DNA of 64,000 nucleotides from Idiomarina loihiensis (GTDB lineage Bacteria; Pseudomonadota; Gammaproteobacteria; Enterobacterales; Alteromonadaceae): assembly GCF_024584785.1 (NCBI RefSeq), contig NZ_CP074112.1:2728001-2792000 (forward strand), read 5' to 3'. The translations under genes were made by a program, and so were the position numbers. The notes under the pieces were generated by a model that searched no databases, was not told where the DNA came from, and worked only from the letters and a program-made list of their open reading frames with translations. Each line of letters opens with the position of its first letter. Position 1 is the stretch's first letter. Below are positions 1 to 64,000 of the stretch, piece after piece.

Positions 1-154
1 TTCAGAACAAGCGGCGACATCCTCAATTCCTACAGATAATTACACCGTGGTTACGCCAGAGGTGGCTGTGGCTATCAGTGAAAAGCTGTTATACATCGCT
101 GACAAGCATCTTTATCAAGCCAAAGAAGCTGGCAGAAATAGAGCCATTGGCTAA
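1..154 (+). CDS. GGDEF-domain protein, C-terminal end only
   Basis: This is the 3' end of a gene that begins outside the window; the frame starts at base 2 and stops with TAA at 152-154. The last 50 residues end in ADKHLYQAKEAGRNRAIG. That matches the closing helix of diguanylate cyclase GGDEF domains (consensus ADxALYxAKxxGRNR). The catalytic part is not visible, so activity and upstream sensor domains cannot be judged. It is followed by the Pho box and ppk. Confidence 0.8.
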   Translation, partial: SEQAATSSIPTDNYTVVTPEVAVAISEKLLYIADKHLYQAKEAGRNRAIG

Positions 155-164
155 GCTTTCATAA

Positions 165-182
165 CTGTCATAAAACTGTCAT
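165..182 (+). promoter_or_regulatory. Pho box (PhoB operator) upstream of ppk-ppx
   Basis: CTGTCATAAAACTGTCAT is two exact CTGTCAT repeats separated by AAAA, an 11-base period. It matches the Escherichia coli Pho box consensus (CTGTCATAWAWCTGTCAY) at every position. It lies 55 bases before the ppk start codon. PhoB-dependent promoters place the box where the -35 element would be; a weak -10-like stretch follows around 191-199. The inference is that polyphosphate genes are induced on phosphate starvation. Confidence 0.88.
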
Positions 183-237
183 TAAGGCGCTAGGCTTATC
201 GAGTACAGTAAACGTCTGCCGTAGTCAGGGAGTGGTT

Positions 238-2310
238 ATGAAGTTTTTTGCGCAAGAGTTGAGTTGGTTAGCCTTTAATGAACGGGTACTGCAAGAGGCT
301 GCAGACCAAAGCGTCCCAGTGGTAGAGCGGATGCGTTTTTTAGGAATATTCTCAAACAACATGGACGAATTCTTTCGGGTGCGCGTTGCTGATGTGCGCC
401 GGCGAATTTTCTTGGCTCAGAATACCGCTGAACACAGTGAGTCCGAGCAATTAATGGCGGAGATTCAGCAGCAGGTGTTAGCCCTGCAGGATAAGTTTGA
501 GGTGATCTACAAAGATGTGCTGAAAGCGCTGCTGCGCAAAAACATTCGGGTTATCGATGAACAGCAAACCACCACCGAAGAGCGCACCTGGCTGACCACC
601 TTCTTTCGAGAAAAAATTAAGCGCTACATAGTGCCGCTGCTGATTAGTCCAGCTACTGATTTAGTGAAAGCAATCAACGAAGAAGCCACCTATTTATGTG
701 TTGAGGTAGTGCAAGGCGATATTATCCGTTACGCTGCACTCGAAGTGCCCACCGATGAATTCCCACGCTTTATAAAACTGCCGTTTAAACATGCCAAGCG
801 ACAAAAACGAGTGATTCTACTCGATAACGTGATTTGCCTCTGCATGCATGAGCTGTTTCAAGGCATAGTGCCGTTTGATTCGCTCCGCGCTTTTTCGTTT
901 AAGTTAACCCGTGATGCCGAGTACCGGTTACCTCACGACATTGAACAAAGTGTGCTGGAGCAAATGGAAGAAGGCATTCGGCAGCGGTTTGAAGCCGAGC
1001 CAGTGCGGTTGGTCTATGACGCTGCTATGCCTCGTAATATGTTGTTCTTTTTACACGATAAACTGGAGCTAACGAGTCATGACTCATTAGTGCCGGGTGG
1101 CCGTTATCGTAACACTCGCGATTTTGTCAGTTTTCCTAATGTGGGGCATAAGTCGCTCGTGAACCCCGCTTGGCAACCGTTAGAACATCCGCTGTTTACC
1201 AAGCATAACAGTGTGTTTGATGCGATGGCCGAGCAAGATATCCTGCTGTATTACCCTTACCATAAGTTCGCTCATTTGACAGAATTGGTTCGCCAAGCAG
1301 CTTACGATCCATTGGTACAAAGCATCCAGATTTGTATTTATCGCGTGGCTAAGTTATCGCGTATCGTGCATTCGTTGGTAGAGGCGGTTAATAACGGCAA
1401 GAAAGTGACCGTGATGGTAGAGCTGCAAGCCCGCTTTGATGAAGAAGCCAATATTGAATGGGCCAAACTCATGACCCAAGAGGGCATTCGGGTTATTTTC
1501 GGTATCCAAGGTTTAAAAGTGCACTCTAAGCTGCTGCTAATAAAACGCCGAACCGAGCCCGGTAGCGATAGCACGCAACTTTTTGCTCATATTGGTACCG
1601 GCAACTTTAATGAAAAAACTGCGCAGAGCTATACCGACTTTAGCTTATTCACCGCAGATAAAGGCATTTGCTCTGATATCGAGCAGGTTTTTCAGTACTT
1701 AGAAGCCCCTTATAAACGTTTTGATTTTGACCATATTTTGGTATCGCCAGTTAATCTTAGAGAGACTTTAGAAGAGCTGATTGACACCGAAATTGCTCAT
1801 GCTCAGCAAGGACAGCGTGCAGAAATTATGGTGAAGGTGAATAACTTGGTCGACCCCGGCATCATTAAAAGACTGGTTGCAGCCGCGCAAGCAGGGGTGC
1901 GAGTGCGTGCGATTGTGCGCGGTATGTGTGGCTTAAAAGTCCCAGCGGATTTAAGTAAGCGATTAGAAATTATCAGTATTGTGGATCGTTTTTTAGAACA
2001 TCCAAGGGTTTACTGGTTTTATCATGGTGGCAAAGAGCAGGTGTTTATCTCCTCAGCAGATTTAATGACGCGCAATTTAGATCGCCGCGTAGAAGTTGCT
2101 TGTCCCATTTACAACAGCCAATTACAGTTGCAAATCAAGCACATTTTAGAGCTGCAGTGGCAAGATAACACCAAAGCCCGCATCATTGACGCTGAGCAGA
2201 AGAACCAGTATCGCAAGCGCGGTAATCGCAAAAAGATCCGCTCACAATTAGCTGTGTACGATTATCTGAAAGCAGAAATGAAACGTATGCTGGAGGCACC
2301 TCATGACTGA
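238..2310 (+). CDS. ppk: Polyphosphate kinase 1
   Basis: PPK1 reversibly transfers the terminal phosphate of ATP to polyphosphate. The 690-residue length is normal for the family. The N-terminal part carries the typical SWLAFNERVLQEA motif (residues 8-20). Two histidines of the catalytic domains are visible: H429 in GLKVHSKLLLI, the autophosphorylated residue, and H588 in RFLEHPRVYWF. SSADLMTRNLDRR, the late phospholipase-D-like signature, is also present. The frame is also open from a GTG at 232, but the ATG at 238 sits six bases after a CAGGGAG ribosome site and was chosen. It overlaps ppx by eight bases, so the two are translationally coupled. Phosphate control is inferred from the Pho box at 165-182. 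Confidence 0.95.
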   Translation: MKFFAQELSWLAFNERVLQEAADQSVPVVERMRFLGIFSNNMDEFFRVRVADVRRRIFLAQNTAEHSESEQLMAEIQQQVLALQDKFEVIYKDVLKALLRKNIRVIDEQQTTTEERTWLTTFFREKIKRYIVPLLISPATDLVKAINEEATYLCVEVVQGDIIRYAALEVPTDEFPRFIKLPFKHAKRQKRVILLDNVICLCMHELFQGIVPFDSLRAFSFKLTRDAEYRLPHDIEQSVLEQMEEGIRQRFEAEPVRLVYDAAMPRNMLFFLHDKLELTSHDSLVPGGRYRNTRDFVSFPNVGHKSLVNPAWQPLEHPLFTKHNSVFDAMAEQDILLYYPYHKFAHLTELVRQAAYDPLVQSIQICIYRVAKLSRIVHSLVEAVNNGKKVTVMVELQARFDEEANIEWAKLMTQEGIRVIFGIQGLKVHSKLLLIKRRTEPGSDSTQLFAHIGTGNFNEKTAQSYTDFSLFTADKGICSDIEQVFQYLEAPYKRFDFDHILVSPVNLRETLEELIDTEIAHAQQGQRAEIMVKVNNLVDPGIIKRLVAAAQAGVRVRAIVRGMCGLKVPADLSKRLEIISIVDRFLEHPRVYWFYHGGKEQVFISSADLMTRNLDRRVEVACPIYNSQLQLQIKHILELQWQDNTKARIIDAEQKNQYRKRGNRKKIRSQLAVYDYLKAEMKRMLEAPHD

Positions 2311-3826
2311 TGTTCACAGTCCTCAAACCCAGCTAGCGGATGGATTAAATTATTTTGCCGCGCTAGATTTAGGCTCGAATAGCTTTCATCTGGTGACCAC
2401 TCGGGTTATCGATCAGCATGTGCAGCCGCTGCTTAAGTTCAAGCAAAAGGTTCGTTTAGCAAGTGGCCTGAGCAAAACCAATAAGCTCAGTGAAGAGGCA
2501 ATACAGCGAGGTTTGGCAGCGTTACAGTTATGTGCCCAGCGCTTACAAGGTTTTGCTACCGAGCAAGTGTATGTGGTGGCAACTCACACGTTGCGTGAAG
2601 CCAAGAATGCCGATGTCTTTCTGGCGCGGGCGGCAGAAATTTTCCCATTCCCTATTCATATTATTTCGGGCCATGAAGAAGCTCGGCTGATTTATCGTGG
2701 GGTAGCGCAAACCAGCTCTTACCAAGGGCGCCGGCTGGTGATTGATATCGGTGGCGGCAGTACTGAAATCATTGCTGGAGAAGAGTTTGAGCCGAAAATA
2801 CTAGCCTCTCGGTCAATGGGGTGCGTGAGCTTTACCGAGCGTTTCTTTAAAGATGGCAAGCTCAGCGAAAAGCGATTTAAAAAGGCTTTGATTGCGGCGC
2901 GTAGCGAGCTTGAGCCGGTGGCGGCGGGCTTACGCAAGTTCAATGCGGTTGAAGTGATCGGCACCTCTGGCACCATCAAGGCTATTGCGCAATGGGTGCA
3001 GCTACGCGATCAAAGCGCTCCGGATGTGATTACCCGTACCGCCCTGCAGCGCTGTGTGGAGCAGTTATTAACCCATACCAATATCAGTAGTTTTAACGAA
3101 GCGGCAATCGATGCAGATCGGCATGGGGTGATAGCAGCGGGGTTAGCGGTGCTGGTAGCCGTGATGGATGAGTTGGAGCTAACAAGCTTAACCTGCCACG
3201 ATGCAGCCTTACGCGAGGGAGTGTTATACGAGCTGGCGGAACGGGTGATTGGTCATCGTGATGTGCGGCAGCGCACCATTGATGGTATGGCAGCGCGCTA
3301 CCAAGTGGACGAATTACAGGCCCAGCGAGTAGCTGAAACCGCGGTTTATTTATTGCGCCAAGTGGCGAAGCCATGGCAGTTGCAACAACCAGCTTGGCGA
3401 CAACGGTTGCAATGGGCGGCGCGCGTGCATGAAGTGGGCTTACAAATTAATGCTAGCAGTTTACAAAGCCACTCAGGCTACATCATTGAGCATGCGGATA
3501 TGCCGGGTTTTAGCAAAGAAGAACAAGCCTTTTTGGCTGCCTTGGTACGAAACTACCGGAAGAAGCTGCAATTAGAGCGTTTACCGCAACTGTATCTTTT
3601 TGAGCAGCGTGATTTGTGGCGCATGATCGTGCTACTGCGACTAGCTGTGTTGTTTAATACGGACCGCCAGTCGTCGTTATTGTTGAAGAAAATTCAGGTG
3701 CGCCAAGATACTTTGTTGCTTACTCTAACCAAAGAGGGTAGTGCTAATCCGATGCTGCTTAACGACTTGGCGTTAGAGGCTAAGCAGCAGGCAAAATTAG
3801 GGATTAATCTGCGCGTGCACGGCTAG
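2303..3826 (+). CDS. ppx: Exopolyphosphatase (Ppx/GppA family)
   Basis: The protein removes terminal phosphate from polyphosphate, the reverse direction to its operon partner Ppk. Length is 507 residues, as in E. coli Ppx. The actin-like ATPase fold is shown by LDLGSNSFHLV near residue 21 (phosphate 1 loop) and VIDIGGGSTEII near residue 146 (phosphate 2 loop). The C-terminal third is the helical HD-like domain found in long Ppx/GppA proteins. GppA (pppGpp phosphatase) is the alternative, but the ppk-ppx operon order and length favour Ppx. The start codon lies inside the ppk 3' end. It ends five bases from the convergent upp stop, with no terminator between them. Confidence 0.92.
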   Translation: MTDVHSPQTQLADGLNYFAALDLGSNSFHLVTTRVIDQHVQPLLKFKQKVRLASGLSKTNKLSEEAIQRGLAALQLCAQRLQGFATEQVYVVATHTLREAKNADVFLARAAEIFPFPIHIISGHEEARLIYRGVAQTSSYQGRRLVIDIGGGSTEIIAGEEFEPKILASRSMGCVSFTERFFKDGKLSEKRFKKALIAARSELEPVAAGLRKFNAVEVIGTSGTIKAIAQWVQLRDQSAPDVITRTALQRCVEQLLTHTNISSFNEAAIDADRHGVIAAGLAVLVAVMDELELTSLTCHDAALREGVLYELAERVIGHRDVRQRTIDGMAARYQVDELQAQRVAETAVYLLRQVAKPWQLQQPAWRQRLQWAARVHEVGLQINASSLQSHSGYIIEHADMPGFSKEEQAFLAALVRNYRKKLQLERLPQLYLFEQRDLWRMIVLLRLAVLFNTDRQSSLLLKKIQVRQDTLLLTLTKEGSANPMLLNDLALEAKQQAKLGINLRVHG

Positions 3827-3831
3827 CTGAC

Positions 3832-4461
3832 TTAGCGGGTGCCAAATATCTTATCGCCAGCATCGCCTAAGCCAGGAATGATGTAGCCATGTTCGTTCAA
3901 ATGAGAATCGAGTGCAGCCGTATAAATGTGCACATCTGGGTGCGCTGCTAGCACTTTCTCCACGCCTTCTGGGGCGGCGACTAGCACCAGCACTCGAATA
4001 CTTTCGCAACCATGTTGTTTCAGCATGTTCAAGGTGGCAATCATACTGCCGCCGGTGGCCAGCATGGGGTCGATAACAAGAGCAATACGCTGATCAATGT
4101 CACCCACAAACTTTTCGAAATAGGGCACTGGCTCGAGGGTTTCTTCGTTACGATATAGTCCAACCACGCTTACTTTAGCGCTTGGAACCAGTCCTAACAC
4201 TCCATCAAGCATACCGATACCAGCACGTAGAATAGGCACCACGGTCACTTTTTTGCCTTTAATTTGTTGCACCTCAATGGTGTCGCCGCTCCAACTTGTA
4301 ATGGCGTGAGGTTCTAATTCAAAATCACTGGTAGCTTCGTAGGTGAGCAAATTACCTAACTCGTTGGAAAGTTCACGGAAGCTTTTGGTAGAAATACCAG
4401 CTTCACGCATAAGGCCCAGTTTGTGCTGTACTAACGGATGATTGATCACATGTAATGGCAT
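3832..4461 (-). CDS. upp: Uracil phosphoribosyltransferase
   Basis: Upp converts uracil and PRPP to UMP in pyrimidine salvage. It has 209 residues, the usual size. The PRPP-binding loop is seen as [12 protein letters not shown] (about residues 129-140), preceded by the family motif [14 protein letters not shown] (75-88). The C-terminal [12 protein letters not shown] uracil-binding segment is complete. The gene stands alone, convergent with ppx; no uraA-type permease follows it. A near-perfect -10 hexamer lies 33 bases upstream of the start. Confidence 0.97.
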
Positions 4462-4493
4462 AATGCGTTCTCTTGCGGCGATGAATTGTTTTC

Positions 4494-4499
4494 ATTATA
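4494..4499 (-). promoter_or_regulatory. -10 element of the upp promoter
   Basis: On the minus strand this reads TATAAT, the consensus sigma-70 -10 hexamer, 33 bases before the upp start. No good -35 hexamer is seen 16-18 bases upstream, only an A-rich run, so the promoter may depend on other contacts or be weak. Confidence 0.5.
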
Positions 4500-4575
4500 G
4501 GCGTATAAGTGTAATAATTTTTTGCTTGGAAGCCTATAAAAAGTAATTTTTCTGGAAAGTTAAAGGAGTGGTACG

Positions 4576-5034
4576 ATGGCAGGCTATTGGCAACGCGTTG
4601 CTGCTGTGGCTATGATTTTGGGGTGGAGCATGGTGAGCGCAGGGTGTGCTCAAACCGAAACCGTAGCAGCACCGGTTGCGGAATCAGCGTTACCTGCTAA
4701 GTTTCTAACAGACCCAGAATTATTCGCGCCAGGGGCGAAGGTTTTTAAGTACCGCTGTGCGGCTTGCCACTCCATGGATGCTACTAAAAGTCAGTTTTTT
4801 GGTCCTCATTTAGATGGCTTAATTCAGCGTAAAATAGCCAGCACGCCGGGCTATACCTTTACGGAAGAGGTGCAGCAATTGTCGACAGTTTGGACAACGC
4901 CGGTACTGCTGGAATGGTTAGCACGACCACAACAGATGGTGGCTAATATGTGTATGCCTTTTACGGGCTTACCGAAACAAGCGGACCGCGAAGCTTTATT
5001 GGCGTATATTTATCAAGCATCTGAGGCTAAATAA
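4576..5034 (+). CDS. Class I cytochrome c lipoprotein
   Basis: This is a small monoheme cytochrome c of 152 residues. The start is preceded by AAGGAG. The N-terminus is a lipoprotein signal with the lipobox VSAGC (lipid-bearing C24). The heme site is C61-A-A-C64-H65, and NMCMPFTG (M125 or M127) offers the methionine ligand near the C-terminus. The overall layout resembles cytochrome c-550/c2-type electron carriers tethered to a membrane facing the periplasm. Its redox partner is not evident from the neighbours (upp and a diguanylate cyclase), although two further cytochromes lie 5 kb downstream. Confidence 0.85.
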   Translation: MAGYWQRVAAVAMILGWSMVSAGCAQTETVAAPVAESALPAKFLTDPELFAPGAKVFKYRCAACHSMDATKSQFFGPHLDGLIQRKIASTPGYTFTEEVQQLSTVWTTPVLLEWLARPQQMVANMCMPFTGLPKQADREALLAYIYQASEAK

Positions 5035-5094
5035 GTTCATTTGAGCAGCTGGTCTTGCCGGTTGTCGTAAACAATAATAAAAAGATGGTAAAGG

Positions 5095-6924
5095 ATGACA
5101 ACAATAGCGCATTGCCGGAGCACCTCTCGGTGTGGTCGGTTTCAAACCATGGTCTGTGCCGCGGCCGTTTTTTTAGGTAAATTAATCGGTTGGTTGGCAC
5201 TGGCCGTGTTGCCCATGTTACTGTTTGCCGCCACGGCCACGGCCACCGCTGCTGGGCAGGTTCAACCTGAGCCCACCATAGAAGCAGCAAGTCCGCCGTT
5301 AGTTAAGTTACCCGAGACTATCAAGCAGCCGTTGGCACTGGATCGTTTCACCATCAGTTATTGGGTGGATAGCAGCGGTCAAGCCAGTTTTGCTGAGGCC
5401 CGTGAGCAAAGCTACAACAACTCACCCAATCGCGTTAGTCTTGGTACGAGTGCTAAATCAACCTGGGTAAGGTTTCAGGTGGTTAACCCTGCAAGTGCCG
5501 AGCGCGACGTGTTTTTGCAATTTCCTCATGCTTATCACAATAAATCTTTAGGCTTTTATGAGACCGATGGCAAACGTTTATTGCGCAAGGCCGTGATTGA
5601 TTTAAATGCGCCTGAGGATAATCCCTATCTCTATAAAGGGGCGGGGGTTTTCTCTTTTCAGCTAGCCCCAGGCGAGCAGAAAACCCTGTATGTGCATAGC
5701 GTGTCTTATTCTCACCAATGGTTTGAGTTGCAGTTACTGGATGCGTTTCATAGTAAACAAGCGTTGGTTAGCAGTTATACCGATAGCGCGCTGATTGTGG
5801 GTATTCTGATTGCACTGGTGATCTACAACTTGTTGTTGTATTTCTTTGCCAGCAAACGAGAAAACATTTTTTACTCGTTGTATTTGGTGTCAGCAGCGAT
5901 TTGGATTGCGTTGTCGTACGGGCTCTTGTCTGGGGTGTTTGAAGTGTACGGCGACACGGCGTTGCAATTCCATACCAGCCTGATGGCGTTTCCGATTTTT
6001 CTGATATTGTTTATGACAGAAATTTTTAAAACGAAACTCCATCACCCCACTGAGCATAAGTTCTTGCAAGCCATGCTGGCGCTGTTAGTGGTGGCATTTG
6101 TTTGGTCGCTGTTCGATATTCAGGCGGCATTGCAGCCGGCCAGTAGTTTAGCGGCACTGATGATGGTGGTGACCCTGTCGGTGGGTATTTCGTTGTGGTT
6201 AAAAGGCGAAGTGCTGGCGCGATATTTTCTTATTGGACACGGCTTTTTTGTGTTCTTTAACGCTTTGGCGGTGCTCTACTACAAAGGCATGCTCGGCTTT
6301 CATTATGTAACCAGCCACGGTGTTGGTATTGGCATTATGCTTGAGGCGCTGATGTTGGCCTTTATCATTGCTTATCGGATGAAGCTGTTAGAAGACATGA
6401 AGGCGGTGCAAGAAGAGCTGAAATTACAAGCAGCCACGGATCCGTTAACGCGTTTGTACAATCGGCGCTTCTTTTATGCAGAGGCTGACTACCTATTGCA
6501 ACGGGCACAAAGCGAGCATTATCCGGTGTCTATTTTGACGTTAGATATTGACCGTTTTAAGCAAGTTAACGATACCTTTGGGCATGCGATTGGCGACCGG
6601 ATTTTGCAAGAGCTGGCGGATATTTTAAAAGGCAGCGTGCGCGAGTCCGATATAGTGGCACGGTTTGGCGGTGAAGAATTCGTCATCTTGTTGAATAAAT
6701 GTGATTTTAGGGCAGCGTCTAAGCTGGCTGAACAAATCCGTGTTGCAGTCACCAAGCATGCCATTGAGTTAAGTGCCAGTGAGACCATGAGCTTTACGAT
6801 AAGCATCGGATTAACTGAGGTTTTATTAGGCAAAGAGCAAATTGATGATGCTATTCATCGGGCTGATTTAGCGCTTTATAGCGCTAAAAAAGCAGGCCGC
6901 AATCGAGTAGAGGCGCGGGTTTGA
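5095..6924 (+). CDS. Membrane diguanylate cyclase, 7TMR-DISM plus GGDEF
   Basis: The 609-residue protein has the layout of 7TMR-DISM receptors: a hydrophobic signal segment (about 28-50), a periplasmic 7TMR-DISMED2-like sensor (about 80-215), seven membrane helices (about 230-430), and a cytoplasmic GGDEF domain (about 447-609). The active site is GGEEF at 525-529, with the metal-binding DIDRFKQVND (484-493). An RESD motif at 516-519, five residues before GGEEF, is a product-inhibition I-site, so it is predicted to make c-di-GMP with feedback control. DISMED2 domains are thought to bind carbohydrate-like ligands. The start is uncertain: ATG 5095 has AAAGG directly against it, and ATG 5149 is an alternative that leaves a cleaner signal. 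Confidence 0.9.
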   Translation: MTTIAHCRSTSRCGRFQTMVCAAAVFLGKLIGWLALAVLPMLLFAATATATAAGQVQPEPTIEAASPPLVKLPETIKQPLALDRFTISYWVDSSGQASFAEAREQSYNNSPNRVSLGTSAKSTWVRFQVVNPASAERDVFLQFPHAYHNKSLGFYETDGKRLLRKAVIDLNAPEDNPYLYKGAGVFSFQLAPGEQKTLYVHSVSYSHQWFELQLLDAFHSKQALVSSYTDSALIVGILIALVIYNLLLYFFASKRENIFYSLYLVSAAIWIALSYGLLSGVFEVYGDTALQFHTSLMAFPIFLILFMTEIFKTKLHHPTEHKFLQAMLALLVVAFVWSLFDIQAALQPASSLAALMMVVTLSVGISLWLKGEVLARYFLIGHGFFVFFNALAVLYYKGMLGFHYVTSHGVGIGIMLEALMLAFIIAYRMKLLEDMKAVQEELKLQAATDPLTRLYNRRFFYAEADYLLQRAQSEHYPVSILTLDIDRFKQVNDTFGHAIGDRILQELADILKGSVRESDIVARFGGEEFVILLNKCDFRAASKLAEQIRVAVTKHAIELSASETMSFTISIGLTEVLLGKEQIDDAIHRADLALYSAKKAGRNRVEARV

Positions 6925-7009
6925 GCCTACCCATAAGGCAAAATCGATTAATCTAATCTGTTTTTACCATATCTCACTTTCTGAAATTGTAACTATAGTT
7001 ATATCCATT

Positions 7010-7051
7010 CTGTGCGACCTAGTTAGCAGTTGTTGGCTAGGCCGCGCACAG
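7010..7051 (+). other. Long imperfect hairpin in the katG leader
   Basis: CTGTGCG (7010-7016) pairs with CGCACAG (7045-7051), and CCTAG (7018-7022) pairs with CTAGG (7037-7041), separated by a small 1/3-base internal loop; the apical loop is 14 bases. No T-run follows, so it is not a simple terminator. It lies 37 bases before the katG start and would sit in the 5' untranslated RNA or at an operator. Confidence 0.5.
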
Positions 7052-7063
7052 TTGTGTACTTAA

Positions 7064-9313
<2,250 letters not shown>

Positions 9314-9342
9314 GCAAGTAATCTGCGTGATTGCTTAATAAA

Positions 9343-9376
9343 AAAGGGGGCTTGTTTAAGAGCCCCCTTTGTTTTT
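9343..9376. terminator. Bidirectional terminator between katG and tsdA
   Basis: AAAGGGGGCT (9343-9352) pairs with AGCCCCCTTT (9361-9370) around an eight-base loop. A T-rich run follows on the plus strand and an A-run precedes it, giving TTTTTT on the minus strand. It can serve both convergent genes. Confidence 0.88.
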
Positions 9377-9398
9377 GTGTACGTTGTTTTTGTGTACG
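9370..9398. repeat. Tandem 14-base direct repeat after the terminator
   Basis: TGTTTTTGTGTACG occurs at 9370-9383 and again at 9385-9398, a 15-base period. It looks like a local slippage duplication that extends the T-rich terminator tail; no function is evident. Confidence 0.6.
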
Positions 9399-9425
9399 CT
9401 GCTAGCAGCAAGTTAGCGCTAGCCG

Positions 9426-10433
9426 TTACTCGTCACCAAAAGTACGTGGTTTTAACACCTCAGGTTTGAGAAACGGCTTCTCACCGGTGTTGTCATGTTG
9501 CCCAAGTACTTTGCCGTTTAACTCAGTGCCGTACAGAGTTGCTTTGTGAAAGTTAAGATACTTTTGTCGAGTTTCTTTGGCATCACCGGTATAGCGAGGG
9601 TCCTGAGGACGTTCTTGCCCATTAATAAAGTAGGCGACATCCCAGGCTTCTTTGTCGCTTAATCGCCCTGGTTGGCCTAATGGCATATTATTTTGAATAA
9701 AAGATGCTGCGGTAAAAATACGCGTCATGCCCGCACCCCAGTTGTAGGAACCATCGCCCCATAACGGTGGGAATACCACCTCGCCATCTACCTTTTTGCC
9801 TTCGCCATTAGGACCGTGGCAGACCGCACAGTTATTAGCATAAACAGCTGCACCTTGGCCAAAGCTGACATCTTTTGGTATGTCTTTGCCGAGTGAGCTA
9901 AAACCACGGCCGCCGATGTTGCGGTCATATACTTTGGCGCCTTTCGCCATGTACTGATGATAAGCCGCTAACGCCAGCATGGTGTCGCTACCGTACTCGG
10001 GTGCGGTACCATTCATCGAAAATGAAAAACAGCCAGCAATCCGTTCTTCTAACGAGTTAACGTGGCCATTTTTGCCTCTGAAATCCGGCAATGTGGTGGC
10101 CGCAGGCCATACTGGACCAGACCAGGCCATGCGGCCCTCACCCATGTGGCACGATTTACAGTTCATGTCATTAAACACGTACTTGCCGCGCAATTGTTGT
10201 GTGTTCATGAAGAGATCGCGGCCTTTAAGCACCACTTTCTTGAGTTCTGGGTGCAGCTCGCTGTCATTCTCAATATCGGCCAAGGTTGGTGCTTGGTGAT
10301 CGTATTGCCCTGGCTTCATGCTGGGTAGTTTAACTTGGCTCATATCGTTATTTTGCATCGCGATGGCAGCCACCGAGAGGCTTGCAGTAAATAGCGCCGC
10401 AAGGCTTAAAGTAATAGCATTGAGTAATTTCAT
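9426..10433 (-). CDS. tsdA: Diheme cytochrome c, TsdA-like thiosulfate dehydrogenase/tetrathionate reductase
   Basis: The 335-residue periplasmic protein has a signal peptide (1-25) and two heme sites, C92-K-S-C95-H96 and C202-A-V-C205-H206. RIAGCFSFSMNG places C135 where TsdA enzymes carry the unusual cysteine ligand of the active-site heme; this is the main reason for the call. For heme 2, N249-M250 (QNNMPLG) provides the methionine ligand with asparagine before it; as I recall, Campylobacter TsdA has Asn there and Allochromatium TsdA has Lys. Known TsdA enzymes interconvert thiosulfate and tetrathionate. It lies 14 bases after tsdB with its own AAGGAGA site. A generic SoxA-like or undefined diheme cytochrome remains possible. 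Confidence 0.7.
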   Translation of the reverse strand: MKLLNAITLSLAALFTASLSVAAIAMQNNDMSQVKLPSMKPGQYDHQAPTLADIENDSELHPELKKVVLKGRDLFMNTQQLRGKYVFNDMNCKSCHMGEGRMAWSGPVWPAATTLPDFRGKNGHVNSLEERIAGCFSFSMNGTAPEYGSDTMLALAAYHQYMAKGAKVYDRNIGGRGFSSLGKDIPKDVSFGQGAAVYANNCAVCHGPNGEGKKVDGEVVFPPLWGDGSYNWGAGMTRIFTAASFIQNNMPLGQPGRLSDKEAWDVAYFINGQERPQDPRYTGDAKETRQKYLNFHKATLYGTELNGKVLGQHDNTGEKPFLKPEVLKPRTFGDE

Positions 10434-10447
10434 GGTGCTGGCTCTCC

Positions 10448-11101
10448 TTACTGCTGTGGCGCGGCTGGTTGGCTCGCCAAATAAGCAGCAACGGCATCAA
10501 TTTGTTCCGGGCTTAGCCGTTTAGCGATGGCCTCCATTAATTGCACCGGATCTGATTGACGTTGCCCTTGTTGCCAAGCTTGTAGTTGTTGCTTCAAGTA
10601 ACTGGCGTGCTGCCCTGCAATGCCAGGAAAGTTACCATCTACGCCCTGATTGTTGGGGCCATGGCAGCTGGCGCAAGGAGGTAAATAATTATCCCAATCA
10701 CCTTGTAGCGCGAGTTTTTTACCCAATTCTAATTGGGCTTGAGAAGCCGTTGCAGCAGCAGGTGCTGCTACCGGTAACGTAGCAAAGTAGGCCGCTAAAT
10801 CTGCCAGTTGTTGCTGATTAAAGTTATCAATGTTCATGGTCATAGCAGGGTTAACGCGTTTACCTTGTTGGAATGCTACCATTTGGCGCAGGGCATAATC
10901 GGCATCTAAGCCAGCAATGCGTGGAAAGGTGCCAGCGGCCATCCCTTCGCCATTGGCACCATGACAAGCTGCACAGGGTGCTCCACTACCATCTCCCTGA
11001 GTGGCCAAAGCTTGACCATTGGCGGCATCGCCCTTCGCATAGGCTGGCGCCTGCATTAAGCCTGCACACACCCAAGCGGCAAATAATACTTTGATCTTCA
11101 T
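10448..11101 (-). CDS. tsdB: Diheme cytochrome c4-type electron carrier, TsdB-like
   Basis: This 217-residue exported protein (signal 1-22, PAYA cleavage) is two tandem class I cytochrome domains. The heme sites are C43-A-A-C46-H47 and C143-A-S-C146-H147, each with the c4-type FPxIAGx10LxxQ segment behind it and a later methionine (NPAMTM; VQLMEAIA). It is the first gene of a two-gene operon with the TsdA-like enzyme, matching known tsdBA units in which TsdB carries electrons to or from TsdA. Taken alone it would be called cytochrome c4. An AAAGGA ribosome site lies nine bases before the start. The promoter must lie in the 176-base divergent gap shared with the porin gene. Confidence 0.8.
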   Translation of the reverse strand: MKIKVLFAAWVCAGLMQAPAYAKGDAANGQALATQGDGSGAPCAACHGANGEGMAAGTFPRIAGLDADYALRQMVAFQQGKRVNPAMTMNIDNFNQQQLADLAAYFATLPVAAPAAATASQAQLELGKKLALQGDWDNYLPPCASCHGPNNQGVDGNFPGIAGQHASYLKQQLQAWQQGQRQSDPVQLMEAIAKRLSPEQIDAVAAYLASQPAAPQQ

Positions 11102-11277
11102 CAGTACATCCTTTGTTGGTTGAGCTATTAACCTTCGAACTTTAGCTCATTCTAATATAAAATACCTACTAAATGTAAGGTTTTGTGGTTGATCGTTTGT
11201 TGATACAGGTCATTGCTTGGCCCGGTATCAGTTATTACGACTAACGTGGTCAAAAACCCCCGTAGGAAGGAGACGTC

Positions 11278-12306
11278 ATGATGACATTGGGTGAAATGAA
11301 TCAATTGGGTAGGGCCGTTGCTGTTGCTGCAGCACTTTTGCTGGCTCCAGCAGCGATGGCGGCTGAAACGTCGCCGACCAAAATTTCGGGGCAGGTGTTT
11401 GCTAACTTCAGCAATCTGCAGATAGATGATCAACGCAACGATAATGAAGGTTGGCAACCGGATCTGAAGCGCTTTTATATCGACGTAGAACACTCGTTCA
11501 ATGCGGATTGGATGCTAAAGGTGACAACTGATGTGCAGTGGCAACGCCAGCAAGACCCTACCGATGTTTGGTTTCGTCACGCCTATGTGCAGCGCAATTG
11601 GGACAACGGCTATTACTTAAAGCTTGGTGTCGCTGAATTGCCTTGGATAGATTACGTGGCTCGTAGGGTCGGTTATCGCTACATAGACCCAAGTATTAAC
11701 CCCAAAAATCAGTTTGCTGGGCCAACCGACTTAGGCGTCCATGTTGGCCAAAAAGGTGATCACTTTTCTTATGGTGTGGCCATGGTGACTGGGGCTGGTT
11801 TTAAGAAGCCTAAAGTAGCCGACCAAGTGGATATCGAGGCGGCGGCTATTTGGCATGTTACGCCAACCTTTGATTTAGCCATGGGCTGGTACGAAGGGGC
11901 GCGGGCGTTAGACAAAGGCAGTAATATTGATAAGTTGCATAACGCACAACGCTGGAATATGGCTTTAAGCTACATGAAAAAAGGCATGCGGGCAGGTGTT
12001 GAGTACGTCTATAACGATAACTGGAAGCAAGTCACATCCGCTACCGAAGATGCCAGTGATGGCTGGAGTGCATGGGCAAGTTATTCTTTTAGTGCCAAAC
12101 ACTCAGCGTTTGTGCGCTACGATATCACTCATCCCAGTCGCCGGCTGAAACCGGAATTGGAGCAAGACTATTTGCAACTAGGGGTAGATTGGAAAGTGAT
12201 GCCGTCACTAACCCTAGCCCTTGTTGCCAAGCAAAGTGATATTGCTGATGTGATTATCGACCGTACTCAGAACGAAGTCGGGGTGTGGGCGATGTGGAAC
12301 TGGTAA
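11278..12306 (+). CDS. Outer-membrane porin-like beta-barrel
   Basis: The 342-residue protein has a signal peptide ending in AMA-AE (about residue 28). Alternating aromatic/polar strands follow, and it ends in an aromatic residue (VGVWAMWNW), the usual signal for BAM insertion. GQVFANFSN near the mature start and LGVAELPW resemble porins of the phosphate-selective O/P or short-porin type, but substrate cannot be read from sequence. GGAAGGAG precedes an ATGATG start. It is divergent from tsdBA, so a role in uptake of thiosulfate or another anion is possible but unproven. Confidence 0.75.
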   Translation: MMTLGEMNQLGRAVAVAAALLLAPAAMAAETSPTKISGQVFANFSNLQIDDQRNDNEGWQPDLKRFYIDVEHSFNADWMLKVTTDVQWQRQQDPTDVWFRHAYVQRNWDNGYYLKLGVAELPWIDYVARRVGYRYIDPSINPKNQFAGPTDLGVHVGQKGDHFSYGVAMVTGAGFKKPKVADQVDIEAAAIWHVTPTFDLAMGWYEGARALDKGSNIDKLHNAQRWNMALSYMKKGMRAGVEYVYNDNWKQVTSATEDASDGWSAWASYSFSAKHSAFVRYDITHPSRRLKPELEQDYLQLGVDWKVMPSLTLALVAKQSDIADVIIDRTQNEVGVWAMWNW

Positions 12307-12313
12307 CTAGCAC

Positions 12314-12898
12314 CTAGCCAATTTGCTGTATCGTGCCGGCTTCTACACGATACAGCCCTGAGCTGGTATCCACGTAGATCTTTTGTTGATGAAACAAACT
12401 TAAAAACACATGAAACTCATTTGGATAAGCAGAAGCTGAATGGCTAGCAAATAATGAGCCAGTCTGGGTGAGTGGCACATCTAAACAACCCCGCGATGAC
12501 AAGCTGGAATCGTATTCACCATTGGCTTTTTGAATCAATTTAAGGTGTCGTCCAAACACCACTGTGTCGGCATCGTCACTGAACTTGATGGCATACCAAT
12601 AGGTGCTGCCATTGGTATCATCGGCTACCCCTAACTCAGTGTAATTGCCGGCACAGTAGAGCGGCCGCAACTCAGCAAAAACCTCGCGCTGTTGACTACT
12701 GAACTCTAATTTGTGTGCGCCGCTGGTGTGAGCTTGATAGAGCAAATGGCCTAATCGCTCAACTTCGCGTAGCAGTTCGCGCTTAGTGTCAGCGCTTGGT
12801 GCAACCTCAGCTTGATGGGTGCTTTGACAGCCCGCTACCATCAACCAGCTAACTAGGCACAGGCTTAGTAATAATGGCTTACGTAAAGCTAGGTTCAT
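12314..12898 (-). CDS. Lipoprotein of unknown function
   Basis: The 194-residue protein has a lipoprotein signal (lipobox MVAGC, C24) and no domain I can name. After the lipid anchor comes a charged helix (about 38-60) and then mixed beta-rich sequence with cysteines at C82 and about C137 that could form a disulfide. It is convergent with the porin (seven bases between stops) and lies just downstream of the broken diguanylate cyclase gene, on the same strand. Predicted location is the periplasmic face of a membrane. Confidence 0.7.
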   Translation of the reverse strand: MNLALRKPLLLSLCLVSWLMVAGCQSTHQAEVAPSADTKRELLREVERLGHLLYQAHTSGAHKLEFSSQQREVFAELRPLYCAGNYTELGVADDTNGSTYWYAIKFSDDADTVVFGRHLKLIQKANGEYDSSLSSRGCLDVPLTQTGSLFASHSASAYPNEFHVFLSLFHQQKIYVDTSSGLYRVEAGTIQQIG

Positions 12899-12938
12899 AG
12901 AATTACCTCATCAAGCGTTATCGGTTTTCAGCGGTGCT

Positions 12939-13534
12939 TTATTGTGCTAACTCTAGACGGTTTCGACCCTGTTGTTTGGCACGATACAAAGCTTGGTCAG
13001 CTGCTTTAAGTAGCAATTGATAATCGGGATGGCCAGCAAAAGCTGCTAATCCCATACTTACGGTTACCTTAAGCTGCTGCTCGTTGGGTAATAAGAATAC
13101 TTCTTTTTCTATGACTTTGCGGACCTTTTCGGCCACATTTTGCGCACTATTTACATCCGCATCGACAATCACCAGCAAAAACTCTTCACCACCCATCCTA
13201 AACACAAAGTCACCACTGCGACTGTTGTTCATCAAAAGAGTGCTTACTTGTTGCAGTACCATATCACCTACTTCGTGGCCATAATTGTCGTTTGGCTGCC
13301 AAATAAGTTATGTAACCAGCTCTGTAAGGAACTATGTAGTTTGTTTTTGACCTGCTGATGCGATAGAAATACTGCCGCCTCGGTATCCGTAAGCAGGCCA
13401 CTATAGAAAGCGTCGGCGAGGGCTTGGCGGTGCGTTTCAACTAGCTCTAAGGTAGTTTGTAACAGCGAACTTGGGGCATGTTCAATTTGCTCATGCCATT
13501 CTTGAATAACTTGCTGATTGATAACTCTATGCAC
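12939..13534 (-). pseudogene. Globin-coupled diguanylate cyclase (DosC/DgcO-like), internally deleted and frameshifted
   Basis: Two fragments in different frames make one gene. The 5' part (13534 to about 13292) encodes the first 81 residues of a sensor globin: FYSGLLTDTEAAVFLSHQQV and LQSWLHNLFG match helices A-C of DosC. The 3' part (about 13292 to 12939) begins abruptly inside a GGDEF domain at NDNYGHEVGD and continues through FRMGGEEFLLV to ADQALYRAKQQGRNR. The heme-binding half of the globin, the linker and the first third of GGDEF, including the metal-binding Asp, are missing, about 260 codons compared with DosC. The junction also shifts frame. GGEEF and an RSGD I-site survive but cannot be functional without the rest. 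Confidence 0.88.
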
Positions 13535-13682
13535 GGCTCTATTCCAACATCGATAGAATGAAAATGGCGTTTAAAAAGAAGGTTATAGTACCAAAGTTAA
13601 GCTAATTAGTCTGGTACAAAACCACAAACAATGTAATGCTATGTAGCAGCTTAAAAAAGCCACAAATAAGAGGAACTAACAG

Positions 13683-14300
13683 ATGAAATTATATGAAACA
13701 GCAACGGCTCCAAATCCGCGTCGCGTACGCATGTTTATGGCCGAAAAAGGTCTTTTAGAGCAGGTTGAATGCATTGAAATTGATTTAGCTAAAGGCGAGA
13801 ACCTGACTCCTGAATTTGTGGCTCGTAACCCGATGAAAAAAGTACCTGTGTTAGAACTTGATGATGGTACTTGTTTGGCTGAAACCATGGCGATTTGTCG
13901 TTATGTTGAAGAAGCCCACCCTGAAACACTACCGCTGTTAGGAACTAGCCCAAAACAAAAAGCATTGATTGAGCAATGGCTACGCTGGATTGATTTCTAT
14001 TTTATGATGCCAGTGGGCATGTGCTTTCAACATACTTCCGGTTACTTCAAAGATCGGATGACGTGTTTCCCGGAATATGGCCAAGATTGCCATGGTAAAG
14101 CGCAAGAATTTATGGCGTTTTTGGATCAGCATTTAGCCACACATGATTATTTGGTAGGAGATGAGTTTAGCGCTGCTGATATCAATGCTTTTGCGACCTT
14201 AGCGTTCGCTCGTGTGGTTAAACTACGCGCAGATAGTAGTCTGCCGAATCTCAGTGCTTGGTACGAGCGGATAGCAGCTCGCCCCTCAGCAAAAGTCTAA
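13683..14300 (+). CDS. Glutathione S-transferase family protein
   Basis: The 205-residue protein has the GST layout: a thioredoxin-like N-terminal domain (1-80) with NPMKKVPVLELDDG (the cis-proline motif) and ETMAICRYVEE (the SNAIL/TRY-like glutathione-binding segment), then an all-helical domain with FSAADINAFATLAF (the N-capping/hydrophobic staple motif). A GAGGA site precedes the ATG. It heads an operon with a flavin monooxygenase (three-base gap) and a hydrolase, so it may handle reactive organic compounds in the same pathway. The substrate is unknown. Confidence 0.9.
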   Translation: MKLYETATAPNPRRVRMFMAEKGLLEQVECIEIDLAKGENLTPEFVARNPMKKVPVLELDDGTCLAETMAICRYVEEAHPETLPLLGTSPKQKALIEQWLRWIDFYFMMPVGMCFQHTSGYFKDRMTCFPEYGQDCHGKAQEFMAFLDQHLATHDYLVGDEFSAADINAFATLAFARVVKLRADSSLPNLSAWYERIAARPSAKV

Positions 14301-14303
14301 CCG

Positions 14304-15812
14304 ATGACGGCAGGTAGCTCAGTCGCTAAGCCCATTAGCGTTGCCATCATCGGGACTGGTTTTGGCGGCCAAAGTGCCGCCATTCAGTTGCTCAAACGTG
14401 GTCAGCAAGATTTTGTGATGCTGGAACGGCGTTCATTCATGGGCGGCACTTGGTGCCAGAATAGTTATCCAGGCGCGCAAGTAGATGTGCAGTCGCCACT
14501 CTATTCGTTGGCGAGTGAGCCTTGTGTGTGGTCGCAAATGTTTGCGAAACAGCCCGAGCTGGCTGCCTACACCGAGCAAGTGATTGAGAAGTACCAACTG
14601 CGAGATAAAACTCAATTAGAAAGCCAAGTAACTGAGTTGCGCTGGCTAGCAGAACAGCAATGCTGGCAGCTGACCATAGCGAATAAGCCGGCGGTGTATG
14701 CGCGCTCAGTGATTTGCGCGCAAGGGCCACTAAGTAATGCGGTTATTCCTGACTTTAAAGGGCGTGAGCGCTTTCAAGGGGTGAGTTTTCATACCAACCA
14801 GTGGCGTCATGACGTGCCTTATCAAGGAAAGCGTGTCGCCGTGATTGGCTCGGGTGCTAGCGCGGCCCAAGTTATTCCTAGTATTGCCAATGAGGTTGCG
14901 CAGTTGCATGTGTTTCAGCGTTCACCACACTGGGTGATGCCCCGCCCAGATCGAGTTTTTGGACCCGTAGCACGGCGTCTACTCGCCACTAAGTTGGGTT
15001 ATCAAACTCTGCGCAAAGCTATTTATTGGGGGCTTGAGTGGCGGGTTTTAGCGTTTAAGTATTCCCATTCACTGATTAAGTTCTTTGCCCAGCGTAAAGC
15101 ACTTAAACATCTACGTTCACAAGTACAAGATGCCGAACTGCGGGCAAAATTGACGCCAGATTACACCATCGGTTGTAAACGTATTATTGTGTCAAATACG
15201 CTGTACCCGGCGTTACAACTGCCGCAGGTGAGTTTGCATGACAAGCACGATGCGATAGCCGAAATCAACGAGCGCGGTATCGTTACCCAGCAGGGGCAGC
15301 AGATTGACCTAGACCTGATTGTCTATTCAACCGGCTTTGATGCCACCGATGGGGCGATTGGTTTTGAGGTTATTGGGCGTGATGGCAAATCGTTGCAGCA
15401 GGCTTGGCAACCTTTTCCGCATGCCTATTTAGGTACCTGTTTGCCGCAATTCCCCAATTTGTACTTGGTGACCGGGCCCAATACAGGTATTGGTCATACG
15501 TCCGCGATTTTTGTGATTGAGTCACAGCTAAAGTACATCATGAGCTGTTTAGATCACCTGCGCCAACAACAGGCCACGGCCATTGAAGTAAAAGCAGATG
15601 CTGAGCAACATTATACCAGTATGATTCATCGCGAAATGAAGAAAACTGTGTGGCACAGCGGTGGCTGTAACAGTTGGTACAAGAGCAAAAGTGGGCATGT
15701 GATCGCCATGTTCCCTGGCTTTAGTTTTACCTTCAGGTGGATGGCCAGCCATTTTAAACCGCAACATCATCAGTTGCTTTATTCGGCCACAACATCGGAG
15801 CTATCCTCATGA
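14304..15812 (+). CDS. Flavin-containing (Baeyer-Villiger-type) monooxygenase
   Basis: The 502-residue FAD- and NADPH-dependent monooxygenase has the FAD-binding GTGFGG (17-22), FMGGTWCQNSYPGAQVD typical of the BVMO/FMO group, a second dinucleotide loop VIGSGASAAQVIP, and a fingerprint FQGVSFHTNQW that matches FxGxxxHxxxW exactly. STGFDATDG and TGPNTGIGHTS are further family landmarks. It would insert oxygen next to a ketone or on a heteroatom; the substrate is unknown. The following alpha/beta hydrolase overlaps it by four bases, a pairing that would suit oxidation of a ketone to an ester and then hydrolysis (inference). Confidence 0.9.
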   Translation: MTAGSSVAKPISVAIIGTGFGGQSAAIQLLKRGQQDFVMLERRSFMGGTWCQNSYPGAQVDVQSPLYSLASEPCVWSQMFAKQPELAAYTEQVIEKYQLRDKTQLESQVTELRWLAEQQCWQLTIANKPAVYARSVICAQGPLSNAVIPDFKGRERFQGVSFHTNQWRHDVPYQGKRVAVIGSGASAAQVIPSIANEVAQLHVFQRSPHWVMPRPDRVFGPVARRLLATKLGYQTLRKAIYWGLEWRVLAFKYSHSLIKFFAQRKALKHLRSQVQDAELRAKLTPDYTIGCKRIIVSNTLYPALQLPQVSLHDKHDAIAEINERGIVTQQGQQIDLDLIVYSTGFDATDGAIGFEVIGRDGKSLQQAWQPFPHAYLGTCLPQFPNLYLVTGPNTGIGHTSAIFVIESQLKYIMSCLDHLRQQQATAIEVKADAEQHYTSMIHREMKKTVWHSGGCNSWYKSKSGHVIAMFPGFSFTFRWMASHFKPQHHQLLYSATTSELSS

Positions 15813-16753
15813 AAAAAATCATTCCTGCGCTGATTCTCTTGTTGGGCGTGACTTGGCTTGCCACCCAAAGTCCAAGCGTTGGTTTGTGGGTGTATGACCA
15901 AACGGCCAAATTAGAAGCTCAGTGGTATGGCTTTAGCAAACGCACGGTGAAGCTAGATGAATTAGAGTTAGTGCTGTATGAGCGTCAAGCCGAGGTAGCT
16001 GCTGGCGAGCAAGCGCCGACGCTGGTGTTGTTGCATGGCTACACGGCCTCAAAAGAACTATGGCTGCGGTTTGCTAATCATCTAGACGCAGGCTATCGGG
16101 TACTGATACCTGATCTGGCCGGCCATGGTGAAACCGGATACCAACCCGAATGGTCTTATCGCGCCACGGCCCAGGCCGATCGTATCGCAGCACTATTGCA
16201 AGCGTTGCAGATAGACCAAGCAATTGTTGCCGGAAACTCGATGGGGGGCATGATTGCCGCTCATTTTGCGTTGCAATACCCAGCTCAAACTCAGGCTTTA
16301 ATTGTGCTGGACCCTGCCGGTATCACGCCACCGCAACTTAGTGAAACCGAGGCTTTGTTTGCGGCCGGGCAATCGCCTTTTGAGATCGCTAATATTGACC
16401 AATTTATGCGGTTTTATCACCTGACTATGGCACAACCGCCGTTTGCACCCGAATTTGTACTGCGAGGTGTGGCAGAGCGTTATATTGAGCGCCGAGGTGC
16501 CTACGCACATATTGCGCAGGACTTCAGATTGCATGATAGTTTAGATGAGCGGTTGCCGCAGATTTCGGCACCCACTTTGATTATTTGGGGCGAACGCGAT
16601 CGTATTCTGAGCGCGAGTGCTGCGCCTTTGTGGCAGCAGGGAATTGCCGCGAGTGAGTTATTGCTATTACCAGAAATTGGGCACATGCCGATGGTTGAAC
16701 AACCGGCGATAACCGCCGCGCAAGTTGAAGCATTTTTAGCGCGGCGGCTCTAG
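15809..16753 (+). CDS. Alpha/beta hydrolase, membrane-anchored
   Basis: The 314-residue protein begins with a hydrophobic segment (about 4-20) that may be an uncleaved anchor or signal. The hydrolase domain shows LLHGYTAS (oxyanion loop), the nucleophile serine in GNSMGG, an acidic residue in WGERDRI and the histidine in EIGHMPMVEQP. This is the complete Ser-Asp-His triad of esterases, lipases and related hydrolases. Its ATG overlaps the monooxygenase stop (ATGA). With GST and monooxygenase it forms a three-gene catabolic or detoxification operon. Its stop is one base from the convergent lipoprotein gene. Confidence 0.88.
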   Translation: MKKIIPALILLLGVTWLATQSPSVGLWVYDQTAKLEAQWYGFSKRTVKLDELELVLYERQAEVAAGEQAPTLVLLHGYTASKELWLRFANHLDAGYRVLIPDLAGHGETGYQPEWSYRATAQADRIAALLQALQIDQAIVAGNSMGGMIAAHFALQYPAQTQALIVLDPAGITPPQLSETEALFAAGQSPFEIANIDQFMRFYHLTMAQPPFAPEFVLRGVAERYIERRGAYAHIAQDFRLHDSLDERLPQISAPTLIIWGERDRILSASAAPLWQQGIAASELLLLPEIGHMPMVEQPAITAAQVEAFLARRL

Positions 16754-16754
16754 T

Positions 16755-17108
16755 TTAATGACTTAATTGTTCGCGATATTTTTTCGCCATATCGCTTACT
16801 TGCTTCGCAGTTTTGCCGTCTAGCTCAGCCAGCACTTCTGCTTGCACTTCGTCTGGCGAGGCGTTGCCGCTACTCGACATTTTCACTAACTGAGCACTAA
16901 CCACAATATTGCTCAGGTCCGCTTGAAACTGGCGTTTTTCTGCCGCTGTCATAGGTGCCGTTACTTCTTTTAATGAAGCTTCATAGGCTTGCTCAGACGA
17001 TGTATCTAGGCGAGCAGCTGACGAGCCACCTAAGGATAAGCCGTCGCCGCAACCGATCAAACTAAGTGCAAGTAGGCCAGCAGTGAGTAATTTTACTAGG
17101 TTTGTCAT
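16755..17108 (-). CDS. Small lipoprotein, DUF6694-like
   Basis: The 117-residue protein carries a lipoprotein signal (LSLIGC, C20). The mature part is a short low-complexity linker followed by a helical region: SEQAYEASLKEVTAPMTAAEKRQFQADLSNI. The pattern resembles the DUF6694 lipoproteins found in gammaproteobacteria, whose function is unknown; I am recalling the family and did not search. An AAGGAAG site precedes the start. It follows the LOG gene on the same strand after 29 bases and may be co-transcribed. Confidence 0.75.
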   Translation of the reverse strand: MTNLVKLLTAGLLALSLIGCGDGLSLGGSSAARLDTSSEQAYEASLKEVTAPMTAAEKRQFQADLSNIVVSAQLVKMSSSGNASPDEVQAEVLAELDGKTAKQVSDMAKKYREQLSH

Positions 17109-17137
17109 AGGACTTCCTTGTTGTCTATTTAGATAAG

Positions 17138-17728
17138 TTAAAGTTCTGATTTAGTAAGCCATTTAGTTACTGTAGGCGCCTCATAGGCATGCATTTGGGC
17201 AATCAGATCCGGTGCATTGCTATCATTTAACAGCAATTGCCGATGCACATCTTTAACAAAGCCTTGCGATACAGTGTTATCTAAAAAGGTTAGTAGGGCG
17301 GTGAAATAACCGTCCACATTCAAAAGAGCGCACGGTTTTTGGTGAAAGCCAAGTTGTGCCCAAGTGACGACCTCAAAAATTTCTTCAAGTGTGCCCATGC
17401 CGCCTGGCATCGCAATAAAGCCATCAGCAAGTTCGGCCATCATAGCTTTGCGATCGTGCATGGATGTCACCACATGCAGTTGGGTTAGACCATGGTGAGC
17501 AACCTCTTTGTCGACCAGCGCTTGTGGCATAATGCCTATCACTTCACCGCCTTGCGCCAATACGCGGTCGGCAAGTTGTCCCATTTGCCCTACTTTGGCG
17601 CCGCCGTAGACCAATCGAATACCTTGCTCAACTAAGGTATCAGCAAGTTCGATGGTAGCGTCAGTGTACACTGGCGAAAAGCCAGGATTAGAACCACAAT
17701 AAACGCAAATGGTTGAAAGCTTAGTCAT
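17138..17728 (-). CDS. LOG family nucleoside monophosphate phosphoribohydrolase
   Basis: The 196-residue protein is of the Rossmann-like LOG/YvdD type (TIGR00730). It shows CVYCGSNPG at the N-terminus and the signature PGGMGTLEEIFEVVTW, whose Arg/Glu residues form the active site. Family members remove the base from nucleotides such as cytokinin riboside 5'-monophosphate or AMP. Its ATG overlaps the EVE-domain gene by four bases. In bacteria the physiological role is mostly unclear; nucleotide salvage or clearing of damaged nucleotides is plausible. Confidence 0.93.
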   Translation of the reverse strand: MTKLSTICVYCGSNPGFSPVYTDATIELADTLVEQGIRLVYGGAKVGQMGQLADRVLAQGGEVIGIMPQALVDKEVAHHGLTQLHVVTSMHDRKAMMAELADGFIAMPGGMGTLEEIFEVVTWAQLGFHQKPCALLNVDGYFTALLTFLDNTVSQGFVKDVHRQLLLNDSNAPDLIAQMHAYEAPTVTKWLTKSEL

Positions 17729-18204
17729 ACGTCATCTTCCTTGTGGCGATTAGCGCGTTGATTGAGCGCTTCGCGTTGTTCAGAGCTAATAGGAACCACA
17801 CTAAGGCGATTACCCTTGGCCACTAACGGGTGATCAGTAAAGGCCGGCATGGTTTTAATGGCGGCTAAGGGAATCACCTCAGTAAACCGTCTTATGTACT
17901 GTAAATCAACTGCCACCCAGCGTGGCTTATCAGGCTGACTTTTGCTATCAAAATACGTTGAAGCAGAATCAAATTGCGTTGGATCTGGGTAGGCGGCACG
18001 CACCACACGTACCAGACCAGCAACACCAATCTTGGCACAGCTGGAGTGGTAGATAAATACTTCATCACCTATGTGCATGTCTTGCATAAAGTTGCGGGCT
18101 TGATAATTACGCACACCATCCCAGCGGATCACCGCTGCTGGCGTTTTGGCAAAATCATCAATGCTGCATTCGTCTGGTTCGGTTTTCATTAACCAATACT
18201 GCAC
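17725..18204 (-). CDS. EVE domain protein
   Basis: The 159-residue protein is a single EVE domain (PUA-like fold): YWLMKTEPDECSIDDF at the start, WDGVRNYQARNFM, and HIGDEVFIYHSSCAKIGVAGLVRV are all characteristic of the thymocyte nuclear protein 1 group. EVE domains bind modified bases in RNA or DNA. It is translationally coupled to the LOG gene, so the pair may deal with modified nucleotides (inference). It is divergent from the heme oxygenase gene. Confidence 0.92.
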   Translation of the reverse strand: MQYWLMKTEPDECSIDDFAKTPAAVIRWDGVRNYQARNFMQDMHIGDEVFIYHSSCAKIGVAGLVRVVRAAYPDPTQFDSASTYFDSKSQPDKPRWVAVDLQYIRRFTEVIPLAAIKTMPAFTDHPLVAKGNRLSVVPISSEQREALNQRANRHKEDDV

Positions 18205-18312
18205 GGGATAATCCTTGTTTGAACTTACTAGGTATCTTTATCGGTCACTCACTATAGCTAATAATTTATTGGCAGAATAGCCTGTTTCTGTCATGCTACT
18301 TTCATAAACAGG

Positions 18313-18972
18313 ATGAATTTTGTACGCCAAACAATGACATCTTTACTTGAGCAACTACGCGCAGCCACTGCTGCACTTCATAGCCACTTAGACCGACACA
18401 CCATGATGTCGGAGTTGATGAGTGCGGATTTAACCGAAGCGCGCTATCGGCAGATACTGCAGCACATGTACCCTGCTCATCAGCAGTTAGAAGCGGCGGT
18501 GCAGCAGGGCGTGCAGGAGTTGCGATTGGGCTATCCCTTGCAAGCCCGATTGGCTTGGCTTGATGATGATTTAATAAAACTGCAATGTGACATTCCTACA
18601 ATGGCGGCCGTGAAGAATATGACGAACCAGGCTGAGCTCGCGCATTCAGAGACTATGGCACCCGTAGCCATCGGCTCGCTGCCAGCATTGGTTGGTTGGC
18701 TGTATGTTCTAGAAGGATCTCGTCTAGGGGCGGCAGTGATTGCCAAGCGTCTGCAACGCCAATTACCTAACTCACCTTGTAGTTTTTTTTCGCGTTCGAT
18801 TGCGCCGCAGGCGTGGTCGCAATTTTTGCTGTTTGCACAACAGGTTGCTGCTGCTGATTCCGATGATGTGATTGATGCAGCGCAACAAGCATTTACCAGC
18901 TATATTGAGCAGCTAAAGGCGCCATTAGGCGCACCCTTAACATCAGCCAAGAGCGCCGAGTATGCAAACTAG
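18313..18972 (+). CDS. bphO: Biliverdin-producing heme oxygenase, BphO-like
   Basis: The 219-residue helical protein opens heme to biliverdin. RAATAALHSHL supplies the proximal heme histidine (likely H23), and GWLYVLEGSRLGAAVI is the distal-helix signature of bacterial BphO-type oxygenases. The start is not secure: ATG 18313 has AGG directly against it, and ATG 18334 (MTSLLEQLRAAT) fits the family N-terminus better but lacks a ribosome site. The downstream GGDEF-EAL gene begins 32 bases after the stop, so the two are likely co-transcribed. The bacteriophytochrome gene 10 kb away is the obvious user of biliverdin. Iron recovery from heme is the alternative role, but no heme uptake genes are nearby. 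Confidence 0.88.
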   Translation: MNFVRQTMTSLLEQLRAATAALHSHLDRHTMMSELMSADLTEARYRQILQHMYPAHQQLEAAVQQGVQELRLGYPLQARLAWLDDDLIKLQCDIPTMAAVKNMTNQAELAHSETMAPVAIGSLPALVGWLYVLEGSRLGAAVIAKRLQRQLPNSPCSFFSRSIAPQAWSQFLLFAQQVAAADSDDVIDAAQQAFTSYIEQLKAPLGAPLTSAKSAEYAN

Positions 18973-19004
18973 CTTGAACCTTACTAAATAAGCCATTGAC
19001 TGTA

Positions 19005-21662
19005 ATGATAGCCATTGAAAACAACCTATTATTGTTCATTTTTATCTTACTCATAGTCACTATGGCTACGGGTGCTGGCGCCTTGTGGTTTTGGTTGCGA
19101 GCACGTTATCAACAACGGTTGTTGAAGCAGTGGGTACAGGCCAACTACGATACTTTGAGCAGTATTGCTACGGACCAACCGCTGGAGCAAAAACTATCGC
19201 GAATTTGTGCTCTGCTAGAATCACAAATTCCGTTTAGTTTCGCTTCGGTGATGGTAGCAAATGAGCAGCGCACCAGTTTAAGTGCGGTGGCGACTGCGCG
19301 GCTGCCTAAATCTTTGTTTGATGGCTTGCAAATGTTACCTATTGCTAACGGTGTGGGCGCCTGTGGCACGGCCGCCGCGCAAGGGCGTCCGGTGGTGGTT
19401 GCCAAGATGCATGAAGACACTCGATTTGAAGCCTTTATGCCATTAATAAAGCAGTTTAAGCTGAGCTCAGCTTGGTCCTTTCCAGTGTATACCGCGCAGC
19501 AGCAGCTCTTAGGTACTCTTGCGGTCTACTCCGAGCGCGAGCGGTTACCTAATCAGCAACAACGCGCCATCATTGAACGTAGCTGTGAGCTATTAGCCCT
19601 TGTGATGCAACAGCATCATGAACGCTTGGCGCGCGAACGCAGCGAGCAGCGGGCGAATTCATTGTTTGCCTACAACCCAGAGGCAGTGTTTACGTTAGAT
19701 TTAGAGGGGCGTTTTACTAGTTTAAACGCCGCTGGTGAAGCCTTGGTGCAAGCTTCTGAGCGCGAAATATTGGGCCAGCGCTACGATGTGGTGGTACTTG
19801 AAGAAGACAAACAACGTACTCAGGAACATTTTCTCGCAGCTGTGGCGGGGCAGCCGCAGCGCTATGAGATCCGCATTTTAAATAGTGCGGGCCAGCTACG
19901 TACCCTCAATATTACCAACATGCCGATGAAGGTGAATCATCAGGTTGTGGGCGTGCATGGGATTGCAAAAGATGTAACCCAGCAACGCGACGATGAAGAG
20001 CGCTTGGTGTTGTTCCGCCGTTGCTTAGAATCAAGCACTGATGGCATTGTGATCAGTGATGCACGTAAACCGGGTTATCCCTTAATCTATGTCAATCCAG
20101 CGTTTACTCAAATTACCGGTTATTCAGAAGCAGAAATGCTAGGGGATAATTGCGATAAACTGCGCGGTCCGGATACGGATCTTGCTGCTATAGCCGAGAT
20201 AGATGCTGCTATAGCTCAGCAAATTGAAGCTCGAACGGTGATTAAAAATTATCGTAAAGACGGCAGTATGTTTTGGAATGAATTACTGTTATCACCGGTA
20301 CGCGATGACCAAGGTGAACTAACCCACTGGGTTGGAGTGCAAACAGATATTACCGAGCGGGTAGAGCGGGAACGTAGCCTCGCTTTTCATGCCAGCCATG
20401 ATCCTTTAACAGGATTACCCAACCGCAGCATGTTAGAACAGCGTTTACAGCAAGCGCTAGCCGACGACTCCGCAGCTCTAGAATCAGTCTTTGTTTTATT
20501 TATTGATTTGGATGGCTTTAAGCCTATCAATGACAGCTTGGGTCATGAGTTTGGTGATGAAATTTTAGTGCAGACAGGGCAGCGTCTGCGTGCCGTATTA
20601 CCAGCAGAAGACTTGCTGGCGCGCTTTGGTGGTGATGAATTTGTTGCTGTGGTTCAGAGCCAAACCTCAATTGCCGCAGTAACCCAGCTGGCGCAACGAT
20701 TGCTCGATCAGTTCCTCCATCCCTTTGTGTTTGAACAAGCAGAAGTATCGTTATCGGCGGCGATTGGGATTGCTACTAACGACAGCAGTGTGCGTTATCC
20801 CAATCAGCTGATTCAACACGCCGATGTTGCTATGTATGAAGTTAAGCGTCGCGGTAGTAACGGTTTGCAGTGGTTCTCGCCAGTGTTTGATGAAGGTGCA
20901 CAATTACAAATTCAGCGCCGTTCGCAGTTACAAGAAGCCATTGCGCAGCAACAATTTGAGTTGTTCTACCAGCCGATTGTAAGTGCGCAGGGGGCGATCC
21001 ATGGGGTGGAAGCCTTGATTCGCTGGAAGCACCCAGAACAGGGATTTATCTCGCCAGCAGAGTTTATTCCATTAGCGGAAAAGACCGGCCAAATCATCGC
21101 AATTAGTGAGTGGGTACTTAATCAGGCTTGTATGGATAGCCAAACCTTACGTGAGGCTGGAGTGCCCCATGTGGCGGTGAACTTCTCGCCGATGCAGTTT
21201 TATCGTGATGATTTTGTTGAGTCGGTAGAGCGAATCATTAAGCCGTATAACTTACGTCCCGGGCAACTGGTGGCAGAAATTACAGAAAATGTCTTAATGC
21301 GCGATAGCAGTCATATCTTTGAGATTTTGCAGCAACTACGCGAGTTGGGGCTGGACATAGCGTTAGATGATTTTGGTACCGGCTATGCAAGCTTGAGCTA
21401 TTTAACTCGGATACCAGCGCAACGTTTAAAAATAGACCGCAGCTTTATTGACAATATTCATCAGAATACAGCCAATGCGGCTATCACCCGAGGCATCTTA
21501 ACCATGGCCGCGGAGCTTGGCATAGCGACCGTAGCCGAGGGCGTAGAAACCGAGGCGGAGCAAGCTTATTTACAGCGCTACGCCTGTGATTACATGCAAG
21601 GTTACTTATTCTGCAAACCACTGCCGCTGCCAGAATTACTGGCTTGGCTAAACCATAAATAA
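19005..21662 (+). CDS. GAF-PAS-LOV-like-GGDEF-EAL c-di-GMP enzyme
   Basis: Using ATG 19005 gives 885 residues: an N-terminal membrane helix (about 7-30), a GAF domain (57-207), a PAS (219-325), a LOV-like PAS (333-452), GGDEF (about 460-620) and EAL (about 635-885). The LOV-like part reads GDNCDKLRGPDTD, with cysteine C383 where LOV domains form the flavin adduct. FWN and HWVGVQ, which hold flavin in LOV proteins, are kept, but the Arg and Gln of the NCRFLQ motif are Asp and Arg here. GGDEF is intact (542-546) with no RxxD I-site. EAL (669-671), ALDDFGTGYASL and EGVETEAEQ look complete. Both making and degrading c-di-GMP are possible. The 3' end overlaps dgt by 15 bases tail to tail. Confidence 0.9.
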   Translation: MIAIENNLLLFIFILLIVTMATGAGALWFWLRARYQQRLLKQWVQANYDTLSSIATDQPLEQKLSRICALLESQIPFSFASVMVANEQRTSLSAVATARLPKSLFDGLQMLPIANGVGACGTAAAQGRPVVVAKMHEDTRFEAFMPLIKQFKLSSAWSFPVYTAQQQLLGTLAVYSERERLPNQQQRAIIERSCELLALVMQQHHERLARERSEQRANSLFAYNPEAVFTLDLEGRFTSLNAAGEALVQASEREILGQRYDVVVLEEDKQRTQEHFLAAVAGQPQRYEIRILNSAGQLRTLNITNMPMKVNHQVVGVHGIAKDVTQQRDDEERLVLFRRCLESSTDGIVISDARKPGYPLIYVNPAFTQITGYSEAEMLGDNCDKLRGPDTDLAAIAEIDAAIAQQIEARTVIKNYRKDGSMFWNELLLSPVRDDQGELTHWVGVQTDITERVERERSLAFHASHDPLTGLPNRSMLEQRLQQALADDSAALESVFVLFIDLDGFKPINDSLGHEFGDEILVQTGQRLRAVLPAEDLLARFGGDEFVAVVQSQTSIAAVTQLAQRLLDQFLHPFVFEQAEVSLSAAIGIATNDSSVRYPNQLIQHADVAMYEVKRRGSNGLQWFSPVFDEGAQLQIQRRSQLQEAIAQQQFELFYQPIVSAQGAIHGVEALIRWKHPEQGFISPAEFIPLAEKTGQIIAISEWVLNQACMDSQTLREAGVPHVAVNFSPMQFYRDDFVESVERIIKPYNLRPGQLVAEITENVLMRDSSHIFEILQQLRELGLDIALDDFGTGYASLSYLTRIPAQRLKIDRSFIDNIHQNTANAAITRGILTMAAELGIATVAEGVETEAEQAYLQRYACDYMQGYLFCKPLPLPELLAWLNHK

Positions 21663-22937
21663 ATTGCGGTACATACGTTCTGCATAATCGTCGGTCATCC
21701 CGGCTACGTAGTCGCACAAAATACGATCGGCAGCAGTTGGGCCCCCTTGGCTGCCAGCTTGTAACCAGCGGGTGCGGGTATTGCGTGGCAACAGGCGCTC
21801 TGGCTCAGTGTGCAAAGCAGTAAATAAATCTAGCAGCATGTTCTGACTACGATAGCGTAATTGCTGAATCGCTGGGTCGTTAATTACATGCTCAAACACC
21901 ACACTTTTCAAACTATTGAGTAACAGGCGTTCAGCCTCCGGTAAGGTTGCATTATAAGCAATCAAAGGTTGCTCAGCTGCTTCTAGCACCTGCTCTAAGC
22001 GAATTGCGGTAACAAAAATATTCACCATAGCGCCAATGGCATTTTTACGCAGATGATGTTCGTTGGCAAAAAGCTGTTGGCCAAGTTGCTGCATAAGTGC
22101 TGCCAACTCGTTCGGTAGCTGCACCAAGATTTGGTCAAGATGGCCATGCCATTGGCTTTCATTTAAGGTGCCTGTTACCACCGCATCTTCTAAATCATGC
22201 ACGCCATAGGCGATATCATCGGCCAGCTCCATCAGGCTCGCATCCAAAGACTTGTGCAGTGAGCGTTGCCATGGCGATTGAGGTAACTGTTGCACTTGTT
22301 GGAACAGTTCACGGTCTTGGTTGCTGAGTGGGTCTAACACCCAGTCGAGCAGGTCGGCATCACATGCAAACAATGCTTTTGCTGGCTTAAACTGGCTCAG
22401 GCTGATTGGCTGCGAGGTTGCCGGCGGCGCCGACAAAGGCGGCATCAAAACCGGATATTTTAACAGCCCCAGCAGGGTACGGCGGGTTAAATCCATCCCA
22501 TGCTGCGGGTGGTAAGCTTCGAGTTTGCCCACGATTCGAAACGTTTGGCCATTGCCCTCAAACCCACCTGCCCCCAACATTTTATAATTGAGCGCCGTTT
22601 CACCACCATGACCAAACGGGGGGTGGCCGATATCATGGGCTAAACAAAGGGTTTCCATTAAGTTGAGATCAGGCAGCATAGCGGCTAATTCTGGCGCGCT
22701 GACCTGTTGCAACTGATTGATCAGTGAGGCGCCGATTTGTGCGGCTTCAAGGGAGTGGGTTAGGCGCGTTCGATAAAAGTCGTTTTCACCCACGTTCATG
22801 ATTTGGGTTTTCGACTGTAACCGACGAAACGCAGCTGAATGGAGTACGCGGGCGCGATCACGCTGCCAAGCGGTGCGTAAATCACCGGGACGTGGCTGCG
22901 GGCCACCGGAACGTCGTTGTTGCCAAATTGCTGTCAT
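21648..22937 (-). CDS. dgt: dGTP triphosphohydrolase-like HD protein
   Basis: The 429-residue protein is a dNTP triphosphohydrolase of the HD superfamily. RVLHSAAFRRLQSKTQI and FYRTRLTHSLEAAQIG are the Dgt N-terminal motifs. The metal ligands are visible as H61, H101-D102 (LAHDIGHPPFGHGGE) and an Asp in LADDIAYGVHDLEDA. It cleaves dNTPs to nucleosides and tripolyphosphate, keeping pools balanced. At 429 residues it belongs to the shorter Dgt-like class rather than the roughly 505-residue E. coli type. The ATG overlaps the methyltransferase stop by four bases, and the 3' end overlaps the convergent GGDEF-EAL gene. Confidence 0.93.
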   Translation of the reverse strand: MTAIWQQRRSGGPQPRPGDLRTAWQRDRARVLHSAAFRRLQSKTQIMNVGENDFYRTRLTHSLEAAQIGASLINQLQQVSAPELAAMLPDLNLMETLCLAHDIGHPPFGHGGETALNYKMLGAGGFEGNGQTFRIVGKLEAYHPQHGMDLTRRTLLGLLKYPVLMPPLSAPPATSQPISLSQFKPAKALFACDADLLDWVLDPLSNQDRELFQQVQQLPQSPWQRSLHKSLDASLMELADDIAYGVHDLEDAVVTGTLNESQWHGHLDQILVQLPNELAALMQQLGQQLFANEHHLRKNAIGAMVNIFVTAIRLEQVLEAAEQPLIAYNATLPEAERLLLNSLKSVVFEHVINDPAIQQLRYRSQNMLLDLFTALHTEPERLLPRNTRTRWLQAGSQGGPTAADRILCDYVAGMTDDYAERMYRNLFMV

Positions 22938-23665
22938 GGGTGCTTATCCGTTAAGGGTTTACGCAATAGTACAACATCGCGCGGATGAAGGTGAAGCTGC
23001 AAGCCATGCTGGTGTGCCCAGCAACGAAAAGTCTGCTCGTGAAAAAAGCTGATATGGGTAGGGTCATGGCGATACCGCCAGCCAGCAAAGCGTTCTAGTG
23101 CGGTCCAGCGTTGGGTCATGATGGCCAACCAGCCACCGGGTTTAAGACAGTCCAACAATTGCTGCATTACAAGGCCCGGTTGGGTGAGGTGTTCGACCAC
23201 CTCGGTGCAGGTGATAAAATCGTATTGGTGCTGTAACAGTTCCGGCTGATAGGCATAGTAGAGATCGTAGTTGGCACAGTGATGACCGTGATCGTTAAGC
23301 ATCGATGCTAATGTAGGGCCAGGGCCACAACCAAAATCTAATCCTTGTGCTGGCTTTTGATGAGTTTGCTGCAGTTGGGCTACCAGCGGCTGCACTAAGC
23401 GGTCTAAAAAGGTGCGATAGCCGACATCTGCGGGACTATTTTGATGCAAGTCGTATTCGGCTTTTTCTTGCTCGGCAGTGAGTTGATCGGCTGCTGCGAC
23501 ATGGATTAATTGGCATTGTTGGCAATGCCAATAGCGCCGCCCCGTGAGTGCGCCTTTTGCCTGTTGGTAACATAGCTTAGTGGCAACTGCAGCACATAAT
23601 GGACAAGCCGGCCCGGCTTGCATGGCTGGCATCATCATTTGGCCATCAGGGCAACGGGCATACAT
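22934..23665 (-). CDS. SAM-dependent methyltransferase with zinc-ribbon-like N-terminus
   Basis: The protein of up to 243 residues starts with two cysteine pairs, CPLC and CQQC (about 30-60), which look like a zinc ribbon. A class I methyltransferase domain follows: LDFGCGPGPTLASML (SAM-binding loop), CTEVVEHL and LKPGGWLAIMTQR. This architecture is common among uncharacterised gammaproteobacterial methyltransferases upstream of dgt-like genes; the substrate is unknown. The frame opens at 23665, but that start lies inside the remains of a GGDEF gene, and an internal Met (MMMPAMQAG, residues 10-15) may be the real start. It is coupled to dgt by an ATGA overlap. Confidence 0.85.
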   Translation of the reverse strand: MYARCPDGQMMMPAMQAGPACPLCAAVATKLCYQQAKGALTGRRYWHCQQCQLIHVAAADQLTAEQEKAEYDLHQNSPADVGYRTFLDRLVQPLVAQLQQTHQKPAQGLDFGCGPGPTLASMLNDHGHHCANYDLYYAYQPELLQHQYDFITCTEVVEHLTQPGLVMQQLLDCLKPGGWLAIMTQRWTALERFAGWRYRHDPTHISFFHEQTFRCWAHQHGLQLHLHPRDVVLLRKPLTDKHP

Positions 23666-23759
23666 GTACGCAATTACGTCCCGCTGCTTTGGCGTTATAC
23701 ATAGCTTGGTCGGCTTGGCGCATGAGGTCTTGCCAGTCGCGCGGCAGTGCTGACTTATC
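23646..23759 (-). pseudogene. Relic of a GGDEF-domain gene (last 37 codons)
   Basis: Read on the minus strand from 23759, the frame gives LMRQADQAMYNAKAAGRN and then stops at 23646. This is the conserved closing helix of a diguanylate cyclase domain. No start, catalytic motif or upstream part remains: the frame begins right at the yajQ stop. The methyltransferase 5' end overlaps it in another frame. It is what is left after most of a gene was deleted between yajQ and the methyltransferase. Confidence 0.75.
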
Positions 23760-24243
23760 AGTCACGGAAGTTTTCATATTGCAAGGGTTGCTCTATGTCT
23801 GATTGACGTAGCAAGGCAATGGCTTCTTGTAAGTCATCGCGTTTTTTACCAGTAACTCGCACTTTGTCCCCCTGAATAGAACTTTGTACTTTGATTTTGC
23901 TGGCTTTAATTAATTGCGTGATTTTTTTAGCTAAAGGCTGATCAATGCCTTGTTTAAAGTTGATGGTTAAGCTAAAAGTTTTACCACTGTGAGTAGGTTC
24001 ATCAGGTATGTCACAGCCTGCTAAACTAATGTTACGTTTAGCGCAATGATTATTAAAAATGTCCTGAATTTGGCGTACCTGAAAATCGGACTCTGAAGTT
24101 AAGGTAACGTTTAACTCTTGCTGCTCGATGGTGGCTAGAACCCCACGAAAATCAAAGCGTGTAGTGAGTTCACGGGTGGCATTATCCACGGCGTTCTTCA
24201 GTTCAACTTTGTCTATTTCAGACACAACATCAAAACTTGGCAT
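23758..24243 (-). CDS. yajQ: YajQ family nucleotide-binding protein
   Basis: The 161-residue protein is a full-length YajQ: MPSFDVVSEIDKVELKNAVDNATRE at the N-terminus is almost invariant in the family, followed by TRFDFRGV and the C-terminal KVRVTGKKRDDLQEAI. It has two ferredoxin-like folds. YajQ homologues have been reported to bind c-di-GMP (Xanthomonas) and RNA or tRNA. Here it is divergent from the CheB-CheR-GGDEF-EAL gene with 171 bases between starts, which makes a c-di-GMP effector role worth testing. TTGACA at 24354-24359 on the minus strand is a possible -35. Confidence 0.95.
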   Translation of the reverse strand: MPSFDVVSEIDKVELKNAVDNATRELTTRFDFRGVLATIEQQELNVTLTSESDFQVRQIQDIFNNHCAKRNISLAGCDIPDEPTHSGKTFSLTINFKQGIDQPLAKKITQLIKASKIKVQSSIQGDKVRVTGKKRDDLQEAIALLRQSDIEQPLQYENFRD

Positions 24244-24352
24244 GACAAAAATCTCATCGGTTAGTAAGTTGGTGCAGGTTAGGTTCGTATTTAAGTGTGC
24301 GAACTTGGACTGCAGTAATGATAGAATATTTGTTAAATATGCGCAGCATTAT

Positions 24353-24381
24353 TTGTCAAAATACCAAGTTCCGCATATAAC
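24353..24381 (+). promoter_or_regulatory. Sigma-70 promoter of the CheB-CheR-GGDEF-EAL/bacteriophytochrome operon
   Basis: TTGTCA (24353-24358), a 17-base spacer and TATAAC (24376-24381) form a good sigma-70 promoter 33 bases before the hub gene, which also has AAGGAG at 24405-24410. Read backwards, the same -35 region is TTGACA (24359-24354), so yajQ may share it as a back-to-back promoter; its -10 is weak. Confidence 0.7.
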
Positions 24382-24414
24382 TGTTAACAACGGCTAGTAA
24401 AATTAAGGAGACGT

Positions 24415-27400
24415 ATGGCAGCACATGGAAAGCCCATGATTGTGATAGGTATTGGCGCCTCGGCCGGTGGATTAGAAGCCGTGAGTGCGCTCATTCATGA
24501 TTTGGACGCTAAACTGCCTGCGTGTTATGTGGTGTTGCAGCACTTATCGCCAACCCACAAAAGCATGATGCCCGAAATTTTGGCACGTGGAACCAATCTT
24601 TCTGTGATGTCCTTGCAGCGCTCAACCAAGCCCCGTAGTGGCACCATCTATGTGGTGCCACCTAATAGTAATGCTATCTACCAAGACGGTCGCATCGAGC
24701 TGACGCCGGTTAAACCTGAAATCTCTCCCAAACCCTCGGTGAATATGTTTTTTAAAACCCTTGCTGAAGAAATGGGAGACCGTGCCATTGGGGTGGTGCT
24801 GTCGGGGACAGGTAGCGATGGTACCTTAGGCCTTCGAGCGATTCAGGCTGAAGGCGGGGTGACCATTGTGCAAGACCCTGCTACGGCCAAATATGCGGGT
24901 ATGCCACAGTCGGCGATTGACGCGGGCTGTGCTGATTTTGTCTTAACGCCAGCAGCGATAGCCGCACAAATGCCAGAGTTTATTCGCATGCATTTGAGCG
25001 ATGACAATAGTATTTCGGAGCAGGTTCTAGAGCGGGTTGTCGAGCTTTTAAAAGAACGCAAACAACTCGACTTTAGTGGTTATAAGACGGGTACTATGGC
25101 GCGCCGCATTCAACGTCGAATTGTAGCGACGGGTGCGGGGCGGGTTAAAGATTACTTACACTTACTGCAAGAGCATGCCACCGAATTAGATGAATTAGCG
25201 CGGGATATTCTGATTTCGGTGACCTCATTTTTTCGCGATAAAGAGGCTTTTGAAAGCTTCAATGGCTTGTTAAAACAGCATTTGCAGCAGCATCAACAAC
25301 AAGAATTGCGGATTTGGATAGCTGGCTGTGCCACAGGTGAAGAGGCATATAGTGTGGCTATGCTAGCCGCCGAGGCGCTGCAGCATCTTGACCAGCCACC
25401 CGGGGTGGTCATTTTTGCCACGGATCTCGATGAAGAAGCCCTGCGTATTGCCCGCCGTGGCGTGTATCCAACTGGAGCTCTAGCCGATATTCCACCACGT
25501 TTGCTGGAGCGTTACTTCAAGCCCTACAACGATCAGTTTGAGGTCAGTAAAAAGCTGCGTGATATGGTGGTGTTCGCTAAACACAATTTAGTATCGGATC
25601 CGCCTTTTATGCGGGTCGATTTTATTACCTGTCGCAATGTGCTGATCTATTTCTCGCCACAACTACAACGCAAGGTATTACAACGCTTTCATTTTGCTTT
25701 AGCTAACGACGGTGTGTTGTTTTTGGGGCGTTCTGAAAGTATCAGTCACGCTGAAGAATTCTTCAGTGTCAGCCATCGCCGCGATCGGCTCTACAGCAAA
25801 TCGCCCGAGGTGACGGTTACGCCCGAGCTCACCCAAGCTCCTACCAGCGCCAAACCAAACTCCAGTAATCTGATGAAGGTTGATGCTGAGCAGTTGTTAC
25901 ACCATCTGCATCATTGGTTGCGCAATGTCCCCGCCGCCGCAGTGGTGTGCCAAGCCGATGGCATGGTGCTGCGGGCATTGGGGCGGGTCGACCGATTTTT
26001 TAAGCAGGGGCCTGCGGCTGAGCGCTTAACCGATTTGCCACTAGCCGCAGTAGAATTGCAGCAGCCGTTATCAGATGTGGGCTTGAACGCGATTGCTAAG
26101 GCGTTGCAGGGGCTGGCGCTGAAAGACATTATTCATCCCCGCTTTAGAACTGAACTTGGTAATTTGCTTAGTAACTACGATTGGACTGCCGAGCGTATGT
26201 TGGGGCAGACTCACCATGTGGCGGGAGAGCACTGGCAATTGATGGTGATGCCGCTAGCGCACGCTCAAACCAAGTTATTTATGGTCACTGTGTTGCCAGC
26301 CTTTATGCCCAATGCGCGTGAGCAAGCCCAAGAGTTAACCCGTAACTCAGCCGCAACCCAGCAGCTGTTGCAAGACGAATTGTTTGCGACCCGTGAGCAT
26401 CTTCAAGCCATGGTAGAAGAGCTGGCTTCTTCTAATGAAGAAATGCAAAGCTTAAACGAAGAAATGCAAGCTTCTAACGAAGAGATGCAGGCCACCAACG
26501 AAGAGCTCGAGGCCGCCAACGAAGAGTTGCAAGCTACCAATGAAGAGCTGATTAGTCTTAACCAAGAACTGAACGTAAAAACAGCTGAGCTGATTGCTCT
26601 AAACGATGAATATGCTCATGTTTATGATGCTTTGGAATTTCCACTGTTGGTGTTTGATACCGATGGCAAACTACTGCGTTATAACGCTGCAGCACAGCGC
26701 CGACTAGCTTTGCGTGGAAATATGATAGGCCGTGATTTTGCTAAGCTAAAGCTGCCTCATTTTATTCAGAACGACGCCATTAAGTTGTTTGAGCAAGCCT
26801 ACTCTGAGGGTGATACGGCCCAGCATGTGGTGCGAGGCCAGCAAGAGGTGGTACAAGTGACAGTCACGCCAGGGCTTAATCGACGTGGTGACGTGTATGC
26901 GGTGCTAGTGACCTTGATTGATGTCACCGAAATCACTCGCACTCAGGAGCAGTTACAGGCATCGCAACATCAGTTAGCGCAGATCATGGAAAATACCACC
27001 ATGATATTGGCGTTGAAATCCCTTAACGGCGAGTACTCACTGATTAACCCAAGCTTTGAAAGCATGTTTAACCTAACCGCAGACGACGTATTAGGACGAA
27101 CAGACTTTGATTTGTTTCCTCACGATTTTGCCGCCTCTATGCTTGAGTGTGATTTGCGTACGGTGCGCTCGTTGAAGTCGGTTACTCATGAACATCACTT
27201 AAACAATCAGCAAGGTCAGCAGGTGTATCGCACCGTGCATCAAGCGTTGTTGAACGAGCAGGGCAAAGCCTATGCCATTTTAATCGAGGCTGAGGATATT
27301 ACGCTGCGCAAGAAAGCGGAGCAGCAATTACAAATCGCCGCACGAGTTTACGAACAAGCGGGCGAAGCGATTGTAGTGATGGATCAACAGGGGCTGATTC

Positions 27401-29001
27401 AGACCGTTAACTCTGCGTTTGAGCATTTAACTCAATTAGTTGAAGCTGATGCGCTAGAGAGTTGTTTTTGGAACTTGGTGTATTGCGAACGTGATGCCGA
27501 AAAGGCAGTACAAAGGATAACCACGGAACTCAGCCAAACCGGCTTTTGGCAAGGTGAAGTCTCATTAATGCAGCAGGGTGATGAGGCAGCTAGCAGTGTT
27601 GCGGTGTGGTTAACCATCAATAGAATCCAGTCACCAGAATTAGACAGATCTGCTTACGTTGCAGTGTTTGCTGATATTTCTAACTTAAAAGAGTCGCAGC
27701 GCAAAGCTGAGTATTTAGCCACCCACGATAGTCTGACCGCCTTACCTAATCGAACCTTGTTACAAGACCGCTTGGGTCATGCTATTGATGTGGCCAAGCG
27801 AGATAAATCAGCAGTGGCGTTATTGTTCATCGATCTGGATAACTTCAAGAACCTCAACGATACGCTCGGCCATGATGCCGGTGATGAGTTATTAATTCAG
27901 GCTGCAGAGCGCTTAAAGGCAGTTGTGCGAGAAGTGGATACAGTCGCTCGTTTAGGCGGTGACGAATTTACCATTGTGCTAGGTGATGCCACTTTGGGTG
28001 CGGCCGAACGCGTAGCGCGGCAAGCCTTGGAGGTATTAAGCCAGCCGTTTGTGATTCAACGGCATCGCCATTACATGAGCGGCAGTATTGGCATCGCTCT
28101 CTATCCGGATGATGGCGTGGATACCACCACCTTGATCAAGGCAGCCGATACTGCGATGTACCGTGCCAAGGATAACGGTCGAAATCGCTACGAATTGTAT
28201 AAAGAAGAGTTGCAATCCCAGCTGTTACGCCACGCCGATGTTGAGAACAAATTACGCGAAGCCTTACGTCGTGGTGATTTGTATCTGGCCTATCAGCCTA
28301 AATTTAAAGTGGCTGAGCCTAATCTTATTGTCGGCGCTGAAGCTTTATTGCGCTGGCATCATGACGAGTTAGGACAAGTTAGCCCAGCTGATTTTATTGC
28401 CGTAGCGGAACAAAGTAATTTAATTGTCGATGTGGATTTTTATGTAGCCAGCGAGCTGATTCGACAACTAGCCAAATGGCAGCAGCAAGGTATTGATTAT
28501 CCGGCGATGGCCTTAAATGTGTCGCCCAAGAGCTTTCAGCATGAGGGTTATGTTGACCTGATTTTACGTTTGTTGGAGCAATATAAAGTGCACTCGCTGA
28601 TGATTCAGATTGAGTTAACCGAGCGTACTTTGGTATCGCAACGGAATTCTGAGTTAGGCAATATTGAACGCTTACGCAATGCGGGTATTCAGCTCAGTAT
28701 TGATGATTTTGGCACGGGTTATTCGTCGATGAGTTATTTGAAGCGGCTGCCCCTCGCCGAGTTGAAAATCGATAAGAGCTTTGTGGATGGGTTAGCGCAA
28801 GAAGCCAACGATGAAGCTATTGCTAAGGCTATTTTAGCGATGGCCCAGGCCTTAGATATTCGTACCGTAGCTGAAGGTGTTGAAACTAAAGAGCAATTAG
28901 ATTGGTTAGCGACTTATGGTTGTGACTATGCTCAAGGCTATTTATTGGCAAAGCCAATGAGTGCGGATGACTTTGTGAAGCTATTGAAAGGAAGCAAATA
29001 A
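24415..29001 (+). CDS. CheB-CheR-coiled coil-PAS-GGDEF-EAL hub protein
   Basis: The 1528-residue cytoplasmic protein combines chemotaxis-type and c-di-GMP enzymes. The CheB methylesterase domain (about 5-190) keeps S16 (GASAGG), H43 and D135. The CheR methyltransferase domain (about 200-460) has TSFFRD and the SAM loop IAGCATGEEAYS. A weak PAS-like region follows, then a long heptad coiled coil (about 640-735; NEEMQ/NEELQ repeats), and three PAS domains (about 735-845, 850-965, 970-1095). GGDEF is intact (1181-1185) with an REVD I-site at 1172-1175. EAL (1309-1311), IDDFGTGYSSM and EGVETKEQ are complete. No receiver domain is present. The phytochrome gene begins at the next base after its stop, so the two are one operon and probably one pathway. 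Confidence 0.95.
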   Translation: MAAHGKPMIVIGIGASAGGLEAVSALIHDLDAKLPACYVVLQHLSPTHKSMMPEILARGTNLSVMSLQRSTKPRSGTIYVVPPNSNAIYQDGRIELTPVKPEISPKPSVNMFFKTLAEEMGDRAIGVVLSGTGSDGTLGLRAIQAEGGVTIVQDPATAKYAGMPQSAIDAGCADFVLTPAAIAAQMPEFIRMHLSDDNSISEQVLERVVELLKERKQLDFSGYKTGTMARRIQRRIVATGAGRVKDYLHLLQEHATELDELARDILISVTSFFRDKEAFESFNGLLKQHLQQHQQQELRIWIAGCATGEEAYSVAMLAAEALQHLDQPPGVVIFATDLDEEALRIARRGVYPTGALADIPPRLLERYFKPYNDQFEVSKKLRDMVVFAKHNLVSDPPFMRVDFITCRNVLIYFSPQLQRKVLQRFHFALANDGVLFLGRSESISHAEEFFSVSHRRDRLYSKSPEVTVTPELTQAPTSAKPNSSNLMKVDAEQLLHHLHHWLRNVPAAAVVCQADGMVLRALGRVDRFFKQGPAAERLTDLPLAAVELQQPLSDVGLNAIAKALQGLALKDIIHPRFRTELGNLLSNYDWTAERMLGQTHHVAGEHWQLMVMPLAHAQTKLFMVTVLPAFMPNAREQAQELTRNSAATQQLLQDELFATREHLQAMVEELASSNEEMQSLNEEMQASNEEMQATNEELEAANEELQATNEELISLNQELNVKTAELIALNDEYAHVYDALEFPLLVFDTDGKLLRYNAAAQRRLALRGNMIGRDFAKLKLPHFIQNDAIKLFEQAYSEGDTAQHVVRGQQEVVQVTVTPGLNRRGDVYAVLVTLIDVTEITRTQEQLQASQHQLAQIMENTTMILALKSLNGEYSLINPSFESMFNLTADDVLGRTDFDLFPHDFAASMLECDLRTVRSLKSVTHEHHLNNQQGQQVYRTVHQALLNEQGKAYAILIEAEDITLRKKAEQQLQIAARVYEQAGEAIVVMDQQGLIQTVNSAFEHLTQLVEADALESCFWNLVYCERDAEKAVQRITTELSQTGFWQGEVSLMQQGDEAASSVAVWLTINRIQSPELDRSAYVAVFADISNLKESQRKAEYLATHDSLTALPNRTLLQDRLGHAIDVAKRDKSAVALLFIDLDNFKNLNDTLGHDAGDELLIQAAERLKAVVREVDTVARLGGDEFTIVLGDATLGAAERVARQALEVLSQPFVIQRHRHYMSGSIGIALYPDDGVDTTTLIKAADTAMYRAKDNGRNRYELYKEELQSQLLRHADVENKLREALRRGDLYLAYQPKFKVAEPNLIVGAEALLRWHHDELGQVSPADFIAVAEQSNLIVDVDFYVASELIRQLAKWQQQGIDYPAMALNVSPKSFQHEGYVDLILRLLEQYKVHSLMIQIELTERTLVSQRNSELGNIERLRNAGIQLSIDDFGTGYSSMSYLKRLPLAELKIDKSFVDGLAQEANDEAIAKAILAMAQALDIRTVAEGVETKEQLDWLATYGCDYAQGYLLAKPMSADDFVKLLKGSK

Positions 29002-30447
29002 GTGGTAACTAGCGGTGGATTTATTCAAGCCTGTGAGCAAGAACAACTGCACTTGAGTGGCGCCATTCAAAGTTATGGTGCCTTGCTGATTGCGAACAAA
29101 AAGACTATTCAGATCACTCATTTATCAACCAATATTAGCGATTTTATTAGTGGTTTTGATGAGCATTCGGTGGGCCATTTGGTACCAGAAATTTTAGAAG
29201 GGCTGATCCAAAATTTTAACGGCACAACGCAGTTTTATGAGAATGAGCTACAGGGGATTAACAGCCGTTTAGACGTTATTTTGAATGCAGTTGATGAGCA
29301 ACATATGGCCATCGAATTGGTCCCTAGTTTGCCGCACGTGCGCTTGCAGTCAGCAATCAAAGTGTTGCCACCTAGTATAGATAGTGATGCTGTGCTCAAT
29401 TCAGTTCGCCAGCAGTTGGTTGATTATATCGCCGAACTGACTGGTTTTGAGCGGGTGATGTATTACGAGTTTCTACCTTCGGGCGATGGTGAAGTCATTG
29501 CCGAGTGTTGCCAACGTGAGGGCATGGGGAGTTACCTCGGCTTAAGGTTTCCGGCCAGTGATATCCCGCAGATTGCTCGGAATTTGTATTTGAAAACACC
29601 GTGGCGGGCAATTTACGACGCCAGTGCGCCAACCGCTGCCGTGATGGGGCATTTCACCCCAGACCTTACTCACAGCCATTTGCGCAGTGTCTCGCCGATT
29701 CATATTCAATACATGCGCAATATGGGCGTCATGAGCTCCGTGAGCTGGTCCATTATTGGGCGTAACGAGCTATCTGCATTACTTTCTATTCATGATGCTG
29801 AAGCTAAGGCAATACCTTTACCTGTGATGCAACATTTATGGGAAGTGATCGCCCAATTTAATCTTATGTTGCGCGAGTTTGCTGCGCGTAAACGCGTGAA
29901 TCTACATGCCCGCATGCAAGAGCAGTTGAATAAACTCCAAGTGCGAATCAATAGTGCGGAGAGCTTCAGCGATGTTTGGCCGCAGCTAAGTGCGTGGTTA
30001 ATGAATGAGTTTAAGCTACAAGGGGTGCTGTTGGTGCATGCTAACGAGCAATTCACAGCAGGTACTCTTAAACTAGAACCTCATGCTTTCAAACAGGTGC
30101 AAGCGAAGCTTTTAAACAGTAAAGAAATGCTGTGGCAAACGGATAACTTGCTCGGTGCGTTGCCAGCTATTGAATTAAGCGAAGTGGCTGGCGTTGCCGC
30201 GCTTAATGCGTTACCACAGAGCCAGCAGGGGTTTCAATTATACCTGTTGCGGGGTTGTGAAACCTATCAGATTTCGTGGGGTGGGCGGCCTGATAAGCCG
30301 CACGAGCAACAAGGTGAGCTGGCTATTTCACCTCGCCGATCCTTTGAGAAGTGGATAGAAACAGGGTTATCTTTCAGTATGCCTTGGAGTGAGGATACTC
30401 GACTAAAGCTGATGAAAGTGCGGTTACTGCTACAATTACTCAAATAA
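29002..30447 (+). CDS. bphP: Bacteriophytochrome photosensory module without output domain
   Basis: The 481 residues are a complete PAS-GAF-PHY core. C11 is placed to bind biliverdin, as in other bacteriophytochromes. The GAF domain shows RFPASDIPQIARNLY (D187-I-P) and SPIHIQYMRNMGVMSS (H234). The PHY tongue has WGGRPDKP and PRRSF (444-448). It then ends: no histidine kinase, GGDEF or other effector follows. It starts with GTG directly behind the hub gene stop, with AAGGAAG inside the hub 3' end. The simplest reading is a red/far-red sensor that acts on the hub protein by contact. A mutation that truncated a longer gene is unlikely, because the next bases are a MetJ operator and metX. Confidence 0.92.
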   Translation: MVTSGGFIQACEQEQLHLSGAIQSYGALLIANKKTIQITHLSTNISDFISGFDEHSVGHLVPEILEGLIQNFNGTTQFYENELQGINSRLDVILNAVDEQHMAIELVPSLPHVRLQSAIKVLPPSIDSDAVLNSVRQQLVDYIAELTGFERVMYYEFLPSGDGEVIAECCQREGMGSYLGLRFPASDIPQIARNLYLKTPWRAIYDASAPTAAVMGHFTPDLTHSHLRSVSPIHIQYMRNMGVMSSVSWSIIGRNELSALLSIHDAEAKAIPLPVMQHLWEVIAQFNLMLREFAARKRVNLHARMQEQLNKLQVRINSAESFSDVWPQLSAWLMNEFKLQGVLLVHANEQFTAGTLKLEPHAFKQVQAKLLNSKEMLWQTDNLLGALPAIELSEVAGVAALNALPQSQQGFQLYLLRGCETYQISWGGRPDKPHEQQGELAISPRRSFEKWIETGLSFSMPWSEDTRLKLMKVRLLLQLLK

Positions 30448-30452
30448 TTTAT

Positions 30453-30468
30453 GGATGTCTAAACGTCT
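30453..30468 (+). promoter_or_regulatory. MetJ operator in front of metX-hom
   Basis: GGATGTCT and AAACGTCT are two adjacent eight-base met boxes matching AGACGTCT at 6/8 and 7/8. MetJ binds as tandem dimers to such repeats with SAM as co-repressor. The site is 78 bases before the metX start and just after the phytochrome stop. Confidence 0.75.
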
Positions 30469-30545
30469 ATATTGATAAAGGTCCAAAACCGCGTTAAAGT
30501 AGCCCGCAATGGGTGTTTACCTGATCGCAGTTGAAGGACCTTTGT

Positions 30546-31475
30546 ATGTTATCCACACCATGGCCTGTCGCCATAACTCACCAGTGTCAGTTACCAAACG
30601 GGGTACTCTACGTTAACGAATACGGTGCTAGCACGGCGCCTGCGCTGCTTATTTTGGGCGGGATTTCCGCTACCCGTGATGCTATTACCGCAGCGGGTGA
30701 TGGTTGGTGGCAAGGGTTAGCTGCAGCCATTGAGAGCCATCGCTGGCGTGTTTTTACCTTGGATTATGGTGGTGGCAATGGTGACTCTAGCATAGCCGAG
30801 GCACCGACCTCGATTGCGGCGCAAGCAGAACTTTGTGCCAGTGCTTTGCAACAACTTGGAGTCACTGAACTAGCGGCAATTGTGGGTGGCTCTTACGGCG
30901 GTCTAGTTGGGCTGGAAATTCATCGCCAAGCTCTATTGCCGGTACCACACTTGGCCATCATAGGTGCGGCTCATCGCCCTACCGCACAGGCCGTGATGTT
31001 AAGACATATTCAGCGTGAATTGGTCCGCCTAGGAAATGTCGCTGGCGTGCCAGCACGCGGAGCACAGCTCGCTCGAGCCTTAGCGATGCTCAGCTATCGT
31101 AGTGCTGATGCCATGGACCAGTTTTACCCGGATCCGCAAGCAGCGGTGGCTTATATCGAAAGCCGTGGACTGCGTACGGTAACCCGCTCGTTGCCTCGTA
31201 CGCAGCAATTGTTTGAAGTTTTTGGGCCGGCGTTAGATAACTATCGAATTGATCCTGCCAGTATCACTGCAGCTACTTTATTGCTGGGTTTTGACAGTGA
31301 TCAGCTGGTACCACCGGCGGTATTGCATGAATTTGCTGAGCAATTGCCCGACTGTCAGGGATGTTGGATCACGCCTTCAAGTTATGGCCACGATGGCTTT
31401 ATCAAAGATACCGAGCGCTACGCTGAGTTACTGCGGCAGTTTTTACAGCAAGCCCTAGCGGAGGCATCATGCTAG
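30546..31475 (+). CDS. metX: Homoserine O-acyltransferase (short MetX-like)
   Basis: The 309-residue alpha/beta-hydrolase-fold protein resembles MetX. NEYGASTAPALLILGGISATRD near the N-terminus, nucleophile serine in GGSYGG, LLGFDSDQLVPP (Asp) and SSYGHDGFIKD (His) are the MetX triad regions. It would acylate homoserine (acetyl- or succinyl-CoA; not decidable here), the first committed methionine step. ATG 30546 has GAAGGA seven bases upstream; an in-frame TTG at 30531 is not preferred. At 309 residues it is shorter than the typical 350-380, with a reduced lid region. It overlaps the homoserine dehydrogenase gene by seven bases, and a MetJ site precedes it. Confidence 0.85.
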   Translation: MLSTPWPVAITHQCQLPNGVLYVNEYGASTAPALLILGGISATRDAITAAGDGWWQGLAAAIESHRWRVFTLDYGGGNGDSSIAEAPTSIAAQAELCASALQQLGVTELAAIVGGSYGGLVGLEIHRQALLPVPHLAIIGAAHRPTAQAVMLRHIQRELVRLGNVAGVPARGAQLARALAMLSYRSADAMDQFYPDPQAAVAYIESRGLRTVTRSLPRTQQLFEVFGPALDNYRIDPASITAATLLLGFDSDQLVPPAVLHEFAEQLPDCQGCWITPSSYGHDGFIKDTERYAELLRQFLQQALAEASC

Positions 31476-32536
31476 CCATTATTGTTGTTGGCTGTGGCAA
31501 TATTGGTCAAACTTGGCTGCAGCAGTTTGCTCCACATCTGCCAGCAGTTGCCTACGTGAGCGCAGTGGCGAATACCCAAGGCTTGCGTTTATCGCAGCCG
31601 TTAGCGCTAGTTGCTCACAGCGATATTTCTCAGGGGCAGTATCAGCACCCTTATCAGGGTCATCCAGCGGACCAAGTGCGGGCGCATATCTTGCAGTTGC
31701 AGCAGCAAGAGCAGCAGGTTGTAGTGTTAGATCTAACCGCAAGTAAAGCTATCAGTAGGGCCTATCCTGCTTGGATTGCGGCTGGTGCTCATCTTATTAG
31801 CGCCAACAAATACGCCGGCTCAAGTCACCCTGATTATTATCGAGAAGTGATCAAGCAGCTTCAGCGCTATCAGCGCCATTGGCTTTACAACACTACAGTG
31901 GGCGCCGGTTTACCCATTCAAAAAGCAATTAATGAACGCTTGGCTTGCCATGATGAGCTAAAAGCGATGGAAGGTAATTTTTCAGGTTCGCTAAGTTGGG
32001 TGTTTCAGCAGTACCGGCCTGGCGATAAGCTCAGCGATTGGCTTCAGCAAGCCGCCACGCAAGGCCTCACCGAACCTGACCCGCGCTTAGATCTGTCGGG
32101 GATGGATGTGGCGCGCAAACTACTCATCTTAGCGCGTGAAGCCGGCTGGCAACTGAAATTAGCGGATATCGAGGTGCATAATCTGGTACCACCGCCGCTG
32201 CGACAACTGTCATTAAAGGAATTTTGGCAGCAGCGCCATATACTCGATGATACCTTCGAACGCTGGCGGCTTGAGCATTACCCAGAGGCCACACAATTCT
32301 GCTACTTAGGTAGCGTGGCTTTGAACGAGCAAGGGCAGGTACAAGCAGCGGCTTCGTTGCAGCCTATTGCGGCTACGTCAAGCTATGCGCAGTTACCCCC
32401 AGGCAATGCAAACTTTATGATTCGGAGTCGTCAGTATTGGCATAATCCGTTAATTATTCAGGGCCCCGGAGCCGGTGCCGAAGTAACCGCCGCTGGCGTG
32501 CATAGCGATATTTTAGAATTGCTAAAGCGCTTATAA
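31469..32536 (+). CDS. Homoserine dehydrogenase, free-standing MetL/ThrA-type domain
   Basis: The 355-residue protein matches only the C-terminal homoserine dehydrogenase domain of the E. coli bifunctional enzymes. It has the NAD(P)-binding loop GCGNIGQTW (9-17), SANKYAGSS, TTVGAGLP, GNFSGSLSWVFQ and SGMDVARKLLILAREAG with catalytic Asp/Lys. No aspartokinase part and no ACT domain are present, so feedback inhibition by amino acids is not expected through this chain. It reduces aspartate semialdehyde to homoserine, the substrate of MetX, whose gene overlaps it. MetJ control is inferred from the upstream operator. Confidence 0.93.
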   Translation: MLAIIVVGCGNIGQTWLQQFAPHLPAVAYVSAVANTQGLRLSQPLALVAHSDISQGQYQHPYQGHPADQVRAHILQLQQQEQQVVVLDLTASKAISRAYPAWIAAGAHLISANKYAGSSHPDYYREVIKQLQRYQRHWLYNTTVGAGLPIQKAINERLACHDELKAMEGNFSGSLSWVFQQYRPGDKLSDWLQQAATQGLTEPDPRLDLSGMDVARKLLILAREAGWQLKLADIEVHNLVPPPLRQLSLKEFWQQRHILDDTFERWRLEHYPEATQFCYLGSVALNEQGQVQAAASLQPIAATSSYAQLPPGNANFMIRSRQYWHNPLIIQGPGAGAEVTAAGVHSDILELLKRL

Positions 32537-32543
32537 AAAAGAC

Positions 32544-32571
32544 TTGCGTGTTGGTAAAATCCAATTATTAT
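32544..32571 (+). promoter_or_regulatory. Probable metY promoter
   Basis: TTGCGT (32544-32549), a 16-base spacer and TATTAT (32566-32571) form a plausible sigma-70 promoter. The MetJ boxes begin at the next base, so bound repressor would block the start of transcription. Confidence 0.55.
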
Positions 32572-32603
32572 GGACGTCTAAACATCTAGAAATTTAAATG
32601 TCT
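32572..32603 (+). promoter_or_regulatory. MetJ operator with four met boxes, metY
   Basis: Four contiguous eight-base units, GGACGTCT, AAACATCT, AGAAATTT and AAATGTCT, match the AGACGTCT consensus at 7, 6, 5 and 6 of 8 positions. They fill the space between the -10 hexamer and the metY ribosome site. Confidence 0.85.
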
Positions 32604-32619
32604 ATAATTGAGGTTTGCC

Positions 32620-33903
32620 ATGACGACGACTCAGCATCCAGCTACCCTTGCTTTGCATCACGGCTTTTCTGCCGACCCAACCACCAAAGCGGTGGCCGTG
32701 CCCCTGTATCAAACCGCCGCTTTTGCTTTTGATGATGCACAGCACGGTGCCGATTTATTTGATTTAGCCGTACCCGGCAATATTTATACGCGCATTATGA
32801 ATCCGACGACGGATGTGTTGGAGCAGCGCTTGGCTGCACTTGAAGACGGTGTCGCTAGCTTAGCGGTGGCTTCAGGGATGGCGGCTATTCACTATGCCTT
32901 AATTACGTTAGCTAAGCAGGGGGATAATATTGTGACCACCCCGCAAGTGTATGGTGGAACCTATACCTTGTTTGCGCATCAATTGCCGGCGTTGGGTATT
33001 GAAGTGCGCTTTGCAGCAAGTGATCAAGCTGCTGACGTCGCGGCGTTAGTGGATGCTAATACTAAGGCCATTTACTGTGAAAGTATTGGTAACCCTGCCG
33101 GCAATATCGCAGATATTCCAGCGTTAGCGGCGGTGGCTAATGAGCATGGCATTCCGTTGGTGGTTGATAATACGGTGGCCACACCAATCCTGTGTAAACC
33201 TATTGAGTTAGGTGCGCATATTGTGGTGCACTCACTCACCAAATACATCGGCGGTCATGGCACTACTATTGCTGGCGCTATTGTTGATGGAGGCACCTTT
33301 GATTGGTTGGCGGCAGCGCCAAAGTTTCCGCAGTTCAGTCAGCCAGAACCTGCTTATCATGGGGTGGTGTACACCGAGGCGTTTGGTCCGGCTGCATTTA
33401 TCGCACGGGTACGGACCGTAGCTCTGCGTAACACAGGTGCAGCTTTGTCACCCTTTAATGCGTTTTTGATTCTACAAGGATTAGAAACGTTAGAGCTGCG
33501 CATGCAGCGTCATTGTGACAATGCGGCAAAAGTGGTGGCGTTTTTACAACAACATCCACAGGTGGCTTGGGTCAATTATGCCGGCAGCTCAGAGCATCCG
33601 CATTACCCACTAGCGCAACGCCTCATTCAAGGTGGCTTACCAGCAAGTCTGCTAACGTTTGGCGTGGCCGGCGGGTATGCCGCAGGAGTACGTTTTTACG
33701 ATAGCCTGAAATTGTTCAAGCGCTTGGTCAACATCGGTGATACTAAGTCACTTGCTTGTCATCCCGCATCAACGACCCATCGCCAGTTAAGCGTTGAAGA
33801 GCAAGCCAAGGTTGGGGTTAAGCCCGAAGCGATTCGTCTGTGTGTAGGGATTGAGCATATCGATGACATTTTGGCGGATTTAGAGCAGGCTCTGGCGCAA
33901 TAG
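32620..33903 (+). CDS. metY: O-acetylhomoserine sulfhydrylase
   Basis: The 427-residue PLP enzyme condenses O-acetylhomoserine with sulfide to give homocysteine. Family landmarks are TLALHHGFSADPTTKAVAVP at the start, NIYTRIMNPTTDVLEQRLAALE, and the PLP lysine in HSLTKYIGGHGT, which is the MetY rather than MetB form. The large C-terminal SLKLFKRLVNIGDTKSLACHP is complete. The ATG at 32620 follows TGAGG; the in-frame TTG at 32608 is not preferred. With MetX and homoserine dehydrogenase it completes a direct-sulfhydrylation route under MetJ control. Confidence 0.95.
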   Translation: MTTTQHPATLALHHGFSADPTTKAVAVPLYQTAAFAFDDAQHGADLFDLAVPGNIYTRIMNPTTDVLEQRLAALEDGVASLAVASGMAAIHYALITLAKQGDNIVTTPQVYGGTYTLFAHQLPALGIEVRFAASDQAADVAALVDANTKAIYCESIGNPAGNIADIPALAAVANEHGIPLVVDNTVATPILCKPIELGAHIVVHSLTKYIGGHGTTIAGAIVDGGTFDWLAAAPKFPQFSQPEPAYHGVVYTEAFGPAAFIARVRTVALRNTGAALSPFNAFLILQGLETLELRMQRHCDNAAKVVAFLQQHPQVAWVNYAGSSEHPHYPLAQRLIQGGLPASLLTFGVAGGYAAGVRFYDSLKLFKRLVNIGDTKSLACHPASTTHRQLSVEEQAKVGVKPEAIRLCVGIEHIDDILADLEQALAQ

Positions 33904-33931
33904 CGTTGCCGTTAACTTTATTAGTGGTATT

Positions 33932-33980
33932 ATCCAGAGCCTTACTTATTGAATAATCGATTGAATCAGGGGCTCTGGAT
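33932..33980 (+). promoter_or_regulatory. Hairpin that covers the start codon of the 33979 lipoprotein gene
   Basis: ATCCAGAGCC (33932-33941) is the exact reverse complement of GGCTCTGGAT (33971-33980). The right arm holds the spacer and first two bases of the ATG, and two G-U pairs could extend the stem into the AGGGG ribosome site. There is no T-run, so it is not a terminator. Folding of the mRNA would hide the translation start. Confidence 0.55.
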
Positions 33981-34956
33981 GTTGCGTAAATTCACCGTGG
34001 CGAGTGCTGTATTTATCTTAATGGGAACCTTGTTATCGGGGTGTTCTAGCTACGTAGAATATCAATTACTGCAACGCGCAGAGCCTATTGGTATGCCCAC
34101 TACTATGCCTGAAGTGATTGCCGAAGCGGGCATGGAATCGCGGCAGTTCTGCATGCCACACTTAGGCGGCTGCACGGGCTATCTGTATGCACCACCTAAG
34201 ACTGAGACCAACAAAAGCTCTTGGGACTTTACCATGGCTTTTACCGATCGAACCGTGAACTATCAGCTAGAGCTAGACCGTGAGCAAATACCAGAAGCTC
34301 GTCGCGGTACTATGATCTTGCTGCATGGTTTTGGTGGCAGCAAAGAAACCATGTACCTATTGGCAGACTACTATCGTTTTCTCGGCTTTCACGTAGTGAT
34401 ACCTGATCTGCAAGGGCATGGTGCCTCATCGCATGACGAGCCAGGGTTTGGCGTGCTAGACGCCGACATCATTGATACCCTGATTAACTCGCTGCCAGCA
34501 CGAGAACGCCCACACCCGCTCTATTTGACTGGTTTTTCTATGGGGGCAGTGGCTGCCGCACATGTGGCAAGCCGCCGTGATGATATTAGCGGTATGCTGT
34601 TGTTTGCACCTATGCGTGATTTTGCTGAAGCTGCCTGGCAAGTAAGCCAGAAAACCCATGCACGCAGCAGTAAAATAGTCACTGAAGAAGCCATCAAAGA
34701 AGGCGTTCACAGTGCGCTAGCGCATAAACAGTTGCAGCCTGAACAGTTAGATCTGCTACAGCTGTTGCCAGCGATAAAGGTACCTACCTTGATTCTGGCC
34801 AGTGAGCACGACAAGGTTGCGCCTTATTCTTATTTTGCGCCTTTGCAGTCAGATTCGATTCAGGTGACCGAAGTAGCTGAGCGCAATCATTTTGTGATGA
34901 TGATGATGGACCAACCCTTACACCAGCAACTGTACCCTTGGTTGCAGCAGCATTAA
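33979..34956 (+). CDS. Lipoprotein alpha/beta hydrolase
   Basis: The 325-residue protein has a lipoprotein signal with lipobox LLSGC (C22). A serine hydrolase domain follows: ILLHGFGGSKE (oxyanion loop), GFSMGAVAA (nucleophile Ser), ASEHDKVAP (Asp) and ERNHFVMMM (His). It is predicted to be anchored to a membrane in the periplasm. The substrate is unknown; an esterase or lysophospholipase-like role is plausible. The chosen ATG follows CAGGGG; the frame is open from a TTG at 33949, which would spoil the lipoprotein signal. A hairpin overlaps the start. Confidence 0.85.
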   Translation: MLRKFTVASAVFILMGTLLSGCSSYVEYQLLQRAEPIGMPTTMPEVIAEAGMESRQFCMPHLGGCTGYLYAPPKTETNKSSWDFTMAFTDRTVNYQLELDREQIPEARRGTMILLHGFGGSKETMYLLADYYRFLGFHVVIPDLQGHGASSHDEPGFGVLDADIIDTLINSLPARERPHPLYLTGFSMGAVAAAHVASRRDDISGMLLFAPMRDFAEAAWQVSQKTHARSSKIVTEEAIKEGVHSALAHKQLQPEQLDLLQLLPAIKVPTLILASEHDKVAPYSYFAPLQSDSIQVTEVAERNHFVMMMMDQPLHQQLYPWLQQH

Positions 34957-34964
34957 GCAAGTAA

Positions 34965-36329
34965 CTAGGACAGCGGCCAATCGGCCGCATCGACATGATC
35001 TAGCTGGTGGTCAAACTGGTCGCCTTGCCAACGTTTGATGAACTCTTGCTGCGGGTCGTACTGGGCGGTTTGCTTGGCTAAATCGAACCAGCGATGGCCA
35101 CGAGGGTCCGCGCCAACTCCGGCTAGATATTGCCAATTACCCCAATTGGCAGCCACCTCATAATCCACCAGTTGTTGTTCAAAATAAGCAGCCCCGTAGC
35201 GCCAGTCCAATCCGAGCTCGTGTACGAGACAACTAGCCACCAACTGGCGTCCGCGATTGGACATGTAACCGGTTGCATTAAGCTGCTTCATGCAAGCGTT
35301 CACAATCGGAAAAGGGGTGTTGCCCTGGCACCATTTTTGAAATCTACCGGCGTAAAAACTGGTGCGCGATGGCCGTTGGCTGATCCCGGCAAAAGCAAAC
35401 AAGCGCTGCTGATAATGGCGTGCATACCAGTAAAAATACTCGCGCCACAGCAGCTCAAATAAGATCCAATAAGTATTATCGTTGGCACCTTGCTGAGCTT
35501 CATGAAGCCGCAACTGGGCTAATATTTGACGTGGTGAGAGCGAGCCGTTGGCTAACCAAGGTGAAAATTTGGTGGAATGGCTAAACTCATCTAAGCTATT
35601 GCGAGTTTGCTTGTAAGTTTGCGCATGAGCAGCGGCAAAGTAAGCTTGAAGATGTGTCAGGCCAGCTTCGCAACCGCCTTCAAATAAAGCCGTATCCGCC
35701 GGCGTGGTTGGCAGCTGCAAGTCCGTATAGGGCGCTAAACTAGCAGCTAGTTTAGCCAGCTGTGCTGGTGGCGGTGGTAAGCTTGCTGGCGCCGCCAAGG
35801 GCGTAGCAATAGCATCAATGAGGCGGTTACCAGCCGCGCCTTGTTCAAGTGCCTTTCTAAATTTAGAAAAACTGCTAGGAAAGGGCTGCAGCAAAGACGC
35901 TAGCTGAGCTTGTTCAAACAGCGAGTGAGTATGCTCTTGTACATAATCCAAAAACGGATAGCGCTGGCGCACAATATCCCAATATTGCTGCTCGTAATAG
36001 CCCGCCTGCTCACTACGGTACAGCACATCAACCCCACATTGACTAATCAGGCGGGCGATGGTTTCTAGCGGTGGACGATAACTTACCAACAGTTGCTGGC
36101 CCAGAGGTGCTAACTGTTGGTGTAGCTGTCGTAAACTCTGCTGTAAAAACTGCCAACGATGCTGGCCCATACTGCGTAAGCCATAACGATTTGGACTAAA
36201 CCACTTAGGGTTAACGCAGTAGACGCATATCAGCTGGTCTGTTTCAGTTGCAGCTAGGCGCAGCAACGAATGATCTTGCACTCGTAAATCGTGCTCAAAC
36301 CACATTAATCCCACTCGATGCTTTGCCAT
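34965..36329 (-). CDS. Cryptochrome/photolyase, DASH-type
   Basis: The 454-residue flavoprotein has the photolyase layout: an N-terminal Rossmann domain (VGLMWFEHDLRVQDHSLL) and a C-terminal FAD domain with TKFSPWLANGSLSPR, LLWREYFYWYARHY, YMSNRGRQLVAS and NWGNWQYLAGVGADPR. These motifs, particularly the last three, are typical of CRY-DASH proteins, which bind FAD and usually MTHF, repair pyrimidine dimers in single-stranded DNA and may act as blue-light sensors. It sits alone, convergent with the lipoprotein hydrolase. It lies 4.5 kb from the phytochrome cluster with the methionine genes between. Confidence 0.92.
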   Translation of the reverse strand: MAKHRVGLMWFEHDLRVQDHSLLRLAATETDQLICVYCVNPKWFSPNRYGLRSMGQHRWQFLQQSLRQLHQQLAPLGQQLLVSYRPPLETIARLISQCGVDVLYRSEQAGYYEQQYWDIVRQRYPFLDYVQEHTHSLFEQAQLASLLQPFPSSFSKFRKALEQGAAGNRLIDAIATPLAAPASLPPPPAQLAKLAASLAPYTDLQLPTTPADTALFEGGCEAGLTHLQAYFAAAHAQTYKQTRNSLDEFSHSTKFSPWLANGSLSPRQILAQLRLHEAQQGANDNTYWILFELLWREYFYWYARHYQQRLFAFAGISQRPSRTSFYAGRFQKWCQGNTPFPIVNACMKQLNATGYMSNRGRQLVASCLVHELGLDWRYGAAYFEQQLVDYEVAANWGNWQYLAGVGADPRGHRWFDLAKQTAQYDPQQEFIKRWQGDQFDHQLDHVDAADWPLS

Positions 36330-36368
36330 GCTTTACTTCACTCTTTAGACGAAGGTTTATGCTGGGTA

Positions 36369-37475
36369 TTAGTCTAAAGTTTGCAGCGCTGCTTTATTAA
36401 ATGCTGCCACTTCGTCAGCTCTGCCGGTGCGCATTTTGACCAACCACTGAGAGTCTTGCAGTAAAGCCCGGCCGACCGCAATCAGATCAAATTCTTGGTT
36501 GCCCATGCGTCTTACCAGCTCGTCAATACCAGACTTTTCTACCGCCGGCTTATCAGAGGCAAAGGTGCCGCTGATGAAATCTTCAGTGAGGCCGACGCTA
36601 CCCACCGAAATGGTAGGCTTACCGCTCAGTTTTTGCGTCCAGCCAGCCAGGTTTAGATCGGATCCAGCGAATTCCGGCTCCCAAAAACGGCGGGTTGATG
36701 CGTGAAAAATATCCACGCCAGCTGCTACTAAAAGATCCAATAATTGTTTTAATTGCTCTGGCGACTCCGCTAATTTTGCCTCATAGGCTTGTTGCTTCCA
36801 TTGCGAGAACCGAAACACAATAGCAAAATCTTCGCCAACGGCAGCCCGTACCGCTTGTACGACTTCGACGGCGAAGCGAGCGCGATTCGCTAGCGAACCA
36901 CCGTATTCGTCATCACGAATGTTGGTGCCTTCCCATAAAAATTGGTCAATCAAATAGCCATGCGCACCATGAATTTCAACCCCGTCAAAACCCACTGCTT
37001 TGGCATTGCGAGCGGCTTCAGCAAAGGCTTCGATGGCAGCTTTAATATCGCTTTTAGTCATAGCTACGCCGCTAGGTTTGCTTGGCGCAAATAACCCAGA
37101 AGGGCTGTAAGCCGGAGCCGCACCTTCGTGCTCAGGTTTACGAACCGCACCCACATGCCATAATTGCGGAATGATTTGGCCACCAGCCGCATGCACCGCA
37201 TCTACCACTTGTTTCCAGCCTGCTAGCGCGGCATCGCCGAACAACTGCGGCACATTAGGGAAGCCACTGGCACCAGCATGATTGATTTCGACACCTTCGG
37301 TGATGATCAAGCCAATTTCGCCTGCTGCGCGACGCTGATAATAGTCTGCGATGGCTTGGTTGGGGATATTGTTCGGTGCGAAACTACGGGTCATGGGAGC
37401 CATTGCAACGCGGTTACGTAAGGTTAAGCTTTTACAACTGAAGGGTTGCAATAACGGGGATAAATCTAAAGACAT
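36369..37475 (-). CDS. Old-yellow-enzyme family NADH:flavin oxidoreductase
   Basis: The 368-residue FMN enzyme is a TIM-barrel ene-reductase. LRNRVAMAPMTRS (FMN contact), PQLWHVGAVRK, DGVEIHGAHGYLIDQFLWEGTNIRDDEYGGSLANR (His-x-x-His/Asn pair and strongly conserved loop) and the C-terminal FDLIAVGRALLQD are family marks. It reduces activated double bonds; the natural substrate is unknown. The ATG at 37475 with AGGAG was chosen over a start eight codons earlier. It follows the photolyase-type gene's 5' end on the same strand, with its own ribosome site. Confidence 0.93.
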   Translation of the reverse strand: MSLDLSPLLQPFSCKSLTLRNRVAMAPMTRSFAPNNIPNQAIADYYQRRAAGEIGLIITEGVEINHAGASGFPNVPQLFGDAALAGWKQVVDAVHAAGGQIIPQLWHVGAVRKPEHEGAAPAYSPSGLFAPSKPSGVAMTKSDIKAAIEAFAEAARNAKAVGFDGVEIHGAHGYLIDQFLWEGTNIRDDEYGGSLANRARFAVEVVQAVRAAVGEDFAIVFRFSQWKQQAYEAKLAESPEQLKQLLDLLVAAGVDIFHASTRRFWEPEFAGSDLNLAGWTQKLSGKPTISVGSVGLTEDFISGTFASDKPAVEKSGIDELVRRMGNQEFDLIAVGRALLQDSQWLVKMRTGRADEVAAFNKAALQTLD

Positions 37476-37549
37476 GGTAACTCCTGTTAAGACAGACAAC
37501 GCAGCACATCACAGTGCTGCGTCTAAATGAGCAAATACTTGTGTGAGAA

Positions 37550-38377
37550 CTAGAAAATGTAGATAAAACCTACGCCTAGCTCAGCTTCGTAGTCGTTGCG
37601 AGTGATTGGGCTGTCTTTGATGTCACCAACATAGTGTTCGTACAGCCCCTCAACAAAGACTAACCAGTTTTCGTTGATATAAGTACGATAATTGTAGTGT
37701 AAGCCGATTGAGCGCATACCGCTACTGTAGGATGCTTGAGCTAACCCAGAAGCAGCCGCTTGTGCGGCGTTGATACCAAAATCTTGGTTGGCGCGATCGC
37801 TATCTTGGTACACGGCTACTAGCGACAACTCATTTCCGGTACCGTCTCGCTGATCACCAAAGCGAGTACCTACGCCAAAAATACCTAGGTTACCATCTTC
37901 GCTGGCAATCACACGGCCGTCTAACCAGTAACGCCAATCGGCATCAAAGGCGCGGCGTGCTTGTAGCACAAATTCAGCGCCTTCATCAGAATCGCCTAGG
38001 CCATTGAGGTAGCCTTTGTCAGAATCAGCTTCTTCACGACCTTCATCAAAACCAATGGTTGCTTCAAATAGCCAAGTGTCAGCACGTAAGCCGCGCCAAC
38101 CGATGGCTTCACCCGCAAAGTAGAAAATATCATTTCCACGGCGCCATTGCACGGCCCCTGCTGGGTCCACTTCTAAACCAAATTCATCTGAGCCCTCGTA
38201 TGCTGACTCGTATTCAACTCCAGCACCTAAGCCAATGGCCCAGCCATCTTGACCTTTGGTGAAATCATCTAAGGATGGCAAAGGTACTAATGCTGCTTGG
38301 CTATCTTGTGCCAGTGCAGTCGAATTGACACCTGCTAACAACGCTAAGGGCAATAAGATTGCTGAAAGCTTTTTCAT
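37550..38377 (-). CDS. MipA/OmpV family outer-membrane protein
   Basis: The 275-residue protein begins MKKLSAILLPLALLAGVNSTALA, a clear signal peptide. GWAIGLGAGVEYESAYEGSDEF and the C-terminal YEAELGVGFIYIF (terminal Phe) are typical of MipA/OmpV barrels. MipA scaffolds murein enzymes in E. coli, but most relatives are undefined. The frame is open for 50 codons upstream; the start at 38377 was chosen because of AGGAGAG and the signal peptide. The 187-base gap to the NRAMP-like gene must hold divergent promoters; none is clear. Confidence 0.88.
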   Translation of the reverse strand: MKKLSAILLPLALLAGVNSTALAQDSQAALVPLPSLDDFTKGQDGWAIGLGAGVEYESAYEGSDEFGLEVDPAGAVQWRRGNDIFYFAGEAIGWRGLRADTWLFEATIGFDEGREEADSDKGYLNGLGDSDEGAEFVLQARRAFDADWRYWLDGRVIASEDGNLGIFGVGTRFGDQRDGTGNELSLVAVYQDSDRANQDFGINAAQAAASGLAQASYSSGMRSIGLHYNYRTYINENWLVFVEGLYEHYVGDIKDSPITRNDYEAELGVGFIYIF

Positions 38378-38564
38378 GGAGCCTCTCCTAAACAGGTTTA
38401 ATTGCCCATAAGTACGTATAGCTGTTGGTAGCAGATCTGTCATGCCAATAAAAAGTGAGTTAGGAGATGGCTGCAACGAAGCAAACTTGAGGCTCGGCCA
38501 ATTGGTGGTAATATCCTTATCAGTCATTCTCCCTAGTCATTAGCATAATAATAAGATACCTATC

Positions 38565-39803
38565 ATGACGCAGATCACACAATCATCACGGTTACGGGCG
38601 CTAGGCCCAGGAGTTATCTTGGCCGCCGCCGCAGTTGGGGCTTCGCATTTAGTTGCTTCAACCCAGGCGGGGGCTTTGTTTGGTTGGCAGCTGTGGTGGG
38701 TGATTTTGCTGGTTAATGTACTTAAATATCCGTTTTTCCGTTTTGCTGTGTCTTATACCTTGCAACACAACGAAAGCCTGATCAGCGGCTATTATCGGCA
38801 AGGGCCATGGTATTTATGGGCCTTTACGCTGCTTAATGTTATCGCGGCGGTGGTGAATACCGCTGGGGTGTTGTTACTTACTGCGACCTTGTTGCAGTTA
38901 TTTATTCCAAGTTTATCGGTGCCGGTTTTGTGTTGGTTGATTCTAGTCAACAGTTGGCTGATTTTATTGGGTAGCCAGTACCGAGCGCTGGATCGCATCG
39001 CCAAATGGATCATGGCGATTTTGAGTCTTGCTACGCTGGTTGCGGTCATGATTGCCTTGGTGAATGCCACTCCGCCCCCTGCGGACTTTGTGGCGCCATC
39101 ACCCTGGAGCCTGGCGGCGATCGCTTTTTTAGTAGCCATGATGGGTTGGATGCCGGTCCCTATTGAGCTGTCGGCGATTAATTCATTATGGCTGCGCAGC
39201 AAACAAAAACTGACTCAGGTAACCCTCAAGCACGGCTTATTTGATTTTAACCTGGGCTATTGGGTGACGGCTTTGCTGGCGCTTTTGTTCCTAGCGTTGG
39301 GAGCCTTAGTGCAATATGGCACTGCTCAACCTATTGCCATGGCCGGCAGCCAATTCGCTGCTCAGTTTGTTAGCTTGTACGGGGCAACGATTGGCAAGTG
39401 GTCGGAATACTTGGTAGGAGCTATTGCCTTCCTGTGTATGTTTGGTACCACCCTAGCGGTTCTCGATGGCTATGCCCGTACCCTGCGTGAGAGTTTTCGT
39501 ATCATGGTGCCAGCCTCGCCGAGCAACAAAGAGACCACCGTTGGCGAATCACTCACCGTTTGGATTGTAGGCCAATCCATAGCTGGGATGTTGGTGATTC
39601 TTTACTTTAAAAGTGCGCTCGGCCCGATGCTAACCTTTGCCATGACGTTGGCATTTCTAACCACGCCATTTTTTGCTTGGCTCAACTTTAAGTTAGCGCA
39701 ACGCAAACCTTTATCCTTGGCAATGCGACTTTATGCTTGGCTGGGGTTATTGTATTTGATTGGTTTTGCGCTGGCCTATGTGTATTACTTGGTCGCCCTG
39801 TAA
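38565..39803 (+). CDS. NRAMP-superfamily transporter, atypical
   Basis: The 412-residue protein has about 11 membrane helices. LGPGVILAAAAVGASHLVAST in helix 1 and MMGWMPVPIELSA in helix 6 match the NRAMP superfamily. The metal-binding DPGN of canonical Mn/Fe transporters is GPGV here, with the Asp missing, so the ion specificity is not that of MntH; related proteins (NRMTs) carry magnesium, and some members are of unknown substrate. It stands between two divergent or tandem genes with no metal regulator nearby. Confidence 0.82.
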   Translation: MTQITQSSRLRALGPGVILAAAAVGASHLVASTQAGALFGWQLWWVILLVNVLKYPFFRFAVSYTLQHNESLISGYYRQGPWYLWAFTLLNVIAAVVNTAGVLLLTATLLQLFIPSLSVPVLCWLILVNSWLILLGSQYRALDRIAKWIMAILSLATLVAVMIALVNATPPPADFVAPSPWSLAAIAFLVAMMGWMPVPIELSAINSLWLRSKQKLTQVTLKHGLFDFNLGYWVTALLALLFLALGALVQYGTAQPIAMAGSQFAAQFVSLYGATIGKWSEYLVGAIAFLCMFGTTLAVLDGYARTLRESFRIMVPASPSNKETTVGESLTVWIVGQSIAGMLVILYFKSALGPMLTFAMTLAFLTTPFFAWLNFKLAQRKPLSLAMRLYAWLGLLYLIGFALAYVYYLVAL

Positions 39804-39852
39804 AGCTCATGGTGGTCTTGAAAAACAGTCCGTTGAGCTCAGTTCGCTTGAG

Positions 39853-39880
39853 TTGTGTGGCCTGAACGAATAACTATAAC
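39853..39880 (+). promoter_or_regulatory. Sigma-70 promoter of the propeller-amidohydrolase gene
   Basis: TTGTGT (39853-39858), a 16-base spacer and TATAAC (39875-39880) lie 52 bases before the ATG. Confidence 0.55.
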
Positions 39881-39932
39881 CTGAGCTGCTTGTCATCAAG
39901 CGGCATTGGACGAACAACAAAGGTGCTTATCT

Positions 39933-42900
39933 ATGAAAACATTATCAACGCTGGCCCTTGCCGTTAGCGTGGCTTTATCTTTCTCTGCGCAGGCGCAAAC
40001 TGAGCAGGGCTGGGATGTAAGCAATCCGCAAGGTGAATTTAAAGACATCCAGATCAAGACCACCGAAGGTACTTGGATGAACGTTGATATGAGCCCTGAT
40101 GGCAAGTATATCCTGTTCGATATGCTTGGTGATATTTACCGAATTCCAGCAACTGGCGGTGATGCAGAGCTATTAATAGGCGGTATTGCTTGGCATATGC
40201 AGCCGGTGTATTCGCCAGATGGCAACTACATTGCTTTTACGTCTGATGCCGATGGTGGTGACAACATTTGGGTGATGAATGCTGATGGTAGCAATCCTCG
40301 ACAAGTCACCGATGAAACCTTTCGCTTGCTCAACAGCCCGGCCTGGAGCCCTGATGGGGAGTTTATTGTGGCGCGTAAGCACTTTACCGCAAGCCGCTCG
40401 CTCGGTGCCGGCGAAGTTTGGATGTACCACCGCTCTGGTGGTTCGGGCGTGATGCTAACTGAGCGCCCGAACGATCAAAAAGATCTCGGTGAACCAGCAT
40501 TTTCGCCGGATGGCCGATATATTTATTTCTCCCAAGATGATACGCCCGGTAAAACTTTCCACTACAGCAAAGACTCGTTGGAAGGCATTTATAAAATTAA
40601 ACGTTATGACCGTGAAACGGGCGCTATTGAAGTGATTCTGGGCGGTGCTGGTGGGGCTATTCGACCTACGCCATCGCCAGATGGTAACTACTTGGCTTAC
40701 ATTAAGCGCGAAGACTTTAATAGCGTGTTGTATTTGTATGACTTACGCTCAGGCGAACAGACTCGTTTGTACAGTCAGTTGGATCGGGACATGCAAGAAA
40801 CTTGGGCCATTCATGGGGTTTATCCCACCATGGATTGGAGCCCAGACGGTAACAAAATAGTCTTCTGGGCGGACGGCAAAATCATGCAGCTTGATGTTGC
40901 CAGCCGTAGCACTCGAGTTGTTCCTTTTAGTGTTGAAACCACCAAGAAAGTCCAGAATGCCCTGCGCTTTGAACAAAACATCGACCAGGATCAGTTCCGG
41001 GTAAAAATGCTACGGATGGTGCAAGTGGCCCCTAATGCCAAGCAGGTTGTGTACGAAGCTTTAGGTAAACTCTATGTGCGCAACCTACCCAATGGCGAGC
41101 CGAAGCGACTCACGGATCGCGAGGGTGCGTGGGAGCTGTATCCAAGCTACTCGCGTGACGGTAGTAAACTGGTTTATGCCACTTGGGATGACCAGCAACA
41201 GGGGCAGTTGATTGTCCGTGACTTACGCTCAGGCAAGGAAGCTGTGTTACCTACGGGTACCGGTAAATTTGTCGAACCCGTGTTTAGCCCAGATGGGCAA
41301 GCTGTGGTGTATCGCAAGTTACGCGGTGGCTATATCACACCAGACACCTATGGCTTAAATCCTGGGGTGTATCATGTATCTTTGAACGACGCTCAAGCGC
41401 AGCCGCAGTTGGTGAGTAAAAATGGCAGTTCACCGCAATTTGGCGCTCGTAGCGATCGCTTGTATCTAATGGCTTATAGTGGCAGCCCAGCGCTTATCAG
41501 TGTGGACTTAACCACCAAAGAGCAACGCACGCTCTACACCGCCGAGCATGCTACTGAATTTAGAGTGTCACCTGATGGTCAGCATTTAGCCTTTGCTGAA
41601 CGCTTTAAGGTTTTTGTGACGCCGTTTGTGGAGCGTGGCGCGGCGATTAAAATTGGCCCCAACGATAAACAGTTCCCGGTCGAGCAGTTATCGGTACGAG
41701 CGGGCGAGAATATTTCTTGGGCTGGTGATGGTGGGGCGCTTTACTGGTCGTTAGGGCCAGAGCTTTACCATGCCTCGGTTGCTGGCTTGTTTGGCATCGA
41801 TGATGTCAGCGGGTTCGAGCAAGTCGCTAACGGTTTAGACATTAGCTTTGTTGCCGATGCTGCCATTCATGACGACACCGTCGCTTTTGTCGGTGGGCAA
41901 GTGATCACCATGGCCGGTGATAAAGTGATTGAGAATGGCACCGTTGTTGTCACTGGCAATAAAATTGTCGCGGTGGGGCCTAGTGCTGATGTGCAAGTGC
42001 CAGCGGGTGCCACTATCATAGATACAAAGGGCAAAACGGTCATGCCTGGGCTATTTGATGGACACGCACACGGGCCGCAAGGCGACAACGAGATCATTCC
42101 CGAACAAAACTGGAAAACTTATGCCACGTTGGCATTTGGGGTGACTTCAATTCATGACCCTTCTAATGATACCAGTGAGATTTTTGCGGCGAGCGAGTTA
42201 CAGAAAGCGGGCTTGATTGCGGCGCCACGAACCTTCTCAACCGGGACGATTTTGTACGGAGCCAATGGCCCTGGGTACACGGCTCACGTGGACAACTTGG
42301 ATGATGCTAAGTTTCATCTTGAGCGCTTGAAAAAAGTCGGGGCGTTTTCAGTAAAAAGCTACAACCAGCCCCGTCGAAATCAGCGTCAACAGATTATTCA
42401 AGCAGGCCGCGAACTAGAGATGATGGTGGTGCCAGAAGGTGGCTCCTTATTGCAGCATAACCTGAGCATGATTGCCGATGGGCATACCACCGTTGAGCAT
42501 TCTATTCCGATTGCTAAAGTCTATGATGATATCAAACAGTTCTGGAGCCAAACCGAAGTGAACTATACGCCTACCTTAGGGGTGGCGTACGGTGGTATTT
42601 GGGGTGAGAACTATTGGTATGCAGAAACCGACGTTTGGCGTCATCCCAAGTTGGCTAAGTTTGTGCCGCAGCCGGCTCTGGTCAGCTCGGTGCGACGCGA
42701 AAAAGCCCCGCATAATCACTACAATCACTTTAATAACGCTGATGTAGCTAAGCAGCTACAAGATTTGGGCGTGGATGTGGTTGCTGGCGCCCATGGTCAG
42801 CGCGAAGGTCTAGCGCAACATTGGGAAATTTGGATGATGGCACAAGGCGGTATGACGCCTTTGCAGGCGTTAGCTACCGCCACCATTAATCCGGCCAAAG

Positions 42901-43103
42901 AGTTTGGCATGGCCAACTACCTAGGTTCGCTAGAGCAGGGCAAATTGGCGGACATCATCGTCATTGATGGCGACCCGTTACAGGATATTAGGGTGACGGA
43001 TCGCGTGACTCATACCATGGTGAATGGCCGCTTGTACGATGCCGAAACCATGCATCAGTTGGTTCCTAAAGCAGCGCCGCGGAAGGCCTTCTTCTGGGAA
43101 TAA
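39933..43103 (+). CDS. Exported TolB-like beta-propeller fused to amidohydrolase
   Basis: The 1056-residue protein has a signal peptide (MKTLSTLALAVSVALSFSAQA). The first two thirds are WD40/TolB-type propeller repeats with recurring FSPDG/WSPDG motifs (for example DMSPDGKYILF, VYSPDGNYIAF, AFSPDGRYIYF). The last third is an amidohydrolase: VMPGLFDGHAHG (metal-binding HxH), VEHSIP, AGAHGQREG and LGSLEQGKLADIIVIDGDP. Such fusions occur in marine gammaproteobacteria and probably degrade peptides or cyclic amides in the periplasm; the substrate is unknown. The ATG with AAAGG upstream was chosen over an in-frame TTG at 39906. A terminator follows. Confidence 0.93.
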   Translation: MKTLSTLALAVSVALSFSAQAQTEQGWDVSNPQGEFKDIQIKTTEGTWMNVDMSPDGKYILFDMLGDIYRIPATGGDAELLIGGIAWHMQPVYSPDGNYIAFTSDADGGDNIWVMNADGSNPRQVTDETFRLLNSPAWSPDGEFIVARKHFTASRSLGAGEVWMYHRSGGSGVMLTERPNDQKDLGEPAFSPDGRYIYFSQDDTPGKTFHYSKDSLEGIYKIKRYDRETGAIEVILGGAGGAIRPTPSPDGNYLAYIKREDFNSVLYLYDLRSGEQTRLYSQLDRDMQETWAIHGVYPTMDWSPDGNKIVFWADGKIMQLDVASRSTRVVPFSVETTKKVQNALRFEQNIDQDQFRVKMLRMVQVAPNAKQVVYEALGKLYVRNLPNGEPKRLTDREGAWELYPSYSRDGSKLVYATWDDQQQGQLIVRDLRSGKEAVLPTGTGKFVEPVFSPDGQAVVYRKLRGGYITPDTYGLNPGVYHVSLNDAQAQPQLVSKNGSSPQFGARSDRLYLMAYSGSPALISVDLTTKEQRTLYTAEHATEFRVSPDGQHLAFAERFKVFVTPFVERGAAIKIGPNDKQFPVEQLSVRAGENISWAGDGGALYWSLGPELYHASVAGLFGIDDVSGFEQVANGLDISFVADAAIHDDTVAFVGGQVITMAGDKVIENGTVVVTGNKIVAVGPSADVQVPAGATIIDTKGKTVMPGLFDGHAHGPQGDNEIIPEQNWKTYATLAFGVTSIHDPSNDTSEIFAASELQKAGLIAAPRTFSTGTILYGANGPGYTAHVDNLDDAKFHLERLKKVGAFSVKSYNQPRRNQRQQIIQAGRELEMMVVPEGGSLLQHNLSMIADGHTTVEHSIPIAKVYDDIKQFWSQTEVNYTPTLGVAYGGIWGENYWYAETDVWRHPKLAKFVPQPALVSSVRREKAPHNHYNHFNNADVAKQLQDLGVDVVAGAHGQREGLAQHWEIWMMAQGGMTPLQALATATINPAKEFGMANYLGSLEQGKLADIIVIDGDPLQDIRVTDRVTHTMVNGRLYDAETMHQLVPKAAPRKAFFWE

Positions 43104-43122
43104 CCGGTAATCGAAAATAAGC

Positions 43123-43164
43123 AAAAAACCCCGCTTTACCTGACCGGTGTAGCGGGGTTTTTTT
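43123..43164. terminator. Bidirectional terminator
   Basis: AAAAAACCCCGCT (43123-43135) pairs with AGCGGGGTTTTTT (43151-43163) around a 15-base loop, with T-runs on both strands. It serves the amidohydrolase gene and the convergent M48 protease gene. Confidence 0.92.
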
Positions 43165-43171
43165 ATAGCTA

Positions 43172-44824
43172 TCATTCTGGCTCGAGATCAGGCTCGAGAT
43201 CAGGCAAGGGAGCGCCGATACATGCGCATAGAGTGGCGATGAGTTTGTGCTCTACTGCGGAGACTTTGGCATCAGCATGAATGGTTTCGTACCAACGTTG
43301 TACTAAGGTTTGCTTAGCCTGCGGTGACCAACTCTTGCAGGTATTAAGAGCCCGTTCAAGTTGCGTAAAATCGATGGCTTGCTGCTGCTCTGCTGCGGTT
43401 AAGGCAGCTACCGTAATATCAAAAGCTTGGTCATTCGCAAGGGTATGCTTGAATTTGCTAGCAGGTAATAAGTGCCGCGCAAGTAACTGATACAGACACC
43501 AATGAAATAAATCACCGCCGTTGGCAACGCGCTGGGCCAAGTGCTCTAAATCTTTCACAATATCCAGTTGGCTACTGGTTGAGGCGAGCTGCAGCGCCGG
43601 AATCGCAAGTTCAACCAAGGCTAATTGCTGCGCAGCGCTAAGCTCAGCTAGTGGGCTGACTGTGCCAATCACGTTAGCCTCTAGCAACCCCCGAATAAGT
43701 TGCGGCGCTTGCTGTGGGCTGCGGGCTTGCTCCAATAACAACGCCGGTAGGGCTAGCTTGGCTAACTGCTCCAGCGCATTAGGGCGCTGTTGCTGCTGTC
43801 GTGCCTGTTGGGTTTGGCTAAAGTGTTGTTGTGGGCTCGGATACTTACCGTTCCAGTGGGGAGTAAGGCGTTTGATGCGTTGCGCTAGCGGTGGATGCGT
43901 TGCCATCAAAGTAAACCAAGAGCTGAGTGCTTGGCCGAAAAATAAGTGAGAGGCCTCGTCGGCGTTGCTATGGTGCACGCGACTGCCATGCTGGCGCGCG
44001 CCAATTTGCTGTAGGGCGCCGGCAAGCGCTTCGGGATTGCGGGTAAATTGCACCGCTGCAGCATCGGCTAAATATTCACGCTGGCGACTCACGGCAGCTT
44101 TAATCAACTGCCCGAAGAATACCCCAATGCTGCCTACTACCAGCAGCGCCACGCCCACTAAAGGTAGTGCATTTTTATTGTTGCGCCGCGAACTAAAGCG
44201 CGACGAACGCAGCAGCATGTAACCCAAATGGGTTAACGAAAGAATACCGGCTAGGGCGGCAATTAAGCGAATATTGAGCCGCATATCACCATTAAGGATA
44301 TGGCTGAACTCGTGGGCGACCACTGCTTGCAACTGTTCGCGTGAAAAGGTTTCAACGGCACCACGAGTAAGGCCGATGGCAGCATCTTTGGTTTCGTAGC
44401 CAGCGGCAAAGGCATTAATACCGGCTTCGTTGGGGAGTAGATAGACTGCTGGTACCGGTAAGTTGGCGGCGATAGCCATTTCTTCAACCACATTAAGAAC
44501 ACGTCGTTCTAGTGGGTCGCTGCTATCAGGTGCGAGTTGGATGCCACCTAAGCTTTCAGCCACCACATGCCCGCCAGGACGAAGCTGCAGCCATTTCACT
44601 AGGCAGACCAACAAAATACCTCCAGCAACAACGGCCATAGTAATTATCAGCGGTTGCCAAAAAATCTGGGTGGGGGCGGTGTCACTGACGATCACAGCGC
44701 CAGAAAAAACCGCAACGGCGGCTGTTACTATGCCAATGATTGAGATAAAGGCGAGAAAAAATAACAGCACCAGCAGGCTGGTATTGCGCTTGGCCTGCTG
44801 TTGCTGAGCAAAGAAATTCACCAT
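43172..44824 (-). CDS. M48 family metalloprotease, HtpX-like with long C-terminal extension
   Basis: The 550-residue membrane zinc protease has two N-terminal helices (about 16-45 and 58-78) and the active site H171-E-F-S-H175 (VVAHEFSHILNGDMRLN), plus two more hydrophobic segments (about 185-235) and the third zinc ligand region SRQREYLADAAAVQFTRNPEAL. Beyond about residue 300 lies a 240-residue Gln/Leu/Ala-rich helical extension not found in E. coli HtpX. It ends in a duplicated Asp-Leu-Glu-Pro. It follows lemA by 31 bases on the same strand; lemA-htpX-like pairs are common and point to membrane protein quality control. Confidence 0.92.
   Translation of the reverse strand: MVNFFAQQQQAKRNTSLLVLLFFLAFISIIGIVTAAVAVFSGAVIVSDTAPTQIFWQPLIITMAVVAGGILLVCLVKWLQLRPGGHVVAESLGGIQLAPDSSDPLERRVLNVVEEMAIAANLPVPAVYLLPNEAGINAFAAGYETKDAAIGLTRGAVETFSREQLQAVVAHEFSHILNGDMRLNIRLIAALAGILSLTHLGYMLLRSSRFSSRRNNKNALPLVGVALLVVGSIGVFFGQLIKAAVSRQREYLADAAAVQFTRNPEALAGALQQIGARQHGSRVHHSNADEASHLFFGQALSSWFTLMATHPPLAQRIKRLTPHWNGKYPSPQQHFSQTQQARQQQQRPNALEQLAKLALPALLLEQARSPQQAPQLIRGLLEANVIGTVSPLAELSAAQQLALVELAIPALQLASTSSQLDIVKDLEHLAQRVANGGDLFHWCLYQLLARHLLPASKFKHTLANDQAFDITVAALTAAEQQQAIDFTQLERALNTCKSWSPQAKQTLVQRWYETIHADAKVSAVEHKLIATLCACIGAPLPDLEPDLEPE
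43179..43202. repeat. 12-base tandem duplication at the 3' end of the M48 gene
   Basis: GGCTCGAGATCA occurs twice without a gap. In the protein it duplicates four residues at the extreme C-terminus (DLEPDLEPE). It probably arose by slippage. Confidence 0.8.
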
Positions 44825-44855
44825 GGTAGCTTACCTAATTTATCCGCAACTAACA

Positions 44856-45446
44856 TTAAAAGGACACTTTAGGTGCAGCTTGAATCTCGTTACTATCGGC
44901 AAATTCAAGTAAGCTGGCATCGTCACGATGACCAAAAAAGCCGGCAAAGACCACCGGTGGAAAGGATTGTTTGTAGGTGTTGTAGGACATCACGGCATCG
45001 TTGAATGCCTGCCGTGCAAAGGCAACCCGATTTTCGGTGCTGGTGAGTTCTTCAGACACTTGCATCATGTTTTGGTTAGCTTTTAAATCAGGGTAAGCCT
45101 CCATCACCACATTTAACCGGCCCAAAGCACTCCCTAGGGCGCCTTCGGCTCCACCTAATTGTTGCATGGCTTGATTGTTGGTGAGGTCTTGTTTGGCTTG
45201 TGGTAATGCAGCTAAAGCCTGGTTTCTTGCCTGAATCACGGCTTCGAGTGTATCGGCTTCGTGCTTCATGTAGGCCTTAGCTGTTTCCACTAAGTTGGGG
45301 ATGAGATCGTAACGGCGTTTAAGCTGCACTTCGATCTGCGCAAAGGCATTTTTAAATTGATTACGCAAGCGCACCAAGTTGTTATAGATGCTAACCGCCC
45401 AAACGAGTAACAACACTGCAATGATAATAATAATCCAGCCAGTCAT
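44856..45446 (-). CDS. lemA: LemA family protein
   Basis: The 196-residue protein has one N-terminal membrane helix (about 4-22) followed by the LemA helical bundle: SIYNNLVRLRNQFKNAFAQIEVQLKRRYDLIPNLVETAK is nearly invariant in the family, as is AYPDLKANQNMMQVSEEL. Function is not settled; it is regularly paired with M48 proteases, as here, and may present or regulate substrates. An AGGAG site lies eight bases before the start, directly behind a small hairpin (45461-45475). Confidence 0.95.
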   Translation of the reverse strand: MTGWIIIIIAVLLLVWAVSIYNNLVRLRNQFKNAFAQIEVQLKRRYDLIPNLVETAKAYMKHEADTLEAVIQARNQALAALPQAKQDLTNNQAMQQLGGAEGALGSALGRLNVVMEAYPDLKANQNMMQVSEELTSTENRVAFARQAFNDAVMSYNTYKQSFPPVVFAGFFGHRDDASLLEFADSNEIQAAPKVSF

Positions 45447-45460
45447 GGGTCATCTCCTGC

Positions 45461-45475
45461 GCCACCTAAGGTGGC
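45461..45475 (-). other. Hairpin next to the lemA ribosome site
   Basis: GCCACC-TAA-GGTGGC is a perfect six-base inverted repeat with a three-base loop. On the lemA strand it ends three bases before the CAGGAG ribosome site. It could stabilise the mRNA end or affect initiation. Confidence 0.45.
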
Positions 45476-45531
45476 AATCATAGTTTTTAGAATGAGGTAC
45501 AGCATCAGGTATCGCACGTTTTAATGCAACA

Positions 45532-45540
45532 TGCTATGCT
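45532..45540 (+). promoter_or_regulatory. Extended -10 promoter element of gmk
   Basis: TGCTATGCT contains the TGn extension followed by TATGCT, 36 bases before the gmk start. No -35 hexamer is evident, which is acceptable for extended -10 promoters. Confidence 0.4.
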
Positions 45541-45576
45541 TTGCCGTTATTCGCAAGCCATTCAATGTAAGCATTC

Positions 45577-46221
45577 ATGACAACAAATAGCATAGCTACC
45601 GGCAATTTATTTATCTTAGCTGCTCCTAGTGGAGCCGGGAAATCTAGTTTAATTCGTGCGCTACTAGAGCGCCATAGCCACGATAGTATGCAGGTTTCTG
45701 TGTCTTGCACAACGCGAGCTCCACGCCCGGGTGAAGTAGACGGTGAACACTATCATTTTCTTTCTGAGGCTGAGTTTAAAGAAAAAATTGCTAACGATGA
45801 ATTTTATGAATGGGCCCATGTGTTTGGTAATTATTACGGCACTTCACGCGTTTACATTGAACAGACGTTAGCGGAAGGCATTGATGTCTTTCTTGATATC
45901 GATTGGCAAGGAGCACGGCAAGTGCGAGAGGCGCATCCCCATGCGCAATCTATTTTTATCATCCCGCCTAGCTTAGAGATCTTAGAGCAACGCTTGCGTG
46001 GCCGCGGTCAAGATAGCGATGAAGTTATTCGTGGGCGGATGGCAAAAGCGCAAGCAGAGCTATCTCATTACCATGAATTTGACTACCTACTGGTGAATGA
46101 TAAATTTGCGCAAACGTTGGCTCAATTAGAGCATATTGTGTTTGCGCAGCGCCTTAAGGTAGGATTACAGCAAGTGCGGCATGCCGCAAAACTTAAAGAT
46201 CTCTTGGCGAATGGCGGGTAA
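45577..46221 (+). CDS. gmk: Guanylate kinase
   Basis: Gmk phosphorylates GMP to GDP. The 214-residue protein has the P-loop [10 protein letters not shown] (13-22), [19 protein letters not shown] (GMP-binding region) and [11 protein letters not shown]. It begins the conserved gmk-rpoZ-spoT block, which groups guanine nucleotide supply, RNA polymerase omega and (p)ppGpp metabolism. rpoZ follows after 44 bases. Confidence 0.97.
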
Positions 46222-46265
46222 ATCCGTATAATTCCTGACCCGTTTTGCACATAGTTGGAGTAATC

Positions 46266-46541
46266 ATGGCTCGCGTAACCGTAGAAGAAGCAGTTGACCG
46301 CATTGGCAACCGATTTGATTTAGTGCTAGTAGCAGCACGTCGTGCTCGTCAATTGGCGACTCAAGGTAAAGATTCATTGGTACCTTGGAAGAACAACGAA
46401 AAGGCAACCGTGATCGCGTTGCGTGAAATTGAGTCTGGTAAAATTGATGCAGGTCGCCTAGATGCTGCCGAGCGCACTGAAGCCGCGCAAATGGAAGCTG
46501 ATGAATTGGCAGCCGTTGACGCAGTTCGTGGGCTTGAGTAA
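46266..46541 (+). CDS. rpoZ: RNA polymerase omega subunit
   Basis: The 91-residue protein starts [20 protein letters not shown], the invariant omega N-terminus, and contains [14 protein letters not shown]. It helps assemble and stabilise RNA polymerase and forms part of a ppGpp site. ATG 46266 with GGAG at 46257-46260 was chosen over an upstream in-frame TTG. spoT begins five bases after the stop. Confidence 0.98.
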
Positions 46542-46546
46542 ATCGG

Positions 46547-48661
46547 GTGTATTTGTTTGAAGGCCTCAGGCAACAACTGACTGAGTACTTACCACCAGAG
46601 CAGGTGGAGCGCACTGCTGCGGCTTATCGATTAGCCGCAGAAGCGCACAAGCCACAAAAACGTAGTAGTGGCGAACCTTACATTACCCATCCAGTAGCTG
46701 TGGCTAGCTTATTAGCCGACATGCGCTTGGATCACGAAACCATCATGGCAGCGCTGTTGCATGATGTGATTGAAGACACGCCTTTTACCCAAGAAGATTT
46801 GGCTGAACAGTTTGGTAGCACCGTTGCCGAGCTGGTTGAAGGCGTGTCTAAACTAGATAAATTGCAGTTTAATTCAAAAGAAGAGCTGCAAACGGAAAAC
46901 TATCGCAAGATGATTATGGCGATGGTGCATGATATTCGAGTGATTCTGATTAAATTAGCAGACCGCACTCATAACATGCGTACTATCGGTCATTTACGTC
47001 CTGATAAACGGCGTCGTATTGCCCGTGAAACCCTCGAAATTTATGCGCCCTTGGCGCATCGCTTAGGTATTCATGACATCAAAAATGAATTAGAGCTGCT
47101 TGGTTTTCATGCGCTGTATCCGTGGCGAGCGCGCTTGCTTGAGTCTCAGGTGAAAATGGCTCGCGGTAATCGCCGCGAGCTGGTGGAACGGGTTCAGCAA
47201 GAAATCGAAAAACGCTTACACGATGTGGGTATCAAAGCGCGAGTATTGGGCCGCGAAAAGCATTTGTACAGTATCTACCAAAAGATGCTGCACAAAGAAT
47301 TGCGCTTTGAACAGGTCATGGACATTTATGCATTTCGCGTGATTGTCGATGAGGTTGATACCTGCTATCGCGTGTTAGGTGCCCTGCACAATCTCTACAA
47401 GCCCATTGAAACCCGCTTTAAAGATTACATTGCAATCCCGAAATCAAACGGCTATCAATCCTTGCACACCTCGCTGAAGGGGCCTTATGGCATTCCGGTC
47501 GAAGTCCAAATTCGTACCGAAGAAATGAACTTGATGGCAGACCGCGGTGTGGCGGCGCATTGGTTATATAAAACCGAAGATAGTAGTGGCACCACGGCAC
47601 AGGTTCGAGCACGGCGCTGGATGCAGAGCTTACTTGAGTTGCAGCAAAGTACTGGGAATGCGTTTGAGTTTATCGAAAACGTTAAATCTGAGCTGTTTCC
47701 AGAAGAAATTTATGTGTTTACTCCCGAGGGGCGCATCATTGAGTTGCCACAAGGGGCAACGCCGGTAGACTTTGCTTACGCAGTGCACACGGATATAGGT
47801 AACACTTGTATTGGTGCCAAAGTGAATCACAAAGTGCACTCGCTTTCTAAGCCGTTAGAAACAGGGCAAACCGTCGAAATCAAAACAGCACCAGGCTCAC
47901 GCCCTAATATTGCTTGGTTGAACTTTGTGGTCACTGGCAAGGCGCGGGCCAAAATCCGTCAGTATTTGAAGGGGCAAGAGTTCCGTGAAGCGGAAAATCT
48001 TGGCGAACGTCTGTTACGTGCCGCCTTAGGCCCAGTCAACTTTGATGAAATAAGTGACGCTGAATTTACCCGTGTGCTACACGAAGTGAAGTTAGAGTCT
48101 AAAGAGCAACTGCTGCGCGAAATCGGTTTAGGCAATATGATGTCGATTGCGATTGCCAAGCGTCTATTGGGTGAATTAGCACAGCTCAAAGATGATGGTA
48201 GTGCCAGCCCAGTACGCAGTACGCTAGCTATTCGCGGTGCTGAAGGCTTGTTGATGAGCTTTGCGAAGTGTTGTCGGCCGATACCGGGTGATGAGATTAT
48301 TGCCCACGTCAGCCCAGGTAAAGGCTTGGTAGTACATCGGCGGGAATGTAAAAACGTGCGCGGCTTTGAAGATGAGCCTGGGCGCTACTTCCCCGTGCAG
48401 TGGGAGGCCAACCCGGACGGTGAATTTATTACTGAAGTGCGGGTAGAAGTGATTAATCATCAAGGGGTTTTAGCTAAACTGACGACAGCTATTGCTGCTG
48501 CTGGTTGTAATATTCATGGCCTGAAAACCGAAGAGCTCGATGCCAATATTTACTATATTGATGTCGCTCTTACCGTACGAGATCGAACTCAACTAGCCAA
48601 CGTGTTGCGGCATATCCGAAAGATGCCCGATGTGCAACGCGTGTGGCGACTGCGCAAATAA
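46547..48661 (+). CDS. spoT: Bifunctional (p)ppGpp synthetase/hydrolase
   Basis: The 704-residue SpoT starts at a GTG (MYLFEGLRQQL); E. coli spoT likewise uses a rare start. The HD hydrolase domain is intact (H72-D73, LLHDVIEDTPF, and KLADRTHNMRT). The synthetase region follows (IAIPKSNGYQSLHTSLKGP; VEVQIRTEEMN), then TGS (IYVFTPEGRIIELPQGATPVDFAY), a zinc-finger-like C-rich motif (FAKCCRPIPGDEI) and ACT. It degrades and can make the stringent alarmone. It is close behind rpoZ, so co-expression is expected. Confidence 0.97.
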   Translation: MYLFEGLRQQLTEYLPPEQVERTAAAYRLAAEAHKPQKRSSGEPYITHPVAVASLLADMRLDHETIMAALLHDVIEDTPFTQEDLAEQFGSTVAELVEGVSKLDKLQFNSKEELQTENYRKMIMAMVHDIRVILIKLADRTHNMRTIGHLRPDKRRRIARETLEIYAPLAHRLGIHDIKNELELLGFHALYPWRARLLESQVKMARGNRRELVERVQQEIEKRLHDVGIKARVLGREKHLYSIYQKMLHKELRFEQVMDIYAFRVIVDEVDTCYRVLGALHNLYKPIETRFKDYIAIPKSNGYQSLHTSLKGPYGIPVEVQIRTEEMNLMADRGVAAHWLYKTEDSSGTTAQVRARRWMQSLLELQQSTGNAFEFIENVKSELFPEEIYVFTPEGRIIELPQGATPVDFAYAVHTDIGNTCIGAKVNHKVHSLSKPLETGQTVEIKTAPGSRPNIAWLNFVVTGKARAKIRQYLKGQEFREAENLGERLLRAALGPVNFDEISDAEFTRVLHEVKLESKEQLLREIGLGNMMSIAIAKRLLGELAQLKDDGSASPVRSTLAIRGAEGLLMSFAKCCRPIPGDEIIAHVSPGKGLVVHRRECKNVRGFEDEPGRYFPVQWEANPDGEFITEVRVEVINHQGVLAKLTTAIAAAGCNIHGLKTEELDANIYYIDVALTVRDRTQLANVLRHIRKMPDVQRVWRLRK

Positions 48662-48717
48662 CCCCCTTAGTTATCTGTCCTTACCCCAATTAACAGAACT
48701 TACTTTTAGGAACAACT

Positions 48718-49110
48718 ATGTCGAAAGTTATTATCAGTACCGATAATGCTCCAGCCGCAATTGGTACCTACTCACAAGCAGTAAAAATTGGCACCACTGT
48801 GTATTTGTCGGGCCAGATCCCACTAGTGCCGAGCAGCATGACGGTGATTAGCGAAGATTTTCGTGAGCAAGCGGTGCAAGTGTTCAAAAACCTTGCTGCA
48901 GTTTGTGAAGCTGCCGGTGGTGAACTGCAGGATATGGTGAAAGTACAAATTTATTTAACCGATTTAAGTCATTTTGCTGTGGTGAATGAAGTGATGGCTG
49001 AGTTCTTCCAAGCGCCGTACCCCGCTCGCGCAGCGATTGGAGTACGGGCATTGCCCAAAAATGTACAGATTGAAATTGATGGTGTGATGGAACTGCCTAG
49101 TACTAACTAG
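48718..49110 (+). CDS. ridA: RidA family reactive-intermediate deaminase
   Basis: RidA hydrolyses reactive enamine/imine intermediates from PLP enzymes such as threonine dehydratase. The 130-residue length, GTYSQAVKIGTTVYLSGQIPL, YPARAAIGVRALPKNVQIEIDGVM and the ligand-binding Arg in that stretch fit. AGGAAC precedes the ATG. It follows spoT, a common gammaproteobacterial order, and overlaps the convergent transporter gene by four bases. Confidence 0.97.
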   Translation: MSKVIISTDNAPAAIGTYSQAVKIGTTVYLSGQIPLVPSSMTVISEDFREQAVQVFKNLAAVCEAAGGELQDMVKVQIYLTDLSHFAVVNEVMAEFFQAPYPARAAIGVRALPKNVQIEIDGVMELPSTN

Positions 49111-50435
49111 GCAGTTGCTGTGCTACTGGCGCGGCTCTCTAAGGGTTTGCGCCAGATAATCATCGCCAAGGATACCCCTCCTAAAATAAAGCAGTAGCCG
49201 GTATGCAAGCTCACTTCTAACGGCGACAAACCAAAACTAGCCCCCATCAATAAGGCTTGTGCGCCGTAGGGCAAAGCACCTTGTACTACACAGGCAAAAA
49301 TATCCAGTAAGCTCGCGCTTTGTCGTGGTGCTAGATCGCCTTCTTCAGCCAGACGTTTACTCACTTCGCCACTTAATAAAATGGTGACTGTATTATTAGC
49401 CACGGCAAAGTTTGTTAGCGCGGTTAAGCCTGCCACACCAAAAGCCGCACGTTGTTGTTTGTGCTTGAACAAACGTTTGGTAACTGTGCCTACGGCATCC
49501 GCAAGAAATTGTAGGCCACCTTGCTGGCGGATCAGCGCACTCAAGCCGCCAATAAGAAGTGACAGCAAGAAGATTTCTTGCATGCTGGTAAAGCCTTGGT
49601 AGATGTCCTTGCTAAAGGCAACCCATTGATAGTCAACCGTGGCCATGCCGAACGCAGCAGCTAAAATGATACCCAGGGTCAGCACAGCAAACACATTTAA
49701 GCCGAGCACGGCAAGCACAATAATAAAAAAGTACGGCAAGGCCAGCCAGAGATTAGCCTCTGGTATTTTCGGAGGGACTGCACCGGTATCGTAGGTGAAA
49801 AGCCAAATCAGCGTAATGGCAGCAGCTGGCAAAGCAATTTTTAGATTAGCTTTGAACTTGTCGCTCATGGCGCAGCCTTGGGTACGTGTAGCTGCGATAG
49901 TCGTGTCTGAAATAAATGACAAGTTATCCCCGAACATGGATCCGCTTACCAAGACTCCAGCTAATAACGCTAAGTCGATATCAGCAGCCTGACCGAGGCC
50001 CAGAGCCACTGGAGCTAGCGCAGCTAGGGTGCCCATCGAGGTACCCATAGCGGTAGACACCACAGCGGCAATAATAAATAGGCCTAGCAGCAAAAACTGT
50101 GGTGGAATCACGTTTAAACCCAAGGCCACCATGGCATCGACGCCACCGGTCGCCGCTGCTACCGTAGAAAATGCTCCGGCTAATAAATAAATCATGCACA
50201 TGGTGACGATATTGCGCTCGCCGACACCCGCCACGAAAGTATTGATACGTTCTTCAAAGGCTTGCTTGCTGAGTAGTACTGCTAAAATAATAGCGGGCAG
50301 AATAGCAACGGGACTATTAAGCTGATAAAAGGCATAGTCGACCCCAGTCACTTGAAAGTAGACACCTACACCTAAAAACAGCGAAAGAAAGAGCAGTAAG
50401 GGTAAAAGTGCTTTGGCACTAGCGGGTTGATTCAT
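49107..50435 (-). CDS. NhaC-family transporter, predicted methionine transporter MetT-like
   Basis: The 442-residue protein has about 11-12 membrane helices and belongs to the NhaC antiporter superfamily: GTSMGTLAALAPVALGLG, GSMFGDNLSFISDTTIAATRTQG and FAVANNTVTILLSGEV are its core motifs. The superfamily includes Na+/H+ antiporters and amino-acid carriers. A three-unit MetJ-like operator lies 32 bases upstream of the start, which points to methionine import (MetT) rather than sodium export. The function is inferred from that regulation, not from substrate residues. Confidence 0.8.
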   Translation of the reverse strand: MNQPASAKALLPLLLFLSLFLGVGVYFQVTGVDYAFYQLNSPVAILPAIILAVLLSKQAFEERINTFVAGVGERNIVTMCMIYLLAGAFSTVAAATGGVDAMVALGLNVIPPQFLLLGLFIIAAVVSTAMGTSMGTLAALAPVALGLGQAADIDLALLAGVLVSGSMFGDNLSFISDTTIAATRTQGCAMSDKFKANLKIALPAAAITLIWLFTYDTGAVPPKIPEANLWLALPYFFIIVLAVLGLNVFAVLTLGIILAAAFGMATVDYQWVAFSKDIYQGFTSMQEIFLLSLLIGGLSALIRQQGGLQFLADAVGTVTKRLFKHKQQRAAFGVAGLTALTNFAVANNTVTILLSGEVSKRLAEEGDLAPRQSASLLDIFACVVQGALPYGAQALLMGASFGLSPLEVSLHTGYCFILGGVSLAMIIWRKPLESRASSTATA

Positions 50436-50466
50436 CGTTTTTCCTGCGCAGTGTTATTGTTGTTTT

Positions 50467-50490
50467 AGACGTCCAGAAGTTTATATGTCT
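50467..50490 (-). promoter_or_regulatory. MetJ operator upstream of the NhaC-type transporter gene
   Basis: AGACGTCC, AGAAGTTT and ATATGTCT are three contiguous eight-base units matching AGACGTCT at 7, 6 and 6 of 8. The site lies in the 130-base divergent gap, 32 bases from the transporter start and 76 bases from the GNAT-nitrilase start, so either or both could be controlled. Confidence 0.75.
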
Positions 50491-50565
50491 TATGTTGACG
50501 TTGCAAGCTTTGCCTATTCGTCATACCTTTAATTGATGTTGTACACAGAACCACAAAGGAAGTCT

Positions 50566-52089
50566 ATGAGCCCTGATGATCTACATTTACAGTTACGTAA
50601 TCTAAAAGATGAGGATTACCCTCAGTTAAAACCGTTAATGGACAAGGTGTATCCAGACATTGGCGGGGCTTGGGGTGAGGCTACCATTCGGAAATTAATC
50701 AAAGAATTTCCTGAAGGTCAGATCTGTTTAGAAGATGGCGGCCAACTGGTGGGCGTAGCGTTAACGGTACGGGTTAAATACGCTCGTTTTAGTAACCCCC
50801 ATACCTACGATGATTTAATGGATGCGCGTGAGAATATTCTCAATGATCGTAAAGGTGATGCGCTGTATGGCCTGGATGTACTGATTCATCCTGATTATCG
50901 TGGCTATCGTTTAGGTCGGCGTTTGTACGATGCGCGTAAAGAACTTTGCCGCCAGCTTAATCTGAAGGCCATTTTAGCGGGTGGTCGCATTGTTAACTTT
51001 CACAAATATGCTGATGAGCTGAGCCCTGGGCAATATATTGAAGGGGTGCATCGGCGCGAAATTTATGACCCGATTTTAACCTTTCAGTTAGCTAACGATT
51101 TCACCGTAAAACGTTTGTTAGGTAAGTACCTCCCCGAGGATAAGCGTTCGGCTGGTTTTGCCACGCTCCTTGAATGGAATAACTTTTTGTACGAGCCATC
51201 GGACAATATTCTAGGTAGCCGCATCCGCAATGTCCGCGTTGGGGCGGTGCAGTGGCAAATGCGCTCAGTGGAGTCGGTGGAAGAAATGCTGCGCCAAGTT
51301 GAATACTTTGTCGATGCTATGTCGAGCTATCAAAGTGATTTTGCGGTGTTCCCAGAATTTTTTAATGCACCGCTGATGGGGCTGACAGATCAGAGCCAGC
51401 AGAAAGATGCGATCCGGTTTTTAGCTAGCTTTACCGAACGCTTTAAACGTGAAATGTCACAGATGGCGGTCAGTTACAACGTCAATATCATTACTGGCTC
51501 GATGCCACTCGATGAAGATGACGTGATTTATAACGTGTCTTATTTATGTCGCCGTGACGGTACCGTTGAAGAGCAACGAAAAATACATGTCACTCCGCAC
51601 GAAAAGCGTGACTGGGTCATTGAAGGCGGCGATGTGGTTAAAGTGTTTGATACTGATGCCGGTCGTGTGGGTATTTTAATATGTTATGACGTGGAGTTTC
51701 CTGAACTAGGTCGACTGATGGCGGCCGAAGGTTTAGAAGTGTTGTTTGTGCCGTTTTGGACAGATACCCGCAATGCCTATCTGCGTGTGCGTCACTGCGC
51801 CCAAGCCCGCGCGGTTGAAAACGAGTGTTATGTGGTGACCTGTGGCAGCGTGGGTAACTTACCGCAAGTAGAAAGTCTGGATGTGCAGTACGCCCAGTCT
51901 GCGGTGTTTTCGCCGTCAGACTTTGCTTTTCCGTACGATGCTATTTTAGCGGAAACCACGCCAAACACTGAGCAATTGATTTTTTCGGATCTAAACTTAG
52001 ACGAATTACGTTATTTACATCATGAAGGCTCGGTCACGAACCTGAAAGATCGTCGTACCGATATCTACGAAGTTACCCGTAAGTGGTAA
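50566..52089 (+). CDS. GNAT acetyltransferase-carbon-nitrogen hydrolase fusion
   Basis: The 507-residue protein joins an N-terminal GNAT domain (about 8-185; DVLIHPDYRGYRLGRRLYDAR is the acetyl-CoA loop) to a nitrilase-superfamily amidase (about 225-500). The Glu-Lys-Cys triad is visible as FPEFF, RKIHVTPHEK and ILICYDVEFPE. Such fusions are widespread and of unknown substrate; they might acylate and deamidate the same compound. ATG 50566 with AAAGGA was preferred over earlier in-frame starts at 50533 and 50536. The acyl-CoA ligase gene follows after 38 bases. Confidence 0.93.
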   Translation: MSPDDLHLQLRNLKDEDYPQLKPLMDKVYPDIGGAWGEATIRKLIKEFPEGQICLEDGGQLVGVALTVRVKYARFSNPHTYDDLMDARENILNDRKGDALYGLDVLIHPDYRGYRLGRRLYDARKELCRQLNLKAILAGGRIVNFHKYADELSPGQYIEGVHRREIYDPILTFQLANDFTVKRLLGKYLPEDKRSAGFATLLEWNNFLYEPSDNILGSRIRNVRVGAVQWQMRSVESVEEMLRQVEYFVDAMSSYQSDFAVFPEFFNAPLMGLTDQSQQKDAIRFLASFTERFKREMSQMAVSYNVNIITGSMPLDEDDVIYNVSYLCRRDGTVEEQRKIHVTPHEKRDWVIEGGDVVKVFDTDAGRVGILICYDVEFPELGRLMAAEGLEVLFVPFWTDTRNAYLRVRHCAQARAVENECYVVTCGSVGNLPQVESLDVQYAQSAVFSPSDFAFPYDAILAETTPNTEQLIFSDLNLDELRYLHHEGSVTNLKDRRTDIYEVTRKW

Positions 52090-52127
52090 CTCTATAAAAA
52101 TAAAAGACAGAACAACAAGGACAACCT

Positions 52128-53780
52128 ATGCCAGTAAAACTACTAAAGCCGGCTGATGAAGCCTATCAGTATCCGTTACTGATAAAGCAGTTATTACTCT
52201 CAAGCGAGCGCTACGGTGCTAATAACGAGATCGTTGGCGGTAATAATGGCAAGCGTTACAGTTATGCTGAGTTTAATCAGCGCGTGCAACGCCTCGCTAA
52301 TATGCTGACCGAGCAAGGAGTGAAGCAAGGTGATGTGGTGGCGGTGTTGGATTGGGATACACCGCGCTATCTTGAGTGCTTTTTCGCTATTCCCATGCTT
52401 GGCGCTGTGTTGCATACGGTGAACGTGCGCTTAGCCCCCGAGCAAATTGTCTACACCATGAATCATGCCGAGGATAAAGTGGTGTTGGCGCACGATGACT
52501 TCTTGCCGTTGTTAGCGAAAGTAAAACATGAGCTGGTAACCGTCGAAAAATACATCCAGCTAAGTGATAGCGATACTCCAGCGGAGCCTGCGCTGGCCAC
52601 CGTGGGTGATTACGAGAGCTTATTGGCAGCGGCGTTGCCGGAATATGATTTCCCTGATTTTGACGAAAACGCTATTGCCACAACCTTTTACACCACCGGC
52701 ACCACCGGCAACCCGAAAGGGGTGTACTTTTCTCATCGGCAATTGGTGCTGCACACGCTCACGTTAGCAGCCACTACAAGCATGAATGACAATATGCAGT
52801 TGATGCAGGCTGGTAGTGTGTATATGCCAATCACTCCAATGTTTCACGTGCATGCTTGGGGCGTACCTTATGTCGCCACCATGATGGGGCTCAAGCAAGT
52901 GTATCCTGGTCGTTACGAACCAGCGACTTTGTTGCAGTTGTTTGTACGAGAAAAGGTGACCTTCTCGCACTGTGTGCCGACCATTTTACAGATGGTATTG
53001 AGTAGTGAAAAAGCTCAAGCGATTGATTTTAGCGGCTGGCAGGTGTTAATTGGAGGCAGTGCGCTAACGGCAGGCCTAGCTGATGCCGCCCTCGCACGCG
53101 GTGTTCAGGTCTATACCGGCTACGGTATGTCCGAAACCTGTCCACTGTTGAGTACCACCTGGTTGCCGCTTGAGGCCTCGGAGTTTGATCAGCAGCGCCA
53201 AGTACAAGAGCGGATCAAAACCGGGCGCCCAGTGCCACTGGTGAATATGCGCATTATTGATAATAACGGTCGTTTTTTACCTCATGATGGTGAAGCTATG
53301 GGTGAGGTTGTGGTGCGCACACCATGGCTCACTCAGGGGTACCTGAACGAGCCAGAAAAAAGTGCTGAGCTGTGGGCTAATGGCTGGATGCATACAGGCG
53401 ATGTCGGCACCATTGATAGTAACTACACCCTGCAAATTCGTGACCGTATAAAAGATGTGATTAAAACGGGCGGTGAATGGATTTCCTCTTTAGATCTGGA
53501 AAACCTCATCAGTCAGCATCCTGACATTGAACTGACAGCTGTGGTTGGACTCCCTGATGCAGAGTGGGGTGAGCGCCCTCATGCTATGCTTACAGTGAAA
53601 GCTGATGCTGCCGTTGATCGCGAGCAAGTTGCTGATCATTTACAGCAGTTTATTGAGGCCGGCTTGATTGAAAAATGGGCGATTCCTGATTCGGTCACCG
53701 TGGTTGCGGAGATTCCTCGCACCAGCGTTGGTAAAATCGATAAAAAACTGATTCGCAAGCAGCTGCAAGCAGCAAATTAG
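52128..53780 (+). CDS. Acyl-CoA ligase (AMP-forming), medium/long-chain type
   Basis: The 550-residue enzyme activates a carboxylic acid to its CoA thioester through an acyl-AMP. Motifs in order: FYTTGTTGNPKGVYFSHRQ (P-loop-like A3), YGMSETCPLL (A5), GWMHTGDVGTIDSNYTLQIRDRIKDVIKTGGEWIS (A7-A8), and the catalytic lysine near the C-terminus in RTSVGKIDKKLIR. It resembles FadD-like ligases of the AlkK group that act on medium-chain fatty acids; chain length cannot be fixed by eye. It follows the GNAT-nitrilase gene and ends at a strong terminator. Confidence 0.92.
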   Translation: MPVKLLKPADEAYQYPLLIKQLLLSSERYGANNEIVGGNNGKRYSYAEFNQRVQRLANMLTEQGVKQGDVVAVLDWDTPRYLECFFAIPMLGAVLHTVNVRLAPEQIVYTMNHAEDKVVLAHDDFLPLLAKVKHELVTVEKYIQLSDSDTPAEPALATVGDYESLLAAALPEYDFPDFDENAIATTFYTTGTTGNPKGVYFSHRQLVLHTLTLAATTSMNDNMQLMQAGSVYMPITPMFHVHAWGVPYVATMMGLKQVYPGRYEPATLLQLFVREKVTFSHCVPTILQMVLSSEKAQAIDFSGWQVLIGGSALTAGLADAALARGVQVYTGYGMSETCPLLSTTWLPLEASEFDQQRQVQERIKTGRPVPLVNMRIIDNNGRFLPHDGEAMGEVVVRTPWLTQGYLNEPEKSAELWANGWMHTGDVGTIDSNYTLQIRDRIKDVIKTGGEWISSLDLENLISQHPDIELTAVVGLPDAEWGERPHAMLTVKADAAVDREQVADHLQQFIEAGLIEKWAIPDSVTVVAEIPRTSVGKIDKKLIRKQLQAAN

Positions 53781-53808
53781 CAGGCTTTTTTTAATTGTAG
53801 CTACCCAC

Positions 53809-53835
53809 AAAAAAGGCCCGTAACGGGCCTTTTTT
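53809..53835. terminator. Bidirectional intrinsic terminator
   Basis: AAAAAAGGCCCG (53809-53820) pairs perfectly with CGGGCCTTTTTT (53824-53835) around a TAA loop. T-runs on both strands allow it to end both the ligase and the convergent peptidase transcripts. Confidence 0.95.
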
Positions 53836-53865
53836 ATCAGGGCGGCTATGCTAGCACCGAGGTCG

Positions 53866-55170
53866 TTAAGGTAGCTTGGCGTAATCAATAGCCCAGTTGA
53901 CATACAGTTCCGTACCGGTTTTAAGCGCTCGCTCATCAGCATAAAAGAAGGGTGAATGGTTGCTTGGCGCCGTAGCAGGATCTTGATCTTCTGGAGTTAT
54001 CCCCAAAAATACAAATAATCCTGGCACCTCTAGTGCATAAAATGAGAAATCTTCTGCACCAGTTACTAATGCATTCACGTTTACCTTATCGGCTCCTGCT
54101 ACTTTGTGCATGGTAGGCAGCATGGCACGGGTTAATTCTGGATTGTTAATGGTAACTGGGTAGCCCTCATCAATATGCACATGCGCCTCAGCGCCACTGG
54201 CTTGTGCGGTATGCTCAGCAGTCGTTTTTAAGTTAGCAAAAATTTGCGCACGGTTATCCATATCAAAGTTACGGATGGTCCCTTCGAGATAGACCTCATC
54301 AGGGATGATATTGTTGCGAACACCGCCCTCAACAATACCAAAGCTCACTACCGCTGGCGCCTTGGTAATATCGACCTGACGGCTAACAATGGCTTGGGTG
54401 TTATTAATAATCTGGCCCGCCGCCACAATAGGGTCCACGCCTCCCCATGGCCGTGAACCATGAGTTTGTTGGCCTTTGACGGTTATTTCAAAGCGGTCTG
54501 ACGAGGCCATCAGTGGGCCTTCGCGATAGCCAATGTGACCAGTGTGTCCCGCTGACCACACATGAATACCAAACACGGCTTCAGGTTGATACTGTTTGAA
54601 TAACCCTTCTTTAAGCATCAACTCAGCACCACCTTCTTCACCTGCAGGAGCACCTTCTTCGGCCGGTTGAAAAATAAACACCACATTGCCAGCTAATTGC
54701 TCGCGCAGTTCGGTGAGTTGTTGGGCTGCACCCATCAACATAGCCACATGCAAATCATGACCGCAGGCATGCATAACACCTACTTCTTTACCGCGATACT
54801 CGGCTATTGCAGTAGATTTAAAGGCAACGTCGGTTTGCTCGACCACCGGTAGGGCATCCATGTCGGCCCGCAAGGCGATGGTGGGGCCTGGCTTGGCGCC
54901 TTTGAGCAGGGCCACGACGCCGGTATGTGCTACCCCTGTCTGCACTTCTAAACCAAGGCTCTGCAAGTGCTCCGTAATGACTTTTGCGGTACGAAATTCA
55001 CGATTACTTAATTCAGGGTGTTGATGCAAATCACGTCGCCATTCGATCACTTGCTGCTCTAAGGATGACGAAATTTGCACCGGTTCAGCGGCCTGCGTTG
55101 GGCTGATAACCCAGCAGCTCGTGGCTAAGGTGGTGGCAATGACAGCTTTATTTAACATGGACATACGCAT
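53866..55170 (-). CDS. Exported M20 family metallo-amidohydrolase
   Basis: The 434-residue protein has a signal peptide (cleavage near PTQAAEP, about 28). The M20D domain shows WRRDLHQHPELSNREFRT, ALRADMDALPV, MHACGHDLHVAML, FQPAEEG and HSPFFYADERAL, which supply the metal ligands and catalytic Glu. Relatives hydrolyse N-acyl amino acids, hippurate or indole-amino-acid conjugates; most are cytoplasmic, so the signal peptide is worth noting, although exported versions are known. It is followed downstream only by the terminator and preceded by a pseudouridine synthase gene on the same strand. Confidence 0.92.
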   Translation of the reverse strand: MRMSMLNKAVIATTLATSCWVISPTQAAEPVQISSSLEQQVIEWRRDLHQHPELSNREFRTAKVITEHLQSLGLEVQTGVAHTGVVALLKGAKPGPTIALRADMDALPVVEQTDVAFKSTAIAEYRGKEVGVMHACGHDLHVAMLMGAAQQLTELREQLAGNVVFIFQPAEEGAPAGEEGGAELMLKEGLFKQYQPEAVFGIHVWSAGHTGHIGYREGPLMASSDRFEITVKGQQTHGSRPWGGVDPIVAAGQIINNTQAIVSRQVDITKAPAVVSFGIVEGGVRNNIIPDEVYLEGTIRNFDMDNRAQIFANLKTTAEHTAQASGAEAHVHIDEGYPVTINNPELTRAMLPTMHKVAGADKVNVNALVTGAEDFSFYALEVPGLFVFLGITPEDQDPATAPSNHSPFFYADERALKTGTELYVNWAIDYAKLP

Positions 55171-55186
55171 AGGGAGTTCCTTGCAA

Positions 55187-55843
55187 TTAGGTAGCAGAGA
55201 TAAGCAAGCCTAGATCAGGTTGGGGGGGTAAGTCTAGAAAGTGTTCATATTCTGGCCATGGTGCGGTGATGCTGAACTGCTGTTGTTGATAGCAGAACTG
55301 CAATTGCCAAGCATGCAAATGCAGGTGCTGCGCCGCTTCACCGCCGTAACGCTGGTCGCCACAAATCGGCGTCCCCAAACTCTTCAGTGCGACTCTAAGT
55401 TGATGGGTTTTGCCGGTGCTTGGCTTGAGCACATAATAGCGGTAGCCAGGTTTTAGTGCGTGACTAATAAAACGGGTGCGGGCTGGATTATTTTGTGTAC
55501 GCAACAGGCGCCAGTTGCCACGTCGTACTTTATCCATGTCGCCACAGATCAGTCCTTGTTTTTTACTGGGCTTACCAGCCGCTACCGCAAGGTAATATTT
55601 GTGTATTTGGCGCTCGGCAAAGAGGCCACTCAAGGTGGCTGCCGCAGCCTGATTACGAGCCACCAGCAGCGCCCCAGAAGTTGGGGTATCTAAGCGATGC
55701 ACTGGCCACAATTGTTGCTGCAACTGTTGCCCGAGTTGATGTAGCACGCTTGCTTGTTGTGCGTTGGCATGCATGGGCGCACCGGCGGGCTTATTCAGCA
55801 CGTAGAAATCGGGGTGGCTAAAAACTAGGGTTAACTCATGCAT
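55187..55843 (-). CDS. RluA-family pseudouridine synthase
   Basis: The 218-residue enzyme isomerises uridine in RNA. VLNKPAGAPMHAN and PVHRLDTPTSGALLVARN (catalytic Asp in HRLDxxTSG) with KPSTGKTHQLRVALKSLGTPICGDQRYG define the RluA group. There is no S4 domain and the chain is short, closest to the RluA/TruC-like class; the target position is not determinable. It lies 16 bases before the M20 gene and is divergent from trmH. Confidence 0.92.
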   Translation of the reverse strand: MHELTLVFSHPDFYVLNKPAGAPMHANAQQASVLHQLGQQLQQQLWPVHRLDTPTSGALLVARNQAAAATLSGLFAERQIHKYYLAVAAGKPSKKQGLICGDMDKVRRGNWRLLRTQNNPARTRFISHALKPGYRYYVLKPSTGKTHQLRVALKSLGTPICGDQRYGGEAAQHLHLHAWQLQFCYQQQQFSITAPWPEYEHFLDLPPQPDLGLLISAT

Positions 55844-55953
55844 GCCGTTATACTTGCCTGGTGCGGACTGCCACTGCGGCCCTTTATACTTGGTGTTAAA
55901 TTCATTATTGTAGCTAATTATTTGAAAACGGAAGTCAGATCTTGGAATTTACC

Positions 55954-56640
55954 ATGACTAGCGAGCGTTTGGCTCGGATAAATCAATTACTTGATCAGCG
56001 CCAAGCTGATTTAACGCTCTGCTTAGAGAGTGTGCATAAAAATCACAATCTGTCAGCACTGATTCGTTCCGCTGATGCGGTAGGGATACATGAGGTTCAT
56101 GCCATTTGGTACGGCCCGCGTTTGCGGGTACGGGCGGGGGCTGCGGTAGGCACCAATAAATGGGTTAAGGTGCACAACCATGACGGTTTGCCAAGTGCCA
56201 TTGAGCAGTTAAAAGCAGAGAAAAAACAAATCATAGTGACTAACTTGTCGCCCCAAGCGGTGGATTTCAGAGCCATTGATTACACCAAGCCAACGGCCAT
56301 TATTTTGGGGCAAGAGCGTCGCGGAGTTACGCCAGAAGCGATTGCCGCGGCTGACCATCAAGTGATTGTGCCCATGGTAGGGATGGCGGAGTCACTGAAT
56401 GTCTCCGTGGCAGCGGCTGTGATTTTATACGAAGCACAACGCCAACGTGCGGCAGTTGGGCGCTATCAACAACCTTCACTGCCACAAGCAGAGCGGCAGC
56501 GGGTGCTGTTTGAGGGGGGCCACCCTATTTTCGCGCGGCTTTGTCGACTCAATGATATTCCTTATCCGGCAGTGGGCGAGCAAGGTGAAATTCTTGCTGA
56601 TGAGCAGTGGTGGCAACGGATTCGGAGCGCTAAAAGATGA
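55954..56640 (+). CDS. trmH: tRNA (guanosine-18-2'-O)-methyltransferase
   Basis: The 228-residue SPOUT methyltransferase has SVHKNHNLSALIRSADAVGIHEVHA, AIILGQERRGVTPEAI and VPMVGMAESLNVSVAAAVILYEA, the knot that binds SAM. It methylates G18 in tRNA. The ATG at 55954 was chosen; a TTG four codons earlier is in frame. recG overlaps its stop by four bases, the order found in E. coli (spoU-recG). Confidence 0.95.
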   Translation: MTSERLARINQLLDQRQADLTLCLESVHKNHNLSALIRSADAVGIHEVHAIWYGPRLRVRAGAAVGTNKWVKVHNHDGLPSAIEQLKAEKKQIIVTNLSPQAVDFRAIDYTKPTAIILGQERRGVTPEAIAAADHQVIVPMVGMAESLNVSVAAAVILYEAQRQRAAVGRYQQPSLPQAERQRVLFEGGHPIFARLCRLNDIPYPAVGEQGEILADEQWWQRIRSAKR

Positions 56641-58718
56641 GTTTAAGCAGCTTGCACCTCATCCCGCTGAGCAATCTGAAGGGGGTTGGGCCGAAACTAC
56701 AAACTAAATTAGAAAAACTAGGCCTGATGAATGTGCAAGATGTGCTCCTGCATTTACCCTTGCGCTATGAAGACAGATCACGGATTTATCCGATTGCTGC
56801 GCTGCAGCAGGGCACCACCGCCACTATGGTAGCGGAAGTGATAAAAGCTGAGATTACCTACGGCCGCAAGCGCATGCTCAAGGTGCGAGTAAAAGATACG
56901 AGCGGCGTGTTAACCGCAGTGTTTTTTCAGTTTAGTGCAGCCCAGCTGAAACAGTTTGAACAAGGCACTAGGTTACAGCTTTTTGGTGAAGTAAAACGAG
57001 GCCTGCAGGGCCCCGATATGATTCATCCGGAATATAAAATAATAGAAGGGCAAGTGCCCATTCTAGCCGAGCAGTCTTTAACCCCCGTGTACCCAGCGAC
57101 AGAAGGGGTTCAACAAGCCACTTTACGAAAGTTATCTGAGCAAGCGCTTACTTACCTAAATGAGCAAGCACTGCCTGAATTGCTGCCAGAATCTCTGCAG
57201 CCAGGTGGGATTTCGTTGGCAGCCGCCCTACGGGTTTTACACCGGCCGCCCTTGGACGTTAGTTTAAGCCAGTTAGCAGAGGGTACACATCCTGCTCAGG
57301 TGAGACTGGCAGCGGAAGAGTTATTGGCACACCAGCTCAGTTTATTGAAACTAAGGGCGCTAAAGCAGGCTCATCAAGCTCGAGCACTAGCCGTGAATCC
57401 TGTCTTGCAGCAGCAATTTTTGCAGCAATTACCCTTTGCACCGACCGCAGCTCAGCAGCGCGTGGTTGGCGAAATACAAGCGGATTTGGCGTTGTCACAA
57501 CCGATGATGCGCTTAGTACAAGGAGACGTGGGTTCAGGCAAGACCTTGGTCGCTGCTTTAAGCGCACTGACGGCTATAGGGCAAGGCTTTCAGGTAGCCC
57601 TGATGGCCCCAACGGAGATTCTGGCTGAGCAACACGCGCTTACTTTTCGACAGTGGTTTGAGCCCCTCGGTATTGCTGTGGGCTGGTTAGCAGGCAAACA
57701 GAAGGCTAAAGAGCGGCAACAAAACCTAGCCGCGATAGCTGCCGGTGAGGTGCAACTGGTGGTGGGCACCCATGCGTTATTTCAGAGCGAAGTGACCTAC
57801 GCCAATTTGGTATTGGTTATTATTGACGAACAGCATAGGTTTGGCGTGCACCAGCGCCTAGAACTGCGGCAAAAGGGGATTGATCAGGGATTTCAGCCGC
57901 ATCAGCTCATCATGACCGCAACCCCTATTCCGCGAACTTTGGCGATGACCGCCTACGCTGATTTAGCAACTTCCATCATTGATGAGCTGCCGCCAGGACG
58001 GACTCCAGTAACCACGGTTGCGATTCCTGATACCCGTCGTGAGCAAGTGATCCAGCGAGTCGAACATGTCTGTACTGAACAAGGGCGACAAGCATACTGG
58101 GTGTGCACCTTAATTGAAGAGTCCGAGGCGCTGCAATGCCAAGCCGCTGAGGATACCGCCACGCAACTGGCAGCAGCGTTGCCACAATTGCGCATTGGCT
58201 TAGTGCATGGGCGCTTAAAAAGTGCCGAAAAAGAAGCGGTGATGAGTGCTTTTAAGGCCCACGAACTCGATTTACTGGTGGCAACGACAGTGATTGAGGT
58301 TGGGGTGGATGTGCCCAATGCTAGTTTAATGATTATTGAAAATCCAGAGCGCTTGGGGCTGGCTCAGTTACATCAGTTACGGGGCCGAGTAGGCCGGGGG
58401 GCAGCGGCAAGTCACTGTGTGCTGTTGTACCATGCGCCGCTATCGAAAACTGCTACGCAGCGGCTAGGGGTGTTGCGCGACAGTACCGATGGTTTTGTCA
58501 TAGCCCAGCGTGATTTGGAGTTACGTGGGCCAGGTGAATTGCTTGGGCAGCGACAAACCGGCTTAACCGAAATGAAAGTAGCCGACCTCATGAAACATAG
58601 TTATTTACTTGATCAAGTTCAGCACTTGGCAAGCCAAATCTGGCACCATTACCCGCACACTGCTGATGCACTGATACAGCGGTGGTTACCACGACGGGAT
58701 CACTACGCCCAAGCATGA
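56637..58718 (+). CDS. recG: ATP-dependent DNA helicase RecG
   Basis: The 693-residue branch-migration helicase remodels stalled forks and Holliday junctions. The wedge/OB domain is N-terminal (LSNLKGVGPKLQTKLEKLGL; YEDRSRIYPI). Helicase motifs include QGDVGSGKTLVA (Walker A), IIDEQHRFGV (DEQH box), MTATPIPRTLAMT, and GRVGRGAAASHCVLL. Length is normal. It starts in the trmH stop (ATGA). Confidence 0.98.
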   Translation: MSLSSLHLIPLSNLKGVGPKLQTKLEKLGLMNVQDVLLHLPLRYEDRSRIYPIAALQQGTTATMVAEVIKAEITYGRKRMLKVRVKDTSGVLTAVFFQFSAAQLKQFEQGTRLQLFGEVKRGLQGPDMIHPEYKIIEGQVPILAEQSLTPVYPATEGVQQATLRKLSEQALTYLNEQALPELLPESLQPGGISLAAALRVLHRPPLDVSLSQLAEGTHPAQVRLAAEELLAHQLSLLKLRALKQAHQARALAVNPVLQQQFLQQLPFAPTAAQQRVVGEIQADLALSQPMMRLVQGDVGSGKTLVAALSALTAIGQGFQVALMAPTEILAEQHALTFRQWFEPLGIAVGWLAGKQKAKERQQNLAAIAAGEVQLVVGTHALFQSEVTYANLVLVIIDEQHRFGVHQRLELRQKGIDQGFQPHQLIMTATPIPRTLAMTAYADLATSIIDELPPGRTPVTTVAIPDTRREQVIQRVEHVCTEQGRQAYWVCTLIEESEALQCQAAEDTATQLAAALPQLRIGLVHGRLKSAEKEAVMSAFKAHELDLLVATTVIEVGVDVPNASLMIIENPERLGLAQLHQLRGRVGRGAAASHCVLLYHAPLSKTATQRLGVLRDSTDGFVIAQRDLELRGPGELLGQRQTGLTEMKVADLMKHSYLLDQVQHLASQIWHHYPHTADALIQRWLPRRDHYAQA

Positions 58719-58761
58719 TTTCGTAGTACACTAGGGCGCAGCGACAGAAAAAGGTTTAAAG

Positions 58762-59517
58762 ATGAAAGATAACCAGCAAGACACCATAGATTTTGGCTAT
58801 AAACAAGTTGCCAAAACAGAAAAGCAAAACTTAGTGGCCAATGTGTTTAACTCAGTGGCGCAAAAATACGATGTGATGAACGATTTAATGTCGTTCGGTA
58901 TCCACCGCTTATGGAAGCGCTACACCATTGATTGCAGCGGTATTCGGACGGGCATGAAAGTATTAGATATTGCTGGTGGTACCGGCGATTTAACCGCTGC
59001 CTTCGCGCGTCGAGTAGGCCCTACAGGCGAAGTGGTGTTGGCAGATATCAACGATGCCATGTTAGAAGTAGGGCGCGACAAGCTGCGTAACCGCGGCATT
59101 GTTGGCAACGTCAGTTATGTTCAAGCCAATGCTGAAGAGCTGCCTTTTGCTGATGATAGTTTTGACATCATTACGATTGCTTTTGGTTTACGTAATGTCA
59201 CCGATAAGCAGAAGGCTTTAGAGTCGATGTTTAGAGTGTTAAAGCCGGGCGGTCGCTTACTGGTATTAGAATTCTCGAAACCGGTACAACCTTTGTTAAA
59301 TCAAGCCTACGATTTTTACTCCTTCAATGTGTTGCCGAAGATGGGCCAGTTGGTGGCCGGTGATGCTGAAAGCTATCAGTACTTGGCTGAATCGATCCGG
59401 ATGCATCCAGACCAAGAAACGCTCAAAGGCATGATGGAAACCGCAGGCTACGATCAGGTCACGTTTGATAATTTAACCGGCGGCATTGTAGCGCTGCATC
59501 GTGGGTTTAAATTCTAA
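58762..59517 (+). CDS. ubiE: Ubiquinone/menaquinone C-methyltransferase UbiE
   Basis: The 251-residue SAM enzyme methylates the ring of ubiquinone (and demethylmenaquinone if made). [36 protein letters not shown] (SAM loop), [34 protein letters not shown] and [14 protein letters not shown] are diagnostic. ubiJ starts on the last base of its stop codon, and ubiB follows, the standard ubiE-ubiJ-ubiB order. Confidence 0.98.
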
Positions 59518-60113
59518 TGCTGTGGACTGTATTGCCGACCAGTGCCGCAGAGGCCTTGGCAAATCATTTACTTGGCTTGGACGGTGCTAGCTCAGCGCGG
59601 TTGCAGAAGGTGGCGGGGAAACGTTTGCGAGTGACCCTCACTGAACTCGGTAAACCCCTTACGTTGCAGGCTAGTGAGCAAGGTGTATTGTTGAGCTGGG
59701 TCGATGCTGATAGCGTTGATTGCCATATTATCACGCGCTTGGCGGTTCTCCCTGAGTTGCAAGATAGTGCCAATATCACCCGCTTAATTAAAGCCGATGC
59801 CTTAGATATTGAGGGTGATCCTATGCTGGCGCAACAATTCAGTCAGCTGTTTGTAGCCTTAGATATTGATTGGGAAGAGCAAATGAGCCAGCGTATAGGT
59901 GATGTCCCAGCGCATGTTGTTGGCCAGGCTTTTAAGCGCAGCCAACAATGGCTACAGCAACGGTTAGCAGAGCAGCAACAGTGGCTAGCGGATGTCCTTA
60001 TTGAAGAAAAACATATTTTAGTTGGCTCCCAGCAAATGGCGGAGTTTAAACAGCAGGTGCAGCAATTACGTGCGCAAGTAGATAAGCTAGAGCGCGCGTT
60101 AAAAACAAGGTAG
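59517..60113 (+). CDS. ubiJ: Ubiquinone biosynthesis accessory factor UbiJ
   Basis: The 198-residue protein has an N-terminal SCP2-like lipid-binding domain (about 15-110) and a C-terminal coiled coil ([17 protein letters not shown]). UbiJ binds lipid and organises the soluble Ubi complex with UbiK. The identification rests on position between ubiE and ubiB and on the domain layout. Its ATG overlaps the ubiE stop by one base. Confidence 0.93.
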
Positions 60114-60118
60114 GGATT

Positions 60119-61768
60119 GTGAGTACTCGACTAAAACGCCTGTATAAAATCACCCAAACCATGCTCAGCTATGGTTTAGACGAAATCATTCCCGCCCATT
60201 GGCTGCCTTGGTCGGTGCGTTTGGGGCGGCATTTGTTGTTTTGGATTCCGAACAAGCACAAACAGCAACCTGCTGGAGTGCGCCTTCGATTAGCGCTAGA
60301 GTCGCTAGGGCCGGTGTGGGTCAAGTTTGGACAAATGCTGTCCACCCGTCGCGATTTGTTGCCGCCTGATATCGCCAATGAATTGGCCGTGTTGCAAGAT
60401 AAAGTTAAAGCTTTTGATGGCCAACAGGCGCAACGGCTGATTGAAAAAGCACTTGAGCTAGAAAATATTCATGACGCTTTTGACGATTTTATGGTGCAGC
60501 CGTTAGCATCGGCATCCATTGCACAAGTTCATACCGCCACCCTAAAACATGGTGATGATGCGGGTACTGAGGTTGTCATCAAGGTGATTCGACCTGATAT
60601 CCGACCGACCATTGATGCGGATTTACGGTTAATGGAAACCTTGGCTTCCGTATTAGCGCGACATCTGCCAGACGGGCGGCGTTTGAAGCCGCGCGAAGTG
60701 GTAAAAGAGTACCGTAAAACCTTAATCGATGAGTTGGATTTATTGCGTGAAGCAGCCAACGCAATTCAGCTGAAACGTAATTTTGCGGACTCGAAATTAT
60801 TGTATATTCCGACTGTGTTCAGTGATTACAGTCGCCCTAATGTGATGGTCATGGAGCGCATAGACGGCATCCCGGTGAGTGATGTTGATACCCTGATGGC
60901 CATGGGCGTGGATATGAAGAAGCTCGCTGAACGTGGTGTTGAGGTGTTCTTTACGCAAGTGTTCCGCGACAGTTTCTTTCATGCCGATATGCATCCTGGC
61001 AATATTTTTGTGTCACGTCAACACCCCGACGACCCTCAGTACCTAGGGATTGATTTTGGTATTGTCGGCACGCTCAATCGTGAAGATAAGCGTTATTTGG
61101 CCGAGAACTTTTTGGCGTTTTTCAATCGTGATTATCGCAAGGTGGCTGAGCTGCATATCGACTCGGGTTGGGTGCCAAAGCACGTAAATGTGGAAGAGTT
61201 TGAAAGTGCCATTCGAACCGTGTGCGAACCCATTTTCAATAAGCCCCTAGCTGAGATTTCGTTTGGTAACGTCTTGGTTAATTTGTTCAATACCGCCCGC
61301 CGCTTTGAAATGGAAGTACAACCGCAGTTGGTGTTACTGCAAAAGACTTTGCTTTATGTGGAAGGTTTAGGGCGTACTTTGTATCCACAACTCGATTTAT
61401 GGAAAACAGCAAAACCGTTCCTAGAACGTTGGATGCACGAGCAGTTGGGTTGGCGAGCAGTGATACGCTCGGTAAAAGAAAATGCGCCTTTTTGGGCAGA
61501 AAAGCTGCCAGAAATGCCGACCTTGCTTTATGATTACTTAAATACACAACGGCATCAGGCGGATTATCAACAACGCATGATGTTGCAATTGGCAGAGCAA
61601 CAACGCCAACATGCACAGCAAGTATGGTGGGGAATGATTACCGCGGCCATGCTGGTCAGTACCACCTTATTGGTGGTGGCTAAGGTCGCTTGGTTTTATC
61701 CTGCCGCTACTGGCGCTGCAGCACTCGTTAGTGCGTGGCTAAGTTGGCGACGCAAACGTTCATCGTAA
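60119..61768 (+). CDS. ubiB: Ubiquinone biosynthesis kinase-like protein UbiB
   Basis: The 549-residue ABC1/ADCK-family atypical kinase begins with GTG ([13 protein letters not shown]) after AGGGATT. The KxGQ motif ([10 protein letters not shown]), the Ala-rich loop [25 protein letters not shown] (catalytic loop) and [10 protein letters not shown] (DFG-like) are visible. Two membrane helices lie at the C-terminus (about 500-540). It is required for ubiquinone synthesis, perhaps by extracting lipid intermediates. The frame ends 17 bases before tatA. Confidence 0.96.
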
Positions 61769-61785
61769 GAGGCAAAGGCAAAGAT

Positions 61786-62010
61786 ATGGGAATTGGAATT
61801 TGGCAAGCGCTGATTGTGTTATTGATTATTGTGCTGTTATTTGGCACCAAGCGTCTGCGCAACATTGGTAGTGATTTAGGCTCAGCCATTAAAGGTTTCA
61901 AAAAGTCAGTGAATGACGATAGCGAGACTAAACCGCAAGAAAAAACCAATGATCAGGTTGAACATCAGCAGCAATCTGAAGCTACGCGTACCGACCACAA
62001 AGACCAGTAG
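61786..62010 (+). CDS. tatA: Twin-arginine translocase subunit TatA
   Basis: The 74-residue protein has a short N-terminal membrane helix ([21 protein letters not shown]), the [22 protein letters not shown] amphipathic helix and a hydrophilic tail. It forms the pore of the Tat export system. The ATG at 61786 with AAAGG upstream gives the family N-terminus; the frame is open further upstream inside ubiB and those codons were excluded. Confidence 0.96.
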
Positions 62011-62013
62011 ACC

Positions 62014-62361
62014 ATGTTTGATATTGGCTTTTGGGAGCTGGTGGTAATCGCTGTGCTGGGGCTGATTGTGTTGGGTCCTGAGCGCCTGCCAGGAGCTTTG
62101 CGCTCAATGCAGCGAGGGGTGAGTAAAGTCAAAGAGTTTACCAGTAACATGCAACAAGAGCTGAATCATGAGCTGCGGATTAAAGAGTTGCATGAGCATT
62201 TGAAGCAAGCTGAAGAACTCGGCATGGACAAATTACCGCCCGACGTGCAGCGGTCTATTGTTGAATTACAGGCAGCCGCGCAACAAGTGCAGCGCCCTTA
62301 TGCCACCCCTGCTAATACGGGCAACAGCACCGATAAACCTAAGGATTCGTCAGATGGCTAG
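62014..62361 (+). CDS. tatB: Twin-arginine translocase subunit TatB
   Basis: The 115-residue protein starts [26 protein letters not shown], the invariant TatB N-terminus, followed by an amphipathic helix and a long coiled tail. With TatC it recognises twin-arginine signals. It lies three bases after tatA, and its end overlaps tatC by eight bases. Confidence 0.97.
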
Positions 62362-63118
62362 TCAGATGCCCTTTTTGGAGCACTTACTAGAATTACGAAC
62401 GCGGGTGCTACGAAGTCTGCTGGCGGTAGGTGTTATTTTTGCCCTGTTGGCGGCCTTTGCCAACGATCTATACCACTGGCTAGCGCTGCCTATGCTGGAG
62501 AGTTTGCCGCAGGGCACCAGTATGATAGCCACCGATGTGGCCACACCATTTTTCACCCCCTTCAAGTTGGTTTTAGTAGTAGCTATTGCATTGGCTATTC
62601 CATTTTTGCTGTGGCAGCTGTGGGGATTCATCGCTCCGGGTTTGTATAAACGCGAAAGGCGCTTAGTGGTGCCGCTGCTGTTAAGTAGTACGTTATTATT
62701 TTATGCTGGGGTGGCGTTTGCTTACTGGGTGGTGTTGCCGTTAGCCTTAAACTTTTTAGCTGGGGCCGCTCCAGAAGGGGTGACAGTAGCAACTGATATA
62801 GCTCGCTATTTAGACTTTGTGCTGGCCATTTTTATGGCGTTTGGGATTGCCTTTGAAACCCCAGTCGCTATTATTTTATTGGTTTGGAGTGGCGTAACAA
62901 GCGTCGCTGCATTGCGTGCTAAGCGAGCTTATGTCATTGTAATTGCTTTTATTGTGGGCATGATTCTGACACCACCGGATGTCATCTCACAAACGTTGCT
63001 TGCTATTCCAATGTGGTTATTGTTTGAACTTGGGCTAGTTATTGCAGGTCTATATCAAAAAGCGGGAGTTAAGCCAGCTGCTGACTCCGCCGATGCAACT
63101 AATACGAATGGGAAGTAG
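62354..63118 (+). CDS. tatC: Twin-arginine translocase subunit TatC
   Basis: The 254-residue protein has six membrane helices and the family marks [17 protein letters not shown] (cytoplasmic N-terminus with the conserved Glu), [28 protein letters not shown] and [24 protein letters not shown]. It is the signal-recognising core of the Tat translocase. ATG 62354 gives the normal N-terminus; the frame extends upstream inside tatB. Confidence 0.97.
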
Positions 63119-63120
63119 CT

Positions 63121-63672
63121 ATGCGAAAGCTGATGTATGGGTTTGGAACAAGTGCGTTGATGTTGACGACAGTACTGACGGCCGCTTGGTCGGCGCCAGC
63201 AACGGCACAAACAGCAGTGGATGCTGAGTTGTTACGTTGTGCTGATATCAAGAATGCGTTACAGCGCTTGGTTTGTTTTGATGAACTCGCAGCACAAGTT
63301 ACCGTAGCGCAACGCGGTAGTGATGAGACTGCGGTAGCAGCTAGTGCGCCGGGTGCAAGTGGTATGAATCGCTCGGCCCGCGCGGCAGAGCGAAGCCAAG
63401 CTGATGTGAAGCAAAAATTTGGTAAGGAACATCGTACCGCAACCGAAGATGCCCCTGATCGACAGTACATTACGATTACCAAACTGGAACAAAATGCGCG
63501 CGGTTATTGGGTGGTTGAAACTGAAGATGGGCAAATCTGGGAGCAATCTGAGTCCGGAACATTTTTGTTTAAGGATGACGCACGCTACTACATTGAGCGT
63601 GGCGCCTTTACCAGTTTCTTCTTAAGTTACGAAGGCACCCCGCGACGGATTAAAGTGCGGCGCATCGATTAA
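63121..63672 (+). CDS. Exported protein of unknown function
   Basis: The 183-residue protein has a signal peptide (cleavage near ATAQT, about 29). The mature part starts with a two-cysteine helix segment LLRCADIKNALQRLVCFDELA. This resembles a motif seen at the start of several exported gammaproteobacterial proteins of unknown role, including some type VI-associated ones. After a low-complexity linker comes a beta-rich C-terminal domain (WVVETEDGQIWEQSE; GTPRRIKVRRID). It lies two bases after tatC and nine before tatD, so it is part of the tat operon here. I do not assign a function. Confidence 0.75.
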   Translation: MRKLMYGFGTSALMLTTVLTAAWSAPATAQTAVDAELLRCADIKNALQRLVCFDELAAQVTVAQRGSDETAVAASAPGASGMNRSARAAERSQADVKQKFGKEHRTATEDAPDRQYITITKLEQNARGYWVVETEDGQIWEQSESGTFLFKDDARYYIERGAFTSFFLSYEGTPRRIKVRRID

Positions 63673-63680
63673 CTCTAAGC

Positions 63681-64000
63681 ATGAGCGCATTACGCTGGTT
63701 TGATGTTGGGGTGAATTTAACCAATCCTAAGCTACTGGTGCAAGCCGAACAGGTCATTGCACGTGGCTTAGCCGCTGGCGTTGAGCGTCAACTGGTGATT
63801 GGTACTAATGTGTTTGAAAGCGAGCAGGCACTGGCTTTGTGTGAACGTTTTCCGCAGCAGTTGGTGGCCTGTGTTGGTATTCATCCACACGATGCGGCGG
63901 CTAGCCAGCCCACCGATTTAGCCCGACTACGAGAACTAGCTCAACATCCAGCGGTGGTAGCGATTGGTGAGTGCGGGTTAGATTTTAACCGCAATTACTC
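63681..64000 (+). CDS. tatD: TatD family metal-dependent hydrolase, 5' part
   Basis: The first 106 residues are inside the window; the gene runs off the end. WFDVGVNLTNPK, ACVGIHPHDAA (metal-binding His pair) and AIGECGLDFNRN (metal-binding Glu) are TatD DNase signatures. TatD enzymes act as 3'-5' exonucleases and quality-control DNases. Position after tatABC matches E. coli. The ATG at 63681 has no strong ribosome site and may rely on coupling with the gene nine bases upstream. Confidence 0.93.
   Translation, partial: MSALRWFDVGVNLTNPKLLVQAEQVIARGLAAGVERQLVIGTNVFESEQALALCERFPQQLVACVGIHPHDAAASQPTDLARLRELAQHPAVVAIGECGLDFNRNY

Follow-up and report, generated by a model that had tools for sequence, protein, structure and literature searches.

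The window, that is, the whole 64,000-nucleotide stretch of DNA analysed here, carries a large CheB-CheR-PAS-GGDEF-EAL protein gene (the hub) followed by a stand-alone bacteriophytochrome gene, and these two genes probably encode one split light-to-c-di-GMP device (Table 1). The 481-residue phytochrome would bind biliverdin supplied by heme oxygenase, change conformation in red/far-red light and act in trans on the hub by direct contact, the docking and the direction of control being putative. The GGDEF domain of the hub would then make c-di-GMP and its EAL domain degrade it, and CheB and CheR would tune the hub through methylation of its own Glu-rich coil. Support for this reading comprises conserved motifs, adjacency across genera, a single phytochrome clade, a near-exclusive partnership with the hub, selection, joint loss and the lack of chemoreceptors in the host. 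Since the pairing recurs in many bacteria, the two proteins are probably one detachable light-sensing machine.

Table 1. Features of the hub-phytochrome locus and its surroundings (positions in the window)
Feature	Position	Strand	Details and basis
Heme oxygenase, candidate biliverdin source	18313..18972	+	Pfam PF01126, E 1.1e-19
GAF-PAS-PAS-GGDEF-EAL protein beside heme oxygenase	18996-21662		
Hub	24415..29001	+	1528 aa, ATG start; ORF, Pfam, 35 aligned hubs
CheB methylesterase domain, hub 11-185	24445..24969	+	Pfam PF01339, E 2.6e-53
CheR_N and CheR methyltransferase, hub 205-454	25027..25776	+	Pfam
Glu-rich heptad coil, hub 655-735, candidate methyl-accepting helix	26377..26619	+	Motif scan
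PAS domains, hub 738-838 and 859-966	26626..27312	+	Pfam
GGDEF domain, hub 1102-1258, RxxD I-site R1172/D1175	27718..28188	+	Pfam
EAL domain, hub 1278-1514, key residues intact here	28246..28956	+	Pfam
Junction TAA/GTG	28999..29004	+	Hub stop adjoins phytochrome start; sequence
Bacteriophytochrome photosensory module PAS-GAF-PHY	29002..30447	+	481 aa, GTG start; ORF, Pfam, solved-structure match, tree

The earlier note had described a complete PAS-GAF-PHY sensor lacking a kinase or GGDEF output, a description with which both the Pfam matches and the motif positions agree. PAS_2 (residues 11-65), GAF (137-267) and PHY (309-465) all score above the cut-offs, no Pfam domain follows PHY, and the closest match among solved phytochromes has an E-value of 1.4e-44. 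Because the chain stops about 16 residues past PHY, without an output domain, the phytochrome is expected to work in trans. C11, D187-I188-P189 and P444-R445-x-S447-F448 stand where that note had placed them; in the 41 aligned stand-alone phytochromes, that of the window included, C11, DIP, P444, R445 and F448 are invariant and position 447 is serine in 40. The pocket residues checked are likewise invariant in 41/41, with the exception of the D-ring histidine (position of DrBphP H290), which is replaced in 19 of the 41 and is Asp in the window. This replacement would suit a phytochrome reporting a non-light cue to the hub, such as redox state or heme or bilin supply. We nevertheless hold such a role to be very unlikely, given that a heme oxygenase is present and that the bilin cysteine, the DIP motif, the PHY tongue motif and the remaining pocket residues that were checked are each retained by at least 40 of the 41 proteins.

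The hub has the order CheB-CheR-(PAS-like)-coil-PAS-PAS-PAS-GGDEF-EAL, in which Pfam bounds CheR_N at residues 205-254 and CheR at 269-454, a third and weaker PAS match starts near residue 977, and no receiver domain lies N-terminal to CheB. An alignment of 35 hubs, window included, agrees with the ORF and Pfam data in bearing out, for the window, the intact catalytic motifs attributed earlier to this 1528-residue protein. CheB residues S16, H43 and D135, the GGDEF motif and the I-site are invariant in 35/35, and so is the CheR SAM motif save for one position that is T or S; CheB and CheR, catalytically intact on one chain, place the protein in the CheB-CheR-PAS fusion family. All eight key EAL residues are retained in 30 of the 35 hubs, the five exceptions being Alteromonas-group hubs, four of them altered at one residue (L183, L186, L188 and L189) and one at six of the eight (L187), whose EAL domain is probably dead. 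With GGDEF intact throughout and EAL probably dead in this one hub, the cyclase side is the firmer output.

That the phytochrome GTG is the base right after the hub stop codon, as reported previously, is confirmed by the sequence, and an AGGA-like ribosome site lies directly 5' of it. Both ORFs share one frame here with exactly one TAA between them, an arrangement that would allow a former fusion split by a stop codon to be still made as one chain by TAA read-through. However, each ORF has its own start codon, the two overlap in different frames in five Pseudidiomarina relatives (the overlap is 11-20 nt in four of them and, counted from the ATG, 11 nt in G019), and the reading phase varies outside Pseudidiomarina; read-through is rejected on the frame difference in the five relatives, and its probability is negligible. 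If the TTG start is used instead of the ATG, the overlap in G019 is 41 nt.

The neighbourhood was tabulated for 44 stand-alone phytochromes spanning Pseudidiomarina, Alteromonas/Salinimonas, Halomonadaceae, Oceanospirillaceae, Betaproteobacteria, Methylomonas and Chromatiales; as they were gathered by similarity to the phytochrome of the window, the counts do not describe a random sample. A one-chain CheB-CheR-PAS-GGDEF-EAL hub lies directly upstream in 37/44, ending within about 70 nt. One further hub is cut by a contig end but its GGDEF-EAL part is present, and in two cases CheB-CheR and GGDEF-EAL are split into two adjacent genes. Two cases are undecidable, so that hub adjacency is retained in 40 of the 42 decidable ones; the remaining two, from the Chromatiaceae Rhabdochromatium and Thiospirillum, have no hub within roughly 8-9 kb on each side. 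The view of the sensor as a separate chain encoded right after the hub gene is supported, the arrangement being conserved in gamma- and betaproteobacteria. A stand-alone phytochrome placed by unrelated genes, which the earlier note had named as evidence against its reading, is met in those two decidable cases and absent in 40. Among 395 genomes of the family, all 20 frames of 481-523 aa are beside a qualifying hub, a count that excludes the 147-residue phytochrome stub of G017; among 369 genomes of the class, four of five short frames qualify, including our own and one split hub. The pairing of hub and phytochrome is widespread. Conversely, in six of 20 loci a same-order hub stands without a phytochrome in the retrieved stretch, hence the hub order needs no such sensor in general.

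Adjacency can equally reflect shared expression only. The phytochrome would in that case signal elsewhere, for example to the GAF-PAS-PAS-GGDEF-EAL protein whose gene adjoins that of the biliverdin-making enzyme, and the two Chromatiaceae phytochromes without an adjoining hub fit such a situation. We regard this explanation as unlikely in view of the 40 retained adjacencies and of G017, which keeps both the heme oxygenase and the GAF-PAS-PAS-GGDEF-EAL gene without the phytochrome; these two genes therefore have a role of their own. The heme oxygenase gene adjoins the phytochrome gene in at least 15/44 cases, lies 5.4 kb from the hub in the window and is present in all eight genus genomes with a PHY match. 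YajQ/DUF520 was considered as a part of the system and rejected: it is adjacent in G017 as well as in all six Pseudidiomarina pairs, yet it occurs at none of the other hub loci searched. Promoter and terminator scans gave fewer sites than in shuffles, and scanning viral contigs with the phytochrome gave no match.

Within the genus, both genes are present in six of 26 genomes and one alone in none. Decay of the pair is seen in G017, where a single deletion removed the greater part of both genes and left stubs of each. In two own-genus pairs, dN/dS is 0.04-0.09 for hub and phytochrome alike, values that indicate purifying selection on the pair and rule out a decaying or pseudogene sensor in this genus. 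In the phytochrome tree, the 41 stand-alone proteins group as a single clade (SH-aLRT 100), distinct from the 55 fused ones; L190, L191 and L192 are absent from this tree, and L078, L080 and L086 were taken as hub-linked, hub pieces at contig ends being seen for the first two. In the CheB-CheR tree, one branch separates 40 phytochrome-linked hubs from all 22 phytochrome-less proteins (0/22 inside), and the Rhodoferax CheB-CheR belongs to another clade. The hub clade is moderately supported, with values of 83 in a quick tree that includes L218 and L221, 95/79 in a second tree from which L218 is left out and in which L221 is cut at wrong domain bounds, and 95 in a third. The one-clade test on the second tree omitted L214 and L215 in error, so that the rejection it gave carries no weight. 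Because both the phytochrome and the CheB-CheR trees group Pseudidiomarina with Oceanospirillales and Betaproteobacteria rather than with Alteromonas of the same family, phytochrome and hub look as if they had moved together as a pair.

The suggestion that CheB and CheR set an adaptation level by methylating a receptor lacks support as it was worded. The complete genome of the host contains no MCP (PF00015) and no CheW (PF01584) match, nor any CheR other than that of the hub, which rules out adaptation through MCPs and a chemosensory pathway built on MCP and CheW in this host; the five other pair-bearing Pseudidiomarina have no MCP either, and CheR only in the hub. As CheB and CheR are nonetheless intact, their substrate must be something other than an MCP. 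The hub coil carries EExxA[S/T/A] at residues 682, 689, 696 and 703, strictly EExxA[ST] at 682, 689 and 703 and EExxAA at 696, the heptad spacing of the consensus being that of a methyl-accepting helix. In 20000 composition shuffles, the relaxed run of four was never reached and a strict run of two was reached once; dN/dS of the coil is 0.008 and 0.000 in two pairs. At least two heptad-spaced relaxed motifs occur in 58/61 CheB+CheR ORFs (all but L190, L205 and L210) versus 3/1786 other ORFs, and the strict motif in 35/61 versus 0/1786, although the 61 are not independent cases since one coil is common to them by descent. Of the three other positives, two are MCPs and the third is a histidine kinase encoded directly downstream of a CheB-CheR that lacks the coil. 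The test is insensitive, detecting the relaxed run in two of the ten MCPs of the set and the strict run in none.

These patterns suggest the hub's own Glu-rich coil as the best candidate substrate. The phytochrome could instead be the protein methylated, CheR and CheB resetting photoreceptor sensitivity while c-di-GMP is controlled by another route; this would provide the non-MCP substrate required in a host devoid of MCPs, and in G563 (L190) a CheB-CheR gene without a coil lies immediately upstream of the phytochrome gene. We find this distinctly unlikely: none of the 41 phytochromes has two heptad-spaced motifs, whereas the hub has an array next to CheR, and CheR and GGDEF-EAL are on one chain. 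Combining the split device with methylation of the coil leads to a bolder and more doubtful proposal, that of a self-contained adapting light receptor in which the phytochrome is detachable and the hub, through its own CheR and CheB, methylates and demethylates glutamates of its coil in cis, thereby resetting the light response of the cyclase/phosphodiesterase. The entire chemotaxis adaptation loop might then reside in one chain that dispenses with CheA, CheW and a receptor array, and, if true, CheB-CheR-PAS fusions in general would be cis-methylating signal proteins. No answer as to their methylation target was found in the literature searched, and this host, devoid of MCP, CheW and other CheR while its CheB and CheR are under strong selection, is a clean place to learn it.

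Like other CheB-CheR-PAS fusions, which have histidine kinase or GGDEF-EAL outputs, the hub keeps the CheB-CheR order, with an NEEL(Q/E)-type coil after CheR in most, but none of the 22 phytochrome-less proteins placed in the tree belongs to the phytochrome-linked group. Classical chemoreceptors carry the Glu methylation consensus EExxA[ST] in helices, the three major sites of Tsr being 7 residues apart (PMC1079850), a spacing that the hub coil shares; here, unlike in MCP-CheR-CheB adaptation, methyltransferase, methylesterase and candidate substrate are on one chain, in a genome without MCP or CheW. A non-chemoreceptor, Salmonella PhoP, is methylated by CheR at paired acidic residues (PMC8546571), but it is a response regulator modified in trans, without fusion or light.

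The earlier note knew of no described system with this arrangement. This stands for phytochromes, no phytochrome version of split light-to-EAL control having been found in the open-licence literature searched, and does not stand for split control as such, which is already known for BLUF: in Rhodopseudomonas palustris the short output-less photoreceptor PapB controls a separate EAL protein, PapA, by complex formation (PMC8846402). Our locus likewise places a separate output-less photosensor next to an EAL-bearing enzyme, and PapB-PapA is a precedent for action of such a sensor on an EAL protein. PapB-PapA differs by its BLUF/FAD blue-light sensor and solo EAL protein, without phytochrome, GGDEF, CheB or CheR, whereas Pfam gives phytochrome domains only in our sensor.

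The pairing of a PAS-GAF-PHY photosensor with GGDEF or GGDEF-EAL is shared with PadC and PadC-EAL (IsPadC of Idiomarina sp. A28L; BphG1 of Rhodobacter sphaeroides), in which sensor and enzyme are one chain with a coiled-coil linker (PMC9587094). Here, instead, enzyme and sensor are encoded in that order by two ORFs, and the stand-alone phytochromes make up a clade of their own. In the other phytochrome enzymes considered, the signal reaches a fused output domain by way of a helix; with the sensor-output chain cut in a clade kept across many genera, signal transfer must cross a protein interface, and the pair provides a red-light module for c-di-GMP that is detached by nature.

The window belongs to a complete genome of 2.9 Mb, and ORF calling and Pfam bore out the domains that the earlier note had assigned to both proteins, a CheB-CheR-PAS-GGDEF-EAL protein of 1528 residues, hereafter the hub, and a PAS-GAF-PHY bacteriophytochrome. 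The latter stops at residue 481, 16 residues past its PHY match, and Pfam finds no later domain. The two ORFs share a frame with one TAA as their sole separator. Five Pseudidiomarina relatives have overlapping ORFs with the phytochrome in a different frame, the overlap being 11–20 nt in four relatives and 11 nt in G019 when counted from its ATG. Because of this overlap in another frame, the junctions speak for chains that would be coupled yet separate.

Features of the pair, its surroundings and the loci compared
Feature	Locus	Position	Remark
Heme oxygenase, then GAF-PAS-PAS-GGDEF-EAL gene	window	18313-21662	second gene 23 nt later
DUF520/YajQ gene	window	23758-24243	divergent neighbour of hub
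Hub ORF	window	24415-29001 (+)	
Phytochrome ORF	window	29002-30447 (+)	
D-ring histidine position	window	29794-29796	Asp, phytochrome residue 265
Hub/phytochrome remnant	L045 (G017)	about 6567-7411	one deletion
Hub with six changed EAL residues	L187	2378-6910	Alteromonas group
PadC-like phytochrome, then GGDEF gene	L193	7069-9077	447 and 204 residues
CheB-CheR, then histidine kinase	L205	3611-7891	CheB-CheR of 673 residues, no coil array; kinase with EE heptad coil

A PHY match was obtained in 8 of 26 genus genomes, and hub and phytochrome are adjacent in six, the window's own included. In G017 the deletion makes the hub's first ~150 residues adjoin the phytochrome's last ~120; this genome still carries a chemotaxis cluster (MCP, CheW, CheR). 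G007 encodes, instead of the pair, a single 690-residue PAS-GAF-PHY-GGDEF chain resembling PadC, in which phytochrome and GGDEF also form one chain. Heme oxygenase matches occur in all eight PHY-bearing genomes and in two others, one of these below the cut-off. Both the heme oxygenase gene and the GAF-PAS-PAS-GGDEF-EAL gene are retained in G017 despite the loss of hub and phytochrome. YajQ proteins are a c-di-GMP-binding family; the DUF520/YajQ gene is adjacent in 6/6 Pseudidiomarina pairs and in G017, and was not found in any other hub locus searched.

Beyond the genus, 84,980 species genomes were scanned with six phytochromes and the best 80 loci were retained for neighbour analysis, in which the hub neighbours stand-alone phytochromes but not fused ones. 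These loci, together with 14 family-sample frames of 495–523 aa and three class-sample frames, yielded 44 stand-alone phytochromes; two of the family-sample frames are identical to the records L089 and L091 and enter the count a single time, and four Pseudidiomarina loci from the scan duplicate genomes already counted. The earlier note had proposed tabulating the upstream neighbours of short PAS-GAF-PHY proteins, and its pairing held: a one-chain hub lies directly upstream in 37 of the 44. In L078 the contig end cuts the hub down to its GGDEF-EAL part, and the missing half sits at the end of another contig. The hub is present as two adjacent genes in L085 (Rhodoferax) and L190, two phytochromes are at contig edges (L080, in whose genome a hub runs off a contig end, and L086), and two have no hub beside them (L088, Rhabdochromatium; L093, Thiospirillum). 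At loci with measured junctions, the phytochrome starts between -8 and +66 nt from the stop of the hub, the sole outlier being L081 (-92 nt, owing to an early start choice). By two weak single-sequence models, heme oxygenase adjoins the phytochrome in at least 15 of the 44.

In a phytochrome tree of 97 rows, 41 stand-alone sequences form one clade (SH-aLRT 100), outside which fall 55 fused rows and L193, a PadC relative excluded from the 44 that is either split in a different manner or frameshifted. In the CheB-CheR tree, 40 phytochrome-linked hubs lie on one side of a branch, and none of 22 phytochrome-less proteins (20 from fetched loci and two from L103) falls within the hub group; branch support is 95 with 38 rows, 95/79 in the careful tree and 83 in the tree with the 40 linked hubs. 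The class sample held 49 CheB-CheR matches at E ≤1e-80, four of them phytochrome-linked; 20 of the other 45 were fetched. Since six of these 20 share the CheB-CheR-GGDEF-EAL order without a linked phytochrome, the association is one-way: a stand-alone phytochrome nearly always implies a hub, and the hub order does not imply a phytochrome. In both Chromatiaceae genomes a CheB-CheR gene stands near a GGDEF-EAL gene, elsewhere in the genome than the phytochrome. Because their CheB-CheR proteins cluster with two of Rhodoferax (SH-aLRT 100), one of which is encoded beside its phytochrome with a GGDEF-EAL gene in between, an alternative two-gene hub, in Chromatiaceae a candidate partner of the phytochrome, is common to three of the four hosts known without a one-chain hub. 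The CheB-CheR of the fourth, G563 (L190), falls inside the main group.

In two own-genus pairs and by two methods, dN/dS (0.04–0.09) shows that strong purifying selection acts on the hub and phytochrome genes alike. Pocket residues, for which we assume DrBphP numbering (e.g. H290) and which were paired by eye from an alignment, are unchanged in 41/41 phytochromes save at the H290 position, which is His in 22 and another residue in 19; the Asp found there in the window makes a spectral shift possible. Among 35 hubs, CheB S16, H43 and D135, which we take to be catalytic, the CheR SAM motif, GGDEF and RxxD show little or no variation. Eight key EAL residues, presumably catalytic, are all retained in 30 hubs, the window's included. 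A single one is changed in each of four Alteromonas-group hubs, whereas six are changed in L187, so that its phosphodiesterase is probably dead. As GGDEF is more uniformly kept than the EAL residues, c-di-GMP synthesis would be the firmer output, breakdown being plausible in most hubs. In the L187 hub, GGDEF, CheB and CheR are intact.

Searches for chemotaxis proteins, in which controls such as E. coli gave matches, found no MCP, no CheW and no CheR besides the hub in the complete own genome, and no MCP or second CheR in the draft genomes of the five other relatives that bear the pair. CheW relics in two pair-bearing relatives (G012 and G019; one with stops, one short) suggest that chemotaxis was lost there. 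CheB and CheR are nonetheless retained despite MCP absence (dN/dS 0.02–0.06). Between the CheR and PAS domains, a coil bears a double glutamate at every seventh residue, with EExxA(S/T) at 682, 689 and 703 and EExxAA at 696; its dN/dS (0.008 and 0.000) is the lowest among the hub parts measured. PMC1079850 gives EExxA(S/T) as the consensus at which MCPs are methylated, with three Tsr sites likewise spaced by seven residues. When the coil residues were shuffled 20000 times, the run was reached in no case with the relaxed motif and once with the strict one. At least two in-register relaxed motifs occur in 58 of 61 CheB+CheR proteins against 3 of 1786 others (1847 ORFs, fetched loci), an enrichment that is not independent evidence because the coil is common by descent. 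The three others are two MCPs and the L205 kinase; this kinase adjoins a coil-less CheB-CheR, as if the substrate had been handed over to the partner. None of 41 phytochromes passes. As just 2 of 10 MCPs pass, the strength of the test is its specificity and not its sensitivity. From these motifs we infer that the hub would methylate itself.

The split phytochrome system is thus real and conserved, and, as far as our searches went, undescribed in the open-licence literature, while its mechanism is one that we infer. The earlier note knew of no equal, and the open-licence PMC papers listed by the searches, largely at the level of titles and abstracts, likewise showed neither a CheB-CheR-GGDEF-EAL protein partnered by a phytochrome that lacks an output nor self-methylation of CheB-CheR fusions. 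Two comparisons come from Rhodopseudomonas palustris, for which a phytochrome sensory module that lacks an output domain is noted in passages of PMC9587094 that mention no CheB or CheR, and where a BLUF photoreceptor, PapB, works with a separate EAL protein, PapA (PMC8846402).
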